From Clostridiales bacterium (GTDB taxonomy: Bacteria > Bacillota > Clostridia > Peptostreptococcales > Anaerovoracaceae): a DNA stretch of 64,000 bases. Below the pieces are notes generated by a model. The model had not been told where the DNA came from, ran no database searches, and worked only from the letters and a program-made list of their open reading frames with translations. Position numbers and translations under genes: made by a program. The stretch covers positions 1-64,000 of the forward strand of contig JAAZCE010000022.1 in the NCBI GenBank assembly GCA_012513435.1. The letters run 5' to 3'. Numbering within the stretch: the first letter of the stretch is position 1; every line of letters starts with the position of its first letter. Below are positions 1 to 64,000 of this stretch, piece by piece.

Positions 1-402
1 ATCTGTTACATCTGAGATGAACCCTTCGCTACATTCAAATCCATAGATTTCCTCTATCTGTTCAGATATCTGCCTTGTTGTAAGACCTCTAGCATACATA
101 CTGATAATCTTACTGTCTATGTCAGAGATATCTTTTTGACGCTTTTTAACTACCTGTGGTTCTAAAGTGCTCCGGCGATCCTGTGGAACGTCAAATTCCA
201 TTTCACCGTAAGTGCCCCTGACATTCTTTTTCTTTGTACCATTACGGTAATTGTCACTATCACTTCGTTCGTAGCTTTCATAGCCCAGAAGGTCTTTAAG
301 AGCTTCCTGAATGTCATATTCATCAATTAAAGCTGTGATGATATTCTTCTTGTTTTCTGTCAGCGGTTTAACTTTGTAAACATCTTTTTTCTTCTTTGCC
401 AG
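1..402 (-). CDS. IS256-family transposase, N-terminal part (cut by window edge)
   Basis: The reverse strand reads without a stop from the left edge up to this point. It gives the N-terminus typical of IS256/Mutator transposases: a Lys-rich start, then DVYKVKPLTE, a stretch ending ALIDEYDIQEALKDLLG, then YGEMEFDVPQDR and ARGLTTRQISEQIEEIYG. About 134 residues are visible; the DDE catalytic part lies to the left of the window. No ATG, GTG or TTG fits the usual family start. The codon where ATG is expected (400-402, followed by GCA AAG AAG) is CTG, and the open frame continues upstream into the element's end. The start is therefore uncertain: a CTG start, a mutated start, or a longer protein. 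The family is clear; whether the copy is active is not. Confidence 0.85.
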   Translation of the reverse strand, partial: MAKKKKDVYKVKPLTENKKNIITALIDEYDIQEALKDLLGYESYERSDSDNYRNGTKKKNVRGTYGEMEFDVPQDRRSTLEPQVVKKRQKDISDIDSKIISMYARGLTTRQISEQIEEIYGFECSEGFISDVTD

Positions 403-431
403 AGCCTGCCCCAGCGTAGGGAGGGTATAAA

Positions 432-475
432 AATATCCTCCTATGGTTACTTTGATTTTACCATAGAAGGATATT
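432..475. repeat. Imperfect hairpin at the end of the IS256-family element
   Basis: Arms 432-447 and 460-475 pair over 16 bp with one mismatch (440/467) around a 12-nt loop. On the transposase strand one arm contains AGGAGG, the only good ribosome-binding-site-like sequence upstream of the transposase. Read-through transcripts from outside could fold and hide it, as known for several insertion sequences. It could instead be a terminal-inverted-repeat palindrome or a terminator. The true outer end of the element and its target duplication cannot be placed with one end only. Confidence 0.55.
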
Positions 476-610
476 ACTTTTACAAATTTACAAACTTTTT
501 TTCATAGGCTCAAGTCTAACAAATCTATTTACAGAGATTTATTCACATACTCAACGCTTTTGCCGATTTTTTTGCAAATATAACTGTCAAAGACAGAATT
601 ATACTATTTT

Positions 611-1882
611 TTACTTTCCTCTAACCATTGATCTGATAGCATTAAGGGCACGATCAATATCACTCTGAGTACAGTATGGAGCCAGGCCAAGTCTTGCCAT
701 GCCACCTTTATCGAGAAGTCCCATCGCATTCATAATTTCAACAGCATAATAATCACCATGCCATGCATTGATGCCTCTTTCGCCAAGAACCTTTGTAACT
801 TCATCTGTTGTAAATCCATCTACTGTGAATACAACGGTCGGCGTTCTAGGCTGTCCTTCTGCCGGTCCATTTACATGAACACCAGGTATTTCTCTTAAAC
901 CAACACGAAGCTGTTTCGCAAGATCACTTTCATATGCATCAAAAGCTTCCATTCCGGCAACAATATTTTTTCTTCTACCTGAAAGACCCTTGAGCTTATC
1001 TTCAAAGCAGTCAACATATTTTTCACCAACAGATGCTATGAAATTAATAGCCTCTATTACACCTGCCTGGAGTTCATACTGAGGTGTACCCATGTGGAAC
1101 TTACGAGGACCTGTTGCAATATCCTCGCACATTACATTATAGAAATCAAACTTCTCAATTAATTCCTTCTTCATGTAAATTACGCCCACGTGAGGACCAA
1201 ACCATTTATATGCTGAGCAAATAAGTATATCAGTATCGATGTCTTTGACATCGATTGGGAAGTGTGCAGCGTAATGAACAGCATCAACAACTGTAATGGC
1301 ACCGACTTCGTGAGCCATCTTGATAAGCTTCTTAACATCTGTTACTGTCCCCAGTCCATTGGATGCCCAGTTTAAGGATACAAGTTTCGTATTCTTATTA
1401 AGCTTTGACTTGAAATCATCAAAATCGAGCTGCTGCGTTTCTGTGTTCAGCTTAGCAACCTTGACAATATGTCCGTCTTTTTGTAACTGCAACCAAGGAG
1501 CAATATTGCAACGGTGTTCCAATTCGTTTGTAAGAATCTCGTCGCCTTCCTTCATCTGTCTTGCAAAAGCATGAGAAAAGTTTGAATTGTTTTGAGTTGA
1601 TGAGCAATTGAAGCCTATTTCATCAGGTCCACATCCCAGAAAATCTGCACATGCTTCACGTGCTCCGTCTTCAACGATATCACAAAATTCACTTGCCTTA
1701 AAATTCCCTCCCTCATTTGCATTTTGCTCAACCATGTACTTCATGATTCTGTCTAATACTCTCTGAGGAAGCTGCGTTCCTCCAGGGCCGTCAAGATATG
1801 CTATTGGCGCTCCGCCAACTTCCAGTTTACATGCCGGGAACTGGTCTCTTACAAAATCAATGTCATATTCAAATTTTTTCAT
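611..1882 (-). CDS. Class V aminotransferase, cysteine-desulfurase-like protein
   Basis: A 423-residue PLP enzyme of the class V aminotransferase fold, closest in pattern to the cysteine-desulfurase-like (VC1184-type) subfamily. Visible features are the N-terminal YLDGPGGTQLP, the EFCDIVEDGARE helix, WASNGLGTVTDV, VVDAVHYAAHFPIDV, and the expected PLP-lysine region CSAYKWFGPHVG. The C-terminal domain holds GINAWHGDYYAVE and RLGLAPYCTQSDIDRAL. The start at 1882 is chosen because AAAGGAGAG lies 5 nt before that ATG; an upstream ATG would add seven residues but lacks a site. It lies downstream of metK on the same strand. True substrate (cysteine, selenocysteine or another amino acid) is unknown; the isc-type partner genes are absent here, so a housekeeping IscS role is not supported. 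Confidence 0.85.
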   Translation of the reverse strand: MKKFEYDIDFVRDQFPACKLEVGGAPIAYLDGPGGTQLPQRVLDRIMKYMVEQNANEGGNFKASEFCDIVEDGAREACADFLGCGPDEIGFNCSSTQNNSNFSHAFARQMKEGDEILTNELEHRCNIAPWLQLQKDGHIVKVAKLNTETQQLDFDDFKSKLNKNTKLVSLNWASNGLGTVTDVKKLIKMAHEVGAITVVDAVHYAAHFPIDVKDIDTDILICSAYKWFGPHVGVIYMKKELIEKFDFYNVMCEDIATGPRKFHMGTPQYELQAGVIEAINFIASVGEKYVDCFEDKLKGLSGRRKNIVAGMEAFDAYESDLAKQLRVGLREIPGVHVNGPAEGQPRTPTVVFTVDGFTTDEVTKVLGERGINAWHGDYYAVEIMNAMGLLDKGGMARLGLAPYCTQSDIDRALNAIRSMVRGK

Positions 1883-2005
1883 TATGTTCTCTCCTTTTAA
1901 CATGATAACTCGTTAATTATTATTATATGCTTCTATATAATTTTTTCAATTATTCGTATAACATATTCTAATGATTTGCTTTGTATTAATTACAAATTTG
2001 TTTTT

Positions 2006-3160
2006 TTAAATGCCAGATTGCAATGCTTTAACCTTGTCAAGCTTCTCCCACGGCAACTCAATGTCTGTTCTCCCAAAATGTCCATATGCTGCCGTCTGTT
2101 TATAAATAGGAGTTCTAAGATTAAGCGCATCAATTATTGCAGAAGGTCGCAAATCAAACTTATTATATACTAACTGCGCCATTCTTTCATCTGAAAATTC
2201 TCCAGTACCAAATGTATCAACCATAATTGATACCGGCTCGGCCATTCCGATGGCATAAGCAAGCTGAATTTCACATTTTCTGGCCAATTCTGCAGCAACA
2301 ATGTTTTTCGCAACCCACCTTGCTGCATACGATGCAGAACGGTCCACTTTTGTTGGATCTTTACCGGAAAATGCCCCTCCACCATGGCGTGCATAACCAC
2401 CATAAGTATCCACAATTATCTTTCTTCCTGTAAGTCCTGAATCTCCCTGAGGTCCTCCAATAATAAACTTCCCGGTAGGATTAACATAGTATTTTGTTTT
2501 TTCATCCAGCAGTTCCGGACTAACAATTGGTTTTATTACATGTTCAATAATATCCTTTTTTATTTGATCTTGAGATACATCTGGGTCATGTTGACATGAA
2601 ATTACCACAGTGTCCACTCTTTTTACTACATCGCCTTCGTGTTCAACAGTCACTTGAGTTTTTCCATCAGGCCTTAAATACCTTAATATGCCATTCTTCC
2701 TTACATCTGTTAATCTTTTGGCCAGTTTATTGGCCAATGCTATTGACATTGGCATATATTCGGAAGTTTCATTGCATGCAAATCCAAACATTAATCCCTG
2801 ATCTCCCGCTCCAATATCATTATTACTGTTAGTTTTTTCATCTACACCTAATGCTATATCTGGTGATTGCTCGTCAATTGAGGTTATTATTGCACATGTA
2901 TTGCCATCAAATCCATATTCTGCTTTGTCATATCCTATATCCAAGATTACCTTGCGAGCAATTTTGGGAATATCTATATAACAACTTGTTGTTATTTCAC
3001 CCATTATCATAGCATAGCCCGTATTTACGGTTGTTTCCGCGGCAATTCTCCCTCTTGCATCTCTAGATATAATTGCATCCACTATTGCATCGGATATCTG
3101 ATCACACATTTTGTCAGGATGACCTTCTGTCACCGATTCCGACGTAAACAATTTTTTCAT
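2006..3160 (-). CDS. metK: S-adenosylmethionine synthetase
   Basis: 384 residues, full length. MetK makes S-adenosylmethionine from methionine and ATP in the cytoplasm. Signature motifs are present: N-terminal [22 protein letters not shown], the ATP-binding hexapeptide region [12 protein letters not shown], and the phosphate-binding [17 protein letters not shown] near residue 260. The gene sits directly downstream of the radical-SAM enzyme gene kamA on the same strand, so cofactor supply and consumption are neighbours. The 250-base upstream gap shows a weak hairpin but no recognisable S-box (SAM-I) riboswitch core. A purine-rich AAAGGAG precedes the ATG. Confidence 0.97.
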
Positions 3161-3316
3161 TTTTTTCTCCTTTTCTCTGCAATGGTGCTACATAATTTCT
3201 TACAATTGATCCATTTAATTATATAAAGCTTTGCACTTACTCAGTAAAACTACCGGCGGTACGTCAGATATCATATCACAACCGAAAGCAATGATAATGA
3301 AAAACGTCTCTGATAT

Positions 3317-3352
3317 AGAAAAGAGAAATCAAATTTTATTAACCTGACTTCT
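3317..3352 (-). terminator. Weak hairpin downstream of kamA
   Basis: On the minus strand, arms 3345-3352 and 3324-3331 pair over 8 bp (one G-U) around a 13-nt AU-rich loop, followed by CTTTTCT. This may end kamA transcription before metK. The stem is AU-rich and the U-tract broken, so it is only a candidate. The rest of the 3161-3413 gap shows nothing recognisable. Confidence 0.3.
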
Positions 3353-3413
3353 CCTTTCTTAATAATTACCTAATGGCAATTAGAAATTGGCTGCTATATG
3401 TCCGCAATTACAA

Positions 3414-4706
3414 CTAGTCTTTCTTTTTTACTGCATCAATTTCTTTCTGTCTTTCTAATCTAAGCACGCCTTCCGGAGCGAGTACGATTGAGTCTCCCTC
3501 TTTCATGCCAATGCTTGCAACGCCCGAATACTTGAAATCATCCTTTGCCATGCAAGTTGAGCACTCGCACTTCTTGCCATCATAATCTTTTGGCTCAGTA
3601 TATGAAGTAATTGTTCCCTCATAGTTTCTGAGAATAATCTTATCTGGTGTCTGAGAAATAATATAGTCTGGCATAACAGGAGTTTTTCCTGCTCCACCTG
3701 TTGCATCAACAACAAATGTCGGAATACATATACCTGATGTATGACCTCTTAATGACTCAATAATCTGGATTCCAGCAGAAACCTTCGTTCTGAAATGTTC
3801 AATTCCCTGGGACAGATCACACTGGTAAATGTAGTACGGTCTAACTCTTATTTTTACCAGATCTTGTACTAATTGTCTCATAATATTAGGGCAATCATTT
3901 ACACCTCTGAGAAGAACTGACTGGTTTCCAAGAGGAATTCCGGCATCCGCCAATTTTCTACATGCCTCTGTTGATTCAGGTGTGATTTCATTAGGGTGAT
4001 TGAAATGAGTATTCAGCCAAATAGGATGATACTTCTTAAGCATATTAACCAAATCGTCAGTAATTCTCTGCGGCATAACAACAGGTGTTCTCGATCCGAT
4101 TCTGATTATTTCTACATGAGGAATATTTCTTAGCTCTTTGATTACATATTCAAGAGTATCATCGGATATTACTAATCCGTCTCCTCCCGATAGTAAAACG
4201 TCACGGATTACCGGAGTTCTACGGATATAATCAATGCCCTGATCAATTATTTCTCTTGATCTTGCTCCGTCTGTTTCGCCAACAACCCTTCTTCTTGTGC
4301 AGTGTCTGCAGTACATTGAGCACTGATCAGTCATCAAGAAAAGAACTCTGTCAGGATACTTATGAGTAAGTCCAGGTGTTGGTGAGCTTGCATCTTCGCC
4401 AAGAGGGTCTGTCATATCGGCTTCACTCTGGTGAGTTTCTTGAATTCTAGGAATTGCCTGTAATCTTACCGGACAATTTGAATCATCCGGATCCATAAGT
4501 GATGCATAATAAGGAGTTATTCCCATTCTGAACGTTTCGATTACTTTCGAAATTTCCTGTTCTTCCTTTTCAGTAAGATTGATAACCTCTTTCAACTGTT
4601 CTACTGTTGTAATACGATTAGCCATTTGCCAATGCCAATCATTCCATTGCTCTTCAGTAACGTCTTTCCACGCTCTGATTTCCTTATAATTTCTCTGTGC
4701 CATAGC
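3414..4706 (-). CDS. kamA: Lysine 2,3-aminomutase (radical SAM)
   Basis: 429 residues from the chosen start (AGGAAAG a few bases upstream; an ATG seven codons earlier lacks a site). The enzyme interconverts L-lysine and L-beta-lysine, first step of clostridial lysine fermentation or of beta-lysine osmolyte synthesis. The radical-SAM cluster motif CSMYCRHC lies near residue 127. The PLP-lysine region is DATGGAGKTPV. Two acidic residues that in characterised lysine aminomutases bind the substrate's distal amino group appear conserved: D in QCDLSQGIEHFR and D seven residues before the PLP lysine. This favours lysine over glutamate as substrate. C-terminal CECSTC could be metal ligands. It forms an apparent operon with the upstream antiporter (46-nt gap). 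Other lysine-fermentation genes (kamDE, kdd, kce) and ablB are absent from the window. Confidence 0.93.
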   Translation of the reverse strand, partial: AMAQRNYKEIRAWKDVTEEQWNDWHWQMANRITTVEQLKEVINLTEKEEQEISKVIETFRMGITPYYASLMDPDDSNCPVRLQAIPRIQETHQSEADMTDPLGEDASSPTPGLTHKYPDRVLFLMTDQCSMYCRHCTRRRVVGETDGARSREIIDQGIDYIRRTPVIRDVLLSGGDGLVISDDTLEYVIKELRNIPHVEIIRIGSRTPVVMPQRITDDLVNMLKKYHPIWLNTHFNHPNEITPESTEACRKLADAGIPLGNQSVLLRGVNDCPNIMRQLVQDLVKIRVRPYYIYQCDLSQGIEHFRTKVSAGIQIIESLRGHTSGICIPTFVVDATGGAGKTPVMPDYIISQTPDKIILRNYEGTITSYTEPKDYDGKKCECSTCMAKDDFKYSGVASIGMKEGDSIVLAPEGVLRLERQKEIDAVKKKD

Positions 4707-4752
4707 TTTCCTTTCATAAATCAATTTTCATACATTGGAAATATAAATTTTG

Positions 4753-6138
4753 TTATGCCATTATAAACCCGAATACTAGGAATAGTATAACAGCTATTCC
4801 AGCTGAAATCACGGCGTATGGTATTTGTGATAACGCATGGTCCATATTAGTAATTTTTGATGCCTGCGATGACAATACAGTTGCATCTGCATAGAAGCAC
4901 GCATGTGAACCAAATGAAGCTGCTGCAACGAGAGAGCCCAGAACCAGAATCGGAGAAGCTCCACTTGCAAATGCCAGTGGCATCAAGATTGGAACTGCGA
5001 TTGCAGGAACACCCCAGCTACTTCCTGTTACGAATGCCATGAATGCAACAACTACGAAAGTGATTGCCGGCAGTAACTGTGGAGTACAATAAGGAACTGC
5101 TGCATTTACTACGAACTGTGGCATCTGAATCAGGTTCATAGAATCTCTAACCATGTAACATCCTACCAGGATAATCATTACCGGCAGCATGTTGTTTATT
5201 CCTACCTGAAGAGCATCACAGAAGTCACTGAACTTCATTGACTTTGTAGGTATGTACATCAAGAACATTACCAGAAGTGTAATAAGTAATGATGAAACCA
5301 TATCTTCAGTTATAAGCATTGCTATAATAATTACTACCAATGGAACAAGGAAGTTTCTCATCTTTGGTTGCGATGTAGAATTTACATCTTCCTCTGTTGC
5401 GTTGATTAAATTCAGTCTAGCAGAATCGTCTGACCAAAGCTGTCCTGTTTCTTGAACTCTCTTGAAAGCCTTTTTCATGGGTCCAATTTTTGGAACGATA
5501 CCAAGTGCTACTGCAGGAACCATAAATACTGTAACCCATGAATAGAACATGAATGGAATTGCATGTATGTATGCATCCATGCCTGATGCGTAAGTTGCAA
5601 CGCCTGCTATATCAAATTCTGTACCAGCGAGGTCTGCATAGAAGATTGCCCATGTTGACAGTGGAATCAGAACGCAAACAGGTGCGCCGGTTGAGTCTAA
5701 CAAGTAAGCAAAAAATTCTCTTGGTGTCTTGTGCTTGTCTGCAAGCGGCATCATTGCCGATGAAACTGTCAGAATGTTAAGAAAATCATCTAAAAATACA
5801 ATAATTCCAAGTACCCAGGCTGCAACAAGCGATTTCTTCTGTGTGTTAGCCCAACGTGACAGGAAGTTCGCAAAGCCTATCGTTCCTTTTGATCTTTCGA
5901 GCAAAACTACGAAATATCCAAACAGTGCGAATGCCACGAATATCCAGATTTCATCAGAAATAACTGATTGAACCAATTCAACTGTTGGCGTGAAAAATTT
6001 TGTTTTGTAATACATTATCATCGCAACAATCGATCCAAGAAATAGTGCCGCGAAAGTTCTTTTAGTTACAAGTGCAAAAACAAGAATTACGGCAACAGGT
6101 AATAGACATAAAATTCCAAAATTTACTGTCTCTTCCAT
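4753..6138 (-). CDS. NhaC-family Na+/H+ antiporter-like transporter
   Basis: 461 residues with about 11-12 hydrophobic segments spread over the whole length; an integral membrane carrier of the NhaC/ArsB-NhaD-like superfamily. Visible conserved stretches are FALFGYFVVLLERSKG, VFLDDFLNILTVSSAMMPL with its acidic pair inside a membrane segment, VLIPLSTWAIFYADLAG, and TGSSWGVPAIAVPI near the C-terminus. The gene lies 46 nt upstream of kamA. My inference is sodium- or proton-coupled movement of lysine or beta-lysine, a pairing seen in other anaerobes; substrate cannot be read from sequence. A GAAGGAATGG-type purine stretch precedes the start. A perfect palindrome lies about 90 nt upstream of its ATG. 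Confidence 0.75.
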   Translation of the reverse strand: MEETVNFGILCLLPVAVILVFALVTKRTFAALFLGSIVAMIMYYKTKFFTPTVELVQSVISDEIWIFVAFALFGYFVVLLERSKGTIGFANFLSRWANTQKKSLVAAWVLGIIVFLDDFLNILTVSSAMMPLADKHKTPREFFAYLLDSTGAPVCVLIPLSTWAIFYADLAGTEFDIAGVATYASGMDAYIHAIPFMFYSWVTVFMVPAVALGIVPKIGPMKKAFKRVQETGQLWSDDSARLNLINATEEDVNSTSQPKMRNFLVPLVVIIIAMLITEDMVSSLLITLLVMFLMYIPTKSMKFSDFCDALQVGINNMLPVMIILVGCYMVRDSMNLIQMPQFVVNAAVPYCTPQLLPAITFVVVAFMAFVTGSSWGVPAIAVPILMPLAFASGASPILVLGSLVAAASFGSHACFYADATVLSSQASKITNMDHALSQIPYAVISAGIAVILFLVFGFIMA

Positions 6139-6226
6139 TCCTTCACTTCCTTTCCATAAATAATAACACGCAAAATTAACTTTTATTTATTAACTTTACA
6201 CTTTTTTTGTAGATTTACAATTGTTT

Positions 6227-6254
6227 CAAATCTAAGGTTATAATCTTAGATTTG
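6227..6254. promoter_or_regulatory. Perfect 10-bp inverted repeat upstream of the NhaC-kamA pair
   Basis: CAAATCTAAG (6227-6236) and its exact complement (6245-6254) flank an 8-nt spacer in the 210-bp gap between lysO and the antiporter gene. No U-tract follows on either strand, which argues against a terminator and for an operator for a dimeric regulator, or an mRNA leader hairpin. A related TAGATTTACAATTG lies just beside it. Confidence 0.5.
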
Positions 6255-6348
6255 TAATTTTTACAAATAATTTTTTCATTTTTCTGCATTTTCGGAAATA
6301 AAAAACTGTTACTTTGATGATTGTAACGGTTAAAAAACGATTAAGAAT

Positions 6349-7287
6349 CTAGGAAAAAATATTGGTAAGGATGGGCAATAGAATAGGAACAACAAAGGTT
6401 AATACTGTTCCTGTTAGTAAAGTAACAAGGCCAAGCTGAGGGCCAACGAATTTTGTAACCGGCGCAAGCATAGTATCCATATCTCCTGCTGCACCTCCCG
6501 CAATTGGACAGCCTTTACTAATTTTTACCAGAATCGGCATTGTAAAAATCGTAATAAACTCACGCAAGACATTTACAATAAAACCGTATGTACCATATGC
6601 CAACCCGTAAGTCTGTGACATATACGCTCCGGTAAGGCTATAAAAACTCATTCCGCCTGCTGATATCACGGAGATATGCATAGGAACGTCCAAAAACAGT
6701 GGCGGTATTATTCCTCCGATAATACTCCCGCAGAATACGGCAAAAGGAAGCCATAGAATTCTAAATCCAAGAGCTTTTATGTAACTGAATACTTCCTTAT
6801 TCGCACCTTGTGATACACCTACACAAATATATAGAATAATAAGGAACACTGTAAAAGCCTTATCTATTAAGGACGAAGAAATGCTATTCCTTAAAAAGAC
6901 TCCTCCCACTAAACCTAAGATCAGACTTGCTGGCAATATCCAGATCATACTATTGCCGTTTCCCTCTTGCGTTTCTTCATCCTTCTCAGATGATGCTTTC
7001 AATTCTTGTTCATATTTACCAAGAGGAAGAACTGTTTTTTCACATATCACAGTAAACAGCATGCTGAAAAAAAGAACCGATATCGCTATTACAACGCAGT
7101 TGAAGCCTATTTTGGGGAATTCGTTCATAATACTCTTATCAATACCAATTCCAATTCCAATACAAACCATCATTAATGTCAATGAAACAGTTGCAACAGT
7201 ATCAAATGCTTTTAGTAACTCTTTTCTTTTTATCGCAAAACCCATAACGATGCCAGTCCCTAAGCATACAAAGGGTAATATACTCAT
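6349..7287 (-). CDS. lysO: Lysine exporter LysO family protein
   Basis: 312 residues, about eight hydrophobic segments. It matches the LysO (YbjE, DUF340) lysine exporter family. The N-terminal half has the repeated TVATVSLTLMMVCIGIGIGI. A hydrophilic, acidic loop (about 95-115) separates the halves. The C-terminal half contains GGIIPPLFLDVPMHISVISA, GMSFYSLTGAYMSQTYGL and GAAGDMDTMLAPVTKFVG, which carries the conserved acidic residues. It begins 20 nt after the EamA-transporter stop, with AAAGGAG 9 nt before the ATG, so the two are probably one transcript. Together with kamA this suggests handling of excess lysine or thialysine-like compounds. Family assignment good, direction and substrate from family knowledge. 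Confidence 0.82.
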   Translation of the reverse strand: MSILPFVCLGTGIVMGFAIKRKELLKAFDTVATVSLTLMMVCIGIGIGIDKSIMNEFPKIGFNCVVIAISVLFFSMLFTVICEKTVLPLGKYEQELKASSEKDEETQEGNGNSMIWILPASLILGLVGGVFLRNSISSSLIDKAFTVFLIILYICVGVSQGANKEVFSYIKALGFRILWLPFAVFCGSIIGGIIPPLFLDVPMHISVISAGGMSFYSLTGAYMSQTYGLAYGTYGFIVNVLREFITIFTMPILVKISKGCPIAGGAAGDMDTMLAPVTKFVGPQLGLVTLLTGTVLTFVVPILLPILTNIFS

Positions 7288-7307
7288 AAACTTTGGCTCC
7301 TTTCGAG

Positions 7308-8282
7308 CTATAAATCACTTTTCTCTAAGGCCTTCTTTTCTTCTCGTTCTTTTCTTGTTGGAGTTTGTACTATTAATATTGCAATAAACATTAACGCGCA
7401 TCCAAGGTATTCTCTTGTCGAAAGGCTATCATGCATAAAAATATATCCAAAGATTGCTCCAAATACAGATTCCATGCTTAGTATTATTGATGCGGTTACA
7501 GGACTTGCATATTTTTGTCCAAGCCCCTGGAAGGTAGCAGCTCCAGCTGTTGACAATATTCCCACATACAGAATGGAAGGTACTGTACTCATAAATCCGT
7601 TCATATCCACATCTACGTTAAACAGACCGTCAAGGAAAGGTGATGCCAGTATACTCATCGTTCCGGATATTAGAAACTGCATTGCAATAATCTTCATTAC
7701 CATTATTTTTTTAACGTATTTATCTAACACAATGATTTGCAGCCCCCAGAAAAATGCTCCGACAAATACAATGAAATCACCAAATCCTATAGTGAAGTCC
7801 TCTGTAATACATAAGAGATACATACCTACAGTTGCAAGAGCAACACCTATCCATGTATTTTTTCCCATCTTATGCTTAAGGAATATCCCCATTAATGGCA
7901 CAAGAACTATGTACAATGTCGTAACAAATGCTGTTTTGGATGCTGTCGTGTATACGAGTCCAATTTGCTGAGTATTTGCAGCAAAGAACATAATAATGCC
8001 ACACGCTACACCACTCTTGAGCAGGAGTCTTCTATATTCTTCTTTCTCAATAATCCTTCCATTTTCGTCTAGAGGCTCTCCTCCGACAATCTTCTGTAAT
8101 GCTGGATACCTTTGCGATATTGCAATCAGAATCAAAAGGCTTAATGTTCCAAGATACATTCTGATTCCATTATACATAAACGGGGGCATATACTCTGTAA
8201 TGGATCCTTGCGCAACAAAGGCGAACCCCCATATTATTGCTGTTAAAAATAAAAAGGCGTTTCCTTGAATTTTTTTACTCAT
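7308..8282 (-). CDS. EamA-family drug/metabolite transporter
   Basis: 324 residues with ten predicted membrane spans in two EamA repeats: first repeat starting FLFLTAIIWGFAFVAQG, second from FGDFIVFVGAFFWGLQIIVLD, ending with ILSMESVFGAIFGYIF, a typical EamA C-terminal signature. The family exports amino acids and other small metabolites; no specific substrate can be assigned. It is the first gene of a likely two-gene unit with lysO. No good ribosome-binding site is seen before the ATG; instead a perfect 8-bp hairpin ends 11 nt before it, so translation may be poor or regulated. The start is kept because the first membrane span begins soon after it. Confidence 0.85.
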   Translation of the reverse strand: MSKKIQGNAFLFLTAIIWGFAFVAQGSITEYMPPFMYNGIRMYLGTLSLLILIAISQRYPALQKIVGGEPLDENGRIIEKEEYRRLLLKSGVACGIIMFFAANTQQIGLVYTTASKTAFVTTLYIVLVPLMGIFLKHKMGKNTWIGVALATVGMYLLCITEDFTIGFGDFIVFVGAFFWGLQIIVLDKYVKKIMVMKIIAMQFLISGTMSILASPFLDGLFNVDVDMNGFMSTVPSILYVGILSTAGAATFQGLGQKYASPVTASIILSMESVFGAIFGYIFMHDSLSTREYLGCALMFIAILIVQTPTRKEREEKKALEKSDL

Positions 8283-8292
8283 ACTTATGTAC

Positions 8293-8314
8293 GGTTATAT
8301 TCCGCTATATAACC
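8293..8314. promoter_or_regulatory. Perfect 8-bp inverted repeat next to the EamA start codon
   Basis: GGTTATAT (8293-8300) and its exact complement (8307-8314) flank a 6-nt loop. The hairpin ends 10 nt before the EamA ATG, where the ribosome-binding site should be. It may be an operator or an RNA hairpin limiting initiation. The rest of the 8283-8575 gap shows no gene or recognised element. Confidence 0.45.
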
Positions 8315-8575
8315 AATACTCCTTTCTATAGGCTAAACGTGAATGGTTGTATTCTGGCATATTATATTTGGACTGTCAACAGATAATATTCCCTCTTTAA
8401 GAAAAGGGACATTATTGCTTTTTGTCAAACACTATCGCGTTAAGAATATCATTATGTTGCATTATTGTCAAAGCTGCCAACCCTCATACTGAACAATACC
8501 AAAAAGGTTTCCAGATAAATTTGTAGTCTCAACGTATTCTGACAAGCAATCACCTTTTAGAAATTTTGTATCAAT

Positions 8576-9037
8576 TCATACATAATGTTTTTCTAAAAAT
8601 TCCACAAGGGCTTCGCAGCCTTCTGCTATATCATCGTAGGTTACGTCAAAATTCCCTGTATACCAAGGATCTGCAATATCCCTGGGGTTAGTCGAATAGT
8701 CTAGGAGCTTCTGTATCTTTTTCTCGCAGTCATCTGAGAATATCCTTTTAACATTTCTCATGTTATTCTCATCCATCAATATAAACAGGTCATACTTGTC
8801 ATAATCACTTTTACGAATTTGCCATGCACGCCTGTCCTCTACTGCTATTCCCATTGAGTTCAGTTTGCCTATGGTCCCGTGGTGGACATTGTTCCCTAGC
8901 TCCTCTGTGCTGGTTGCGGCAGAAGCCACTTCGTATTTATGCTCTATGCCCTTTTTTCGCAGCATATCTTTAAAAACAAACTCTGCCATGGGCGATCTGC
9001 ATATATTGCCATGGCAGATGAATAGTATTTTTGTCAT
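8576..9037 (-). CDS. Low-molecular-weight protein-tyrosine phosphatase
   Basis: 153 residues. The N-terminal P-loop FICHGNICRSPMAEF fits the C-X5-R-S active site of the LMW-PTP/ArsC-like fold. The general-acid region DIADPWYTGNFDVTYDDI sits near residue 120 as in the family, and LDYS-region tyrosines precede it. The cytoplasmic enzyme removes phosphate from phosphotyrosine or phosphoarginine (YwlE) proteins. Start chosen at 9037 (AGGAGG nine bases upstream); the longer open frame adds 18 unrelated residues. It lies 13 nt after the DUF4143 ATPase stop, so the two are probably co-transcribed, though no functional link is known. In many Firmicutes a ywlE sits beside sua5/rpiB; here that locus lacks it. 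Confidence 0.92.
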   Translation of the reverse strand: MTKILFICHGNICRSPMAEFVFKDMLRKKGIEHKYEVASAATSTEELGNNVHHGTIGKLNSMGIAVEDRRAWQIRKSDYDKYDLFILMDENNMRNVKRIFSDDCEKKIQKLLDYSTNPRDIADPWYTGNFDVTYDDIAEGCEALVEFLEKHYV

Positions 9038-9050
9038 TTTGCCATACCTC

Positions 9051-10274
9051 CTAAACCATCCATATTGGCACAATATAATTGTCTTTATCAATCGCAGAAA
9101 GCTCCGGCTTCATACAAATCACTGCACCTTTAGAACGCGGAGTAGAAGCTCTATCCAATAGATTAAATACCTTAACAAGCTCTGACCCCGGATTTGAAGT
9201 CTTCTTGATTTCGATTGGATTAAGAACTCCATCATGCTCTAGCACAATATCAATTTCCTTCGAATCCTTATCGCGATAATAATAAATGAATGGTTCCTTA
9301 CCACTATTCAAATAAGTCTTCATTATCTCCGCCACAACATAATTCTCAAGTATCACGCCATTCATGGCGCCACTTTCCAAAGTCTCGGCACTGCTCCACT
9401 TTGTCAAATAGCAAACCAAGCCTGTATCATAAAAATACAATTTCGGGGTCTTTACCAATCGCTTTAAAAGATTGTTGGAATATGGATGCAAATAGAATAT
9501 AATACCCAATGTTTCCAATATCCCCAACCAGCTTTTCACTTGTTTTTGATTAATATCTGCATCTCTGGCGATATCTGCTATATTCAGCATTTGACCGCAT
9601 CTCGCCGCTACTGCTGTAATAAAATGCAGAAACTTCAATGAGTCGATTGCGTCTGATAATTCTTTTACATCTCTCTCAATATATGTGGTCAAATAACTGC
9701 TGTAAAAAATTTGGTTATTGCTGTTCTGACCGCTTACAATAGCCGGCATAGAACCTCTAAAAATCCGCCCAAAGATATCTCGGGTATCAGCCTTTTTTCT
9801 TTCCTTGCCTCTTGCTTTCAGCGCACCTATATCAATAGTAAAAGGCTCCATTTCCCCGTAACATATTTCCGCCTGTGTCAAGGATGTCAACGAAAGAACC
9901 GCAACCCTTCCCGCTAACGACTCCTGAACTCCGCGCATCAGCTTAAATACCTGCGAACCTGTAAGCCAAAATGCTCCGGAATCATGATTCTTGTCTACAT
10001 GTATTTTTATATAAGCAAATAGCTCCGGCGCATACTGAATCTCATCAATCAATATCGGCGATTTATGCAGCTGCAAAAAGAGCTCAGGGTCAGTCTTTGC
10101 AAGATTTCTCTCGTTCAAATCGTCCAACGATACGTAGCCTCTGTCTGTGCCTGCCATTAGCTTCTGAAGCATCGTGGTTTTTCCCACCTGTCTAGGCCCG
10201 GTTACCAGTACGACCGGATATTCTTTTGTCACTTCAGAAACTACTTTTTCCAAATTCCTTGATATATAGTTCAT
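9051..10274 (-). CDS. AAA-type ATPase with DUF4143 domain
   Basis: 407 residues. N-terminal AAA ATPase: Walker A GPRQVGKTT near residue 26, Walker B-like PILIDEIQYAPELF, sensor WLTGSQVFKLM, and TSLTQAEICYG. The C-terminal DUF4143 domain starts around residue 210 with DIARDADINQKQVKSWLGIL (winged-helix-like) and ends with a PD-(D/E)XK-like fold segment YYYRDKDSKEIDIVLEHDG...NPIEIKKTSN. The family is very widespread in anaerobes and its function is unresolved; links with toxin or defence functions are guesses. Start at 10274 has GGGAG five bases upstream. Expression probably depends on the pair of GCCGAA inverted repeats just upstream. Confidence 0.85.
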   Translation of the reverse strand: MNYISRNLEKVVSEVTKEYPVVLVTGPRQVGKTTMLQKLMAGTDRGYVSLDDLNERNLAKTDPELFLQLHKSPILIDEIQYAPELFAYIKIHVDKNHDSGAFWLTGSQVFKLMRGVQESLAGRVAVLSLTSLTQAEICYGEMEPFTIDIGALKARGKERKKADTRDIFGRIFRGSMPAIVSGQNSNNQIFYSSYLTTYIERDVKELSDAIDSLKFLHFITAVAARCGQMLNIADIARDADINQKQVKSWLGILETLGIIFYLHPYSNNLLKRLVKTPKLYFYDTGLVCYLTKWSSAETLESGAMNGVILENYVVAEIMKTYLNSGKEPFIYYYRDKDSKEIDIVLEHDGVLNPIEIKKTSNPGSELVKVFNLLDRASTPRSKGAVICMKPELSAIDKDNYIVPIWMV

Positions 10275-10283
10275 ATAAGCTCC

Positions 10284-10389
10284 CTTCGGCTAATTCGTAT
10301 TATAATTACATATTAGCCGAAGTATTTAAAAAAAGCAAGTATATTTCGGCTATTATATATTATGATTCTACATTGGCCGAAATATACTT
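10284..10389. promoter_or_regulatory. Two consecutive inverted repeats with GCCGAA cores
   Basis: Four half-sites occur in 106 bp. Pair 1 is CTTCGGCTAAT at 10284-10294 and its exact complement at 10312-10322 (17-nt spacer). Pair 2 is AAGTATATTTCGGC at 10337-10350 and its exact complement at 10376-10389 (25-nt spacer). The spacers are AT-rich; that of pair 1 contains TATAAT on the minus strand (10299-10304 region) with no good -35, and the ATPase ATG lies 10 nt beyond the pair. This looks like a multi-site operator or activator array for the ATPase gene. Confidence 0.65.
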
Positions 10390-10425
10390 ACCCATTCCCT
10401 AATTATTTATGAATTCTAAAATTAT

Positions 10426-10839
10426 TCATCTAAATCCACGGAACTGAATCCGTTTCATGCTTTCACACGCTAATTTAATCCACTCAAATTCAGCTTTATC
10501 TACACCGGTTTCTAATTTTGCAACTTCACATTTGAGCATCCATATATTTGTAAGCTCCCAAGCACCAACAGATTCATTGCTTTTGCCATCTAAAAGTACA
10601 ATCTCAATCTTCTTGTATGTAGCTGCCTCTGTATTGCTGCCAAGAATACAGTCTATGAATTGTTTATTGCTAGAGCAGCCACGCCTTAGTGTAATAGCGC
10701 TGTGCTTCATAGGACTCGGCTGCACAATTCGATTGACTTCACCTCGAAATTCAATCGCTTCATCTGCCAGTTCTCCTCCACTTAATTCTGCAAATTCAGC
10801 ACACACCAGTCCATCAATTATAATATTGTAATGGTACAT
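10426..10839 (-). CDS. Phage tail-tube (T4 gp19-like) protein, isolated
   Basis: 137 residues from the chosen start. The sequence follows the pattern of the T4 gp19-like tail-tube family found in contractile phage tails and extracellular injection systems: YNIIIDGLVCAEFAELSG, then IVQPSPMKHSAITLRRGCSS, then KIEIVLLDGKSNESVGAWEL, TNIWMLKCEVAKLETG and EFEWIKLACESMKRI. Such subunits stack as hexameric rings. No other tail, sheath, baseplate, ClpV or spike gene occurs near it. It lies 46 nt downstream of cheW on the same strand and is probably co-transcribed. Start at 10839 (AAGGGTG eight bases upstream); two upstream in-frame ATGs overlap or abut the cheW end and lack a site. Fold assignment is by motif reading only; function in this setting is unknown. 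Confidence 0.65.
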   Translation of the reverse strand: MYHYNIIIDGLVCAEFAELSGGELADEAIEFRGEVNRIVQPSPMKHSAITLRRGCSSNKQFIDCILGSNTEAATYKKIEIVLLDGKSNESVGAWELTNIWMLKCEVAKLETGVDKAEFEWIKLACESMKRIQFRGFR

Positions 10840-10885
10840 TCGCTTTTCACCCTTTTCACTGTCTCTTCTTCTCAGATTCATTCTG

Positions 10886-11371
10886 TTAAAGAGATACACT
10901 TGTCAAAATCCCAAGCTCATCTCTTCCTATGATTTTACGTGTATCTATTAAGAGCGCAATCTGACTTTTTAATTTTGCGATACCGCGAAGATAGTTGATA
11001 CCATCTCCAGACATTTGCGGCGGAGATACGATGGCATCCTCCGCAATGGAAATCACTTCATCGACCTCGTCCACAATAAACCCAATATTCTTCTTTTGAA
11101 TACTTGCTACAATAATGCAGGTACGTTCATTGTAATCCGCTTCCACCTTACCCATACGCAAACGCATATCAACGAGTGGAATAATAGATCCCTGAAATTC
11201 AATCATACCTTTTGCATAATGCGGAAATCCCGGGATTGGTGTAATTTCCTGCATTTCAATTATTTGCACTATATCCATAAGCGGAATACCAAAAAGCTGT
11301 TGAGCTGTAAAGAATGTAAGATATTTTCCGTCCATTTGACTCGTGGTCTTTTCCATATCCAGTTGCGTCAT
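10886..11371 (-). CDS. CheW-like chemotaxis coupling protein
   Basis: 161 residues, one CheW domain: KYLTFFTAQQLFGIPLMDIV, IIEMQEITPIPGFPHYAKGM, IEFQGSIIPLVDMRLRMG, TCIIVASIQKKNIGFIVDEV and GINYLRGIAKLKSQIALLID. CheW couples methyl-accepting receptors to CheA kinase at the membrane. AGGAGG lies 8 nt before the start. No cheA, receptor or other chemotaxis gene is in the window, so this is an orphan copy. Its only same-strand partner is the gp19-like gene behind it. It could serve a distant chemosensory system or be a scaffold for the tail-tube-like protein. Confidence 0.9.
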   Translation of the reverse strand: MTQLDMEKTTSQMDGKYLTFFTAQQLFGIPLMDIVQIIEMQEITPIPGFPHYAKGMIEFQGSIIPLVDMRLRMGKVEADYNERTCIIVASIQKKNIGFIVDEVDEVISIAEDAIVSPPQMSGDGINYLRGIAKLKSQIALLIDTRKIIGRDELGILTSVSL

Positions 11372-11464
11372 AGTCGAATCCTCCTGTTATTGTGACTATC
11401 TATTATATTCAAATATATCATATATTTCGATTCTAGGGAATATTATAATGAATGGTACAGTAAT

Positions 11465-11502
11465 AAAAAAGAACTCCGCTCCGTTATCAACAAAAGCAGA
11501 GT
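11465..11502 (-). terminator. Terminator of the catalase pseudogene
   Basis: On the minus strand ACTCTGCT (11502-11495) pairs with AGCGGAGT (11480-11473, one G-U), followed by C and six U. It lies 14 nt beyond the stop of the manganese-catalase remnant. Confidence 0.7.
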
Positions 11503-11515
11503 CATTTTCACTCTC

Positions 11516-12059
11516 TTACTTACATGGTTTTGCCCTCAAATCAAATTCAGGGTTTATAGCATAGAAATTCTTGCTGTTAAGGTTATCCTGCACAACTCTC
11601 AGTGCCTCTCCAAATCTCTGGAAATGAACAACTTCCCTTTCTCTAAGGTAACGCATAGGATCGATGACATCAGGGTCATCTACCATTCTCAAAATATTGT
11701 CATAGGTCGTTCTCGTTTTTTGTTCCGCAGCCATATCTTCAATTAAATCGGTAATAGCATCTCCCTTGGATGCGAATGACAATGCATCGAACGGGAATCC
11801 TGCTGCCGCCTGAGGATAAACACCTGCGGTGTGATCTACAAAATGGGTTTCAAGGCCTGCCTCTTTTATCTGCTCTATGGTCATATCCTTGGTCAGTTGA
11901 TGAACTATGGTACTGACCATTTCAAGATGCGCAAGTTCCTCCGTCCGTCAGTGTCGCAATACCTTCCTTATACGGCATCGAATACCTCTGTGACAAGTAG
12001 CGCTGCGAGGCGGCCAGCTCGCCATCAGGTCCTGCACCAATAATAATCACATCGTACAT
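11516..12059 (-). pseudogene. Manganese catalase / CotJC remnant: chimeric start plus frameshift
   Basis: Two reading frames together give a CotJC-type manganese catalase. Frame 1 begins at 12059 (GGAGAG nearby) and reads MYDVIIIGAGPDGELAAS, then YLSQRYSMPYKEG, and stops at TGA near 11925. Frame 2 continues EELAHLEMVSTIVHQLTK to the normal-looking C-terminus with YLREREVVHFQRFGEALR. The family expects DIGTEELAH at the junction; only D then a single base remain, implying loss of 8 nt near 11941-11943. The first eleven codons are not catalase-like: they match the FAD-binding start of thioredoxin reductases (MYDVIIIGAGP), replacing about 28 N-terminal residues. So the gene seems chimeric as well as frameshifted. 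Metal ligands in GEL, EELAH and the REREVVH region are still recognisable. Sequencing error could explain the frameshift but not the chimera. Confidence 0.8.
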
Positions 12060-12204
12060 GTTTCTCTCCTCATATGTTTTATTTTAGTTTAGTTTAGTTT
12101 ATTATCATACCTTTGTTTAATGCTTTTATTATCCGCTTTGTTCTAAATTGCATTTACTATATCACTCCCGGATAACTTGCTATTTAAAATATCCATTAAA
12201 AACA

Positions 12205-12402
12205 TCAGTTCTCAACCGTAAATATATCCTCAATTGCAATATTAAACACCTTTGCAATATTCCACGCTAAAACTAATGACGGGTTGTATTTACCCTTTTC
12301 AAGATTGCCAATGGTTTCCCTCCTTACACCTACTCTATTTGCCAATTCCTCTTGCTTCATATCGTATTTAGCTCTGTATTCTCTGATTCTATTCTTTATC
12401 AT
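12205..12402 (-). CDS. Small XRE-family HTH regulator
   Basis: 65 residues, almost entirely a Cro/CI helix-turn-helix: IKNRIREYRAKYDMKQEELA, NRVGVRRETIGNLEKGKYNP, then SLVLAWNIAKVFNIAIEDIF. Proteins of this size act as DNA-binding repressors, often of their own operon. The start at 12402 (GAGGGC seven bases upstream) overlaps the end of the upstream membrane-protein gene by 14 nt, so the two are translationally coupled. The pair HTH plus small membrane protein is common in Firmicutes; the target is unknown. Confidence 0.88.
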   Translation of the reverse strand: MIKNRIREYRAKYDMKQEELANRVGVRRETIGNLEKGKYNPSLVLAWNIAKVFNIAIEDIFTVEN

Positions 12403-12616
12403 GATCAAGCCCTCGACTTTCCATGATGCCATAATATGCTACGGATAAACTGTAAATCAGTATGGAAGTAGTCCAGCCAATAAGGCATCCAAATAAAAGT
12501 GCCTCATTACCGGCATTTGAAATTGCAAAGAAGTTGATCAATGTTCCTAAAGCTGTTACAATCATCCCACAACAAAATGCCCTTGCGGAGGATTTGTTCA
12601 TGTATTCTTCAAGCAT
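12389..12616 (-). CDS. Small two-span membrane protein
   Basis: 75 residues. Two hydrophobic segments, roughly 15-35 (FCCGMIVTALGTLINFFAIS) and 41-63 (LLFGCLIGWTTSILIYSLSV), are joined by a short polar turn; the tail is acidic. I do not recognise a named family. It precedes and overlaps the HTH gene. Start chosen at the first ATG, preceded by AAGATGAG; a second ATG five codons later is possible. It may be a small sensor or partner of the HTH regulator. Confidence 0.65.
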   Translation of the reverse strand: MLEEYMNKSSARAFCCGMIVTALGTLINFFAISNAGNEALLFGCLIGWTTSILIYSLSVAYYGIMESRGLDHDKE

Positions 12617-12731
12617 CTCATCTTATTATATCAAGCACAAAACTTTGCTCAATAAAACTTACATTATAAAAAAGTCAATTCCATAACGTCGCAAACCATT
12701 TTATGGTACACTATACATAACCTTTATTTTG

Positions 12732-13691
12732 TTAAGTCAGAAGCCTTACCTTCGTGTACTTGCCTTCCTCTGATCTTATCTCAAGCCCTATATCAAGCTG
12801 CCTGCAAAGCTCCTTTACTATATAAAGACCCATGCCTGTACTCTTTCCATGAGCTCTGCCGTTGCTCCCGGAAAAACCCCGGTCGGTGACCCTTTTCACC
12901 TCGTGTGCCGGTATCCCTATACCATCGTCCTCGACCGTAATTACCCCTTGATCTGCCATCATTTTTACATGACAGCCCGGACAATATTTGCCACAGTTTA
13001 TCAAAAGCTGCTTGAATATGAACAGCAGCGATTTGCTGTCGGTATGCATCTTGAAATCGCCTGTTACCTCTATGCTTATATCGGCGGCAATCAGTATCTC
13101 CATCTGGCTCTTGGCTGCTTCATCCATCAGCTCAGCAACTCTGACCTCTTTGATCTGCGTGTCCTTTTCTATGCTGCGCATCCGTGCATAGTAGAGAATG
13201 CTTTCCGTGAGATTGTCCGCCCGCTTCAACTCCCGCCTCAGCTTACGCACATCCCCGTCGTTATCAAGAATCAGCGAACATGCCGTCAGCGGTGTTTTTA
13301 TCTCATGTATCCAGCTTTCCACGTAATCCCTGTATTCATCCTGCTCCCTCATGGCATCCTCCACAATCCCAATTGCAGAGCGAGAAACCGTTTTCATAAT
13401 ATCGTAGTACTGCCTTTCTGTAACATTACCGGGACTTGGCATGACCTCGCCCAGCAGATATTTCTTATCCAACTGCTCGATGATCCTCGCCAGCTTGACT
13501 ATCCGCCGCCGCTCTGTCGCATAGCTGCATATGAGCCAAAGCATCACAAAAACGGTAGCAAGGACCTCCGACATAATGATAATCTCTAAAGTGCCACCCA
13601 TAAGCACCATTATTATCGCAAAGCTCACCATGCCTATTCCTATAAAACAGAGGGTCACGCCCTTTGAGCAACTATATTCCTTTATATTCAT
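12732..13691 (-). CDS. BceS-like intramembrane-sensing histidine kinase
   Basis: 319 residues. Two membrane segments near the N-terminus (about 12-32 and 35-55) are separated by only a few residues, the hallmark of intramembrane-sensing kinases that detect the transporter rather than a ligand. The phospho-acceptor box is YVESWIHEIKTPLTACSLIL around residue 130. The ATPase part has an N-box variant LLINCGKYCPGC, G1 VEDDGIGIPAHEVKRV and G2 STGMGLYIVKELC. It follows the response regulator and bceAB on the same strand. Probably senses peptide-antibiotic flux through the transporter and phosphorylates the neighbouring regulator. The N-box has GKY where most have AIKY, still within the family. Confidence 0.9.
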   Translation of the reverse strand: MNIKEYSCSKGVTLCFIGIGMVSFAIIMVLMGGTLEIIIMSEVLATVFVMLWLICSYATERRRIVKLARIIEQLDKKYLLGEVMPSPGNVTERQYYDIMKTVSRSAIGIVEDAMREQDEYRDYVESWIHEIKTPLTACSLILDNDGDVRKLRRELKRADNLTESILYYARMRSIEKDTQIKEVRVAELMDEAAKSQMEILIAADISIEVTGDFKMHTDSKSLLFIFKQLLINCGKYCPGCHVKMMADQGVITVEDDGIGIPAHEVKRVTDRGFSGSNGRAHGKSTGMGLYIVKELCRQLDIGLEIRSEEGKYTKVRLLT

Positions 13692-13748
13692 AAAAAGTCA
13701 ACCTCCTGTCTATATAGCGACTGGTTTCTCTGCCTGATAAGCTGCAAC

Positions 13749-14360
13749 TCACAACCTATATCCCACGCCCCTGACTGTCCTGATATATCCCTCTGCTCCC
13801 AGACTTTTCAGCTTTTCCCGAAGCCTGCTTATATTGACGTAAAGCGTATTTTCGTCTATGTAAAGTCTGTTGTTCCAAAGTTCCTCGATGATTTCTTTTC
13901 TGCTGCAAAGCTCCTTCTTCATCAGGCAGCAAAGTATCCTCATCTCGTTTTTAGTAAGCTCCGTGCTTTTATCTTTAAAGGAAAGGGTCAGGTCGGTCAA
14001 ATTCAGGGCGATATCGCGGACCGTCATCACTGAGCTGTCCTTACGCCTCAGCAGTCTTGCTATTCGTGCCAGAAGCACAGAGGAGTTGTAAGGTTTACGG
14101 ATATAGTCGTCTGCGCCTACCCCAAAGCCGAGAATCTCATCCTCGGATGTATCTCTGGCTGTTAAAAATATCACCGGAACATCCGACTGTTGCCTGAGCC
14201 TGCGGCAGATGGCATACCCGCTCTCCTCCGGCAGATTGATATCCAAAAGTGCCAAATCGCATGGTGGCTCATCCACCGCCTGATAGCCATTGGCTCGCAG
14301 CAGAGTCGTCAGTTCTCTTTTTATGCTTTCGTCGTCCTCTATGAGCAGTATTTTTTCCAT
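13749..14360 (-). CDS. BceR-like OmpR-family response regulator
   Basis: 203 residues. Receiver domain: KILLIEDDESIKREL (acidic pocket), phosphorylated Asp in LALLDINLPEESGYAICRRL, and the conserved K in GADDYIRKPYNSSVLLARI. The C-terminal winged-helix DNA-binding domain ends LREKLKSLGAEGYIRTVRGVGYRL. The Asp-bearing loop is shortened between residues 30 and 40 compared with most OmpR regulators (ANGYQAVDEPPCDLALLD). The start at 14360 follows AGGGTG by seven bases. Probable target: the bceAB promoter region upstream. Operon partner of the kinase 57 nt downstream. Confidence 0.92.
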   Translation of the reverse strand: MEKILLIEDDESIKRELTTLLRANGYQAVDEPPCDLALLDINLPEESGYAICRRLRQQSDVPVIFLTARDTSEDEILGFGVGADDYIRKPYNSSVLLARIARLLRRKDSSVMTVRDIALNLTDLTLSFKDKSTELTKNEMRILCCLMKKELCSRKEIIEELWNNRLYIDENTLYVNISRLREKLKSLGAEGYIRTVRGVGYRL

Positions 14361-14618
14361 TTTTACACACCCTAATATCCATATAAACAATTATCATCAT
14401 AGCAGCATAATAAATTGCTGCTACCTTCATTCACATTCTGTCATTTTGCATATACTATAATTATGACGCATCATATCAAAAATTCAACTACATTTTTTAT
14501 ACCCAATTTCTTCATTTCTCCGGCAAACATCTATTTCTGTCCTCTACACACAGAAAGCCGGCTCCGGGCAAAGCTTCTCTGCGCTTACACCCTTGCCGAC
14601 TTATTTTCCTTGTAAACT

Positions 14619-16607
14619 TTAGGATTCCCTATGCACCACGTTCCGCTTGGCTATCAAATAAGTAGCCATGAAATACAATGCATATATTATTATCATAGCT
14701 GCTGTAATGATTCCTGCTATCACATATATCATTCCTGTTCCACTGTCTACTCCGCCCTGCTTCAGTACATCCCCGCAGAGATAAGCCGTAGGAAAGCTCA
14801 TAAGTATCGGTACTGCAAATGGTAGGAAGAAAAAGCTGAATATCTGCCGGAATAAGGTCCTGCTTTGCTCCTTGGCACTTGCTCCAAGCTGAAAGAGTAT
14901 CCGGTATCTTTGCTTATCTTCATTCAGTCCCGACAAGGTCTTGAGTGCCAGTATAGCCATTGCCATAAAGATGAACACCACTGCAATATATATGGCTCCT
15001 ATGACAAATATGGCAGAAAAATTGTTCCTGTCTATTCTCGCATACTCTTTGATATAATAATCACACAGCTGTGTGTCTACACTGGCCTCGTTATACTCTA
15101 TCGTTCCCGGATAAGACAAATCATCTCGCATAGACACTGCATCGTATCTGTCCTTAACCATATCGTATGCTTCGCAGTCTGAGGCAATCTTCAGACCTGA
15201 GACGGCTTCATCCGGCACTATAGCCAGCACATACGTGAAAAAGAACATATTGCCTTCTATCATTCCTTTGTACGGATAGGTCTTGTCTCCAAGAGGCAGA
15301 TTTGCTTTGGAAAAGTCCAAGTTTTTCACCTGACCTTCGTATGCTACTATCTTGAATCCATCCTCAAGGTCCACAGGCTTATGCCCCAACGCCGTCCACA
15401 GCTTGTTAAAATCGCTTTCCGATATCACCGTATCGGTCATAGCTGTATATCCTTCGCCTTTCCATGGAGTAAAGCTGTAGAGATAATTATCTCCCGTATC
15501 GTATATCTTGTACTTAACCTTATCTTTTATCTTCGAATACCTGTCGATGATTTGCTCTCCCTCTTCAATGCTTATAGGGCTTTTCTCGTCATTGCTGTCA
15601 TCAAAATTATAATGGTCGTACATCATCGTCACATCAAAGGGATAATATTTATCTATAGTCAGCTGCTCACTTATTTTCTCTGTAAATGACACATTGGCAC
15701 CTATTATGGCAAAGGCCAACAATAAAGCCAGTATCCCCGCCATTATTGAATTGGAGTTCAGCTTTCCCGAAAGCTGCCTTAAAGTAAAGGTATTGGTTCC
15801 CATATTGCAAAGTTTTTTATTTTTTAGCATCAAGTTTGCTACACTTCTCGCAAGAGCTATGTGCATGATAACTATTGCTACTGCAATAACCCCTATGCTT
15901 ACAAATATACCTGTAGTGCCTCCTGAACTGGTAAATATAGCTTTAATGGAATTTCGAAAAACAAATACGCTTACAACTATTGCTGCCATTGCCATCAGCA
16001 TCACAATGAGCCAAAATACAGGATGCTTGACCTTCTTATCTACCATCCTGTCCCCGTGGATAAGGTCATATATCTTGACCTTTCGAAGATACAGTGCCGA
16101 TGCTACAGAGGATAAGAGAAACATTCCACAGACGAGAACTACTGTAAGAAGCAGTCCCTTAAGAGAATAATCCGCAAACGCCAGCTCTATTTCCATGAGC
16201 CTTGTCATGATAGCCATCATCCCCTGATATATGAACAGTCCCAAGGCAATGCCCACAGCCAGAGCCGCCACACACATAAGCATGGTTTCCATGATAAAAA
16301 TATTGAGGATATTCCTTCTCGTCATGCCTAATGTAAGATATGTTCCGAACTCCCGCTTCCTCAGCTTCAGCATAAATGAGGTGGCATATCCGAGAATAAA
16401 GGCTACAATGAGAGCCACGAATATCGTAATGGCTATCAGTCCCGGCATAAGAGAGTCCATCATCTCGGCATTTTTCAGCATTTGCTTGCTGAATATCACG
16501 TTGTTTATAGCGAACATCAGTGCCACCGTCAGGGATACAGTAATAAAGTATATCAAGTAATTCCCCAGTTGGCGTTTGACATTTCGCCTGGCCAGCTTAG
16601 TGAACAT
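14619..16607 (-). CDS. BceB-type ABC transporter permease (FtsX family)
   Basis: About 662 residues. Ten membrane spans: four near the N-terminus (starting LIYFITVSLTVALMFAINNV), two FtsX domains, and a large extracytoplasmic domain of about 200 residues between spans 7 and 8 (after FTEKISEQLTIDKYYPFD). This is the BceB/VraG architecture, which binds bacitracin-like peptides or their lipid complexes. The permease works with the ATPase encoded just upstream; the reading frames overlap by about 11 nt. The chosen ATG has GGGAGG eight bases upstream; an ATG two codons earlier and a GTG before that are alternatives. The 14405-14618 gap behind it holds a small perfect hairpin (14401-14422) but no clear terminator. 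Confidence 0.9.
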   Translation of the reverse strand: MFTKLARRNVKRQLGNYLIYFITVSLTVALMFAINNVIFSKQMLKNAEMMDSLMPGLIAITIFVALIVAFILGYATSFMLKLRKREFGTYLTLGMTRRNILNIFIMETMLMCVAALAVGIALGLFIYQGMMAIMTRLMEIELAFADYSLKGLLLTVVLVCGMFLLSSVASALYLRKVKIYDLIHGDRMVDKKVKHPVFWLIVMLMAMAAIVVSVFVFRNSIKAIFTSSGGTTGIFVSIGVIAVAIVIMHIALARSVANLMLKNKKLCNMGTNTFTLRQLSGKLNSNSIMAGILALLLAFAIIGANVSFTEKISEQLTIDKYYPFDVTMMYDHYNFDDSNDEKSPISIEEGEQIIDRYSKIKDKVKYKIYDTGDNYLYSFTPWKGEGYTAMTDTVISESDFNKLWTALGHKPVDLEDGFKIVAYEGQVKNLDFSKANLPLGDKTYPYKGMIEGNMFFFTYVLAIVPDEAVSGLKIASDCEAYDMVKDRYDAVSMRDDLSYPGTIEYNEASVDTQLCDYYIKEYARIDRNNFSAIFVIGAIYIAVVFIFMAMAILALKTLSGLNEDKQRYRILFQLGASAKEQSRTLFRQIFSFFFLPFAVPILMSFPTAYLCGDVLKQGGVDSGTGMIYVIAGIITAAMIIIYALYFMATYLIAKRNVVHRES

Positions 16608-17361
16608 CCACATCACCTCCCAAGCCTGCCATCACAGAAAGTATCTCTCTGTACATTGCCTGCCTGTTCCGGTCACCTCTGTTGACCTCGCTCCATATCT
16701 TGCCGTCCTTGAGAAATAACACACGACTTGCATAAGAACCAACTACAGCATCATGGGTGACCATGAGGATCGTAGATCCCAGCTCGCGATTCATCATCTC
16801 AAAGGTACTCATCAAAATCTTGGAGTTCTTCGAATCAAGGGCGCCTGTAGGCTCGTCTGCCAGTATTATCGCCGGATTGGTTATTATCGCTCTGGCACAT
16901 GCGACCCTCTGTCTCTGCCCACCTGAAAGCTCATAAGGGAATTTATTCAGCTGATCCTCCACACCTAATACCTTCGCTACCTTGCTTACCATGTTGTTGG
17001 TTTTCGCCAAGGTAGCTCGTTTGAGATTCAGTGGAAGCGCGATGTTCTCACCTACCGTCAGAGTATCCAGCAGATTGTATTCCTGAAATATAAAGCCCAG
17101 TTTATCCCTTCTGAAGCCTGAAAGCTGGTTTTCCTTCATGCTCGCCAGATTTCTTTCCTCGACGTAAATATCGCCTGCACTCACCTTGTCTATTGTAGAA
17201 ATTACATTAAGCAGCGTGCTTTTTCCCGAACCGGAGGCTCCCATTATGGCTGTAAACTCTCCGTGGTTCACGGTAAAGGATATGCCGTCCAGAGCCTTTG
17301 TTACCACACTTCCCGTGCCGTAGTATTTTGTTACCTTATCGACCTTTAAAATTTCACTCAT
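16597..17361 (-). CDS. BceA-type ABC transporter ATPase
   Basis: 254 residues. Complete ABC ATPase: Walker A MGASGSGKSTLLN, Q-loop FIFQEYNLLDTLT, signature ELSGGQRQRVACARAI, Walker B AIILADEPTGALDSKNS, and H-loop MVTHDAVVGSYASRV. The C-terminal extension RNRQAMYREILSVMAGLGG is typical of the MacB/BceA branch. It powers the BceB permease at the inner face of the membrane, probably for antimicrobial-peptide resistance. Start at 17361 with AAGGAG eight bases upstream. First gene of the likely bceABRS run. Confidence 0.94.
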   Translation of the reverse strand: MSEILKVDKVTKYYGTGSVVTKALDGISFTVNHGEFTAIMGASGSGKSTLLNVISTIDKVSAGDIYVEERNLASMKENQLSGFRRDKLGFIFQEYNLLDTLTVGENIALPLNLKRATLAKTNNMVSKVAKVLGVEDQLNKFPYELSGGQRQRVACARAIITNPAIILADEPTGALDSKNSKILMSTFEMMNRELGSTILMVTHDAVVGSYASRVLFLKDGKIWSEVNRGDRNRQAMYREILSVMAGLGGDVDVH

Positions 17362-17432
17362 ATGCAAAACTCCTTACTTATTATTATATTACAAATAAAC
17401 GCCTATGGCTATTTATCAGGCGAAGCGCCACG

Positions 17433-17479
17433 AAAAAACCGACCCTTCACGTCAATAATAACGCAAAGGGCCGGTTTTT
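17433..17479. terminator. Terminator after the corrinoid methyltransferase operon
   Basis: AAAAACCG-A-CCCTT (from 17433) pairs with AAGGG-C-CGGTTTTT (to 17479) around a 17-nt loop, with a single mismatch. A-runs on one side and T-runs on the other make it work in both directions; on the minus strand it ends the B12-activation-domain gene. Confidence 0.8.
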
Positions 17480-17528
17480 GTTCTAACGGTTGTATGATGA
17501 ATTTCTTACGGTTTTGTAAGGAAAGATA

Positions 17529-18278
17529 TTATGTAAGAAAATTGCTGCATGAACGACAGCCCTCTATTCTGCCGAAGCACTCACTGCACGAAATGGGCGG
17601 CAAAACATTCAAATCATCCGTTATGAGATAAATTGCCGCCATGCTCTTAAGGGGCACCATTATTCCGGATTCCCTTATGGCAATACCTATGCCGGACGCA
17701 TCCAGCACCGTCTCAAACTTTTTAGTATCCGCTGAAGGCATACCGTAATACCCCGGTCCGAAGGGGTCTGACAAATATCGACCCTCCGTCAGGCTTTCTC
17801 TTATTTCATTCTCAAACAACACTTTAGCTCCGTCCACAAAAGCCGTTCCCCATGTGTCCATATATACCTGCGCCTTTGTGCTCCCCTCAACGTGCCAGTC
17901 TCCTGCCGTAATCATGCACATGAAGATGCCTTTTACATGTTCTTCTTTAATACGAGAAAATCCGTTGCAGGTAATTTTAATTACCCTCTCGATACCGTTA
18001 CTGCTGTCCTTTACGGCAATAGCTATTTTGCCGTCACTGTAGGCGCTTTCACCTAATTCGGAGCAAACCGCCTTCATCTGAAAGTCTTTTTTCTCCCTTT
18101 CAAGTATGGCTAATGCCTCCGTAAGCATTTTTTGATGCCTTTCCTTGTTCAGGTCGAAGCCGCAGGCCTTTATAAAAAAATCTCTGGCATGAAAAAAGGC
18201 CTCTTGCCTTTCATATGTAAAAATCCGGCTTTCAAAGACCGCCGGGCTTTTACATATGCCTTCTCTATTGCTTTCCAT
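17529..18278 (-). CDS. B12-dependent methionine synthase activation-domain-like protein
   Basis: 249 residues. The middle resembles the SAM-binding activation domain of MetH: VEGSTKAQVYMDTWGTAFVD, then YLSDPFGPGYYGMPSADTKKF, then SGIMVPLKSMAAIYLI. The C-terminus carries four cysteines, C231, C234, C241 and C244 (CSECFGRIEGCRSC), which could hold a small metal or Fe-S centre. Similar stand-alone proteins are found in corrinoid methyltransferase clusters, where a reactivation role for oxidised corrinoid is a reasonable inference; ATP-dependent RamA is the better-known reactivase and is absent here. The ORF overlaps the end of the UroD-like gene by 14 nt, so it is the last gene of this operon. 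Confidence 0.78.
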   Translation of the reverse strand: MESNREGICKSPAVFESRIFTYERQEAFFHARDFFIKACGFDLNKERHQKMLTEALAILEREKKDFQMKAVCSELGESAYSDGKIAIAVKDSSNGIERVIKITCNGFSRIKEEHVKGIFMCMITAGDWHVEGSTKAQVYMDTWGTAFVDGAKVLFENEIRESLTEGRYLSDPFGPGYYGMPSADTKKFETVLDASGIGIAIRESGIMVPLKSMAAIYLITDDLNVLPPISCSECFGRIEGCRSCSNFLT

Positions 18279-19275
18279 TATAAAATCCCTTCACAGCATC
18301 AAAGAAAGCGTCTATATTTTCCCACTTTGCCGCCGGTGGTATGTCGCACCCCGATGAAATCACAAAGTTAGGATGACTTGAACATTCTTCAAGAAGCAAT
18401 TTGGTGGCCAACCTTATGGATTCAGGGGTCCCGTTGGTAAACTGCTGCGCCGGGTCTATATTACCCATGATTATCTTATCCTCCGGCATCTGTTCAAGCA
18501 TATTCTTCATATTTATAGCGTTGCCGAAGTGATAGGCATCGCAGCCTGTTCTCGTTATGGATTCCCACATCTTAGCAGCCGCATTCCCACAGTTATGATA
18601 TACGACGAGAAAGTCCTCGGACTTCACAGCATCGGCTATTTCTCTCACATAAGGCTCGGAAAAATTTTCTGCAAGTCTTGGAGATATGAGTCCTGTAAGG
18701 GGCTCTGCCATAACTATTCCATTCGCCCCTATAGCCTTATACTCCTTGATGTATTCTATGAGAAAATCTGTTGCCTTCCTCAAAACAATATGTAGCAGCT
18801 GGGGATTTTTCTTGCAGTATATCATGGCCTTGTTCACATCAACAAGTCTTCCTGTCAGCGAAAAAGGTCCTATTACTCCTGCGAATACCGGTCTGTCGTC
18901 GATAAGCTTAAGCGCTTTTGACATTCCGTCTATATAGATTCCTATTCTTCCCTTTTCAACAGAAGGAATCTCCAAAGCCTCTGCCTCTTCTAAATTGTTT
19001 ACAAGGGTTCCCATTACCGTTGGAACTTCCATATCAGATGTTTTGATTTTCGCTCCAAAGGCCTCTGATTCAAGTGATAAATCCATAAAGCTGACAGACG
19101 CTAAAGAATCCACCCGGTCTGCTATGGCCTTCATTCCCTTTGCCTGCATACTGCCATCGGCAATAAGCTGTTTCACGCTTATTCCAAGCAGCTGCACACA
19201 TGGAAAGGAAAGTATGGGCATAGGCTTTTTCTCCGCTGATAACTTAAGCCCCTGCAACCATTTGTGCATATTCAT
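18265..19275 (-). CDS. MtaA/UroD-family methylcobamide methyltransferase
   Basis: 336 residues of the uroporphyrinogen-decarboxylase-like family that includes MtaA/MtbA and MtvA-type enzymes. The zinc-type motif is visible: H227-x-C229 in YHNCGN and C310 in SSGCDIPP. Other family motifs are GVIGPFSLTGRL, GANGIVMAEPLTGLISPRL and MGNIDPAQQF. Heme-biosynthetic UroD arginines at the N-terminus are absent, so decarboxylation is unlikely. It probably moves the methyl group from the operon's corrinoid protein to an acceptor (tetrahydrofolate or a thiol) or the reverse. The acceptor is unknown. AAGGAA lies about nine bases before the ATG; another ATG is two codons in. Confidence 0.85.
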   Translation of the reverse strand: MNMHKWLQGLKLSAEKKPMPILSFPCVQLLGISVKQLIADGSMQAKGMKAIADRVDSLASVSFMDLSLESEAFGAKIKTSDMEVPTVMGTLVNNLEEAEALEIPSVEKGRIGIYIDGMSKALKLIDDRPVFAGVIGPFSLTGRLVDVNKAMIYCKKNPQLLHIVLRKATDFLIEYIKEYKAIGANGIVMAEPLTGLISPRLAENFSEPYVREIADAVKSEDFLVVYHNCGNAAAKMWESITRTGCDAYHFGNAINMKNMLEQMPEDKIIMGNIDPAQQFTNGTPESIRLATKLLLEECSSHPNFVISSGCDIPPAAKWENIDAFFDAVKGFYNGKQ

Positions 19276-19335
19276 ATGAAATTATTCCTTTCTGCTTTAC
19301 AAGTTTCAATTTATTTTTGTAACTGCGATTCTATC

Positions 19336-20766
19336 TTACAGCTTGGCTCCGGCTTCTTCTATTATCTCCTTGACCAGCTTCTCCCTGTTGCTGTCAACCG
19401 GTGATATCAGCTCTCCTTCCAATATCTTCATCACTTTTTCGTGAGCTATATCAAACATATTTTTTGAGCCTGCGCCCACCCATGTATCATAGGTATCTCC
19501 CGATATCAACTGCGAACGATAGAATTCATCTGTTCTGAAAGCTTTTCTGGTGGTCTTTTGCTTCAAATAATGCCCACCCTGCCCTACAGCCTTTATGTCC
19601 TCAAAATAATCCTTTTCATCACAGACGTCTACGCCCTGGCTCATTCTCATGCACTGCTTAAAAATTTCTTCGTCTATAAGCATTTGTTCGAAGGAAAGAG
19701 TCATACTGCTTTCCAGAAGACCCAGTCCTTGAACCACGTCGATGTTATTTAAAACTAGTGGCAGCGTGGTTAGGGTTTTTTCCATAACCGCCTGCATACC
19801 CGGCTCGTTGGCATCTGAAATACAGCCTGCTGCTATTACAGGAAATCCATAATGCTTGCCTAACTGTGTCATGGCCGTCATCATCAGCACTGTTTCGACT
19901 GCGCCCTCCATGAATACACCGCTTCTCATATTGATTCTTCCCAAAGCGGCCCCGTAAATAAGAGGGGTTCCCGGCGTTGTAAGCTGGAATATCACCAGTG
20001 CACTTAGGCATTCTGCATTTGCTAAGGCCACGTTACTGTAAAGGCTTGCAGGTCCCGTGCTGCCGCAGGCAGGCATGGGGTAAAGGAGTACAGGAGCTTT
20101 GTATTTAGTCAGTCCCATGGTTCCCTCCAACATTTCCTTATCGTGGCTTAGAGGCGCTACTGTGCAGTAGGTCGCTGAATATATCTTCCTGTCCACAACT
20201 GCTTCTTCACTTCCCACGAAGGCCTTGCAAAGCTCTATAATATAGGGCAGCTCATTAATGCTTTGGACTTCGTCCTGCAAATGCTTGCCGCTGTTTAACA
20301 TTGAGGTTGCACTGCTTATAACTCCGGAGCCTCCTGAAGGTATATCGGAGGGCTTTACCGATGACCAAAGCACGGTGGCTGAAGGAATAGCATCGAATAT
20401 CCTGCCTGCGTCCGCCAAATCCTGAAGCAGAGACAGTCTTCGCTTGCCGGTTTTTAAATCAATGGTATTGCTGCCGCAGCCATCCATGTTGATGGTAGGC
20501 TGTCCTGTGGGCATATGCAGGTCAAACTTAGGGTTTCTGGCTCCCAGCGTAAACTCCTTGGGCGCTGTTTTAAGTGCTTTATCCACCATTTTTTCGCTTA
20601 TGTATGCTACCTCTTTGTCCCAGTCTATTTTCCCTCCGGCCTTTTCCAGCATGGTCAGAGCTTTTTCACTAGGTACTTTAACGCCCACCTCTTCAAGTAT
20701 CCTTATGCTGTCCTTATGGAGCCTCTTTATTTCATCTATATTCAATACTTTTCCTGTCATAAACAT
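19336..20766 (-). CDS. MttB-family (non-pyrrolysine) amine methyltransferase
   Basis: 476 residues, full length, with no in-frame TAG, so this is the non-pyrrolysine branch of the trimethylamine methyltransferase family. Branch members characterised elsewhere demethylate quaternary amines (MtgB for glycine betaine, MtpB for proline betaine, MtcB for carnitine). Seen here: INMDGCGSNTIDLKTGKRR, TVAPLSHDKEMLEGTMGLTK, PVLLYPMPACGSTGPASLYS, TTPGTPLIYGAALGRINMRS and the C-terminal YDTWVGAGSKNMFDIAHEK. AGGAGG lies seven bases before the start. It follows the corrinoid-protein gene by 11 nt. It should transfer a methyl group from an N-methylated substrate to Co(I) of that partner. The substrate cannot be told from sequence alone. 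Confidence 0.92.
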   Translation of the reverse strand: MFMTGKVLNIDEIKRLHKDSIRILEEVGVKVPSEKALTMLEKAGGKIDWDKEVAYISEKMVDKALKTAPKEFTLGARNPKFDLHMPTGQPTINMDGCGSNTIDLKTGKRRLSLLQDLADAGRIFDAIPSATVLWSSVKPSDIPSGGSGVISSATSMLNSGKHLQDEVQSINELPYIIELCKAFVGSEEAVVDRKIYSATYCTVAPLSHDKEMLEGTMGLTKYKAPVLLYPMPACGSTGPASLYSNVALANAECLSALVIFQLTTPGTPLIYGAALGRINMRSGVFMEGAVETVLMMTAMTQLGKHYGFPVIAAGCISDANEPGMQAVMEKTLTTLPLVLNNIDVVQGLGLLESSMTLSFEQMLIDEEIFKQCMRMSQGVDVCDEKDYFEDIKAVGQGGHYLKQKTTRKAFRTDEFYRSQLISGDTYDTWVGAGSKNMFDIAHEKVMKILEGELISPVDSNREKLVKEIIEEAGAKL

Positions 20767-20777
20767 GATATACCCTC

Positions 20778-21419
20778 CTAAGCTAAAAGCTGTTCGGCCA
20801 GCTTAACCGCGGAAATAGCGTTATCCGAATAGCCGTCAGCATTTATCTTATCAGACCACTGGCTGCTCACAGGCGCCCCGCCTATTATTACCTTAATATC
20901 ATCTCTCATGTTTTCTTCTTCCAGAAGCCTTATAATATTGCTTTGTTCCTCCATAGTAGATGTCAGCAATGCTGATAGTCCCAAAATATCAGGTTTTATT
21001 TCTTTGACTTTTTCTATTACTTTTTCATTTTCTACATCTGTACCTAGATCATACACCTCAAAGCCTGATGCGGTCATCATTGCTCCTACTATAGTCTTGC
21101 CTATATCGTGCACATCTCCTTGAACCGTTACCAGGGCAACCTTGCCTGCTGTAGACGCACTGTATTCCGAACTGCTTTTCATGGCCTCATCCAGAACCTC
21201 AAGGGCGCATTTCATGGCGTCTGCCGAGCAAACCAGATCAGGTAAAAAGTACTCTTCCTTCTCATACAAATGGCCTGCCTCCTGAATTCCTGCCAGGAAG
21301 CCTTTATTCATTACCTCTTGCAAATCCATCTTTTCTTCAAGAGCCTGCTCTGCCAGCTTGACTGCCTCCTCCTCATCACCATCCAATACAGCTTCTTTCA
21401 TAAGTTCGCAAATCTCCAT
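20778..21419 (-). CDS. Corrinoid (B12-binding) methyltransferase partner protein
   Basis: 213 residues. N-terminal helical cap domain (about 1-85) with EKMDLQEVMNKGFLAGIQ and LPDLVCSADAMKCALEVL; C-terminal Rossmann-like cobamide domain with the base-off motif GDVHDIGKTIVGAMM (D-x-H-x-x-G), LSALLTSTMEEQ and VIIGGAPVSSQW. It is the MttC/MtgC-type carrier that shuttles the methyl group between the MttB homologue and the MtaA-like enzyme. First gene of the operon. The ATG lacks a clear ribosome-binding site; a likely -10 box and a small palindrome lie only 25-35 nt upstream, so the leader may be very short. An alternative ATG is six codons inside, with GGAG upstream of it. Confidence 0.93.
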   Translation of the reverse strand: MEICELMKEAVLDGDEEEAVKLAEQALEEKMDLQEVMNKGFLAGIQEAGHLYEKEEYFLPDLVCSADAMKCALEVLDEAMKSSSEYSASTAGKVALVTVQGDVHDIGKTIVGAMMTASGFEVYDLGTDVENEKVIEKVKEIKPDILGLSALLTSTMEEQSNIIRLLEEENMRDDIKVIIGGAPVSSQWSDKINADGYSDNAISAVKLAEQLLA

Positions 21420-21433
21420 ATTTTTTACAGCGG

Positions 21434-21454
21434 CAGCCTGTATATTATAGGCTG
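21434..21454 (-). promoter_or_regulatory. Probable promoter -10 within an inverted repeat (methyltransferase operon)
   Basis: On the minus strand TATAAT (21449-21444) lies between CAGCCT and AGGCTG (arms 21434-21439 and 21449-21454). No good -35 is present (TTAAAG at an 18-nt distance), which suits an activator-dependent promoter. The predicted start leaves a leader of about 20 nt before the corrinoid-protein ATG. The repeat could be a binding site of the divergent AraC regulator or a repressor. Confidence 0.45.
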
Positions 21455-21546
21455 TCCTTTCTCCCTTCTTTAATTTTCTGATTTTTTTGTTTATTGTTAT
21501 GCTTTGATTTTACTTCCTATTGACCTTTAATAGGGGTTTATATTTA

Positions 21547-21575
21547 TTGATACAAGGGTAAGATTATGATACTAT
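21547..21575 (+). promoter_or_regulatory. Promoter of the AraC gene; transcript nearly leaderless
   Basis: TTGATA (21547-21552), a 17-nt spacer and TACTAT (21570-21575) form a good sigma-A promoter. The AraC ATG at 21585 begins nine bases after the -10, so the mRNA would have almost no 5' leader, and no ribosome-binding site is seen. Confidence 0.6.
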
Positions 21576-21584
21576 ATTGGCATA

Positions 21585-22538
21585 ATGAAATATATTGAGC
21601 AGATAGGTTACAAATCAAGTGCTATGGTAAAAGCCAGACTGGAAAGCCTGGCTTATTACCCTTTTCACTTGCATAGAGATGATTTTGAAATAATATGCGT
21701 GCTTAACGGCAAGGTCACTATTTGTGATTCGGCTGCCAGCTACGCTCTTTCCTATGGTGATGTCCATATTTTCAATATGAACGACCCCCATAAAATAGTT
21801 TCCGATGACCCTGACAACATCATCTTAACGGTTCAAATAAACTGCGACTACTACAAACAGCATTTTGAGGGTCTCCATGATGCCTACTTTATATGCGACA
21901 CATATGCTGAGCGAGATTTGTATTCTATAGATATAAAATATCTTCGCTTTCTGCTGGCCAGACTGTTCAAGGCCTATTCGGAAAAGCCCTCTGACTTGCA
22001 GCTCGAGGCCCAGACAAAGGAACTGCTGGAATTCCTTCTTGACCAGTTCCGGCAATACGTCTATAAGCAGGAGGAAGGCCGTGCCGCCAATATCGTCAGG
22101 CTGCAAAACCTCGATTACCTTTACAAGAATTACGAGAGAATGTACCGCATAGTGGACTATGTCTTCGACCACTATAACGAAAAGCTGTCTTTGCAAAGCA
22201 TTGCAGATGCGGAATACCTCAGCTCTCCCCACCTTTCCAGATACATTAAGGAGACCTTGGGCCTTACCTTTACACAGCTCGTATCCCTAACGCGATGCGA
22301 AGAAGCCTCAAGGCTTCTTTCCGCTACCAAAAAGACCGTAGACCTGATTGCCGTCCAAGTGGGCTTTGCCAACCGCAAGCATTTGGCGGTTCAGTTCAGG
22401 AAGTGGTTTCAACAGACTCCTTCGCAATACAGAAACGGCATATTAAAAGACTTGAGCTCCGACGCCAAGGTCAAGCTCAGGCCATTTGATTACGATTTTG
22501 CCAATGTTATATTGGATATGTATTTGGATGAGTATTGA
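21585..22538 (+). CDS. AraC-family transcriptional regulator
   Basis: 317 residues. N-terminal cupin-like sensing part (about 20-110: YPFHLHRDDFEIICVLNG, YGDVHIFNMNDPHKIVSDD), a helical linker, and a C-terminal pair of AraC helix-turn-helix motifs: LSLQSIADAEYLSSPHLSRY and VDLIAVQVGFANRKHLAVQF followed by QQTPSQYRNG. It is divergent from the corrinoid methyltransferase operon with a 165-bp shared promoter region, so it most likely activates that operon in response to its methylated substrate. Its own transcript appears nearly leaderless. A C-terminal tail of 30 residues follows the second HTH. Confidence 0.9.
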   Translation: MKYIEQIGYKSSAMVKARLESLAYYPFHLHRDDFEIICVLNGKVTICDSAASYALSYGDVHIFNMNDPHKIVSDDPDNIILTVQINCDYYKQHFEGLHDAYFICDTYAERDLYSIDIKYLRFLLARLFKAYSEKPSDLQLEAQTKELLEFLLDQFRQYVYKQEEGRAANIVRLQNLDYLYKNYERMYRIVDYVFDHYNEKLSLQSIADAEYLSSPHLSRYIKETLGLTFTQLVSLTRCEEASRLLSATKKTVDLIAVQVGFANRKHLAVQFRKWFQQTPSQYRNGILKDLSSDAKVKLRPFDYDFANVILDMYLDEY

Positions 22539-22660
22539 CAGTCTTTTAATGGTACTGCTGATTTTGCTGGATGACCTATGCGGCATACTATCATCTGCAT
22601 ATCATGCTTCGCTCTATATTCTTTAATTCTATTGGTTATCATATTTCAACGCATCATCTT

Positions 22661-22706
22661 TTTAAAAAAACAACCCCCGATTCCAAGGGTTGGAATTCGG
22701 GGGTTT
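22661..22706 (-). terminator. Terminator of rplM-rpsI
   Basis: Arms AACCCCCGA-TTCCAA (22672-22686) and TTGGAATTCGGGGGTT (22690-22705) pair with one bulged base. On the minus strand the stem is followed by GTTTTTTT (22670-22661 side), a strong intrinsic terminator. Confidence 0.92.
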
Positions 22707-22752
22707 CCACACAAATGTGTTTGAGCATCGCTTGTTCTGTGTCGTTGCTTGA

Positions 22753-23148
22753 TTATCTCTTCGAGAACTGGCTTGCTCTTCTTGCCTTCTTGAGTCCGTA
22801 CTTCTTTCTTTCCTTCATTCTTGAATCTCTTGTCAAGAATCCGGCTGCCTTTAATGCAGCTCTGTACGCCTCTCTGTCAGCTTCGCAAAGGGCTCTTGAA
22901 ATGCCGTGTCTTAAAGCTCCGGCCTGTCCTGTGTATCCGCCGCCTTCAACAGTGGCTATAACGTCGAACTTGCCTTCGCAGCCTGCGATTTCAAAAGGTC
23001 TCTTTACTTCTCTCTTTACGATTTCCATTGCAAGGTAATCATCGAGAGGCTTCTTGTTTACTGTGATATTTCCGTTACCAGGGATCAATCTAACTCTAGC
23101 AACCGAAGATTTTCTTCTTCCTGTTCCGTAATACTGTGTCTTTGCCAT
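22753..23148 (-). CDS. rpsI: 30S ribosomal protein S9
   Basis: 131 residues, typical length for bacterial uS9. The N-terminal [16 protein letters not shown] and the C-terminal basic tail ending [17 protein letters not shown] are diagnostic; the last Lys-Arg reaches the ribosomal P site. It follows rplM by 19 nt, the usual L13-S9 operon, with GGAGG before the ATG, and ends at a strong terminator. Confidence 0.98.
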
Positions 23149-23167
23149 CGTTTAATTCCTCCCTTCC

Positions 23168-23596
23168 TTAAATATCCAATACTTCCGGCTTCTGAGCTTG
23201 ATGGTCATGCTCAGGACCTGCGTAAACCTTTAACTTCTTGTACATCTGTCTGCCAAGCTTACCGTTAGGCATCATGCCCTTTACAGCATGTCTTACAGCT
23301 TCCGTCGGATGCTTATCCATCATCTTTTCAAAAGTTACTTCTCTAAGGCCGCCCGGATATCCGGTATGTCTCTTGTAAATCTTTTCTTTTCTCTTCTTGC
23401 CTGTTACCTCTACCTTCTCTGCGTTGATTACGATTACATAATCTCCACAATCAACGTGAGGTGTGTAAATTGGTTTGTTCTTTCCTCTTAAGATTGCGGC
23501 AATCTGCGATGCCATTCTTCCGAGGTTCTTGCCTTCTGCGTCTACAACGTACCACTTACGCTGCACTTCATGAGGCTTTGCAATAAATGAACTCAT
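23168..23596 (-). CDS. rplM: 50S ribosomal protein L13
   Basis: 142 residues, normal for uL13. Recognisable by [40 protein letters not shown] and [20 protein letters not shown]. First gene of the L13-S9 operon. GGAAGGAAT precedes the ATG. A long structured leader of roughly 190 nt and a good promoter lie upstream, consistent with autoregulation as described for Firmicute L13 leaders. Confidence 0.98.
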
Positions 23597-23788
23597 CTTT
23601 TATTCCTTCCCACCTACTAGGTTTGCAAAGCAAACTTTTTCGGCCCTGCCTACTGAAATTTTCCTGTAAAGCCGCCTCCGGCGGTTCTTTTGCAAAAGAA
23701 TTTTTTTCGGCGAACTAAAACTTTTAGCCGCGCTCCCTCGGACGTTCCCATCCTAGTCACACGAAAAACCATGTCACGAACGTGACAC
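23597..23788 (-). ncRNA. Structured 5' leader of rplM
   Basis: About 190 nt between the predicted start site and the rplM ATG with several hairpins: a perfect TGTCACGAACGTGACA palindrome (23772-23787) at the 5' end, CCGCCTCCGGCGG, TTCTTTTGCAAAAGAA, and GTTTGCTTTGCAAAC close to the ribosome-binding site. Autoregulatory L13 leaders are known in Firmicutes; whether this is that class cannot be confirmed by eye. Confidence 0.45.
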
Positions 23789-23794
23789 GAGCTT

Positions 23795-23823
23795 ATTTTA
23801 CATGTTTGCAGACCTAAAGTCAA
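23795..23823 (-). promoter_or_regulatory. Promoter of rplM-rpsI
   Basis: On the minus strand TTGACT (23823-23818), a 17-nt spacer and TAAAAT (23800-23795). Close to the sigma-A consensus. Confidence 0.7.
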
Positions 23824-23826
23824 AGG

Positions 23827-23849
23827 TTTTTGCAAAGTCTTTGCAAAAA
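23827..23849. promoter_or_regulatory. Perfect 11-bp palindrome upstream of the rplM -35
   Basis: TTTTTGCAAAG and its exact complement around a single central base. It abuts the rplM -35 and lies 70 nt upstream of the divergent Spx-like start, so it could be an operator shared by both. The GCAAA motif recurs several times in the rplM leader. Confidence 0.45.
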
Positions 23850-23917
23850 TAGTGACAAGGAATACAATGCAAGGTAGAATAAAGATTAAAGGAGAAAGGA
23901 GAAAGGAGCCTTTTATT

Positions 23918-24268
23918 ATGCTGTTTATTGAATACCCTAAGTGCACCACCTGCCAAAAAGCGAAGAAATGGCTGGATGAACATAACGTTTCCTATATTGA
24001 CCGCCATATCAAGGAGCAAAACCCTACAGCGGCGGAGCTGAAGGCATGGCACAAAAGAAGCAGCCTGCCGCTAAAACGCTTTTTTAACACCAGTGGTCTT
24101 ATTTACAAAGACCTTAAACTGAAGGAAAAGCTGCCCTCCATGAGCGAGGATGACCAGTATGAACTTCTTGCCACAGACGGAATGCTTGTAAAGCGACCCC
24201 TTATCGTCACGGATGATTTTATTCTGATTGGGTTTAAAGAAAAAGAGTGGGAAGCAATACTGTTATGA
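23918..24268 (+). CDS. Spx/ArsC-like thioredoxin-fold protein
   Basis: 116 residues of the arsenate reductase/Spx/YffB family. The N-terminal IEYPKCTTCQKAKKWLDEH carries a CxxC; RHIKEQNPTAAELKAWH and FNTSGLIYKDL follow, and VKRPLIVTDDFILIGFKEKEW gives the usual cis-proline region. Such proteins are thiol reductases or, for Spx, RNA-polymerase-binding stress regulators; the RPI motif of Spx appears here as RPL, so a reductase-like YffB/MgsR role is equally possible. GGAG lies nine bases before the chosen ATG; the open frame extends upstream without plausible coding content. Confidence 0.85.
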   Translation: MLFIEYPKCTTCQKAKKWLDEHNVSYIDRHIKEQNPTAAELKAWHKRSSLPLKRFFNTSGLIYKDLKLKEKLPSMSEDDQYELLATDGMLVKRPLIVTDDFILIGFKEKEWEAILL

Positions 24269-24294
24269 TTTTCTTAATGGAATAAGGTAAAGTA

Positions 24295-25227
24295 ATGGAT
24301 AAAAAAGTAATTACAATCGGCAACACACCCCTCAGCTACAGTATTTACTCTGCCGAAAGCACAGAAACAACAATGCATGACAGGGGAGTATTGGAAATAA
24401 TATTCTGCCTCAAGGGAAGCGTGAGATTTGCTTATGCCTACGAAGAGTTTACTTTAAATGCGGAGGAATTTGTTTCCGTAGACCGGGATGCATACTATCT
24501 TTATAAGGGCAAGGATAATATTCTTGTTTCTTTTTGTATCAATCTCCTTAAGTATGAAGATAAATATCCAAATATAAGAAACAATCTTTTTGTTTGTGAG
24601 GGAACTAGCGAGAGTACTATGAAATACCCCACAAGATGGTACAATAAGCTGAAAGGGCTTATGATATCGGCTCTTAAACAAATATCCAGAGGCGCCGAAA
24701 CAGATAGTATACAAAAAATTTCCGACAGTATCGTGGATCTTTTTGTCAATCACTTTGATATCAACTTCTTTCATACCAAAACAGAGGAACTGCAGCCAGA
24801 GGTGATAGAGCGCGTTCGAGAAATCACAAATTACATGTCGCTGCACTGCAAGGACAGAATCATCCTGCGTGATTTAGCCGAACATCTGAACCTTACAGAG
24901 GGCTATACTTCTGAATTCATGAGGAAGTACTCCATTAGCTTCAGAAAAATGCTCGCATATATTAGAGCTAATGAATCCGAATGGTACCTAATGAACACAA
25001 ATAAAACCGTTGTGGAGATATCAGAGGAATGTGGTTTTTCGGATCCGCAATATTATTACAGTGCCTTCAAGCAGTGGTACAGATGTACGCCACGTCAGTT
25101 TAGAGAGTGCTACTGCAAGGATATCGAAAATGATATAGAGTATCTCTCAATCGAAAGCATACAGAATTTGCTGGACGAAATACTCACAGATCATTACCTG
25201 GAAAATTTCACAACTGATTTAAATTGA
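24295..25227 (+). CDS. AraC-family transcriptional regulator of the amidohydrolase cluster
   Basis: 310 residues. N-terminal ligand-sensing part of about 110 residues, helical middle, and a C-terminal AraC DNA-binding domain: IILRDLAEHLNLTEGYTSEF and KTVVEISEECGFSDPQYYYS then CTPRQFRECY. The gene starts 26 nt after the Spx-like stop and is followed by a strong terminator, then by the amidohydrolase gene on the same strand. By position it likely controls the downstream catabolic cluster. Its ligand is unknown. It is only distantly similar to the other AraC protein at 21.6 kb. Confidence 0.88.
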   Translation: MDKKVITIGNTPLSYSIYSAESTETTMHDRGVLEIIFCLKGSVRFAYAYEEFTLNAEEFVSVDRDAYYLYKGKDNILVSFCINLLKYEDKYPNIRNNLFVCEGTSESTMKYPTRWYNKLKGLMISALKQISRGAETDSIQKISDSIVDLFVNHFDINFFHTKTEELQPEVIERVREITNYMSLHCKDRIILRDLAEHLNLTEGYTSEFMRKYSISFRKMLAYIRANESEWYLMNTNKTVVEISEECGFSDPQYYYSAFKQWYRCTPRQFRECYCKDIENDIEYLSIESIQNLLDEILTDHYLENFTTDLN

Positions 25228-25276
25228 TTTTAGCTACAAAAAAATAAAATGTAATACAATTAAAGTTGTTATTTAT

Positions 25277-25320
25277 AACACGAAAGCAACAATAAAGTTG
25301 TTGCTTTCGTGTTTATTTTA
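25277..25320 (+). terminator. Strong terminator between araC and the amidohydrolase cluster
   Basis: A perfect 16-bp stem (25277-25292 with 25298-25313) around a 5-nt loop, followed by a T-rich run. The downstream 100 bases must hold the promoter of the catabolic genes. Confidence 0.88.
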
Positions 25321-25413
25321 TATAAAACAACAATACAACAACATTGTAAGCAATTATTTAGGATTGTATCCTATAAGTGAAAAGTCTGAAAAATTAGACA
25401 GGAACGGAGACAA

Positions 25414-27105
25414 ATGATGAAAAAAGCTGACATTATACTAATAAATGGCAAAATTTATTCTGTTACAAAAAATGATGCTGTCATTTCAGGACAAGGCGTT
25501 GCTATAAAGGACGGAGTAATTGTCAAAGTAGGCAGCAATGAAGAGATAAAGGTCTACGCAGATAAAAATACGAAAACTATAGACTGCGAAAGGAATACAG
25601 TTCTCCCCGGTCTTTGTGATGCTCACTGTCACCCATCAATTGCTGCAGCCGTTGCTTCAGGCTGTGACCTTTTTGGTATATACATCCAAGAGGGAGAAAC
25701 ACAAGACGAAATAATTGATAAATATTTGCAGAGGCTAAAAAAGCATATCGATGAACATCCTGATGACAAAATCATTAGAGGCGCCGGCTGGGTCATAGGC
25801 AACTTCATGGGCAGCGATGTTATCCCCACCAGACATGATATCGATAAAATATGTTCAGACAGACCGGTAATTCTTGAATCCTTCTGCCAACATAATCTGT
25901 GGGTAAATACAAAGGCAATAGAGGCTGCGGGCCTCGATAAAGATACCCCGGATGTCAAAACCGGAAAAATATACAGATGTAACGATGGATATCCCCAGGG
26001 TGTTTTTAACGATCCTGAGGCTATGGCATATATCAAACTGGGCGTACCCGGCTATGATCTTACAGTAGAAGAATACAAGAATGCTCTACTTTGGTACCAA
26101 CAAGAGTGCGCTAATAAATATGGGGTAACACTTGTTCAGGATTGCATGCACAGCGACAATGCCAGACAGGCATATAAGGAGCTTGCTGGAGAAGGAAAGC
26201 TAACATTGAGAATTCGTGGTGTGTACCATCTAGAGCCCGATAAATACTCGCAACAAATGAATGAATTTATTGGCCGCAAAGGAAAAGATAACTCAAATGA
26301 TGATTTTAGGATTGATACGGTAAAAATTTTCACAGAGGGAATGTTCAATCTGCTAGAACCATATGAGGAAAACTTTGCAAAAGAAAACGAAATAGGCGAA
26401 ACACGCAACGTACCTTTGTACTGGGAAGATAGTGTTTTTGAAGAATATGCCGCTAAAGCTATGGAAGCCGGTTTTAACGTACACGTTCACGCCATGGGAG
26501 ATGGCGCAGTGAAACAGGCTGTGAAATGTCTTGTCGGTGCACAGCATAAAACAGAACTCAAACCTCGAAACATAATCGCTCATCTCATGCTCGTAGATGA
26601 TGAGGACGCAATAACTATGGGCAAGGAGGGAATAATAGGCAATTGTCAGCCAAGATGGATGGTCTACGATTCCGATATTAATGCTGCCGTTGGCATGATG
26701 GGACAGGAAAGAGCAAATAAGAACTATCCCTTTAGAAAGTTTATCAATGCAGGGGTTGATGTTTCCTTCGGTACGGATTTTCCTGTGACTCCGCCTCCTG
26801 ATACCATGCATGAGATACAGTGTGCGATGACGCGGAGCGTCTTTCCTGATGCCCCAGATTACCAACAGTACGAGGGAAGAGTTTTAGGAAAAGAAAAACC
26901 AGCTACTTTAGAAGAATGCATCAAAGCCCTAAGCATTAACGGAGCTTATCAAATGTTTATGGAGGAAAAGACAGGAAGTATAGAAGAAGGCAAGTCCGCC
27001 GATCTTGTTATTTTAGATTCCGATTTGGAGGCTTCACCTCTAGATGAAATATATGAAATCAGAGTTAAAAAGACCATATTCAAAGGAAAAGTGGTTTTTG
27101 AATAA
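25414..27105 (+). CDS. YtcJ-type amidohydrolase (first copy)
   Basis: 563 residues, metal-dependent amidohydrolase of the Amidohydro_3/YtcJ family. Metal ligands: the H-x-H of LCDAHCHP near residue 72, H in FNVHVHAMGDGAVK, H in NIIAHLMLVDDED, and the Asp of SFGTDFPVTPPPD. The C-terminal cap closes with GSIEEGKSADLVILDSDLE. No signal peptide, so it acts in the cytoplasm, probably cleaving an amide, urea or lactam bond of an imported compound. CGGAGAC lies upstream of two consecutive ATGs. Followed by a permease, DUF3237 and a second amidohydrolase, forming one transcription unit. Confidence 0.88.
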   Translation: MMKKADIILINGKIYSVTKNDAVISGQGVAIKDGVIVKVGSNEEIKVYADKNTKTIDCERNTVLPGLCDAHCHPSIAAAVASGCDLFGIYIQEGETQDEIIDKYLQRLKKHIDEHPDDKIIRGAGWVIGNFMGSDVIPTRHDIDKICSDRPVILESFCQHNLWVNTKAIEAAGLDKDTPDVKTGKIYRCNDGYPQGVFNDPEAMAYIKLGVPGYDLTVEEYKNALLWYQQECANKYGVTLVQDCMHSDNARQAYKELAGEGKLTLRIRGVYHLEPDKYSQQMNEFIGRKGKDNSNDDFRIDTVKIFTEGMFNLLEPYEENFAKENEIGETRNVPLYWEDSVFEEYAAKAMEAGFNVHVHAMGDGAVKQAVKCLVGAQHKTELKPRNIIAHLMLVDDEDAITMGKEGIIGNCQPRWMVYDSDINAAVGMMGQERANKNYPFRKFINAGVDVSFGTDFPVTPPPDTMHEIQCAMTRSVFPDAPDYQQYEGRVLGKEKPATLEECIKALSINGAYQMFMEEKTGSIEEGKSADLVILDSDLEASPLDEIYEIRVKKTIFKGKVVFE

Positions 27106-27143
27106 CAGCAATTATATTTATTACTTATTAGGAGGAAAACAAG

Positions 27144-28535
27144 ATGGACGAAAAAACAAATGCTGCTGATACAGCAACCAAAACAGCTCCGGAAAAAACG
27201 GAGCTAAAGCGTGTTTTGAGGCTGCCCACACTGGTTTGCCAGGGTCTGGCTTATCTATGCCCTGCATGTGTGCTTCTGTACTACGGAATTATCAACGCAC
27301 TTACAGGCGGTAATTTCCCTCTGGCATTACTGATTGCCGGATTCGCAATGGCACTTACGGCCTTCAGCTATGCCAAAATGTGCAGAAGGTATCCCGTAGC
27401 CGGATCGGTTTATACCTATACCAGCAAATCAATAGGGCCTTCATTTGGCTTTATTGCAGGATGGACGATGATGCTCGACTACTTCCTGTTGCCAATGGCT
27501 TGCTATCTTTCATGCGGATTATATCTGAACATTATGTTCCCTGCTATTCCGATATGGGTTTGGATCGTTATATCCGTACTGTTCTGCGGTGCATGCAACT
27601 ACTTTGGAATAGGGATATCTGCGATAATGAACAATATTAATGTAGTCGCACCAATTATCGCCCTAGTTATTACTTTAGTATGTATAATATCCTATGTCTG
27701 CAAAGGCGGCGGGGAAGGTACGCTCATCGCAGCAAGTGCGTTGTATTCCCCCGATACACTGCAGTTCAGCAGCCTGATGACAGGTGCGGCAATAATGGCT
27801 GTAGTATTCGTGGGTTTTGATTCGGTAACAACATTTTCGGAAGAGACAATTGAACCAGAAAAGAACATGCCGCGAGCTGTTGTAATCATATGTATAGGTG
27901 CGGCAATTGAGTTCTTTATTACTGCCTACATAATGAATTGCGGATGGCCGTGGGCAGATGCACAAAGCGTACTTGTAAATCCTGATACTGCAATAACCGA
28001 ATACAACGAACATATAGGTATTGGAGCGTGGATGAATCCAGTTTTTATTGCTGTTAATACTCTCGCATGCCTCGGATGCTGTATTGCCGGACAGGGAGCA
28101 ACTTCCAGAATACTGCTGGGAATGGGCAGAGATGGATTTATTCCGCCTAAGTTCTTCGCATATGTACATCCTAAGTTCCGAACACCTTCAAGAAACGTGC
28201 TGCTGTCAATGGCAGTAGGACTTACAGCTCTCGTGTTTCAGGACAGTCTTACCAATGCTATGTCGCTGGTAAGCTTCGGAGCAATTGTAGGTTTTATCTT
28301 CACAAATATAGATGTCGTCTTCAGATTCTGGATTAAGGATAAGGAAAGAGGTGGAGCTGCAGTTTTCAAATTTTTCATCATTCCAATTATTGCAGCAGCT
28401 GTCTGCATATATCTGTGGTTGAATTTGACGACGATGGCAAAAATAGTCGGCTTTTCATGGCTTGCATTGGGCGTTATATTTCTTGCAATCAAAACAAAAG
28501 GCTTCAAGGTAATGCCGCCTGAAATGAATTTATAG
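27144..28535 (+). CDS. APC-family amino acid/amine permease
   Basis: 463 residues with twelve predicted spans. The APC signature after the first span is present: RLPTLVCQGLAYLCPACVLL, then YAKMCRRYPVAGSVYTYTSK, and GFDSVTTFSEETIEPEKNMPRA after span 6; ATSRILLGMGRDGFIPPKFF follows span 8. GGAGG precedes the ATG. The polar N-terminal 25 residues are cytoplasmic. Placed between two amidohydrolases, it probably imports their substrate, an amino-acid-like or amine compound; identity unknown. Confidence 0.9.
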   Translation: MDEKTNAADTATKTAPEKTELKRVLRLPTLVCQGLAYLCPACVLLYYGIINALTGGNFPLALLIAGFAMALTAFSYAKMCRRYPVAGSVYTYTSKSIGPSFGFIAGWTMMLDYFLLPMACYLSCGLYLNIMFPAIPIWVWIVISVLFCGACNYFGIGISAIMNNINVVAPIIALVITLVCIISYVCKGGGEGTLIAASALYSPDTLQFSSLMTGAAIMAVVFVGFDSVTTFSEETIEPEKNMPRAVVIICIGAAIEFFITAYIMNCGWPWADAQSVLVNPDTAITEYNEHIGIGAWMNPVFIAVNTLACLGCCIAGQGATSRILLGMGRDGFIPPKFFAYVHPKFRTPSRNVLLSMAVGLTALVFQDSLTNAMSLVSFGAIVGFIFTNIDVVFRFWIKDKERGGAAVFKFFIIPIIAAAVCIYLWLNLTTMAKIVGFSWLALGVIFLAIKTKGFKVMPPEMNL

Positions 28536-28555
28536 AAATAAAAAGGAAAACCATT

Positions 28556-29008
28556 ATGATTCAACTTAAAAAACTCTTTGATATCCAACTTGAGCAGAAA
28601 CAGGATATTGAAATGCCGGCAACATGCCGAGGTGATTTGCTGATTTCACCAACTACCGGCGGCAGCTTCTGCGGGGATAAACTCAATGGAAAAGTAATGC
28701 CTGTAGGAATGGGACTGACCTATACCCCTGCCCCCTGTCAGAACGAAGTCAAGGCCGAAATGCTTTTGGAAATGGAAGACGGGGACAAAGCTATGCTTTG
28801 CATCAATGCAGTTCTTGATATTGATAGCGAAGAGGAAGAAAAGCTAATACGCGGGGAAAAGGTCGATCCTGAGAGATATTATTACAAGGGAACGGCAAAC
28901 TTTATTACAGGTGCAACAAAATACAAATGGCTTGAACGAAAAATTTGTGTTTGTAATGGCTGTGTGGATGACTGGACTAAGGTTTCTTTCAGCATATATA
29001 TGATTTAA
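28556..29008 (+). CDS. DUF3237 family protein
   Basis: 150 residues. The pattern fits DUF3237: ISPTTGGSFCGDKLNGKVMP, a central acidic beta region, then GEKVDPERYYYKGTANFITG and TKYKWLERKICVCNG. These are small beta-barrel proteins with no established reaction; they often lie in catabolic operons beside hydrolases. AAAAGGAAAA precedes the ATG, 20 nt after the permease stop. The role in this cluster is inferred only from position. Confidence 0.75.
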   Translation: MIQLKKLFDIQLEQKQDIEMPATCRGDLLISPTTGGSFCGDKLNGKVMPVGMGLTYTPAPCQNEVKAEMLLEMEDGDKAMLCINAVLDIDSEEEEKLIRGEKVDPERYYYKGTANFITGATKYKWLERKICVCNGCVDDWTKVSFSIYMI

Positions 29009-29019
29009 GAACAGGAAGA

Positions 29020-29041
29020 AGACCCGGGGAACCCCGGGTCT
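29020..29041 (+). repeat. GC-rich perfect hairpin inside the amidohydrolase operon
   Basis: AGACCCGGGG (29020-29029) and its exact complement (29032-29041) are almost contiguous. No T-run follows, so a simple terminator is unlikely; it ends 16 nt before the second amidohydrolase ATG. It could be an mRNA-processing or stability hairpin. Confidence 0.6.
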
Positions 29042-29057
29042 GATACGAGGTAAAAGA

Positions 29058-30767
29058 ATGACAGCAGATAGAGTATTTAAAAACGGAAGGTTTTATACGT
29101 CAAATCCTCTAAATCCGTGGTGTGACACAGTAGCAGTAAAGGCTAAAAACATCATCTTTGCAGGAACTGAACGGGAATGTACCTCCTTGATTGGAGGGCA
29201 TACAGAGGTTGTGGATATTAAAGGCAAAGTGGTTATTCCGGGCATAATCGATGGGCATACACATCCCATAAGTGTCGCCAAAACCTTTTGGCGCGTAAGG
29301 ATGCCTTTTACCCATGATAAAAACGAGCTTCTTGGTAACATTAGAACAGCGGCAGAGAAATTCACAAAAGAAGAAAGGCCTTATCTTTTTTGCGAAAATT
29401 ACTTTGCGGAAACCTTCGGTTCTAAGGGACCGAATAAGGAACTTCTTGATAGGATTGTATCCGATAGACCTGTGCGTATTCAGGATTTCACTGATCACGC
29501 ATGCTGGTTCAACTCGATTGCAGTCGATATGTTAAAGGACGAAAACGGTGATATCAGAGTAGAATCCGACGCTATACAGCCTGAATTTATTAAGGATGAA
29601 AACGGAGAATACACGGGATGGTGTCTGGAACCCTTTGATAACATAGATAAAATAATATGTGAGAAAATCGGATGGCAGCCTCCAGAAAATTTGACGGATG
29701 AAATGATAGATCCCCTTATGAATTATTTCATGGCTCACGGTGTTACATGCCTTATGGATGCCTTGACAGAGAATGAGCAATGTGCAGAATATTTTCTTGC
29801 TAAAGACAAAAAAGGAGAACTTGGACTCTTTTACGATATGACAGTAATAATGAATAACACCAGAGATGCCGAAAAAGCCATTAATACAGCCTTTGCCTGG
29901 CAGAAAAAATACAGCAGCGAGCATATTCGCGTGAATACAATCAAATTTTTTGTTGACGGAACCAACGAGTTAGGCGATTGTTGCAGCCTCATACCTTTTG
30001 CCAATGATCCCGAAGGCAAAAACTGCGGAGCTGCATATTCCTCGGAGGAAGATTTAATCAACGCCATGGTAAAGATAAATAACGCAGGTCTGGATCTGCA
30101 TATCCACTGTATATGTGATGGGGCTTTTAGAATGTGCTGTGATGCTTATGAAAAGGCGAAGGAAATCGTTGGTGATAAAAACTGGAGGCTGTATCTGACC
30201 CTGGCACACTGTGAGCTTATTGACCCGCAGGATATGCACAGAGTAGCTAGGCTCGGCATATTTATCGACTGGTCAACTCACTGGTCAGGAGGTTATTTCG
30301 GTGAAATAGCTAGAGAATATCTTGACGACCGATGGTACACCATGTATGATTTTACTACAATAATCAAGGAAGGTGGCATAGTAGGATATTCCAGTGATGT
30401 GTTTACATATCAGGAAGCTGTTCGTGCCAATCCGTTTATCGGCATGCAGACTGCAATGACCAGAGTAGATATGTTTCTGCCGCTAAACCCTGAGAAGTAT
30501 CCCGGAAGTGTCAGGCCACCGGCATCAGCAAGACTAACTCTGGAACAACTCTTAAAAGGCTATACATACAACAATGCGTATCGTATGCGTCTTCTTGATA
30601 AGATGGGGACTATTGAAGCCGGCAAGCTGGCAAACATGGTCGTTTTGAACAAGGATATCTTTAAGGTGGCACCTGAAGAAATAGCAACAGTTGATGCGGA
30701 ATTCGTAATATACGAAGGAAAAGAAAGAACCGTTAAGAGCAATCTTAAAATAGAAAGAAATATGTAA
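29058..30767 (+). CDS. YtcJ-type amidohydrolase (second, divergent copy)
   Basis: 569 residues of the same family as the 25.4-kb gene but clearly different in sequence. H-x-H in GIIDGHTHPISVAK, H pair in LDLHIHCICDGAFR, H in LTLAHCELIDPQDMHR. The usual GTDFP-type metal Asp region is replaced by VGYSSDVFTYQEAV, so the Asp is kept but its surroundings differ. The C-terminal cap shows GTIEAGKLANMVVLNKDIFK. Likely cytoplasmic hydrolysis of a related or successive amide. Start at 29058 with ACGAGG upstream. Last gene of the unit; a terminator follows. Confidence 0.88.
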   Translation: MTADRVFKNGRFYTSNPLNPWCDTVAVKAKNIIFAGTERECTSLIGGHTEVVDIKGKVVIPGIIDGHTHPISVAKTFWRVRMPFTHDKNELLGNIRTAAEKFTKEERPYLFCENYFAETFGSKGPNKELLDRIVSDRPVRIQDFTDHACWFNSIAVDMLKDENGDIRVESDAIQPEFIKDENGEYTGWCLEPFDNIDKIICEKIGWQPPENLTDEMIDPLMNYFMAHGVTCLMDALTENEQCAEYFLAKDKKGELGLFYDMTVIMNNTRDAEKAINTAFAWQKKYSSEHIRVNTIKFFVDGTNELGDCCSLIPFANDPEGKNCGAAYSSEEDLINAMVKINNAGLDLHIHCICDGAFRMCCDAYEKAKEIVGDKNWRLYLTLAHCELIDPQDMHRVARLGIFIDWSTHWSGGYFGEIAREYLDDRWYTMYDFTTIIKEGGIVGYSSDVFTYQEAVRANPFIGMQTAMTRVDMFLPLNPEKYPGSVRPPASARLTLEQLLKGYTYNNAYRMRLLDKMGTIEAGKLANMVVLNKDIFKVAPEEIATVDAEFVIYEGKERTVKSNLKIERNM

Positions 30768-30796
30768 TTTTGAACCTACACTAAATTTTATGATTC

Positions 30797-30835
30797 AAAA
30801 GCCAAAGGGCAAGGCCTGTTGGCTTTTTTCTTTTT
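30797..30835 (+). terminator. Terminator of the amidohydrolase operon
   Basis: AAAAGCCAA (30797-30805) pairs exactly with TTGGCTTTT (30819-30827), followed by TTCTTTTT. Confidence 0.88.
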
Positions 30836-30933
30836 AATGTAAAAGTGGCAATGAGCATTAAAGTGTGATAAAATTTCACTGGATATCAAATGTATTGATA
30901 TCAGTAATTATTAAAGAATCGAGGTACGACTCT

Positions 30934-31947
30934 ATGATATTTTTAAAAAACGACTATAGCCTAGGGGCCCATCCCAAGGTTTTAGATGCCCTTGTTAAAA
31001 CCAACATGACTTTAGCTGACGGCTACGGCGAAGATGCATTCTGCTACTCTGCTGCAGACTACATCAGACATCTCATTGCCTGCCCTGCAGCAGACATTCA
31101 TTTTCTTACGGGCGGCACCCAGACCAATATGACTGCCCTGGCTGCATTCCTCCGACCTCACCACAGCATAATTTCCGCTGATACGGGCCATATATGTGTC
31201 CATGAAACAGGAGCCATCGAAGCCACCGGGCATAAGATAAATCATGTAAAAACGAGAGAGGGCAAACTGAGTCCTCAGGACATAGATGATGTAATGATTT
31301 CCCACGAAGACGAACATTACGTGAAGCCTCGGATTATATACATTTCTAATTCCACTGAGACCGGCCTGATTTATACCAAGGCAGAACTGCTGGCCCTGAG
31401 AGAAGCCTGCGATAAGCACCATTTGCTCATGTATATAGACGGCGCCCGCCTGGCAATGGCGCTGACTGCCCAAAGCAACGACCTAATCTTTGAGGATTTG
31501 CCAAAGATTGCCGATGCATTTTATATCGGCGGCACAAAATGCGGAGCCATGTTCGGCGAAGCTCTTATCATAGTCAACGATTCTCTAAAAGAGGATATGC
31601 GTTTTCTCGTAAAGCAAAGGGGCGGGCTTCTTGCAAAGGGCAGGCTTCTAGGCGTCCAGTTCGATGCCCTGCTAAAGGACGAGGCTTATCTTCAGCTTGG
31701 AGCACATGCCAATGCTATGGCTTCCAAGCTGGCAGAGGGCATCAAGGCAAAGGGCTACGAATTCGTCATTCCGCCTGAAACTAATCTTATATTCCCTCTT
31801 TTTCCTAAGGAGCTAGCGGCTGAACTTGCCACCAGGGTCATGTTTGAAACCTGGCCCTACGTTACGGATACTCATCAGGCCATTAGGCTGGTGACCTCCT
31901 GGGGCACCGAGGAAAATGAAATAAAAGAATTTCTTAAACTGATTTGA
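30934..31947 (+). CDS. Threonine-aldolase-like PLP enzyme (beta-eliminating lyase fold)
   Basis: 337 residues from an ATG with GAGGT eight bases upstream. Fold type I PLP enzyme: FLKNDYSLGAHPKVLDAL, GYGEDAFCYSAADYIRHL, FLTGGTQTNMTALAAFL, ISNSTETGLIYTKAEL, MYIDGARLAMAL, and the PLP-lysine site YIGGTKCGAMFGEALII. It matches the low-specificity L-threonine/allo-threonine aldolase family: threonine to glycine plus acetaldehyde. Glycine could feed Stickland reduction. It lies 45 nt before the EutH gene. Other beta-elimination activities are possible. Confidence 0.85.
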   Translation: MIFLKNDYSLGAHPKVLDALVKTNMTLADGYGEDAFCYSAADYIRHLIACPAADIHFLTGGTQTNMTALAAFLRPHHSIISADTGHICVHETGAIEATGHKINHVKTREGKLSPQDIDDVMISHEDEHYVKPRIIYISNSTETGLIYTKAELLALREACDKHHLLMYIDGARLAMALTAQSNDLIFEDLPKIADAFYIGGTKCGAMFGEALIIVNDSLKEDMRFLVKQRGGLLAKGRLLGVQFDALLKDEAYLQLGAHANAMASKLAEGIKAKGYEFVIPPETNLIFPLFPKELAAELATRVMFETWPYVTDTHQAIRLVTSWGTEENEIKEFLKLI

Positions 31948-31992
31948 TAATTTGAGCAGATGCACAGAATAAGACGTATTTTCAGGTAATTT

Positions 31993-32955
31993 ATGAATCC
32001 AATAATGATATTTTTGCTGTTGATGTCCTGTCTGGGATTCATCGACAAATTTCTGGGAAATAAATGGGGACTTATGAAGCCCTTTAACGAGGGGATGGCT
32101 CTCATAGGCGAATTACTGGTGTATATCGTCGGCGTATACTGTGTGGGGCTTTCTCTTGCAACCACCTTTGCGGGCCACATAGCCGGAGCAACGGAGGGCT
32201 GGTTTTTTGACCCTTCCGTCATTTCCGGCAGCATACTAGCCTCCGACCTAGGCGGCTATCCTGTCAGTACTACCATCGCACAAAATCCCCTGATTGGACG
32301 GTTTTCCGGTGTTGTGATTGCCGGAACTTTAGGTATCCTTATCTCCTTTTATCTGCCTGTATACCTTGCCGACCTCAAAGGAGAGGACGCTGATAAGCTG
32401 ACACTGGGATTTCTTTTCGGCATAGTTGTCCTTCCCGTGACTATGATAGTAGGTGGCCTCTTTCTGGAGATTTCTCCCGGTGCACTAATAAAGAATCTTA
32501 TACCTGTCATCATTTTTTGCGGCCTTCTTCTTCTTGGTCTTCTCAAGGCAAAGAAAGCTACTATTACCGCCTTAGGCGTTTTTGGAAAGGTTTTTCGCGT
32601 CTTTACCTTCGGATCTTTCTTTATCGTAGTTTTAGGACTGTTTTTCCCAAAGCTGTCTCTTATTGACAGAACTTTGTCCCTGGATGCTGTCGTTATGGTT
32701 GCCAGAATGGGCGTCACCATTGCAGGCTCTCTTGTTACTGTGGAAATATGCAGAAGAGTATTTAAAAAGCAGCTCGACGCTCTCAGCGCCAAGCTGCGTA
32801 TAAATGATTGGAGTCTTCTGGGGATGCTCGTTGCCCTGCCTGCCGGCATCGCCAATGTGGAGACTACTCAAAGTCTGCTTGTCTTCCTTTTCGTAAAACT
32901 GGCAGGCGGCATTTTAGCCGTAACCCTGGCAAGCTTTTATCTGCGAGATAAATAA
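31993..32955 (+). CDS. EutH-like ethanolamine permease, stand-alone
   Basis: 320 residues, about nine to ten spans. Typical EutH features: CLGFIDKFLGNKWGLMKPFN, EGMALIGELLVYIVGVYCVG, DPSVISGSILASDLGGYPVS and the C-terminal ALPAGIANVETTQSLLVF. EutH facilitates ethanolamine entry. Family members are usually inside eut microcompartment operons; none of eutABCLMN is present in the window. The gene follows the threonine-aldolase-like gene, suggesting a different small amino-alcohol or amino-acid substrate. No obvious ribosome-binding site is seen (CAGGTAA upstream). It converges on tyrS with a 30-nt gap. Confidence 0.82.
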   Translation: MNPIMIFLLLMSCLGFIDKFLGNKWGLMKPFNEGMALIGELLVYIVGVYCVGLSLATTFAGHIAGATEGWFFDPSVISGSILASDLGGYPVSTTIAQNPLIGRFSGVVIAGTLGILISFYLPVYLADLKGEDADKLTLGFLFGIVVLPVTMIVGGLFLEISPGALIKNLIPVIIFCGLLLLGLLKAKKATITALGVFGKVFRVFTFGSFFIVVLGLFFPKLSLIDRTLSLDAVVMVARMGVTIAGSLVTVEICRRVFKKQLDALSAKLRINDWSLLGMLVALPAGIANVETTQSLLVFLFVKLAGGILAVTLASFYLRDK

Positions 32956-32985
32956 TATCCTTTACCTAAGCCTTTGCAATGCCTT

Positions 32986-34305
32986 TTATTTCAGTTTTAC
33001 AACCACCTTTTTCTTCTTGCCCTTTTCTACGAGGAGTTTGCTGTCCTTAAATACCTCTTCGGTAACCATAAACTTCTTGTCCATAATCTTTTCACCGTCA
33101 AGCTTAAGGCCGCCCTGTTCAATGGTCATGAAGCCTTCTCTGTTGCTTGGCACAAGGCCAAGCTCCTTTATAAAGCTCACAACGCCCATACCATCTGCCA
33201 ACTTGCTCTTTTCCATCTCAATGGTAGGCATATTTGACAAGTCGCCGCCGCTGAAGGCTGCTCTTGCCCCGTCTCGTGCCTTTATCGCTTCCTCTTCGCC
33301 GTGAACCAGTTTAGTTACTTCGTAAGCAAGTATTTCTTTGGCCTTGTTGATTTCCTGATCCTCCAGCGCTGCCAATCTTCTGACCTCGTCCATAGGCAGG
33401 AATGTAAGCATCCTCAAACATTTTTCCACGTCGGCATCGGCCACATTCCTCCAGTACTGATAGAATTCGTAAGGAGACGTCTTCTGTGCATCTAGCCAGA
33501 GAGCACCCTTTTGGGTTTTTCCCATCTTATTCCCATCGCTGGTAGTCAAGAGAGAAAAGGTCATGCCGTAGACCTGTTTATCGCACTCCTTTCTCGCAAG
33601 ATCTATGCCTCCTAAAATATTGGACCATTGGTCGTTGCCTCCAAACTGCATTTTGCAATCGATATCCCTTGCCATTACCATGAAATCGTAGCTCTGCATG
33701 AGCATATAATTGAATTCAAGAAAAGAAAGGCCCTTTTCCATTCTCTGCTTGAAGCACTCTGCTCGAAGCATCCCGTTGACGCTAAAATGTCTTCCTATTT
33801 CTCTGATGAATTCAACATAATTCAAAGGTCTTATCCAATGGGCATTATTCACCGCAACGGCTTTACCCGGCTCCGGCTTCTTGTTTTCTTTACCCGGCTC
33901 ATAGACTCCCTGATTTCCTTGGTATTTCCAGTCATCGTCAAAATCTATGAATTTATCAAACAATCCCTTGAACCTGTTGCAGTTGTGTTCAATGGTTTCT
34001 ATAGTCATTATCTGGCGCATATCGGTTCTTCCGGAAGGGTCTCCCACCATACCTGTGCCCCCACCTATAAGCACTACAGGGGTGTGTCCGTATTTCTGCA
34101 TATACATCATTATGATGACCTGCATGAAATGGCCTACGTGAAGGCAATCCGCCGTAGGGTCAAATCCGATATAAAACCTTATTTTTTCCTTGCCAAGAAG
34201 CTCTCTTATAGCCTCATCATCCGTGGTCTGCTCGATAAATCCTCTTTCCTTCAATACGTCGTACACATTGGTATGTTCACTTACGCTGTCGGGTATAAAG
34301 TTCAT
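32986..34305 (-). CDS. tyrS: Tyrosyl-tRNA synthetase
   Basis: 439 residues. Class I synthetase: HIGH-type [31 protein letters not shown], and KMSKS-type motif as KMGKT near residue 240. The C-terminal S4-like RNA-binding domain has [17 protein letters not shown], and the basic end is [10 protein letters not shown]. Start chosen at 34305 (GAGGAGAG five bases upstream). No T-box can fit in the 42-nt gap to upp, so it seems transcribed with upstream genes. Confidence 0.96.
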
Positions 34306-34347
34306 TTTTTCTCTCCTCGTCACGTGCCTTTTCGGCACAGTTATTAC

Positions 34348-34977
34348 TTATTTTGTTCCGTAAAGTCTGTCGCCTGCATCTCCCAGGCCTGGTACTATGT
34401 ATGCATTTTCGTTAAGCTTCTCATCCTTTGCAGCTATGAAAATATCAACATCTGGGTGAGCCTTCTGCAGCACTTCAATACCTTCAGGGGCCGCGATAAG
34501 ACACATGAATATAATCTTTTTACCGCCTCTTGCCTTGATGAAGTCAATGGCTGCGGAGGCGCTTCCGCCTGTTGCCAGCATAGGGTCAACCACAAAGATT
34601 TCCCTCTTATCAATATCATTAGGAAGCTTGCAGTAGTATTCAACAGGCTTATGAGTATCAGGATCCCTGTAAAGTCCTATATGTCCTACTTTAGCATTTG
34701 GCACTAGAGCCAGCATACCGTCTACCATCCCAAGACCTGCTCTCAAAATAGGTACGATTGCAATATCTTCCCCGTCTAACATGTTGACCTTGGTCTCACA
34801 AATAGGTGTTGTTATTTTAACTTCCTTAAGAGGAAGTTTCCTGGTGGCTTCATATCCCATCAACATGGAAATTTCTTTAACCAACTCTCTAAAATCCTTT
34901 ACGCTTGTTTCCTGCTGTCTGATCATAGCTGTTTTGTGCTGAATTAACGGGTGGTCAAATACATATACATTGCTCAT
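34348..34977 (-). CDS. upp: Uracil phosphoribosyltransferase
   Basis: 209 residues, full length. PRPP loop [21 protein letters not shown], uracil-binding [17 protein letters not shown] at the C-terminus, and the N-terminal [20 protein letters not shown] are diagnostic. It salvages uracil to UMP. Part of the conserved prfA-sua5-rpiB-upp run. AAGGTAGGTACAAG precedes the ATG. Confidence 0.97.
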
Positions 34978-35036
34978 CTTGTACCTACCTTTCGATTTCT
35001 TGAAAATACCTTATATATGAATGCCTTCTCTGTGCA

Positions 35037-35468
35037 TTACATTTCGTCAAGCATACTCACTCTGCGCTGATGTCTGCCGCCTTCAAACTCTGTGTCCAGC
35101 CAAGCCTCCGTGATTTTCAAGGCAGTCTCTCTATCCGTGATTCTCCCGCCCATTGCCAGCATGTTGGCGTTGTTGTGTCTGCGTGTCAGCTCCGCCATAT
35201 TGACATCTGTGCAAAGGGCACATCTTATGCCCTTGGTCTTATTGGCTGCTATGGAAATGCCTATTCCCGTACCGCAACAAACTATTCCTCTCTCAGCCTG
35301 TCCGCCGGCTACTGCCTTGGCGCAAGTCTGTCCGTAAATGGGATAGTCTACTGATTCTTCCGAGTATGTCCCCAAATCCACGAACTCTATACCTCTGCCC
35401 TTGAGATACTCCTTGACAGCTTCCTTTAATTGATATCCGCCATGGTCACTGGCTACTGCTATTTTCAT
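35037..35468 (-). CDS. rpiB: Ribose-5-phosphate isomerase B
   Basis: 143 residues of the RpiB/LacAB family: IAVASDHGGYQLKEAVKEYL, DLGTYSEESVDYPIYGQ, and the catalytic-site GIVCCGTGIGISIAANK with its Cys, then MAELTRRHNNANMLAMG. Converts ribose-5-phosphate and ribulose-5-phosphate (pentose phosphate pathway); an allose-phosphate role is possible in the family. GGAGG precedes the ATG; it starts 9 nt after sua5. Confidence 0.96.
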   Translation of the reverse strand: MKIAVASDHGGYQLKEAVKEYLKGRGIEFVDLGTYSEESVDYPIYGQTCAKAVAGGQAERGIVCCGTGIGISIAANKTKGIRCALCTDVNMAELTRRHNNANMLAMGGRITDRETALKITEAWLDTEFEGGRHQRRVSMLDEM

Positions 35469-35477
35469 ATTTTCCTC

Positions 35478-36494
35478 CTATACCTTGGCAATATTATATC
35501 CAGCTGATTTTAACATTCTGTTCATTACTGCAAAGCCCACCCCATCGGAATCACTCATTGCTCCTGCTAAAATCAAATCCACTTCTTCCCCGTCCAGGTC
35601 TCTCAATTTCGCAAAAAAATCGTGAGCTGCTTCTATAAAGGCCTTCTCTTCAAAGAGTATTATTCCCACCTTTAAGCCCAGGCGCTCGTTAAGCCCTTTG
35701 AGTCTTTTTATCTCGGCTTTAACCTTGTCTCTGCGGCCTTCTATTACGGTCATCTGAGCCTTAGGTGCGTAATGCTTATATTTCATTCCAGGAGACTTTG
35801 GCTTCAGACCTTCTCCCCCCTGGTTTTTCATGGCCTGGTCATCAGCAAGCAGTGCCGGGTCATACTGGACCTTCTTGCCAAGCGCCGCCTCTATGTTTTC
35901 GGCTGTGATTATTCCCGGTCTCAGAATAGTCGGTATGCCGCTCGTCATGTCCACTACGGTAGATTCAATACCTACCCTGCAATCCTCACCCTCTACGATG
36001 GCCTCTATTTTACCGTCCATGTCGGCGATAACGTCCCTGGCCCTCGTAGGACTGGGTCTGCCTGAAATGTTAGCACTTGGTGCCGCAATAGGACAGTCAG
36101 ACATTGTGATAAGGTTCAGCGCCGCCTTGCTGTCTGGCATTCTTACGGCAACAGTGTCAAGACCTCCCGTTGTTCTGTCGGGAACTTCATCCTTTTTCTT
36201 TACAACCATTGTCAACGGCCCCGGCCAGAAATTTTCGATAAGATTTACTATGTCCGGCGAAAGCCTCGGGGTCAGTCTGCCCATATCGCTGGCTCTGGCT
36301 ATATGGACTATCATAGGATTGTCGCTGGGACGACCCTTGGCTTCATATATACTGCCTACGGCCTGTGCATTAAGGGCATCCGCCCCCAGACCATAAACCG
36401 TTTCCGTGGGAAAGGCTACCAGTCCACCGTCTCTGATTATGCGCGCCGCTATCTCTATATCCTTTTCACTTATGGAAAGTATTTTTGTCTTCAT
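35478..36494 (-). CDS. L-threonylcarbamoyladenylate synthase (Sua5/YwlC type)
   Basis: 338 residues. N-terminal YrdC domain: GGLVAFPTETVYGLGADAL, KGRPSDNPMIVHIARASDM, FWPGPLTMVVKK, PIAAPSANISGRPSPTRARD, and a C-terminal Sua5 domain from about residue 210 beginning after SPGMKYKHYAPKA. It makes threonylcarbamoyl-AMP for the t6A modification of ANN-decoding tRNAs; partners TsaB/D/E lie elsewhere. Conserved neighbour of prfA and rpiB. Confidence 0.95.
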   Translation of the reverse strand: MKTKILSISEKDIEIAARIIRDGGLVAFPTETVYGLGADALNAQAVGSIYEAKGRPSDNPMIVHIARASDMGRLTPRLSPDIVNLIENFWPGPLTMVVKKKDEVPDRTTGGLDTVAVRMPDSKAALNLITMSDCPIAAPSANISGRPSPTRARDVIADMDGKIEAIVEGEDCRVGIESTVVDMTSGIPTILRPGIITAENIEAALGKKVQYDPALLADDQAMKNQGGEGLKPKSPGMKYKHYAPKAQMTVIEGRRDKVKAEIKRLKGLNERLGLKVGIILFEEKAFIEAAHDFFAKLRDLDGEEVDLILAGAMSDSDGVGFAVMNRMLKSAGYNIAKV

Positions 36495-36520
36495 ATTTTT
36501 CCTGTACTCTCCTTTTGAAA

Positions 36521-37582
36521 TTAGAAGTTTTTCATTTTATCTGCCTGATCGCTGGTTATGAGACCGTCTATGATTTCATCAAGATCACCGTCCAGGAAGT
36601 TTTCTAGCTTATATATAGTCAAACCTATTCTGTGGTCGGAAACTCTTCCCTGAGGGAAATTGTAGGTTCTGATTCTTTCGCTTCTGTCTCCTGAACCAAC
36701 CATGCTCTTCCTCTGGTCTGCGATTTCCTTGTTCTGCTCCTGCATCATAAGGTCGTAGAGTCTGGATCTGAGAACCTTAAAGGCCTTGTCTTTGTTCTTT
36801 ATCTGTGATTTTTCATCCTGACATGTTACCACCAGACCTGTCGGCTCGTGGGTAAGCCTTACGGCCGAGTCCGTTGTGTTGACGCACTGTCCACCATTGC
36901 CTGATGCTCTGTATACGTCTACCCTTACGTCGTTCGGATTCAGATCCACTTCAACGTCATCTACCTCAGGCAGTACAGCTACAGTAGCAGCAGAAGTGTG
37001 TATCCTTCCGCTTGATTCGGTTTCGGGAACGCGCTGTACTCTATGAGCTCCGCTTTCGTATTTAAGCCTTGAGTAGGCCCCTTTGCCCTTAATGAGAATA
37101 ACCGCTTCCTTGATGCCGCCAAGACCTGTATCGTTTAGCTCCATAATTTCTGTCTTCCAACGTCTTCTCTCCGCATATCTTGTATACATTCTGAGAAGGT
37201 TGGCTCCAAAGAGCGCAGCTTCTTCTCCGCCGGTACCTGCCCTTACTTCCAGTATTACGTTTCTCTCGTCATTAGGATCCTTAGGAAGAAGGAGTATCTT
37301 AAGCTCAGCTTCCTGTTTCTCAATTTGCTCTTCTAAATCAGAAATCTCCATCTTCGCCAATTCACGCATCTCCTCATCGCCTTCTTCAAGCATCTCCTTG
37401 GCTTCCACCAGCTCGGACTTAGCTTTTTTGTATTTCTTGTAGGCTTTGACGATAGGCTCCATTTCACCCATTTCCTTCACATGCTTCTGCCATACCGGCT
37501 GATTATTTATGATATCCGGGTCGGAAACCTTCTTAGCAAGCTCATCGTATTTCCCTGTAATAAAGTCTAATTTATCAAACAT
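36521..37582 (-). CDS. prfA: Peptide chain release factor 1
   Basis: 353 residues from an ATG with AGGAGT six bases upstream. RF1 hallmarks: the GGQ motif in [18 protein letters not shown] near residue 230, whose Gln is the methylation target of PrmC encoded 5 kb away, the PxT-type recognition region [20 protein letters not shown], and [20 protein letters not shown]. Terminates translation at UAA and UAG. Confidence 0.97.
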
Positions 37583-37673
37583 ATTTAACTCCTGTTTTGT
37601 TATTGTTTTAGGTCTGTTTTTACGGTTATATGACCGCACTATTTCAACTTATTATTATAGCATCTTTTCCACC

Positions 37674-37711
37674 AAAAAAGAACCAAAAATAATCATTTTT
37701 GGTTCTTTTTT
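37674..37711 (-). terminator. Long terminator between the grdX-like gene and prfA
   Basis: A perfect 17-bp stem (37674-37690 with 37695-37711) around a 4-nt loop, with A-runs and T-runs at its two ends; it can work in either direction. It separates the grdX-like gene from prfA. Confidence 0.9.
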
Positions 37712-37767
37712 GATAGAACAACTAAACCTTTAATTATTTACTTTACTTTTAAAATTAATTGGCGGCA

Positions 37768-38106
37768 TTATCGCAATATCAGCACAACCTTCTCTAAGTC
37801 CTTTTTCTTTGCCGTGCCTTCCATGGACGGCTTCTTTGGTTCAATACCCTTCATGGTCACAAGGGCTCTATCTATCATACCTTTACTAACCACATCAACC
37901 TCGGTCCCTCCAGTAAGAAGCACTATGCTCTTGTAATACTTCTTAATGTCCTTGTTTGGGTCTTCTCTGAGCTTAGCACCTTTTTCTACTTCTTTTGCTG
38001 CTAAATCCAAAATCTCTTCTGCGTCGGTTTGTCTGTAATCAACTACAGCTCTGTCCTTAACACCGTCTTTTACCAGGGGGTTATTTGTAATAACTAGATT
38101 ATTCAT
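37768..38106 (-). CDS. GrdX-like protein
   Basis: 112 residues. N-terminal NNLVITNNPLVKDGVKDRAV, then EILDLAAKEVEKGAKLREDP and YYKSIVLLTGGTEVDVVSKG resemble GrdX, a small protein of unknown function encoded in glycine-reductase operons. Here the glycine reductase genes themselves are absent from the window; the gene stands alone between rpmE and prfA. AAGGAGGAGAG precedes the ATG. I infer only a possible link to Stickland metabolism. It could be a related but distinct family. Confidence 0.55.
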   Translation of the reverse strand: MNNLVITNNPLVKDGVKDRAVVDYRQTDAEEILDLAAKEVEKGAKLREDPNKDIKKYYKSIVLLTGGTEVDVVSKGMIDRALVTMKGIEPKKPSMEGTAKKKDLEKVVLILR

Positions 38107-38235
38107 TGACTCTCCTCCTTTTCATGTTTGATTATAAAGTAAAGTCGCCGGCTTTATTATTAGAAGAAAGTACGATTTGCTTCTTTTGGAGCTAAGACTT
38201 TGGTACCGGATTTGGGCTATCAGAGGTTATGATCA

Positions 38236-38268
38236 CAAAAAAATAGACACCTTGATAAAGATGTCTAT
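38236..38268 (-). terminator. Terminator of rpmE
   Basis: On the minus strand ATAGACATC (38268-38260) pairs with GGTGTCTAT (38251-38243, one G-U), followed by seven U. Confidence 0.85.
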
Positions 38269-38282
38269 CACGAGTTTCCTGA

Positions 38283-38483
38283 TTAATCCAAGTTGTACTT
38301 GTTCTTAAACTTTTCAACACGTCCGCCTCTATGTGCGAATTTCTGTTGTCCTGTAAAGAATGGGTGGCACGCTGAGCAAATGTCCGTTCTGATTTCAGAC
38401 TGTGTGGACTTTGTCATAAATGTGTTACCGCATGCGCAAGTTACTTTACATTCCTTATACTCAGGATGGATTCCTTCCTTCAT
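38283..38483 (-). CDS. rpmE: 50S ribosomal protein L31 (zinc form)
   Basis: 66 residues. [20 protein letters not shown] and the pair [20 protein letters not shown] identify bL31; the CxC and CxxC cysteines show the zinc-binding type. Start at 38483 is chosen for GAGGTG six bases upstream; an ATG three codons earlier is unsupported. In many Clostridia rpmE follows rho; here hydEGF and others lie between. Confidence 0.96.
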
Positions 38484-38603
38484 GGTAATCACCTCTTTCC
38501 TGCTCAGGTCACTGCCCTTGCATAATTACTGCTTTGATATTCACAGCTTTTTAATTTTATCACAGGCATTTATTAAATACAAGCATTTTTTGTCTTGGTT
38601 CTG

Positions 38604-39806
38604 CTAATAATGCACCATTTTGATTTTATCCAGTATGCCTGATAGCTTCGCCAAAGCTATTCCATAGTTTGTAATAGGTACTCCGGCTTCCTCTGCTACT
38701 GCAATTCTGCTCATAACATGCTTCCTGTTAAACATACATGCGCCGCAGTGAATAATAAGGTCGTACTTTTTCAGTCCCTCGGAATTCGGGAAGTCATTGC
38801 CGTAGACATTTGTTATTTCTATGGTATCTCCAAATTTCTGGTGAAGAGCTCTCGGTATTTTCACGGTTCCTATATCCTCCGAAAGAGGGACATGCGTACA
38901 AGCTTCAGCTATTAACACCCTTGATTTTTCAGTCATATAGTCTAATGACGATGCTCCTTCTACAAAAACATCTAGATCTCCCTTGTATGCGGCAAACAGA
39001 ACAGAAAAAGATGTAAGCGCACTTTCCTCCGGCTTATATTTGTAAACCATATCAAAGCATTGGGAGTCGGTTATTATAAGATCCGGTGCTTTTTTCAGGG
39101 TGTCCAAGGTTCTGCGAAAACCGTCTGCCGTCGTTGAAACGGCTGTGCATTTTATATCAAGAAGCTCCCGCAGGGTCTGTACCTGAGGCAAAATCAGTCG
39201 ACCCTTGGGTGCTTGTATATCCTGAGGCATTACGAGAAGAGCAAGCCCGCCCTCTTCGATGAGGTCCTCCAATATCTTTTCGCGGAGAAGCTTTTCCGGC
39301 ACATTAGATTCAATGGCTTTGCGAAGTTCTTCAAGGCCGCGGCCCGTTTTAGCACTGATATAAACCAACGGATCAAAATCCCCTGCCCACTTTTTGCATG
39401 CTTCCGGTTTTTCTCCATTGTCACACTTACTGATGACGTATATCGTAGGAATTTTCCCGGACTTAAGCTTTTCGACCCATTCCTTTTCCTGCCTGTTGTC
39501 ACCGTCGTGGTCTAGAATCAAAATAGCTACATCAATTTTGGCCAAGACATCCTCTGTTCTTCTCACCCTTAAGGCCCCAATATCGCCTTCATCATCAAAG
39601 CCGGCCGTATCAATAAATACAACCGGCCCTATAGGATGCAGCTCCATGGATTTCATCACCGGGTCTGTCGTGGTCCCCGGGGTATCAGAAACCAAAGCTA
39701 TTTCCTGTTCTGTCAAGGCGTTAATAAGCGAGGACTTACCACTGTTTCTCTTGCCAAATATTCCTATGTGGAGCCTGTTGGCTCTTGGAGTATCGTTTAA
39801 GCTCAT
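38604..39806 (-). CDS. hydF: [FeFe]-hydrogenase maturation GTPase HydF
   Basis: 400 residues. N-terminal Era-like GTPase: G1 GIFGKRNSGKSSLINAL, TPGTTTDPV, DTAGFDDEG, SKCD. Middle dimerisation domain from about 180. C-terminal Fe-S domain with C-x-H in EACTHVPLSEDIG and HCGACMFNRKHVM, the ligands of its [4Fe-4S] cluster. HydF is the scaffold that receives the diiron subcluster from HydE/HydG and delivers it to the hydrogenase. Third gene of hydE-hydG-hydF; the 104-nt gap to hydG holds nothing recognisable. No hydrogenase gene is in the window. Confidence 0.95.
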   Translation of the reverse strand: MSLNDTPRANRLHIGIFGKRNSGKSSLINALTEQEIALVSDTPGTTTDPVMKSMELHPIGPVVFIDTAGFDDEGDIGALRVRRTEDVLAKIDVAILILDHDGDNRQEKEWVEKLKSGKIPTIYVISKCDNGEKPEACKKWAGDFDPLVYISAKTGRGLEELRKAIESNVPEKLLREKILEDLIEEGGLALLVMPQDIQAPKGRLILPQVQTLRELLDIKCTAVSTTADGFRRTLDTLKKAPDLIITDSQCFDMVYKYKPEESALTSFSVLFAAYKGDLDVFVEGASSLDYMTEKSRVLIAEACTHVPLSEDIGTVKIPRALHQKFGDTIEITNVYGNDFPNSEGLKKYDLIIHCGACMFNRKHVMSRIAVAEEAGVPITNYGIALAKLSGILDKIKMVHY

Positions 39807-39910
39807 ATTTTTCTCCTGTTTTTACCGTTTTTATAAACCTTGCTGTCTTTTACGTCAAAGCTCCCTCTCCCGACAATATCGCTTCCCCTGCAAAATACCG
39901 CCTGCTTGCC

Positions 39911-41335
39911 CTAAAACCTGAAGTCCCTCTTTCCATTTTCCATATCCTTAAGATGTCCCTTGACCAGCGTCTTTACTTTAGCATTTGGTATGGTTTCCAG
40001 CCTTTCTTCGATGAGGGTAAGACCCTTAAGCCTGGTTTCCTCCGAAGCGTAGTCCTCCAAATATTCCTTGAGGGTCATGAGGGCATTTGGCTGGCAAATG
40101 TTGGCTATCTGTCCGGACTTTACAAGGCTCATAAACCTGTCACCTGTACGACCCTCCCTGTAACATGCTGTACAGAAGCTTGGAACATGTCCCAAATCTA
40201 TGAGCCAGTCCACCACTTCTCCCAGAGTTCTCCTGTCGCTGACATCAAACTGTGAGGAATTATCCTCTACCTTTTCTTCCTCAACGTAGCCGCCTACACT
40301 TGTCCTGCTGCCGCCGGAGATCTGTGAAACCCCCAGCTTGACGGCTTCGCCTCTCATGGCTTCTGTTTCTCTGGTGGACATGATGATGCCCGTATAAGGA
40401 ACGGTAATTCTGAGAATGGCAATTATTCTCTTGAAAACTTCATCTGGAACTCCGTTGTCAAAGGTCTCTGGGTCCACGTCATCTGCCGGTCTTACTCTGG
40501 GAACGCTGATGGTGTGAGGCCCGCAGCCAAAGGTGTCCTCAAGATGCTTTGCATGCATAAGGATACCTACAAAGTCGTACTTGTAAAGGTTAAGGCCAAA
40601 GAGCACTCCGCAGCCTACATCATCTATACCTGCTTCCATTGCTCTGTCCATGGCTTCCGTGTGATATGCGTAATCGCCCTTTGGGCCGGAAGGGTGAAGA
40701 TCCTCATAGGCATTCTTGTTATAGGTCTCCTGAAAAAGTATGTAAGTTCCAATGCCGGCATCCTTGAGCTTTTTGTAATTTTCCACCGTAGTTGCGGCGA
40801 TGTTTACGTTAACTCTTCTGATAGCGCCGTTCTTGTGCTTAATGCTGTAGATAGTCTCAATGCTTTCCAGTATATACTCTATCGGATTTATTAAAGGATG
40901 TTCGCCTGCTTCAAGAGCCAGCCTCTTATGCCCCATGTCCTGCAGGGCAATGACCTCGCTACGAATCTGCTCCTGAGTCAGCTTCTTCCTGTTGATGTGC
41001 TTGTTTTGCCCGTGGTAAGGACAATATTTGCAACCATTGATGCAGTAGTTGGAAAGATAAAGAGGTGCAAACATTACTATCCTGTTGCCGTAAAACCTTT
41101 CCTTTATCTGCTTTGCAAGCTTAAAAATTTCGCTGTGAATCTCCCGGTCTTCACATTCAAGAAGGAGCGCAGCCTCTCTGTAGGAAAGACCCTTGCAGTC
41201 GGCGGCTCTCGCCAAAATTTTTCTTATGGTCTCCAGGTCGGCTTTATTGGCCTCGGCGTACTTCAATGTGTCCATGATTTCCTCATGGTCAATAAACTCC
41301 GCGGCCTTCTTTGATTCGCTGTTATAGTTATTCAT
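39911..41335 (-). CDS. hydG: [FeFe]-hydrogenase maturase HydG (tyrosine lyase)
   Basis: 474 residues. Radical-SAM motif in LSNYCINGCKYCPYHGQN near residue 95 (ThiH-like CxxxCxxC), and a C-terminal auxiliary cluster site FCTACYREGRTGDRFM near residue 397, specific for HydG. HydG cleaves tyrosine to give the CO and CN ligands of the H-cluster. It starts 8 nt after hydE ends, with GGAGG before the ATG. Partner of HydE and HydF; consumes SAM. Confidence 0.96.
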   Translation of the reverse strand: MNNYNSESKKAAEFIDHEEIMDTLKYAEANKADLETIRKILARAADCKGLSYREAALLLECEDREIHSEIFKLAKQIKERFYGNRIVMFAPLYLSNYCINGCKYCPYHGQNKHINRKKLTQEQIRSEVIALQDMGHKRLALEAGEHPLINPIEYILESIETIYSIKHKNGAIRRVNVNIAATTVENYKKLKDAGIGTYILFQETYNKNAYEDLHPSGPKGDYAYHTEAMDRAMEAGIDDVGCGVLFGLNLYKYDFVGILMHAKHLEDTFGCGPHTISVPRVRPADDVDPETFDNGVPDEVFKRIIAILRITVPYTGIIMSTRETEAMRGEAVKLGVSQISGGSRTSVGGYVEEEKVEDNSSQFDVSDRRTLGEVVDWLIDLGHVPSFCTACYREGRTGDRFMSLVKSGQIANICQPNALMTLKEYLEDYASEETRLKGLTLIEERLETIPNAKVKTLVKGHLKDMENGKRDFRF

Positions 41336-41343
41336 AAATCCTC

Positions 41344-42336
41344 CTATTTAGGTACTCGATTATAAAATCTGATTTTTTCTTCCAGCTCTTTTTTATCTCT
41401 TACAATATTGGTTTTACTATATTCCGCCGGATATATTTCATAAGCCTCTTTGTATTCATCAGGCGTTACCTTCTTCATTATCACGTTGGCGCCAAAGTCA
41501 AAAGGATTCTCCTCCGGCGCAAGGATGGCAAGCGATGTTGTTACGGGCAAATTAGCCTTTGGCAAGAGAAGTCTAGCTATTGCCACCGCCCTCCTAGCTA
41601 GTTCGGTGCTGCCGTTTTGTTCCCCTGCAAGCGGGGTTTTGGGATTTGATATGAAGGGGCCGATGCCGGCCATCTCACAGGAAAGCTCTTTAAGCAAAAG
41701 CAGATCCTTTCCAACGGTTTCAAGGCTCTGTCCCGGCAGACCTATCATAAAGCCGCTGCCTGTCTCATAGCCCACCTCCTTCAAATCCCGCAGACAATTT
41801 ATTCTGGATTTCAACTCGCCGCAAGGATGAAGTCTGCTGTAAAGCGCATCATCGGCAGTTTCATGCTTCAGCAAATACCTGTCGGCTCCCTTTTCCTTTA
41901 AGTAAGCGTATTCCTCTCTTGTCAGCTCCCCGCAGCTTAAGGTCACAATGGGGGGCCCTGTATCCTGGAAACCGTCCAGGGCTTTTACATCTCCGACGAT
42001 TTTTCCCAATCTCTCGGCTGTAAAGTAATCGTCCTCCCCTGATTGAAGAACCACAGTCCTGTACCCGGCCATCACCGCCTGACGGGCAGTTTCCTCTATC
42101 TCCCGGCGGCTCATGCGAAATCTGGAAATCTCCCTGTTGCTTTTGTTGAGACCGCAATATATGCACTGCCTCTTGCAAACATTGGAAAACTCAATGATGG
42201 CTCGCATATGAACTGTATCACCCATATGTTCATTGCGAACCTGGTCTGCAAGGCGGTAGATTTGGCCAAAATCCTCAAGATCCAAGAGCTCTGCAATATC
42301 TTGGGGCGTATCCAGTTTTATATCTTTAACGGCCAT
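41344..42336 (-). CDS. hydE: [FeFe]-hydrogenase maturase HydE (radical SAM)
   Basis: 330 residues. Radical-SAM motif FSNVCKRQCIYCGLNKSN near residue 50; then VVLQSGEDDYFTAERLG, RYLLKHETADDALYSRLHP and GSGFMIGLPGQSLETVGKD, as in HydE and the related BioB fold. Builds the diiron precursor of the H-cluster from a Fe-cysteine complex. Start at 42336 chosen for AAAGGAG six bases upstream; the open frame extends 33 residues further through the leader hairpin and is not coding there. First gene of hydEGF. Confidence 0.94.
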   Translation of the reverse strand: MAVKDIKLDTPQDIAELLDLEDFGQIYRLADQVRNEHMGDTVHMRAIIEFSNVCKRQCIYCGLNKSNREISRFRMSRREIEETARQAVMAGYRTVVLQSGEDDYFTAERLGKIVGDVKALDGFQDTGPPIVTLSCGELTREEYAYLKEKGADRYLLKHETADDALYSRLHPCGELKSRINCLRDLKEVGYETGSGFMIGLPGQSLETVGKDLLLLKELSCEMAGIGPFISNPKTPLAGEQNGSTELARRAVAIARLLLPKANLPVTTSLAILAPEENPFDFGANVIMKKVTPDEYKEAYEIYPAEYSKTNIVRDKKELEEKIRFYNRVPK

Positions 42337-42371
42337 TATGGTCTCCTTTATGGTTTTTATTGCACAGTTCT

Positions 42372-42411
42372 CAAAAAACAAATCCCTCTGCAGGCAATGA
42401 CAAGCAGAGGG
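42372..42411 (-). terminator. Terminator or attenuator in the hydE leader
   Basis: On the minus strand CCCTCTGC (42411-42404) pairs exactly with GCAGAGGG (42391-42384), followed by ATTTGTTTTTT. It lies between prmC and hydE. Upstream on the same strand TTGACC and TGTATA at about 18-nt spacing form a possible promoter, in which case the hairpin would be an attenuator inside the hydE transcript; otherwise it simply ends prmC. Confidence 0.75.
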
Positions 42412-42480
42412 TATAACTATTCCGTATACAGTCATCGCCTTCCCCCTCGGTCAACCCTTGGGGTCAGTACGAAAAATTAT

Positions 42481-43365
42481 TCACTTCAATTGACATTTTA
42501 CCACACGGTCCTTGCCGGGTAAATCCCTAATTACCTCGGCAGGCGTGTATTTACCCGAATCCTTCAGCATTTTTCTCAGGTCTTCCGCTTGGTCGTGCCC
42601 GATCTCCATGAAAAGATACCCGCCCGACTTAAGATGCGACTGAGCCTTTTCCACTATAGTTCTGTAGAACTTGAGCCCGTCTCTGCCTCCGTCCAGCGCG
42701 TTTAGAGGTTCGTGTCCCTTGACCTCCTCCTGCAAAATAGAAAGCATGCTGGTTTTGATGTAGGGTGGATTGGTCACTATCATATCAAAGGTTCTGTCTC
42801 TGACAGGTTCAAACATATCACCATGCAAAAACTTCACCTTTGCACGAAGCTTCTTGGCGTTTTCCACAGCATTTTCAACAGCGGCAGAGCTGATATCACA
42901 TGCAGTGACCTTGATGCCAAGGCATATTTTCGCCATAGAAATTCCTATGGCGCCGCTTCCGCAGCACAAATCCAGAACCTCCCTGTCCTTTTCTCCCTTC
43001 ATTCTTTCAATGAAGGAGGTCTTCTTAGGAGGCATATCCTGAATAACACGGGCTGCTTCCACCACCAACGTCTCCGTATCCTGTCTCGGAATTAGCACAT
43101 CAGGGCTCACGTTAAAGGTATAACCCATAAATTCCTGTTTGCCCGTTATATGCTGAAGGGGAACGCGCCCAGCGCGCTTTTCTATAAGTTCAAAATACTT
43201 TTCCTCGGTTTCTGGCTTCACCTCTTCCTCAGCCTTGAGGAAAAGAGTTACCTTGTCCATTCCCGTAAGGAAGCAGTACAGCTCTTCCGCATCTATTTTG
43301 GGGTCCATGCAAAATGCCCTGGACAGTCTGTGCTCTCCTTCGTTTACAAGCATTCTCGTCTTCAT
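42481..43365 (-). CDS. prmC: Release factor glutamine methyltransferase
   Basis: 294 residues. N-terminal helical domain with RVPLQHITGKQEFMGYTFNV and LIPRQDTETLVVEAARV; the SAM site VLDLCCGSGAIGISMAKI; the catalytic NPPY in DMIVTNPPYIKTSML. Methylates the GGQ glutamine of RF1 and RF2 in the cytosol. A ten-residue extension precedes the usual domain start. GGAG lies five bases before the ATG; DUF1385 is 17 nt upstream. Confidence 0.95.
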   Translation of the reverse strand: MKTRMLVNEGEHRLSRAFCMDPKIDAEELYCFLTGMDKVTLFLKAEEEVKPETEEKYFELIEKRAGRVPLQHITGKQEFMGYTFNVSPDVLIPRQDTETLVVEAARVIQDMPPKKTSFIERMKGEKDREVLDLCCGSGAIGISMAKICLGIKVTACDISSAAVENAVENAKKLRAKVKFLHGDMFEPVRDRTFDMIVTNPPYIKTSMLSILQEEVKGHEPLNALDGGRDGLKFYRTIVEKAQSHLKSGGYLFMEIGHDQAEDLRKMLKDSGKYTPAEVIRDLPGKDRVVKCQLK

Positions 43366-43382
43366 CTATACTCCATTCTGAT

Positions 43383-44432
43383 TTATATAAATCTCCTCTT
43401 GTACAGAGGTCTTCTTTGAGCCATGATGCCAATATCTTCATCTGTTGATTCTATTCCATCATCCCCAATCACATATTCCTCTTCCTCACAGTCCCCTGCT
43501 CCTGCTGCCTGTACGGCCTTAACGGCAGCGATAGCAACCTCCAGCATACTGTCATCAGGCTCCTTAGTAGTTATCTTCTGCAAATAAAGCCCAGGCATAC
43601 TCAATATTTTCACCACAATGTTATCGCTTCTTCCGGCCCAGCGAAGCAGCTCATATGAAAGCCCGGCTATTACCGGAAGCAGCAGCAGCCTGGATATTAT
43701 CCTAAAAAACAGCCCCGGCCAGCCTAGCAAAAAATGCAGGGCGAAGGCTATAATAAATACAAACATAAGAAAGCTGGTTCCGCACCTTGGGTGAAGGGTA
43801 GGAAATTGTCTGCAGTTTTCGGGAGTCAGCTCCAAACCATTTTCAAAACAGTGTATGGTCTTATGCTCCGCGCCGTGATACTGAAAAACCCTCTTTATTT
43901 CTCCCATGAATGATATGGCCCAGACGTACAAAATAAACAGAGCTATCCTAAAAATCCCCTCTGCAAAGTTCAGCCAGAATATACTATCCGTAAACAGCTT
44001 TATTATGCTTACTACGCCGGTAGGCAGTATAATGAATATACCTACGGAAAACACTATGGCTATTACCACCGAAGTGTATATCATTATGTTCCATGCACCC
44101 TTACTGCCGAACTTGTTGTCCAACCACTTCTCAAATTTCGTTTCCTCATATTCCGAATCATCGAATTCCTCAAGGATTTCTGCGGACTTCATGAGTATGC
44201 GCGTTCCTACCACAAGGGAACCTACAAAGGCGACCACCCCTCTGATGATAGGTACCTTCATCCATTTGCTCTGTTCCTTCAGTTTTTCTGTTTCTATTTT
44301 AATTTGGCCGTCACCAAGCCTCACGGCGAGAGCGGTATGCTTTTCCCCTCTCATCATGATGCCTTCCATGACAGCCTGTCCCCCCATCTTCGTAGGGCAG
44401 GCATCCTTCAGAAAAATTTTTTTTAAATCCAT
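43383..44432 (-). CDS. DUF1385 membrane protein
   Basis: 349 residues. N-terminal MGGQAVMEGIMMRGEKHTALAVR and the core HGAEHKTIHCFENGLELTPE, then HPRCGTSFLMFVFII are the DUF1385 hallmarks; several His and Cys residues there suggest a metal site. About five to six membrane spans. Function is not established. The conserved position between rho and prmC is typical of Clostridia. It starts 1 nt beyond... the rho stop is adjacent, with GAGGG five bases before the ATG, so the genes are translationally close. Confidence 0.9.
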   Translation of the reverse strand: MDLKKIFLKDACPTKMGGQAVMEGIMMRGEKHTALAVRLGDGQIKIETEKLKEQSKWMKVPIIRGVVAFVGSLVVGTRILMKSAEILEEFDDSEYEETKFEKWLDNKFGSKGAWNIMIYTSVVIAIVFSVGIFIILPTGVVSIIKLFTDSIFWLNFAEGIFRIALFILYVWAISFMGEIKRVFQYHGAEHKTIHCFENGLELTPENCRQFPTLHPRCGTSFLMFVFIIAFALHFLLGWPGLFFRIISRLLLLPVIAGLSYELLRWAGRSDNIVVKILSMPGLYLQKITTKEPDDSMLEVAIAAVKAVQAAGAGDCEEEEYVIGDDGIESTDEDIGIMAQRRPLYKRRFI

Positions 44433-44433
44433 G

Positions 44434-45813
44434 TTAGCCCTCTAGCTTGATTTTCTTGATTACTTCAATAAATGTTTTATTATCCCGGGTGTGCGCCAAA
44501 TTATCCAAAATCGCTTCCGTAACATCCTGAGTATCCCTGTTGCCCAAGGCCCGCCTCATGTACCATATGGCCTCGAGCTCTTCCTGATTCATGAGCAAGT
44601 CCTCACGCCTGGTCCCTGATTTGTTCAGGTTAATAGCAGGGAAAATCCTCTTCTCAGAAAGCTTTCTGTCAAGGTGAAGCTCCATATTACCCGTTCCCTT
44701 GAACTCTTCAAAAATTAAATCGTCCATTCTGCTTCCCGTCTCAACAAGGGCCGTTGCCAGTATAGTAATGCTTCCGCCTTCTTCCATTTTTCTTGCTGCA
44801 CCGAAGAACTTCTTAGGCTTATGCAAAGCTCCAGGGTCAAATCCTCCTGAAAGGGTCTTCCCCGATGCAGGCACTACAAGGTTATAGGCTCTTGCAAGTC
44901 TTGTGATACTGTCCAGCAGAATAACCACGTCCTTGCCGTGTTCCACCAGTCTCTGAGCTCTTGCAAGCACCATTTCGGCAACCTTAACATGATGCTGGGG
45001 CAACTCGTCGAATGTGGAATATATTACTTCCCCGCCCTGAAGACTGCGCTGCATGTCCGTAACCTCCTCAGGCCTTTCGTCTACCAGAAGCACTATCATC
45101 TCCACGTCGGGATAATTCTTCTCTATGCTATTTGCCATTTTCTTAAGCAAAACCGTCTTTCCTGCCTTAGGCGGCGCTACGATAAGGCCTCTCTGTCCCT
45201 TCCCTATTGGGGCCACCAAGTCTATAAGCCTTAAGGAAAGATCTCTGCTCCCGTTCTCAAGTACGAATCTCTCCTTCGGGAAAATAGGTGTCAGCCTGTC
45301 AAAATCAGGCCTTCTTATTGCCATTCCCGGCTCATCTCCGTTGACTTCCACCACGTAAAGAAGCGCTCCGAACCTGTCTCCCTCCTTGGGATGTCTGCAA
45401 ATACCCTTTATCTTGTCTCCTGTTTTAAGGTTGAACCGTCTTATCTGTGCTGGTGCAACGTATATATCCTTTTCACTGGTAAGGAAATTGTGAAATCTCA
45501 GGAATCCGAAGCCACCTTCGGCTATTTCAAGAATACCTTCCACCTCAAATCTGCCATCCTTTGCCGGGGCAACCTTATCGGAAGCCTTCTTTTTCGGCTG
45601 TGATCTCTCTTCTTTTTCTTCCTTTAAATCTGTTCCCTGCGCATCTGCCTTGTTCGCATCTGAATCCTTTGCCCCTGCTCCGGAAGTGATGGCTTCCACC
45701 AGATCAGCCTTTTTCATCTTTTCTGCTCCTTCGATGCCAAAGGTTTTGGCGATTTCACGAAGCTCTGCCACCTTCTTGGTAAGCAAAGCTTTCCCGTCTT
45801 CTGTTCTTCCCAT
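44434..45813 (-). CDS. rho: Transcription termination factor Rho
   Basis: 459 residues. N-terminal Rho_N helical domain ([20 protein letters not shown]), then a Lys/Glu/Asp-rich insertion (about 50-85), the RNA-binding OB fold ([20 protein letters not shown]), Walker [19 protein letters not shown], Walker [17 protein letters not shown], and the Q/R-loop region. Hexameric RNA helicase that ends transcription. The charged insertion is common in Gram-positive Rho. GAAAGGATT precedes the ATG. A perfect palindrome lies 130 nt upstream. Confidence 0.96.
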
Positions 45814-45942
45814 GGGTTTTAATCCTTTCTTGCCTTTAATTATATATTTACGGTTTTATTATCAATGTTATTGGATGGTTTGATGTGATGTGAAAATCAA
45901 TAGTTGATGAGCTATTTTGATGCTAATGAATAATACACAAAA

Positions 45943-45963
45943 TGATACACAAATAGTGTATCA
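45943..45963. promoter_or_regulatory. Perfect 8-bp palindrome upstream of rho
   Basis: TGATACAC (45943-45950) and its complement (45956-45963) around AAATA, in the gap between udp and rho. No T-run follows on the minus strand, so an operator is more likely than a terminator. A partial copy ATACACAA lies just beside it (45933-45940). Confidence 0.45.
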
Positions 45964-46011
45964 TAAGACAAATCAATAAACAAGAAGCTACTTATCAGTC
46001 AATATACCAAA

Positions 46012-46764
46012 CTATTTATTAATCAATGTCCTTATGGCCTCAACTGCAACCTGCACCGTCTTGGTGGTATCCTCTGTTCGTTTCTGCGGCATGCCGGAGC
46101 CTGCCTGCTCCTGGTTCCATATACAGTGAAAAAGCGCCCCTGCCTTCAGCCTTCTTACAGCACTTACTATAAACAGGGTAGAGCTTTCCATTTCCGAGGC
46201 GAGACACCCGCCTTTTTTCCATGCTTCCCACTTGTTCTTAAGTTCATATGAGCATCCCATTGAATCCGGGTCGTGCTGCCCGTAAAAGCTGTCCTTGCAC
46301 TGAACCACTCCTACGTGATAAGGACATCCCAGTTTCTCGGAGGCCTTAACAATAGCTGATGTAACTTCAAAGTCCGCTACGGCCGGAAATTCCACAGGCA
46401 TGTATTCCTTAGTTGTTCCATCCATTCTGATCGCGCCGCTGGCTATGACAACATCTCCGGGATTTACCTGAAGGTCCAGCCCTCCGCAAGTGCCTATCCT
46501 GACAAGCGTCTCAACGCCTATCTGAGCCAGTTCTTCAATACAGATGGCCGCCGACGGTCCGCCTATACCGGTGGAAACCACCAAAACCTTTTCACCATCT
46601 ATATATCCTGAATATGAAGTATACTCTCTGTTCTGACCTATTTTTTCAGGGTGGTCAAGAAAGGCGGCGATTGCCTTAACTCTCCCTGGGTCTCCTGGCA
46701 GTATAGCGTATTTAGCTCCGTCCTTTTTAGACAATTTTATATGAAACATCAATTCTTCGGACAT
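46012..46764 (-). CDS. udp: Uridine phosphorylase
   Basis: 250 residues of the PNP/UDP family: YAILPGDPGRVKAIAAFLDH, the phosphate-binding VSTGIGGPSAAICIEELAQIG, RIGTCGGLDLQVNPGDVVIA, and the specificity region GGCLASEMESSTLFIVSAV. Splits uridine to uracil and ribose-1-phosphate; products fit with upp and pentose metabolism. Start at 46764 has GGAGGGGG five bases upstream; the open frame upstream is not supported. Confidence 0.93.
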   Translation of the reverse strand: MSEELMFHIKLSKKDGAKYAILPGDPGRVKAIAAFLDHPEKIGQNREYTSYSGYIDGEKVLVVSTGIGGPSAAICIEELAQIGVETLVRIGTCGGLDLQVNPGDVVIASGAIRMDGTTKEYMPVEFPAVADFEVTSAIVKASEKLGCPYHVGVVQCKDSFYGQHDPDSMGCSYELKNKWEAWKKGGCLASEMESSTLFIVSAVRRLKAGALFHCIWNQEQAGSGMPQKRTEDTTKTVQVAVEAIRTLINK

Positions 46765-46854
46765 GTTATCCCCCTCCATATCACAAATACACAAAAGGAG
46801 CCTGCCGCACAAACTGAATTGCCTGAGCAGCAGCTCCCTGATTTTGACTTGTAG

Positions 46855-47703
46855 TTATTTGTTGTAATTGTAGAAGCCTTCGCCAGTCTTTCTTCCCAGC
46901 TTGTTGGCTCTTACCATCTTTCTCAGAAGCACATGTGGTCTGTATTTAGAATCGCCATATTCAGAATAAAGAGTTTCCATGATTGCCAAACATACGTCCA
47001 ATCCGATAAGGTCGCCCAGTTCGAGAGGTCCCATCGGGTGATTAGCGCCAAGCTTCATTGCCGTATCAATGCCCTCTGCATCAGCAACGCCGTCAGCCAG
47101 GATACCGATACCCTCGTTAATCATAGGAATCAGCACTCTGTTTACTACGAATCCAGGAGCTTCAGCAACCTCTACAGGAGTCTTGCCCAATGTCTTGGTA
47201 AGCTCCAGGATGGCTTCCTTGGTTTCATCAGAAGTAGTGAGACCCTGAACGATTTCAACCAGCTTCATTGCAGGAACCGGATTAAAGAAATGCATACCGA
47301 TAATCTTATCAGGTCTGTTGGTTGCCGCAGCGATTTCTGTAATAGAAAGGGCCGACGTATTAGTTGCTATAATAGTTCCCGGCTTGCAAAGCTCATCTAG
47401 CTCCTTGAAGAGAGCCTTTTTTGCTTCCATATCCTCAGTTGCTGCTTCTATGATAAGGTCTGCATCCTTGACAACTTGAATATCCGTTGAGCCCTTTACC
47501 CTGCTCATAATATCCGCTTTATCGTCTTCAGTAATCTTTTCCTTCTTAATCATTCTGTCTAAATTCTTTTCAACTGTTGCTATGCCCTTGTCTACCGAAG
47601 TCTGTCTCCTTGCTCTAAGCACAACCTTAAATCCATTCTGTGCCAGAACCTGAATTATTCCTGCTCCCATAGTACCTGTTCCAAGTACGCCTATTGTTTT
47701 CAT
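46855..47703 (-). CDS. hbd: 3-hydroxybutyryl-CoA dehydrogenase
   Basis: 282 residues. NAD-binding N-terminus [19 protein letters not shown], the substrate-binding [19 protein letters not shown] with the catalytic His, then [20 protein letters not shown] and [20 protein letters not shown]. Part of crotonyl/butyryl-CoA formation; the partner genes (thl, crt, bcd-etf) are not in the window. Start at 47703 with GGAGGT five bases upstream. Confidence 0.96.
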
Positions 47704-47772
47704 AAAGTACCTCCTTGTCAACCTATCCAGATTGCAATCATTCCATTTAACTACACTAACCTAATAATACAC

Positions 47773-49011
47773 TTATACTTTTTCTTTGTAAACTAAATAT
47801 TTTCTCATCTCTTCTTTGTATTCCTCTACTCCCGGCTGGTCAAAGGGATTCACTCCCATAATCATAGCCGTAACGGCACAGGTGGTTTCAAAGAAGTAAA
47901 TAAGCTGTCCGTAGTAATAAGAAGTGAGCTGGGGTATATGGATTTCTACAACGGTGGTCCCTGCTTTTCGGTGAGCTTCAACAGCGCCCTTTACCACAGC
48001 CTTATTCAACTCCTCCAGGGTTCTCCCCTTAAGTTCTCCCTCCGGTATTATCATATCGTATCCACAGTCATCTACTATCACTGCTGTTTCAAAGAAAATA
48101 GGGTTTCCCTGCTGTAGGAACTGCCCCATTGAATGAAGGTCCGTGGAAAAGTTTAAGGTGACCGGGAAAAGTCCCTTGCCGTCTTTTCCTTCACTTTCCC
48201 CATAAAGCTGCTTTAACCATTCCCCAAGACAGGCAAGCCTTGTATCGAAGAACTCCAACACCTCAACGCTTTTGCCATCTGCCATCATCAGGAATCTTGT
48301 AATGGCATAGTCCGTCCCATCGTGGTCCCATGCAGGGGATGCAGCCATAAGATCTGCTCCTTCAAGCACCTGTCTTATATCTATTCCCGCAACCGCCATA
48401 GGAAAAAGGCCTACAGGAGTCAGCACGGAATATCGCCCTCCGATGTCACGTGGAACAGGGAAGGAAATATACTCCCTTTCCTCCGCCTCCCGCCTCAGTG
48501 AACCAGTTTGCTCATCGGTTATAACTATTATATGGTTGGCTATATCTGTGTCACTGCTGTATTTTTCTCTTAGGACTCCCTTGAATATGTCAAACATGGC
48601 CTTGACTTCAAGAGTGTTTCCCGACTTGGAAATTACACATATTACCGTTTCTCTTCGTTTAGCTTCCTCGACAAGCTCTCTGTGATAAGCACTGCAAAAG
48701 TTTATGCCGGCAAATCTAACTTCTATGCCGTCTTCATCTTTAGGCAAAGCCTTTATAGCCGCATTAGCCCCCATGTAGGAACCGCCTACGCCTATTACCA
48801 CCATGAGCTGTGCCTCCTGCTTAACTATATCTGCAACGTCAAGCATATATTCCAGGTTCCCTTCGTTCTGCTTCAAAGGGTCCTGCACCCATCCGGTCAT
48901 AGGTTCCTTGCCAGACCAGAGCCTGTCAAGAGCAACGCCAGCTTCGTTTTTTAAGACCTTTATCCTTTCCTGAGAAATTTCCATTCCTTCCATGCGAACT
49001 TTAATATCCAT
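47773..49011 (-). CDS. pgi: Glucose-6-phosphate isomerase
   Basis: 412 residues, on the short side for the Gram-positive PGI branch (about 450), shortened at the N-terminus. Motifs: IGVGGSYMGANAAIKAL, CVISKSGNTLEVKAMFDIF, GGRYSVLTPVGLFPMAVAGI, and the C-terminal DQPGVEEYKEEMRKYL. Interconverts glucose-6-phosphate and fructose-6-phosphate. AAGGGAGAG lies before the ATG. Confidence 0.93.
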   Translation of the reverse strand: MDIKVRMEGMEISQERIKVLKNEAGVALDRLWSGKEPMTGWVQDPLKQNEGNLEYMLDVADIVKQEAQLMVVIGVGGSYMGANAAIKALPKDEDGIEVRFAGINFCSAYHRELVEEAKRRETVICVISKSGNTLEVKAMFDIFKGVLREKYSSDTDIANHIIVITDEQTGSLRREAEEREYISFPVPRDIGGRYSVLTPVGLFPMAVAGIDIRQVLEGADLMAASPAWDHDGTDYAITRFLMMADGKSVEVLEFFDTRLACLGEWLKQLYGESEGKDGKGLFPVTLNFSTDLHSMGQFLQQGNPIFFETAVIVDDCGYDMIIPEGELKGRTLEELNKAVVKGAVEAHRKAGTTVVEIHIPQLTSYYYGQLIYFFETTCAVTAMIMGVNPFDQPGVEEYKEEMRKYLVYKEKV

Positions 49012-49042
49012 GACGTCTCTCCCTTTTTATAGGATTACAATT

Positions 49043-49984
49043 TTATATGATACTCAATAAGTTGATTACACCAGGTACCGTTACAATAGAAACCGCGGTG
49101 CTTAACAGCAATATCTTGCTTGCCACGCCAGTATTCTGATGCTCCTGCTCCGCCAGCATCGATACAGTCGCCGCAGTAGGAAAGCTTATGCCAAGAACCA
49201 CTATGCTTTTAATAATCCCGTCTACGGGCAAAAAGTATACAAGCCCCAGGGTTATCAGCGGAAGCCATATTAGCTTCATAAGCCCCGCCTCTATTACGAG
49301 GGTGTCCTTTATTATTTCAAAGAATTTATAGCCTGCTAAATTTGAACCTATAAATATCATTGCCATAGGCGTTGAGATATTCCCTATGTAAAGAAGATAT
49401 TCATCAACGGCATCGGGGATTATTCCTCCGAATATGCTAAGTATAAACCCGATAAACAAGGCCAGGATATTGGGATTCAAAAGAAACTTCAATATTGCCT
49501 TCAGAACTTCTTTGAATCCCAGCTTTTTCTTCTCCTCCTTGTTCCGGTTCATAAGGCCCATACCGTAGGTGAATATGTAAAAATTCATAGCTGCGTTGTG
49601 GGCAATCATAAGGAGAAGCCCTGTCTCTCCGAAAAATATAAGAGAAACAGGGAACCCCATAAATCCATTATTAGGTGTGGACATGGCGAATTCTGCCGTG
49701 TTTGATACCTCCGGTGGAAACTTTCTTGCCTTGCCGTAGCCGAGACATATGAACCCATAGATATAGAAACAAAGGAGACTTATTACAAAGGTAATAAGAA
49801 ATTCACTTATTATCTTGCCATTCATATCCAGGCTGCCTATGTTGTGAACAATCAAACAGGGATACGCAAAATAGACAATAAGTTTATTAATACTGTGATT
49901 CATCTTATCGTCGATAAAATCGATTTTCTTCAGGAACCACCCTGTTAAAAGGATGGCGAATAAAACAAAATATTTTGCGTACAT
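49043..49984 (-). CDS. AEC-family transporter
   Basis: 313 residues, ten spans in two five-span bundles: YFVLFAILLTGWFLKKIDFI, NKLIVYFAYPCLIVHNIGSL, FAMSTPNNGFMGFPVSLIFF, LYIGNISTPMAMIFIGSNLA, and VLGISFPTAATVSMLAEQE. The auxin-efflux-carrier family moves organic acids or amino acids; substrate unknown here. The start is placed at the ATG of MYAKYF (GGGGAAAG upstream); an earlier in-frame ATG would overlap the DUF1846 gene. Confidence 0.88.
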   Translation of the reverse strand: MYAKYFVLFAILLTGWFLKKIDFIDDKMNHSINKLIVYFAYPCLIVHNIGSLDMNGKIISEFLITFVISLLCFYIYGFICLGYGKARKFPPEVSNTAEFAMSTPNNGFMGFPVSLIFFGETGLLLMIAHNAAMNFYIFTYGMGLMNRNKEEKKKLGFKEVLKAILKFLLNPNILALFIGFILSIFGGIIPDAVDEYLLYIGNISTPMAMIFIGSNLAGYKFFEIIKDTLVIEAGLMKLIWLPLITLGLVYFLPVDGIIKSIVVLGISFPTAATVSMLAEQEHQNTGVASKILLLSTAVSIVTVPGVINLLSII

Positions 49985-50006
49985 TTGCTTTCCCCAGGCG
50001 TTCTTT

Positions 50007-51524
50007 CTAACCGTAATATAAGTTGTTGGTAACGTATTCAGGGTCGCTGGTAACATCAATACCCATCGCCTTCAGCGTAGTCTCATCCTTATCACTTAAA
50101 ATCGCAGTACAGTGAGCCCTGCAGCCCGACAGTAATGACAGCTTGCTGAGAGCCATTTCTGCTGACGGATTTGTTGCAGCCGATATGGTAAGCGCCGTAA
50201 GTATTTCCTCACAGTTGAGACTTGTCTTCTCCGAATGAAGAACATCCGTCTTAAGCTCCTGTATGCTTACTAAAATATTAGGTGAAATAAGATGCAGCTC
50301 ATCTGCGATGCCGCTCAGGTATTTAACGGCATTAAGTATAGATGAAGCCGCCGCTACCATTCTCCTTGAACTTCTGCCGGTAATTATAGTGCCGTCAGGC
50401 ATCTCCATAGCTACAACGACTACATTCATATATCTTTCGTCACACTGACGTTTCTTCTCTGCATACTCACGGGCCGGAAGAACGACCTTTCTGTCCTCCA
50501 CCTTGAGGGACATTTCGTCCATAAGGAGTTTGGCGCGCTCCAGCGTTTCTCCGTCTATCTTGCCCTTCTTGTAATCACACTCTGCTATAATATATCTTCT
50601 CACTATCTCCTGACATGCTGCTTCCTTGACTATATCATCATTTATTATTCCAAATCCTGCTCTATTCACTCCCATATCAGTAGGTGACTTGTATTCTGAT
50701 TCTTCTCCTGTAATCTTCTCTATTATCCTCTTTACAACAGGAAAGACCTCAAGATCCCTGTTGTAGTTGACAGCCATTTTGTCGTAGGCTTCAAGGTGGA
50801 AGGAGTCTATCATGTTCACATCCTTAAGATCCGCAGTTGCCGCTTCATATGCCACGTTGACAGGATGCTTGAGAGGGATGTTCCAAATCGGAAAGGTTTC
50901 AAATTTAGCATAACGTACTCTTCTGCCCAGCCTGTATTCGTGATAAAGCTGTGACAGACATGTGGCCAGCTTACCGCTACCGCCTCCCGGGCCTGTTATT
51001 ACCGCCAAAGGCTTGGTCACTTCAATATACGGGTTAGCTCCGTATCCTTCATCGCTTACAATAGTTTCAACGTCCGTAGGGTATCCCTTGGTAAATCTAT
51101 GCTTATACGTCCTAATGCCTCTTCTTTCGAGCCTGTTAATAAACTTGTCTACCGCCGGAGAATCTCCCTTGTACCTTGTCACCACCACACTGTTAATTTC
51201 CAAATCATATTTCCTGAAAACATCTATAAGTCTCAGAACCTCAAGGTCGTAAGTGATACCAAAGTCCTGTCTCGTTTTATTAGTTGTTATGTCGCCTGAA
51301 TAGATACAAATGATGATTTCCGCCTTGTCCTTCATTCTCTGAAGGAGCTTGATTTTGGCATTTTCATCAAAACCCGGAAGAACCCTCATTGCATGCTTGT
51401 CCTGAACAAGCTTGCCTCCGAATTCCAAATAAAGGCGTTCCCCTCCTCCACAGGCTATCCTTTTCAAAATGTACTTAGACTGCTCCTCAATATACTTCTC
51501 TGCACTAAAGCCTATTTCTTTCAT
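50007..51524 (-). CDS. DUF1846 family protein
   Basis: 505 residues, typical of the DUF1846 family widespread in Clostridia and streptococci. N-terminal [18 protein letters not shown] and [20 protein letters not shown]; a P-loop-like [20 protein letters not shown] near residue 180; [20 protein letters not shown]; and [20 protein letters not shown] close to the end. Structures are known for the family but the reaction is not. It could bind a nucleotide. GGAGAG lies four bases before the chosen ATG. Confidence 0.9.
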
Positions 51525-51548
51525 TTTTCTCTCCATTCTTCTATTGCT

Positions 51549-51641
51549 TTATATATATGCTATTGCACAAGTTATCGTAGTCACTACCATCATTACGATT
51601 ATTAAAATTACGACAATTCTAATGGTTTTCTTACTCATCAT
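51549..51641 (-). CDS. 30-residue single-span membrane peptide
   Basis: A short frame too small for most gene finders: two Met codons, basic SKKTIR, then one hydrophobic span (IVVILIIVMMVVTTI) and a short tail CAIAYI. AGGAGG stands 11 nt before the first ATG and 14 before the second. It sits in the same strand and order as the flanking DUF1934 and DUF1846 genes, and the gap would otherwise be empty. It resembles in layout the very short DUF4044-type membrane proteins of Firmicutes. Translation is likely but unproven. Confidence 0.6.
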   Translation of the reverse strand: MMSKKTIRIVVILIIVMMVVTTITCAIAYI

Positions 51642-51656
51642 GTCACTGTTTCCCTC

Positions 51657-52082
51657 CTACATAAGTGTAATATTTATTCGATTCCTTCCTTCCGACAGCC
51701 CCTTGAGGCTTATGCTGTAATCAATGTCAAGCTGCCCTGCGCCGTCTTCTGACAGGGTGTTTTCTATCTTATTTGTAAGAACCTCCATTTCAATGGGGCC
51801 GTAAGGCGTTTCGTAAATACCAGAATAACGCTTGCCCTTCTTGAAGCTTATTTCATTTCCTACGCTGGTGCCGTCACCTATCCTCTTCATTTGAACTTCA
51901 TCGCCCATAAGCTTGAGCCGCGTCTTGCATCCGGGAACTCCCGAAAGTTCCGATTCTTCATAGATTAGATACATTATATCTCTTCTCTTATAAAGTTTGG
52001 CTTCAGTAACAAATTCAACTGAATCCTCTCCGGCTTCGCTGCTCACTTGATGTCCTTTGATTTTTACCATTATTTCTTTCAT
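51657..52082 (-). CDS. DUF1934 family protein
   Basis: 141 residues, predicted beta-barrel of the lipocalin-like DUF1934/YwiB family: VKIKGHQVSSEAGEDSVEFV, IMYLIYEESELSGVPGCKTR, YSGIYETPYGPIEMEVLTNK and IDYSISLKGLSEGRNRINIT. Function unknown. It starts 13 nt after hslO ends and overlaps nothing; same transcription direction. Confidence 0.85.
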   Translation of the reverse strand: MKEIMVKIKGHQVSSEAGEDSVEFVTEAKLYKRRDIMYLIYEESELSGVPGCKTRLKLMGDEVQMKRIGDGTSVGNEISFKKGKRYSGIYETPYGPIEMEVLTNKIENTLSEDGAGQLDIDYSISLKGLSEGRNRINITLM

Positions 52083-52095
52083 TTATCTCTCCCAA

Positions 52096-53010
52096 CTATA
52101 TGCCGCTATATATCCTTAGCAGCTCTTCCTTATTAAAATCGTATTTTTTCAGACAAAACTGACATTGAAGCTCCGCCTTGCCATCCTCCTCTATTATTTC
52201 AGCCAAATCCTTCTTCCCTATGCTGATAAGTACCTTCTCCAGTCTCTGGCCACTGCAGTCGCAATTCCAATTTATATCTCTCTCATCCAGCACTTCCGGC
52301 ATGTATTCCTCTGGCATATCCTTAAAAATTTCTTCCATCAGGGCTTTTACCATACCCGTCTGAGACATTCCCTTTGTCCTCGCACATATTGTGTTGATTA
52401 TGGCAGTCAAAGGCCTCATGTCTCCTACCAGCTCTTCCAGAGCATCTATAGCTCCTTCCTCTGCGTTAGGCAGCATCTGAATAATCAGTCCTCCCGCAGC
52501 TCCTATGGAAAGGTCCTTCTCCACCCTTACGCCTAAAGCAACCGAAGAATTCTGCTGCTCGGAAATGTAAAAGTAGGCCGTAAGGTCGTCTGCTATTTCT
52601 CCGCTTACAAGAGCTATTGTCCCCACGTATGGCTCCTTTAGCCCCAGGTCCCTGATGACTATAAGGTCTCCTATTCCAAGAGAACCTCCCACATCCAGCT
52701 TTCCCTCTTCCGTAAGAGGCAGCTGAATATACGGGTCGGCGATAAAACCCTTTACAGCTCCGTTGCCGTAGGCTGTTGCCAGTATCTGCCTGGCGGGACC
52801 GTCACCCTTGAATATGATGGTCAGCTTATCTTCGGGATTCTTCAGCATTATGCCCATAAGGCCCGCTGCCGTCAAAACTCTGCCGAGCCCGGCTGCCGCC
52901 AAAGGTGTCGTGTCGTGAATGTCGCAGGCTTCCTGAACCATATCGGTAGTCACTGTACAATATACTCGGTAGGACTTACTTTTATCTATAGCAATTAAAG
53001 CTTTACTCAT
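52096..53010 (-). CDS. hslO: Redox-regulated chaperone Hsp33
   Basis: 304 residues. N-terminal chaperone core (YRVYCTVTTDMVQEACDIHD, LGRVLTAAGLMGIMLKN, GNGAVKGFIADP) and the C-terminal redox switch with four cysteines: CDCSGQRLEKVLI and LQCQFCLKKYDF. The motif is CxC...CxxC as in the family; zinc release on oxidation activates holding of unfolded proteins. AAGGAAG precedes the ATG. Divergent from htrA, another protein-quality gene, across 182 bp. Confidence 0.95.
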   Translation of the reverse strand: MSKALIAIDKSKSYRVYCTVTTDMVQEACDIHDTTPLAAAGLGRVLTAAGLMGIMLKNPEDKLTIIFKGDGPARQILATAYGNGAVKGFIADPYIQLPLTEEGKLDVGGSLGIGDLIVIRDLGLKEPYVGTIALVSGEIADDLTAYFYISEQQNSSVALGVRVEKDLSIGAAGGLIIQMLPNAEEGAIDALEELVGDMRPLTAIINTICARTKGMSQTGMVKALMEEIFKDMPEEYMPEVLDERDINWNCDCSGQRLEKVLISIGKKDLAEIIEEDGKAELQCQFCLKKYDFNKEELLRIYSGI

Positions 53011-53192
53011 AAATTCGCTTCCTTTTTTATAAATTTACTCATACATATTAGAGATTATCACATTATGATGAAAATGTTTAACTTTTTCTGCACATATTCA
53101 CATATTTTCTACACGGAAAATACATATTGGACTTGTATATTTACCTTAAAGATTCATATTCCAACCTTTTGATATGAAATGAGGTGCATTAA

Positions 53193-54554
53193 ATGGATGA
53201 TAACAAAAAAGATACTTCTGAATATGAGCCTAATTTTATTTTGGGAAGTTCAGAGCAGGAACCAGCTGCAGAACCTGAGCTGAGGTCAAAGCCAACATCT
53301 GAACCGGACCCCATATATGAAGGCGGCTATTGTGATCCAAGGGCAAACTTCAAAAACTCCGGGGTTTCCTGTTCATGGGATAATAAGAATGGTACGGGAC
53401 GGGTTAAAAAACCCCATATAAAAAAGAGTGCCAACGAACCTATATCCTTTACGAGAAAATCTCTGGCACTTTTAATAGCCCTTTGCTTAGTCCTTTCAGG
53501 ACTCTTCGGCTTCGGCGGAGCAGTATTAGGCGCTAATTTGCTGAATGACAGTAACGGTTCCGACAAGGCTTCCAGTGCAACCCCTACCGGCTACACCCTT
53601 GAAGATGCAACGGGAAGCAATCTGACCATCCAGGAAATTACCGATGCAGCCAAACCTAGCGTGGTAGAAATCAAGACCGAAAGCGTTGCCTCCGACTCCT
53701 GGATGCAGCAGTACGTTACCGAAGGCGCAGGCAGCGGCGTAATAATTACCAACGACGGATATATCATAACCAATAACCACGTAATAGATGGTGCAAGCAA
53801 GATTACAGTAACCGCCGCCGATGAAAAAGAATACTCGGCGGAACTGATAGGCACGGATTCTATTTCAGACGTTGCTGTTCTGAAAATCGACGCCAAAAAC
53901 CTGACGCCTGCAACCTACGGCAACAGCACTCAGCTTGATGTAGGCGATATAGCCGTGGCCATAGGCAACCCTCTGGGAGAGCTGGGCGGCACCGTAACGG
54001 CTGGTATAATAAGCGCACTGGACAGACAGCTTTCCATAGACGGCAAAACCATGACATTGCTTCAGACGGACAGCTCCATCAATCCGGGGAACTCCGGCGG
54101 CGGCCTCTTTAACGGAGACGGACAGCTTGTGGGAATCGTTGTTGCCAAATCCTCTGGCTCCGATGTGGAAGGCCTAGGCTTCGCAATACCTATTAACACT
54201 GCAGCCGACGTGACGCAGCAACTTATGGAAAAAGGCTATGTAAGCGGGCAGCCTTCTACGGGAATGACCTACACCGAGTCAAGCGGACAGCAGGGAGGCC
54301 TTGATTCCTTCTTAGGCGGAGGCACAACCAGCGTTTATATTCAATCCGTTAACAGCAACAACGCCAAGACGGCAGGCTTCAAAGCAGGAGATATGGTTTA
54401 TGCAGTAGACGATGAAGTCATAAGCTCCTTTAATGTCCTGTCCTCCATCGTTACTTCCCACAAGGTTGGGGATAAGCTAAAATTCTCCATAGTCCGTAAC
54501 GGCAAGACCATGAACATCAACCTCACTCTTGAAGAAAAAACCTCCAATCAATAA
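53193..54554 (+). CDS. HtrA/DegP-type serine protease with PDZ domain
   Basis: 453 residues. About 85 cytoplasmic residues (acidic, proline-rich), a single membrane span (LALLIALCLVLSGLFGFGGA, about 90-110), a linker, then a trypsin-like domain with catalytic His in ITNNHVIDG, Asp in SDVAVLKIDA and Ser in NPGNSGGGLFNGDG. The C-terminal PDZ domain contains IQSVNSNNAKTAGFKAGDMV. Membrane-anchored protease facing outward; degrades misfolded exported proteins. GAGGTG precedes the ATG. Its cytoplasmic region is longer than that of B. subtilis HtrA. Confidence 0.95.
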   Translation: MDDNKKDTSEYEPNFILGSSEQEPAAEPELRSKPTSEPDPIYEGGYCDPRANFKNSGVSCSWDNKNGTGRVKKPHIKKSANEPISFTRKSLALLIALCLVLSGLFGFGGAVLGANLLNDSNGSDKASSATPTGYTLEDATGSNLTIQEITDAAKPSVVEIKTESVASDSWMQQYVTEGAGSGVIITNDGYIITNNHVIDGASKITVTAADEKEYSAELIGTDSISDVAVLKIDAKNLTPATYGNSTQLDVGDIAVAIGNPLGELGGTVTAGIISALDRQLSIDGKTMTLLQTDSSINPGNSGGGLFNGDGQLVGIVVAKSSGSDVEGLGFAIPINTAADVTQQLMEKGYVSGQPSTGMTYTESSGQQGGLDSFLGGGTTSVYIQSVNSNNAKTAGFKAGDMVYAVDDEVISSFNVLSSIVTSHKVGDKLKFSIVRNGKTMNINLTLEEKTSNQ

Positions 54555-54577
54555 TTGATACGTAGCAGATGACATAT

Positions 54578-54618
54578 AAAAATCGGCGGCTCCAGCTTAT
54601 GGCTGGTCCCGGTTTTTT
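54578..54618 (+). terminator. Terminator of htrA
   Basis: A hairpin around TCCAGC-TTAT-GGCTGG extended by an imperfect CGG/CCG outer stem and followed by GTTTTTT. Confidence 0.75.
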
Positions 54619-54685
54619 AATTGCAATATTATTTGAATCAATCTATAATGAAAGCAACTACTGAACCTATGAAAAGAGATAAAAA

Positions 54686-55768
54686 ATGATAAATATACCT
54701 ATTAATGCATCAAGAAGATACAATGTTGTTATGGAAAAAGGAACTTTAAAGGGAGCCGGATTTTTTTTAGAAGAGGCTTTCGGCTCTGCCGATAAAAAAC
54801 TTTGCATCATTACCGACGAAACCGTGGATGCCCTTTACGGCAAGAAAACCCATACCCTCATACCTTCCCTTGAGGTTGCCGGCTACAAGGTCTTCAAGTA
54901 TTCCTTTAAGGGAGGCGAGCTGGACAAAACCATGGAAACAGTCCATGCTATTCTGGAATTTCTCGCGTCAAAGGGCTTTACACGAAATGATGCCCTAGTG
55001 GCCTTGGGAGGCGGCATTGTAGGCGATGTTGCCGGGTTTGCTGCTGCCACATATATGCGAGGAATACAATACGTACAGATACCCACCACTTTTCTGGCTA
55101 TAGTAGATTCTTCCATAGGAGGGAAGACAGGCGTGAACCTGTCCTCAGGGAAAAATCTGGCGGGGGCTTTTTGGCAGCCCTCTCTTGTACTGTTTGACTG
55201 CAACGTCCTGGAAACACTGCCCTACGAAAACAAGCTGGACGGTATAGCTGAAGCAATCAAGGCTGGCGTAATAGCTGAGCCCCTTATCCTTGAGGCGATA
55301 GCCAGCAAGCAGACCCTGGATGACGCGGAATTTCTTATGAATCTGGCATCCCTGGCCATTGATGTAAAGAAAAAGATTGTAGAGGAAGACGAGCTGGAAT
55401 CACAAAACAGACAGCTTCTCAACTTCGGCCACACCATAGCCCACGCCATAGAAAAATGTAGCAGCTATAAAATAAGCCACGGCCATGCGGTAGCCACCGG
55501 AATGGCTGTCGTAGCCAAGTCCTCCTATACTTTGGGCTGGACAACCCAGGCATGCAGGGATGAAATCCTTGAGACGATAGAGCGCTTTCACTTTTCATTG
55601 CTATGCCCGTTCAGCCCTTGGGAACTTGCAGATGCTGCTTCAAAAGATAAAAAGATACACAATGACCTGATAACTTTGGTCATTCCTACTGCTCTCGGCA
55701 AATGCACATTGAAGACTATTCCCCTTTCCAAGCTGGAACAGTTTATATCCTACGGCCTGACCCAATAG
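54686..55768 (+). CDS. aroB: 3-dehydroquinate synthase
   Basis: 360 residues. NAD/metal enzyme of the shikimate pathway: VALGGGIVGDVAGFAAATYM, YVQIPTTFLAIVDSSIGGKT, the metal ligands in EAIKAGVIAEP (E) and LNFGHTIAHAIEKCSSYKISHGHAVA (two His). Converts DAHP to 3-dehydroquinate. It stands alone: no other aro genes are beside it. AAAAGAGA precedes the ATG. Followed by an A-run/G-run and an unexplained structured stretch. Confidence 0.96.
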   Translation: MINIPINASRRYNVVMEKGTLKGAGFFLEEAFGSADKKLCIITDETVDALYGKKTHTLIPSLEVAGYKVFKYSFKGGELDKTMETVHAILEFLASKGFTRNDALVALGGGIVGDVAGFAAATYMRGIQYVQIPTTFLAIVDSSIGGKTGVNLSSGKNLAGAFWQPSLVLFDCNVLETLPYENKLDGIAEAIKAGVIAEPLILEAIASKQTLDDAEFLMNLASLAIDVKKKIVEEDELESQNRQLLNFGHTIAHAIEKCSSYKISHGHAVATGMAVVAKSSYTLGWTTQACRDEILETIERFHFSLLCPFSPWELADAASKDKKIHNDLITLVIPTALGKCTLKTIPLSKLEQFISYGLTQ

Positions 55769-55789
55769 AGGCGTTCCTTCCTTAAAAAA

Positions 55790-55930
55790 AAGGGGGGGGA
55801 TTAACTGTCACAGAGACTACCGTATCGCAAGGGCTGCCACCCTAGCTGCGTGCTGCTGTGAGGAGCCTTTGATAATTCGTGAAACCCAGACCGTCAATAA
55901 ATTCTACTTTTTTAAGATTACAATATATTG
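55790..55930. other. Unexplained structured non-coding stretch behind aroB
   Basis: Between aroB and the HD gene. It opens with A8-G9. TCACAG (55808-55813) pairs with CTGTGA (55856-55861), enclosing an inner hairpin CGCA-AGGG...CCCT-AGC-TGCG (about 55826-55851). On the minus strand the G-run/A-run reads CCCCCCCC followed by eight U, and could end a small RNA transcribed from the HD side. No open frame with coding features is present. Strand and RNA class are unknown; I could not match it to a known riboswitch or sRNA. Confidence 0.4.
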
Positions 55931-55960
55931 ATAATACATTGAAGGAAGGAAGATGATAAT

Positions 55961-56539
55961 ATGAGTGAAGTATTGACAAGAGAATCAGCATGGAAGCTGC
56001 TTACAGAGTACAACAGTGACGAATTTCACCTGAAGCATGCCCTTACTCTGGAAGGAGTAATGAAATATTTTGCAGAAGATTTAGGCTATGGTGATGAAGT
56101 TGAATTTTGGGGCCTTGTGGGATTGCTCCACGACCTGGACTTTGAAAAATATCCCGACGAGCACTGCATCAAATCTCAGGAAATAATGAGAGAGCGAGGT
56201 CTGGACGAAAGGCTGATTCGCGCAACAGCAAGCCACGGCTATGACATTACTGTAGACATCAAGCCGGAACACGAAATGGAAAAGGTTCTTTACTCCGTAG
56301 ATGAACTGACGGGCCTTATCGGTGCTGCCGCGCTGATGCGGCCTTCAAAAAGCGTGCAGGACATGGAAGTAAAATCCGTAAAGAAAAAATATAAAAGCTC
56401 TGGATTTGCGGCAGGCTGCTCCAGAGAAGTCATTCAAAAAGGTGCAGACATGCTAGGCTGGGAGCTCGCCGACCTCATACAAAAAACCCTGCTGGCTATG
56501 AAAGCCTGCGAAGCAAAGGTTGCGGCCTTCGAGGGTTGA
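55961..56539 (+). CDS. HD-domain phosphohydrolase-like protein
   Basis: 192 residues. HD motif: FHLKHALTLEGVMKYFAEDL (first His), LVGLLHDLDFEKYPDEHCIK (HD pair), IRATASHGYD and SVDELTGLIGAAALMRPS (final Asp). Metal-dependent phosphohydrolase fold; the exact substrate (nucleotide or other) is unknown. GAAGGAAGG precedes the ATG region. Stand-alone gene. Confidence 0.88.
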   Translation: MSEVLTRESAWKLLTEYNSDEFHLKHALTLEGVMKYFAEDLGYGDEVEFWGLVGLLHDLDFEKYPDEHCIKSQEIMRERGLDERLIRATASHGYDITVDIKPEHEMEKVLYSVDELTGLIGAAALMRPSKSVQDMEVKSVKKKYKSSGFAAGCSREVIQKGADMLGWELADLIQKTLLAMKACEAKVAAFEG

Positions 56540-56574
56540 TAGACTGGAAAGGTTTTAGGCAGATAATATAATGA

Positions 56575-56681
56575 GCAATCCTTGTCGCCTTGGGATTGCC
56601 TTCATCGACTCGGAGAAATCCTCGTCGATACGATATAAGAAATCCCTAAGTTCTTGCTTCGCTTGCAATCACTAAGGGATT
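56575..56681. other. Three consecutive hairpins between the HD gene and tRNA-Arg
   Basis: Hairpin 1: GCAATCC (56575-56581) with its complement (56593-56599). Hairpin 2: ATCGAC (56604-56609) with its complement (56624-56629), a TC/TC internal loop, and GGA-GAAA-TCC capped by a GNRA tetraloop. Hairpin 3: 56641-56651 with 56671-56681, one mismatch. On the minus strand hairpin 3 follows the tRNA closely and may be its terminator or processing site. The others are unexplained. Confidence 0.5.
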
Positions 56682-56687
56682 CTCTTT

Positions 56688-56762
56688 TGGCACCCCCTGC
56701 CGGAATCGAACCAGCAACTAACCCTTAGGAGGGGCTTGTTATATCCATTTAACTAAGGGGGC
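56688..56762 (-). tRNA. tRNA-Arg (anticodon CCU)
   Basis: 75 nt including encoded CCA. Acceptor stem GCCCCCT pairs with AGGGGGT (terminal G-U). The anticodon arm AGCCC-CTCCTAA-GGGTT shows CCT, decoding AGG arginine codons. The T arm has GGTTCGATTCC. The D arm contains TTAAATGGAT. Folding done by eye. Confidence 0.93.
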
Positions 56763-56882
56763 ATACGTTATTCTTCTGCTATTTATTTGTAGGGCGGCGC
56801 AGGTCAATCAAGCCGCCCATACATAATAGCATATTTGTAAGATGTATTTCAAGAGTATTGAGCAAACCAAAGGCAGAAATTA

Positions 56883-57863
56883 TTAAAACCCAAGGCCAAA
56901 ATTATCTTTAACTCTCTTCATAGTCTTTTCGGCGATAGTATTGGCACGCTCCGCGCCGTTTATCAGTATATTCTTCAACTCTTCCGACTGGCGAATTTCA
57001 TTGAAATTCTTCTTGATGGGAACGAGGGCTTCCTGGGTTATGGTCGCCAACTCCTTCTTAAAATCACCATAACCACATCCCGCATATTTAACAACTATCT
57101 CATCTACGGATTCTCCCGAAAATGCACTGTAAATATTTAGCAGATTGCTCACTCCCGGCTTTTCCTCGAGGTCGAACCTGATTTCTCCGTCGGAATCGGT
57201 CGTTGACCTCATTATGGATTTCTTAATTTTACCTTCCTCATCCAGAAGAGATATTCTGCTGTGAATGTTCTCCGCACTCTTGCTCATCTTTGAAGTCGGG
57301 TCGTCTAATGCCATTATCCTGGCCCCCGCCTTCAGGAATCTACCGTCAGGCACTACGAAGGTATTCTTGTACTTGTGATTTACCCTGATAGCTATATCCC
57401 TGCATATCTCTATGTGCTGCTTCTGGTCGTTTCCCACGGGAACTATATCCGTATCATAGAGAAGAATATCCGCCGCCATAAGAATAGGATAAGTGAAAAG
57501 TCCCGTAGGCGCCGATTCCTTTCCTCTGCTCTTGTCCTTAAACTGAGTCATCCTCGAAAGTTCTCCCGTGTAGGAGCAGCACGTCAGCACCCATGAAAGC
57601 TCTGCGTGTCCGCTTACATCAGATTGAACGAAAATTATGGATTTTTTAGGGTCCACACCTACTGCCATATACAGGGCGGCTACATCGAGAATATGTTTTC
57701 TCAGCTCCTTAGGGTCCTGAGGGACGGTTATGGAATGCATGTCTACTATGCAGTAAATACATTCATTTTCTTCCTGCAGCTCCACAAATTGCCTCAGCGC
57801 CCCCAAGTAGTTGCCTATGTGAATGTTTCCTGTCGGCTGAACGCCGGAAAATACGCGTTTCAT
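56883..57863 (-). CDS. trpS: Tryptophanyl-tRNA synthetase
   Basis: 326 residues. Class I: RVFSGVQPTGNIHIGNYLGA with the HIGH variant HIGN, YPILMAADILLYDTDIVPVG, the adjacent DQKQHIEICRDIA, and KMSKS in DPTSKMSKSAENIHS. Start at 57863 with GAGAGGT seven bases upstream. The gap to gyrA is 36 nt, too small for a T-box leader, so it probably shares the gyrA transcript. Confidence 0.96.
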   Translation of the reverse strand: MKRVFSGVQPTGNIHIGNYLGALRQFVELQEENECIYCIVDMHSITVPQDPKELRKHILDVAALYMAVGVDPKKSIIFVQSDVSGHAELSWVLTCCSYTGELSRMTQFKDKSRGKESAPTGLFTYPILMAADILLYDTDIVPVGNDQKQHIEICRDIAIRVNHKYKNTFVVPDGRFLKAGARIMALDDPTSKMSKSAENIHSRISLLDEEGKIKKSIMRSTTDSDGEIRFDLEEKPGVSNLLNIYSAFSGESVDEIVVKYAGCGYGDFKKELATITQEALVPIKKNFNEIRQSEELKNILINGAERANTIAEKTMKRVKDNFGLGF

Positions 57864-57899
57864 AAAAATTACCTCTCCTGTCTTCTTCTTTGCTGACAC

Positions 57900-60428
57900 T
57901 TATTTTAAATCAAGCTTCGTCTGCTCGGAGCCGTCATCTTTTTTTTCGTCATCTTCCTCTTTCTTAGCTTTCCTTTTGTTCTCGTTCTCCTCTTCATCGC
58001 CTTCGCTTATGGTCCTTGCCATAGCAATTATCTCGATGTCCTCTCCAGTGCGCATTATCTTCACGCCCTGAGTTGCCCTGCCAAGCTTGGAAACCTCGTC
58101 TGCTCGTATCCTTATTATGATTCCTTCCGAGTTAATAAGAAGAACTTCATCTTCATCGTCTACCACTGTTGCACCTACCAGCTTGCCTGTCTTCTTAAAC
58201 TTGCTCTTGTCATAAGTCAAAAGGCCCTTGCCGCCTCTTGCCTGAATCTTATACTCTTTTACAGAAGTCCTCTTGCCGTAGCCCTTCTCTGTTACTACAA
58301 GCAGCTCCTCATCCAGCTGAACGAGCTCCATGGAAACGACTTCATCATCGTCCTCAAGTTTGATGGCTCTCACTCCGCCTGCGACTCTGCCCATAGGCCT
58401 TACATCATGTTCGGAGAAGCTGATGCACTTGCCATTCTTGGTGATTATTATTACGTTGTCGCTGCCGCTGGTCTGCTTGATGCCTACAAGCTCGTCTCCA
58501 TCCTTTAGGGTTATTGCAATAAGACCTGTCTTCCTGTTGGTATCAAAATCGGAAAGAGCTGTCTTCTTTATAGTACCTTTCTTTGTAACCGCGATAAGGT
58601 ATTTTTCTTCCTTGAAATCCTTAAACGGTATTACGGTTGTAATCCTCTCTCTTTGCATAAGGTTGAGGAAGTTTATAGCCGGTGTGCCCTTAGCCGTCCT
58701 AGTTGCCTCAGGTATCTCATAGGCCTTTATCTTATGAGCCTTTCCCGTATTGGTAAAGAACATGAGATTATCGTGGGTGGAGGTCATTATAAGGTTGGTC
58801 ACAAAATCATTGTCTCTTGTGGTGAGGCCCGTAATACCCTTACCGCCCCGCTTCTGGGTCTTATAGGTGTCGGCAGGTATCCTCTTAAGGTATCCAAGGT
58901 GTGTCAGCGTAATTGCTACCTGCTTCTCCTCAATAAGGTCTTCCTCATCCATTTCTCCCGGTTCCGTTGCTATCTTGGTCTTTCTCTTATCGCTGTACTT
59001 GCCCCTTACTTCAAGAAGCTCTTCCTTTATAACTTTCATAAGCATCTTTTCATCAGCCAGAAGCTGCTTATAGTAGGCTATTCTCTTGCAAAGCTCTTCG
59101 TATTCGCTCTCGATTTTTTCTCGCTCCAAGCCCTGCAGTCTTGCAAGCCTCATATCCAGAATTGCCTGAGCCTGAACGTCAGAAAGCCCGAAGCTTTTCA
59201 TTAGCTTTTCCTTGGCATTATTGTAGCTGCTTCTTATTATCTTGATTATCTCGTCGATGTTGTCAAGGGCTATCCTCAAGCCTTCCAGAATGTGAGCTCT
59301 GGCTTCAGCCTTCTTCAAATCAAACTGAGTTCTTCTCGTCACTACTTCCTTCTGGTGCTTCAGATACTCTTCAAGTATCTGATAGAGATTCAGTATCTTC
59401 GGCTGTCCGTCAACGAGAGCTATCATTATCATGCTGTAGTTTTCCTGCAGCTGTGTATGTTTGTAAAGTCTGTTGAGGGTTATCCTCGGATTGGCGTCCT
59501 TCTTAAGCTCTATGACAATGCGCATACCGTTTCTGTTGGACTCATCTCTGATTGCAGAGATTCCTTCTATCCTCTTGTCTCTTACCAGCTCGCCTATCTT
59601 CTCAAGAAGTCTTGCCTTGTTTACTTGGAAAGGTATCTCTGTAATTATTATCTGTGAACGGCCCTTGTCGTTTTCTTCAATATCCGCAACCGCCCTGACA
59701 AGAACCTTGCCCTGCCCTGTAGCGTAGGCATCCCGTGCGCCCTTCTTTCCGAGAATCTGTGCTCCCGTAGGGAAATCCGGACCCTTTACAATCTTAATAA
59801 GGTCTTCTATGGTGCAGTTTTCATCATCTATCATCTTGACCGTAGCATCTATTACCTCTCCCAGATTATGTGGAGGAATGGATGTGGCCATACCTACTGC
59901 AATACCATTGCTTCCGTTTACGAGAAGGTTAGGAAATCTTGCAGGTAAAACAACAGGCTCCTTTTCCTCTTCGTCGAAGTTGGGCATGAAGTCTACGGTG
60001 TCCTTGTCTATATCCCGAATCATTTCCAGGGAAAAAGGAGACATTCTGGCTTCCGTATAACGCATTGCCGCAGCACCGTCACCATCTACGGAGCCGAAGT
60101 TGCCGTGACCGTCTACGAGCAAATATCTTGTGGAGAAGTCCTGAGCCAGCCTTACCATAGCGTCGTAAATGGAGCTGTCGCCGTGAGGGTGATATTTACC
60201 CATTACTTCGCCGACTATACGAGCTGACTTTTTAAAAGGCTTGTCCGGCGTTACGCCCAGTCCCGCCATTCCGTAAAGTATTCTTCTGTGAACGGGCTTA
60301 AGTCCATCCCTTACATCAGGAAGAGCTCTTCCTACAATTACGCTCATGGCATAGTCGATGTAAGAGTTTTTCATTTCGTCATGTATCTCATGTTGAACCA
60401 GTTTCTGGTCTTCCAGTAAATTCGCCAT
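57900..60428 (-). CDS. gyrA: DNA gyrase subunit A
   Basis: 842 residues. N-terminal [20 protein letters not shown]; quinolone-determining region [19 protein letters not shown] keeps Ser and Asp at the two usual resistance positions, so no classical quinolone-resistance change is seen; catalytic Tyr in [11 protein letters not shown]. The C-terminal beta-pinwheel has the GyrA box as QKRGGKG, followed by a highly charged tail ([19 protein letters not shown]). Introduces negative supercoils with GyrB. Starts 10 nt after gyrB ends. Confidence 0.98.
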
Positions 60429-60438
60429 CTGTTACCCC

Positions 60439-62541
<2,103 letters not shown>

Positions 62542-62544
62542 TTA

Positions 62545-63645
62545 CTATATTTCTATATCTATTTCTCCAGATACTATTTTATAAACCTTTCCTTCAGCTA
62601 TTGATTTTATCACGTTTCCGGAAATATCCGCCGTGGTAATAAACATTTGGTTTTTGCCTAGGGAATTCAACAGATACCTTTGTCTGTCATTATCAAGTTC
62701 AGAAAGCACATCATCTAGCAGAAGAATTGGGTTTTCACCGGTTTCATCTTCTATAAGTTTTATTTCGGAAAGCTTTATAGACAGAGCCGCCGTCCTCTGC
62801 TGTCCCTGACTGCCGAACTTCCTTAAATCTATCTGGTCTGCCGAAATTTTCATGTCGTCCTTATGAGGCCCTCTTCCGGTATTTTTATTTCTTATATCAT
62901 CTCCCCGGCTTTCTTTCAAAATCTCATAAAAATCTGCTTCCATCTCTTCGGGACTTTTTGAAGGCTTTATATTAGCTTCATATTTCAGGCTGAGATTTTC
63001 TCTGCCGCCGGAAATTTTATCGTGTATTTCTCTGCTTATTTTATCTATCTTCTTTATAAATTTCTTTCTTATCCAAATTATTCTGCTTCCGTACTTAGCC
63101 AGCTCATAATCCCAAATATCCAATACGGAATTTTCTATTACATTTTCCTTTAAATAAGTATTTCTCTGTTTTAATACTTTTTTATAATTGCTTATATCGT
63201 TATAATATCCCGTCTTTATCTGGCAAAGCTCTCTGTCTATGAACTTTCTTCTCTTTTCAGGTTCATCCTTTACAATTTTTAAATCTTCAGGAGAAAATAT
63301 TATTATCAATACTCTTTCAAGAAGTTCAGAAGTTTTTTTAATCTTTACACCATCTATCTTAACGGCTTTTTTACCTTCGCTGTTTATTACAATTTCTGTT
63401 ATTTGTTCATCATCATCTACTATGACAGATGTTTTTATCTTACAGTATTCTTGTCCGAATCTTATTAATTCCTTATCCTTTGTTGTTTTGAATGATCTTG
63501 CCATTGCATTCAAATAGATACCCTCCAACAAATTTGTTTTACCTTGTGCATTGTTCCCAAGAAAGATATTTATTTTATTGTTAAAGGATACCCTTATATT
63601 CTCATAGTTTCTGAAATTGTTAAGCTCTATACTCTTAATATACAT
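62545..63645 (-). CDS. recF: DNA replication/repair protein RecF
   Basis: 366 residues. Walker A FLGNNAQGKTNLLEGIYLNA, ABC-like signature region FGSQGQQRTAALSIKL, Walker B ENPILLLDDVLSELDNDRQ. Loads RecA at gaps. It starts 2 nt from the dnaN stop; the small S4-domain gene (yaaA/rlbA) that usually sits between them in Firmicutes is missing at this spot. Confidence 0.96.
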   Translation of the reverse strand: MYIKSIELNNFRNYENIRVSFNNKINIFLGNNAQGKTNLLEGIYLNAMARSFKTTKDKELIRFGQEYCKIKTSVIVDDDEQITEIVINSEGKKAVKIDGVKIKKTSELLERVLIIIFSPEDLKIVKDEPEKRRKFIDRELCQIKTGYYNDISNYKKVLKQRNTYLKENVIENSVLDIWDYELAKYGSRIIWIRKKFIKKIDKISREIHDKISGGRENLSLKYEANIKPSKSPEEMEADFYEILKESRGDDIRNKNTGRGPHKDDMKISADQIDLRKFGSQGQQRTAALSIKLSEIKLIEDETGENPILLLDDVLSELDNDRQRYLLNSLGKNQMFITTADISGNVIKSIAEGKVYKIVSGEIDIEI

Positions 63646-63646
63646 C

Positions 63647-64000
63647 TTATATTTTTGGAATCCTTACAGGAAGAATAAGATATTCGTATGCATTTCCCTC
63701 TACAGGTCTTACAACGCAAGGGGATGTTCCTGTTTTGAAGTTCATGGAGATTTCTTCATCTTCGATGGCTTTTAAAACATCGATTATGAATTTTGAATTA
63801 AACCCTATCTCAATATCTTCTCCCTTCTTTTCCATTATTATTTCTTCTTTGACATTTCCTTCTTCAGACCTTGACGTGATTGTCATAAGATTACTTTTTA
63901 AGGTCATCTTTATTAAATTGTTTTTACCCTCCTTTGCAAGAAGAGAAGCTCTTTCTATACTTTCCTGGAGAAGCTCTTTACTGACAGTTATTATGGTGCT
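63647..64000 (-). CDS. dnaN: DNA polymerase III beta subunit, C-terminal part (cut by window edge)
   Basis: 118 residues are visible up to the right edge; the frame stays open beyond the first internal ATG at 63907. The visible part reads ITVSKELLQESIERASLLAK, IKMTLKSNLMTITSRSEEGN, IGFNSKFIIDVLKAIEDEE, and ends EYLILPVRIPKI, where family members usually have a MPMR-like end. This is the third domain of the sliding clamp. Its order dnaN-recF-gyrB-gyrA is that of the origin region. Confidence 0.93.
   Translation of the reverse strand, partial: STIITVSKELLQESIERASLLAKEGKNNLIKMTLKSNLMTITSRSEEGNVKEEIIMEKKGEDIEIGFNSKFIIDVLKAIEDEEISMNFKTGTSPCVVRPVEGNAYEYLILPVRIPKI

What the first reader, a model, noticed from the sequence alone, without database searches (positions are those of the whole stretch)
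10426..11371. An isolated phage tail-tube-like gene paired with cheW
A gp19-like tail-tube protein lies directly behind an orphan CheW gene on the same strand, with no sheath, baseplate, spike or ClpV gene near and no cheA or receptor. Tail-tube proteins normally occur in phage or injection-system operons. A two-gene pairing with a chemosensory adaptor suggests either a domesticated tube protein used as a scaffold or filament, or a remnant next to an unrelated gene.
Basis: partly seen in the sequence, partly recalled or inferred. Interest (0 to 1): 0.75.

Follow-up and report, generated by a model that had tools for sequence, protein, structure and literature searches.

The report
Lone injection-tube gene beside orphan cheW
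One Clostridia-type genome carries a single, fast-changing relative of the tube protein of bacterial injection machines right behind a chemotaxis adaptor gene, although no sheath, receptor or kinase partner was found in that genome; the pairing was not seen in the other genomes examined, so it is probably a one-lineage rearrangement rather than a conserved partnership.

Summary
Window 10426-10839 (-) encodes a gp19-type tail-tube protein (PF06841, 51.5 bits; its ten best fold matches are chains of contractile injection systems, CIS), 46 bp behind a CheW gene (10886-11371, -). It is the genome's only gp19 and only CheW domain, with no MCP, sheath, gp25 or FlhA match. The pairing is not conserved: all 30 other gp19 loci fetched hold a sheath gene and none a CheW. 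None of 51 CheW relatives fetched has gp19 near it; 15 are followed by an MCP gene, the slot gp19 fills here. This CheW lost the NLRG motif that 51 of 51 relatives keep. Both genes sit on long branches. Neutral drift to the same divergence leaves an open gp19 frame in 2 of 1000 runs, so it hardly diverged as a dead remnant. Best reading: a lineage-specific recombination put a derived CIS tube gene in an MCP's place behind cheW. A shared function is possible but has no comparative support.

The parts
10426..10839 (-). gp19-like (CIS main-tube type) protein, 137 aa, stop included
   Evidence: PF06841 51.5 bits; best solved-structure match by sequence is 7adz, a CIS of Algoriphagus, E 7.6e-8; fold matches; only copy in the genome
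10840..10885 (-). 46 bp gap between cheW stop and likely gp19 ATG; holds AAGGGTGA and another in-frame ATG (10881); a further in-frame GTG (10899) overlaps cheW
   Evidence: sequence
10886..11371 (-). CheW, 161 aa, NLRG motif replaced by EFQG
   Evidence: PF01584 118.4 bits; motif counts
11516..12059 (-). broken cotJC-like (Mn-catalase family) gene upstream of cheW; right-hand flank shared with genus mates
9051..10274 (-). DUF4143/AAA_14 ATPase downstream; left-hand flank, 73% DNA identity to one genus mate over 9051-10390

Best explanation
In this one lineage a gene for a derived contractile-injection-system (CIS) main-tube protein came to sit directly behind a cheW whose relatives are often followed by a receptor (mcp) gene. 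Shown: the genes, the fold, the lack of sheath, gp25, MCP and CheA-type matches in the genome, the slot held by mcp in kin, the lack of the pair in the loci fetched, and the long branches. Inferred: illegitimate recombination replaced the mcp, and the tube protein is made from the second position of the cheW transcript. It keeps the gp19 fold and perhaps its ring-forming habit, but cannot take part in injection without sheath and baseplate. CheW can no longer bridge receptor and kinase, since neither was found and its NLRG Arg is lost. I think a direct CheW-tube interaction is less likely than two independently surviving orphan genes that happen to be neighbours.
For: Whole-genome absences. 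All 30 non-own gp19 loci fetched carry a sheath homologue and none a CheW; the 5 plasmid hits opened, of 10, also have a sheath gene beside the tube gene. In the closest CheW clade, 3 of 5 distinct relatives (L102, L104, L105) have an MCP directly behind cheW; the other two (L020, seen again as L103, and L021) lie between an ABC-transporter-like gene and an EAL/HDOD gene. Among 51 distinct CheW relatives fetched, 15 have an MCP behind them. No MCP trace in the window (best tblastn E 5.1). None of the 19 genus-mate loci fetched at the flanks holds cheW or gp19; no other genus member has a gp19 match, and only one, G211, has CheW-type matches. gp19 falls inside a main-tube group of 27 rows (support 100/97) on the longest of all end branches. 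Neutral simulations: 2 of 1000 gp19 runs keep an open frame, and none of the 1000 scores as high as the real protein (61.4 against a maximum of 54.9).
Against: Two unrelated orphan genes that both stay open, 46 bp apart on one strand, is somewhat unexpected if neither has a job with the other. CheW also beats neutral drift: score 191.1 against a maximum of 140.7 in 500 runs, with 30 of 500 frames open. The long CheW branch is not unique: L105, which keeps its MCP, has 1.09. Second tube genes inside ordinary CIS loci can also have long branches, up to 3.0. Two of the five near CheW relatives have no MCP behind them, so the ancestral slot is not certain. No empty site could be shown, because the two flanks are not adjacent in genus mates.
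Confidence: 0.55

Rival explanations
1. A domesticated two-protein module. CheW, freed from receptor and kinase, serves as adaptor for sheathless gp19 rings or tubes; both families form six-membered rings in their usual settings (recalled).
For: Same strand, 46 bp gap; both are the only family members in the genome; both are on long branches yet keep their fold beyond neutral expectation; CheW lost its array motif while keeping much of its core.
Against: No second instance in the loci fetched; no co-variation can be tested with one example.
Confidence: 0.22
2. A poison or decoy subunit. A tube subunit with a shortened loop enters the tails of invading myophages or rival CIS and stops their assembly.
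For: The loop before strand 47-56 is three residues shorter than in the CIS main tubes compared and lacks the PGL motif; no sheath or gp25 of its own; the DUF4143 neighbour matches a PADLOC candidate-defence model, 366.8 bits.
Against: No PADLOC match of gp19 itself at E <= 0.01 and no match in phage records; it resembles CIS tubes more than phage ones; the PADLOC entry is only a candidate.
Confidence: 0.1
3. Two recent relics. This shares the rearrangement of the best reading but holds that neither gene is in use any more: both lost their use recently, and the divergence happened earlier, in a CIS and a chemotaxis system of another lineage.
For: The cotJC gene next door is already broken; partner genes not found; NLRG lost; low codon score of both genes.
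Against: No frameshift or stop in either; no closer tube in a CIS was found in 349 family, 393 order and 391 class genomes (overlapping sets, the last two samples).
Confidence: 0.25
4. Assembly or binning artefact joining pieces of different genomes.
For: Bin contamination 7.41%; the cotJC 5' end is an odd fusion; GC over the pair (0.35-0.40) is a little under the window's 0.429.
Against: Both flanks match genus mates at 73-78% DNA identity, and the nearest flanking stretches have similar GC, 0.36-0.45.
Confidence: 0.06

Closest known systems
CIS/eCIS main tube proteins (PF06841; CIS entries 7adz, 6rap, 6j0b)
   Same: fold, length, full-length profile match
   Different: 22-28% identity to the Clostridia tubes aligned, no sheath or gp25 gene, long branch, TIGR02241 cut-off not reached (43 of 62.4 bits)
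[quoted passage not shown]
   Same: a tube-type protein away from its machine
   Different: those are T6SS genes; here a gp19 type, in a genome without a sheath match, next to cheW
CheW of receptor-linked cheW-mcp pairs (L102, L104, L105)
   Same: 55-60% identity
   Different: mcp absent and gp19 in its place; EFQG for NLRG; no other CheW-type domain, hence no CheA, in the genome

Membership tests
Phage_T4_gp19 (PF06841) | profile score over the curated cut-off | tested here: met
   51.5 against 28.2 bits
Phage_T4_gp19 (PF06841) | tube-protein fold | tested here: met
   the 10 Foldseek matches at E <= 0.001 are all chains of CIS entries, TMq 0.46-0.54, rmsd 10.0-11.6; model of modest confidence, pLDDT 66.6
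TIGR02241 phage tail region protein | profile score over the curated cut-off | tested here: not met
   43 against 62.4 bits
CIS5 tube adaptor (NF053770) | profile score over the curated cut-off | tested here: not met
   40.8 against 260 bits
Contractile injection system | sheath gene | tested here: not met
   PF04984, 0 matches in the genome
Contractile injection system | gp25-type baseplate gene | tested here: not met
   PF04965, 0 matches in the genome
Contractile injection system | spike and ClpV-type ATPase | not tested
   not searched genome-wide
Tube-forming protein | hexameric rings that stack | not testable with these tools
   monomer prediction only
CheW (PF01584) | profile score over the curated cut-off | tested here: met
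   118.4 against 23.5 bits
Array-forming CheW | CheA and MCP present | tested here: not met
   only one CheW-type domain in the genome, which speaks against a CheA; no MCPsignal match
Array-forming CheW | Arg of NLRG (E. coli Arg62) | tested here: not met
   Gln60 here; N[LM]RG in 51 of 51 relatives fetched; aligned to chain 2ho9 (that 2ho9 is the E. coli protein is recalled)

The most novel reading that the evidence does not exclude
A CheW set free from chemoreceptors has been recruited as the adaptor of a sheathless tail-tube protein that took its receptor's place in the operon: a two-gene intracellular scaffold or filament built from parts of two unrelated machines.
Probability: 0.18. Interest if true: 0.85.

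Novelty: new variant of a known kind. Interest (0 to 1): 0.4.

Why it matters
All 30 other gp19 loci fetched hold a sheath gene, so a single intact gp19 gene that drifted far while keeping its fold is a natural test of whether tail-tube proteins can live outside injection machines. The CheW beside it shows what can happen to a scaffold protein when its array is gone.

Tried and rejected
Conserved pair: rejected on the searches done. Only part of the CheW matches were fetched with their neighbours (up to 30 loci in each, which matched 67 of 349 and 53 of 393 genomes), but the gp19 search covered the same 349 family genomes and found gp19 in only five others, each in a sheath locus. Prophage or CIS remnant still in place: rejected, ordinary chromosomal genes on both sides and no sheath or gp25. 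Phage origin: no phage record matches; of the IMG/VR scans with gp19 queries two gave none and one gave two relatives, both with a sheath gene; the CheW scan of IMG/VR gave none. Three further IMG/VR scans with other tube proteins found only the contigs already held or nothing. Dead pseudogene that drifted in place: unlikely for gp19 by simulation, with the limits that the start sequences were single living relatives, that only substitutions were modelled, and that the selection may have acted before the gene arrived here. Leftover mcp downstream: none. Codon usage settled nothing: gp19 0.071 and cheW 0.068 bits per codon lie above their antisense frames (-0.337, -0.33) but among the lower of the 13 window ORFs of 100-200 aa, and shadow ORFs reach 0.37. 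Promoter and terminator scans were at chance level. Literature searches for CheW with tail tube or contractile injection system, orphan or CheA-less CheW, standalone tube proteins, and Anaerovoracaceae chemotaxis listed no paper whose title or abstract start tells of such a pair (listings only). One paper, PMC3828127, was searched for passages.

Full report
Observation. The window's minus strand holds cheW (11371-10886) and, 46 bp further, a 137-aa gene (10839-10426) that matches PF06841 over nearly its whole length at 51.5 bits, against a cut-off of 28.2. It stays below the NCBIfam cut-offs for TIGR02241 (43 of 62.4) and CIS5 (40.8 of 260). PHROGs gave no solid match; the best, E 0.078, is a tail tube family. 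Among solved structures the best sequence match is 7adz, a CIS of Algoriphagus, E 7.6e-8. An AlphaFold2 model from a three-row alignment has modest confidence (pLDDT 66.6, pTM 0.63; residues 23-44 below 50). Its ten Foldseek matches at E <= 0.001 are all chains of CIS entries (PlPVC1, PVC, AFP, Algoriphagus, Anabaena, Streptomyces), with TM-scores of 0.46-0.54 by query length and rmsd of 10.0-11.6; Hcp and phage tube entries follow at weaker E-values. The alignment itself contained relatives, so this is not fully independent of the sequence match.

Genome. The held assembly is 2.28 Mb in 109 contigs, completeness 100 and contamination 7.41 as listed. It has one PF06841 match and one CheW domain; CheA and CheV carry that domain by general knowledge, so both seem absent. 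It has no MCPsignal, Phage_sheath_1, gp25 or FlhA match. The 12 neighbour ORFs scanned are metabolic, transport, regulatory or ATPase genes, a broken cotJC, and one without a match.

Relatives of gp19. With the window protein as query, matches at E <= 0.001 were found in 6 of 349 family genomes, 12 of 393 order genomes and 14 of 391 class genomes, own included each time. These sets overlap, and the order and class sets are samples. No other genus member matched. A genome-contig scan with exact 8-mers found none, and phage records gave none. Of three IMG/VR scans with queries headed by the window gp19, two gave none and one gave two loci. Plasmids gave ten records, of which I opened five: four have an annotated sheath gene directly upstream, and the fifth, without annotation, has one by sequence. 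All 30 non-own gp19 loci fetched have a sheath homologue in the fetched stretch and none a CheW; L015 and L018 cover the same cluster. In a 50-row tree the window protein falls in the main-tube group (27 rows, 100/97), but its end branch is 3.37 changes per column, the longest, against a median of 0.24, so its exact place is unsure; some second tube genes of ordinary CIS loci are also long, up to 3.0. Identity is 22-27% to 14 other tube-type proteins. A nearly invariant Trp is Cys64 here, and the loop before the third strand is three residues shorter than in the main tubes and lacks PGL.

Relatives of CheW. The closest are L102 (60%), L020 (57%; seen again as L103), L105 (56%), L104 (55%) and L021 (53%). 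With the window they form one clade (7 rows, 100/100); L102 as sister has weaker support, 89/75. In L102, L104 and L105 the next gene on the same strand is an MCP: MCPsignal in two, and in L105, cut by the contig end, the 4HB sensor and HAMP only. In L020/L103 and L021 the neighbours are an ABC-transporter-like gene (named from its motifs, not scanned) and an EAL/HDOD gene (Pfam for L020). Over the CheW loci fetched, 15 of 51 distinct relatives have an MCP directly behind, and none has gp19 near it. So gp19 occupies a slot that a receptor gene often holds, in one lineage only as far as searched. No MCP trace remains in the window.

State of CheW. Of 67 columns conserved in at least 90% of 30 rows, the window departs at 23, L020 and L021 at 15 and 14, and 27 other rows at 0-5; a partial second CheW of L022 departs at 24, partly because it is cut off. 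Those rows belong mostly to another clade, so part of the count is clade difference. NLRG is EFQG here, whereas N[LM]RG stands in 51 of 51 relatives. The Arg aligns with Arg62 of chain 2ho9, and Gln36 with its Glu38; Gln at the Glu38 place is shared by the near clade. The window's end branch is 1.01 against 0.23 for sister L102, but L105 has 1.09. PMC3828127 (abstract and passages) reports that R62A CheW binds its partners with essentially the same affinity but impairs chemotaxis, and that Arg62 and Glu38 form a salt bridge. With Gln at both places the window protein should not form it (inference).

Selection. Random drift of the L003 and L071 tube genes to 28% identity left an open frame in 2 of 500 and 0 of 500 runs. 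The profile score, from a model built without the window, reached at most 54.9, against 61.4 for the real protein. For CheW drifted from L102 to 60%, 30 of 500 frames stayed open and the best score was 140.7 against 191.1. Both genes therefore seem to have diverged under some selection for their fold. This does not say where or when, nor that they are still in use.

Locus. DNA of both flanks matches genus mates: DUF4143 with its upstream stretch (9051-10390) at 73% to one genome, and cotJC at 74-78% in eight. None of the 19 genus-mate loci fetched carries both genes or a gp19, and the eight whose neighbours I read show neither. The two flanks are not neighbours in the mates, so no empty site can be shown. 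The cotJC next door is itself a scar.

Conclusion. The fold claim is right, the orphan status is right and holds genome-wide for the families searched, and the conserved-pair idea is not supported. The most likely story is a lineage-specific rearrangement that put a derived CIS tube gene in a receptor gene's place. A working CheW-tube module remains open at about 0.2.

Noticed in passing
window 11516-12059 (-): cotJC is broken: compared with four genus mates a short deletion shifts its frame, and its first part is replaced by a start reading MYDVIIIGAG..., which looks like the start of an FAD oxidoreductase (motif recalled).
   Followed up: partly
window 10284-10389: Two inverted repeats with TTCGGCTA/TAGCCGAA-like cores lie between gp19 and the start of the DUF4143 ATPase gene; possibly its operator.
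   Followed up: no
window 9051-10274 (-): The DUF4143/AAA_14 ATPase matches the PADLOC candidate-defence model PDC-S01 at 366.8 bits.
   Followed up: no
L020, L021, L103: An isolated cheW of the same clade lies between an ABC-transporter-like gene and an EAL/HDOD gene in the same order in these loci, one of them from Anaerovorax sp. IOR16.
   Followed up: partly
L003-L017 and L069-L083 (28 loci used): 21 of these 28 CIS loci carry a second, divergent gp19-like gene about 0.6-2.1 kb behind the main tube gene.
   Followed up: no
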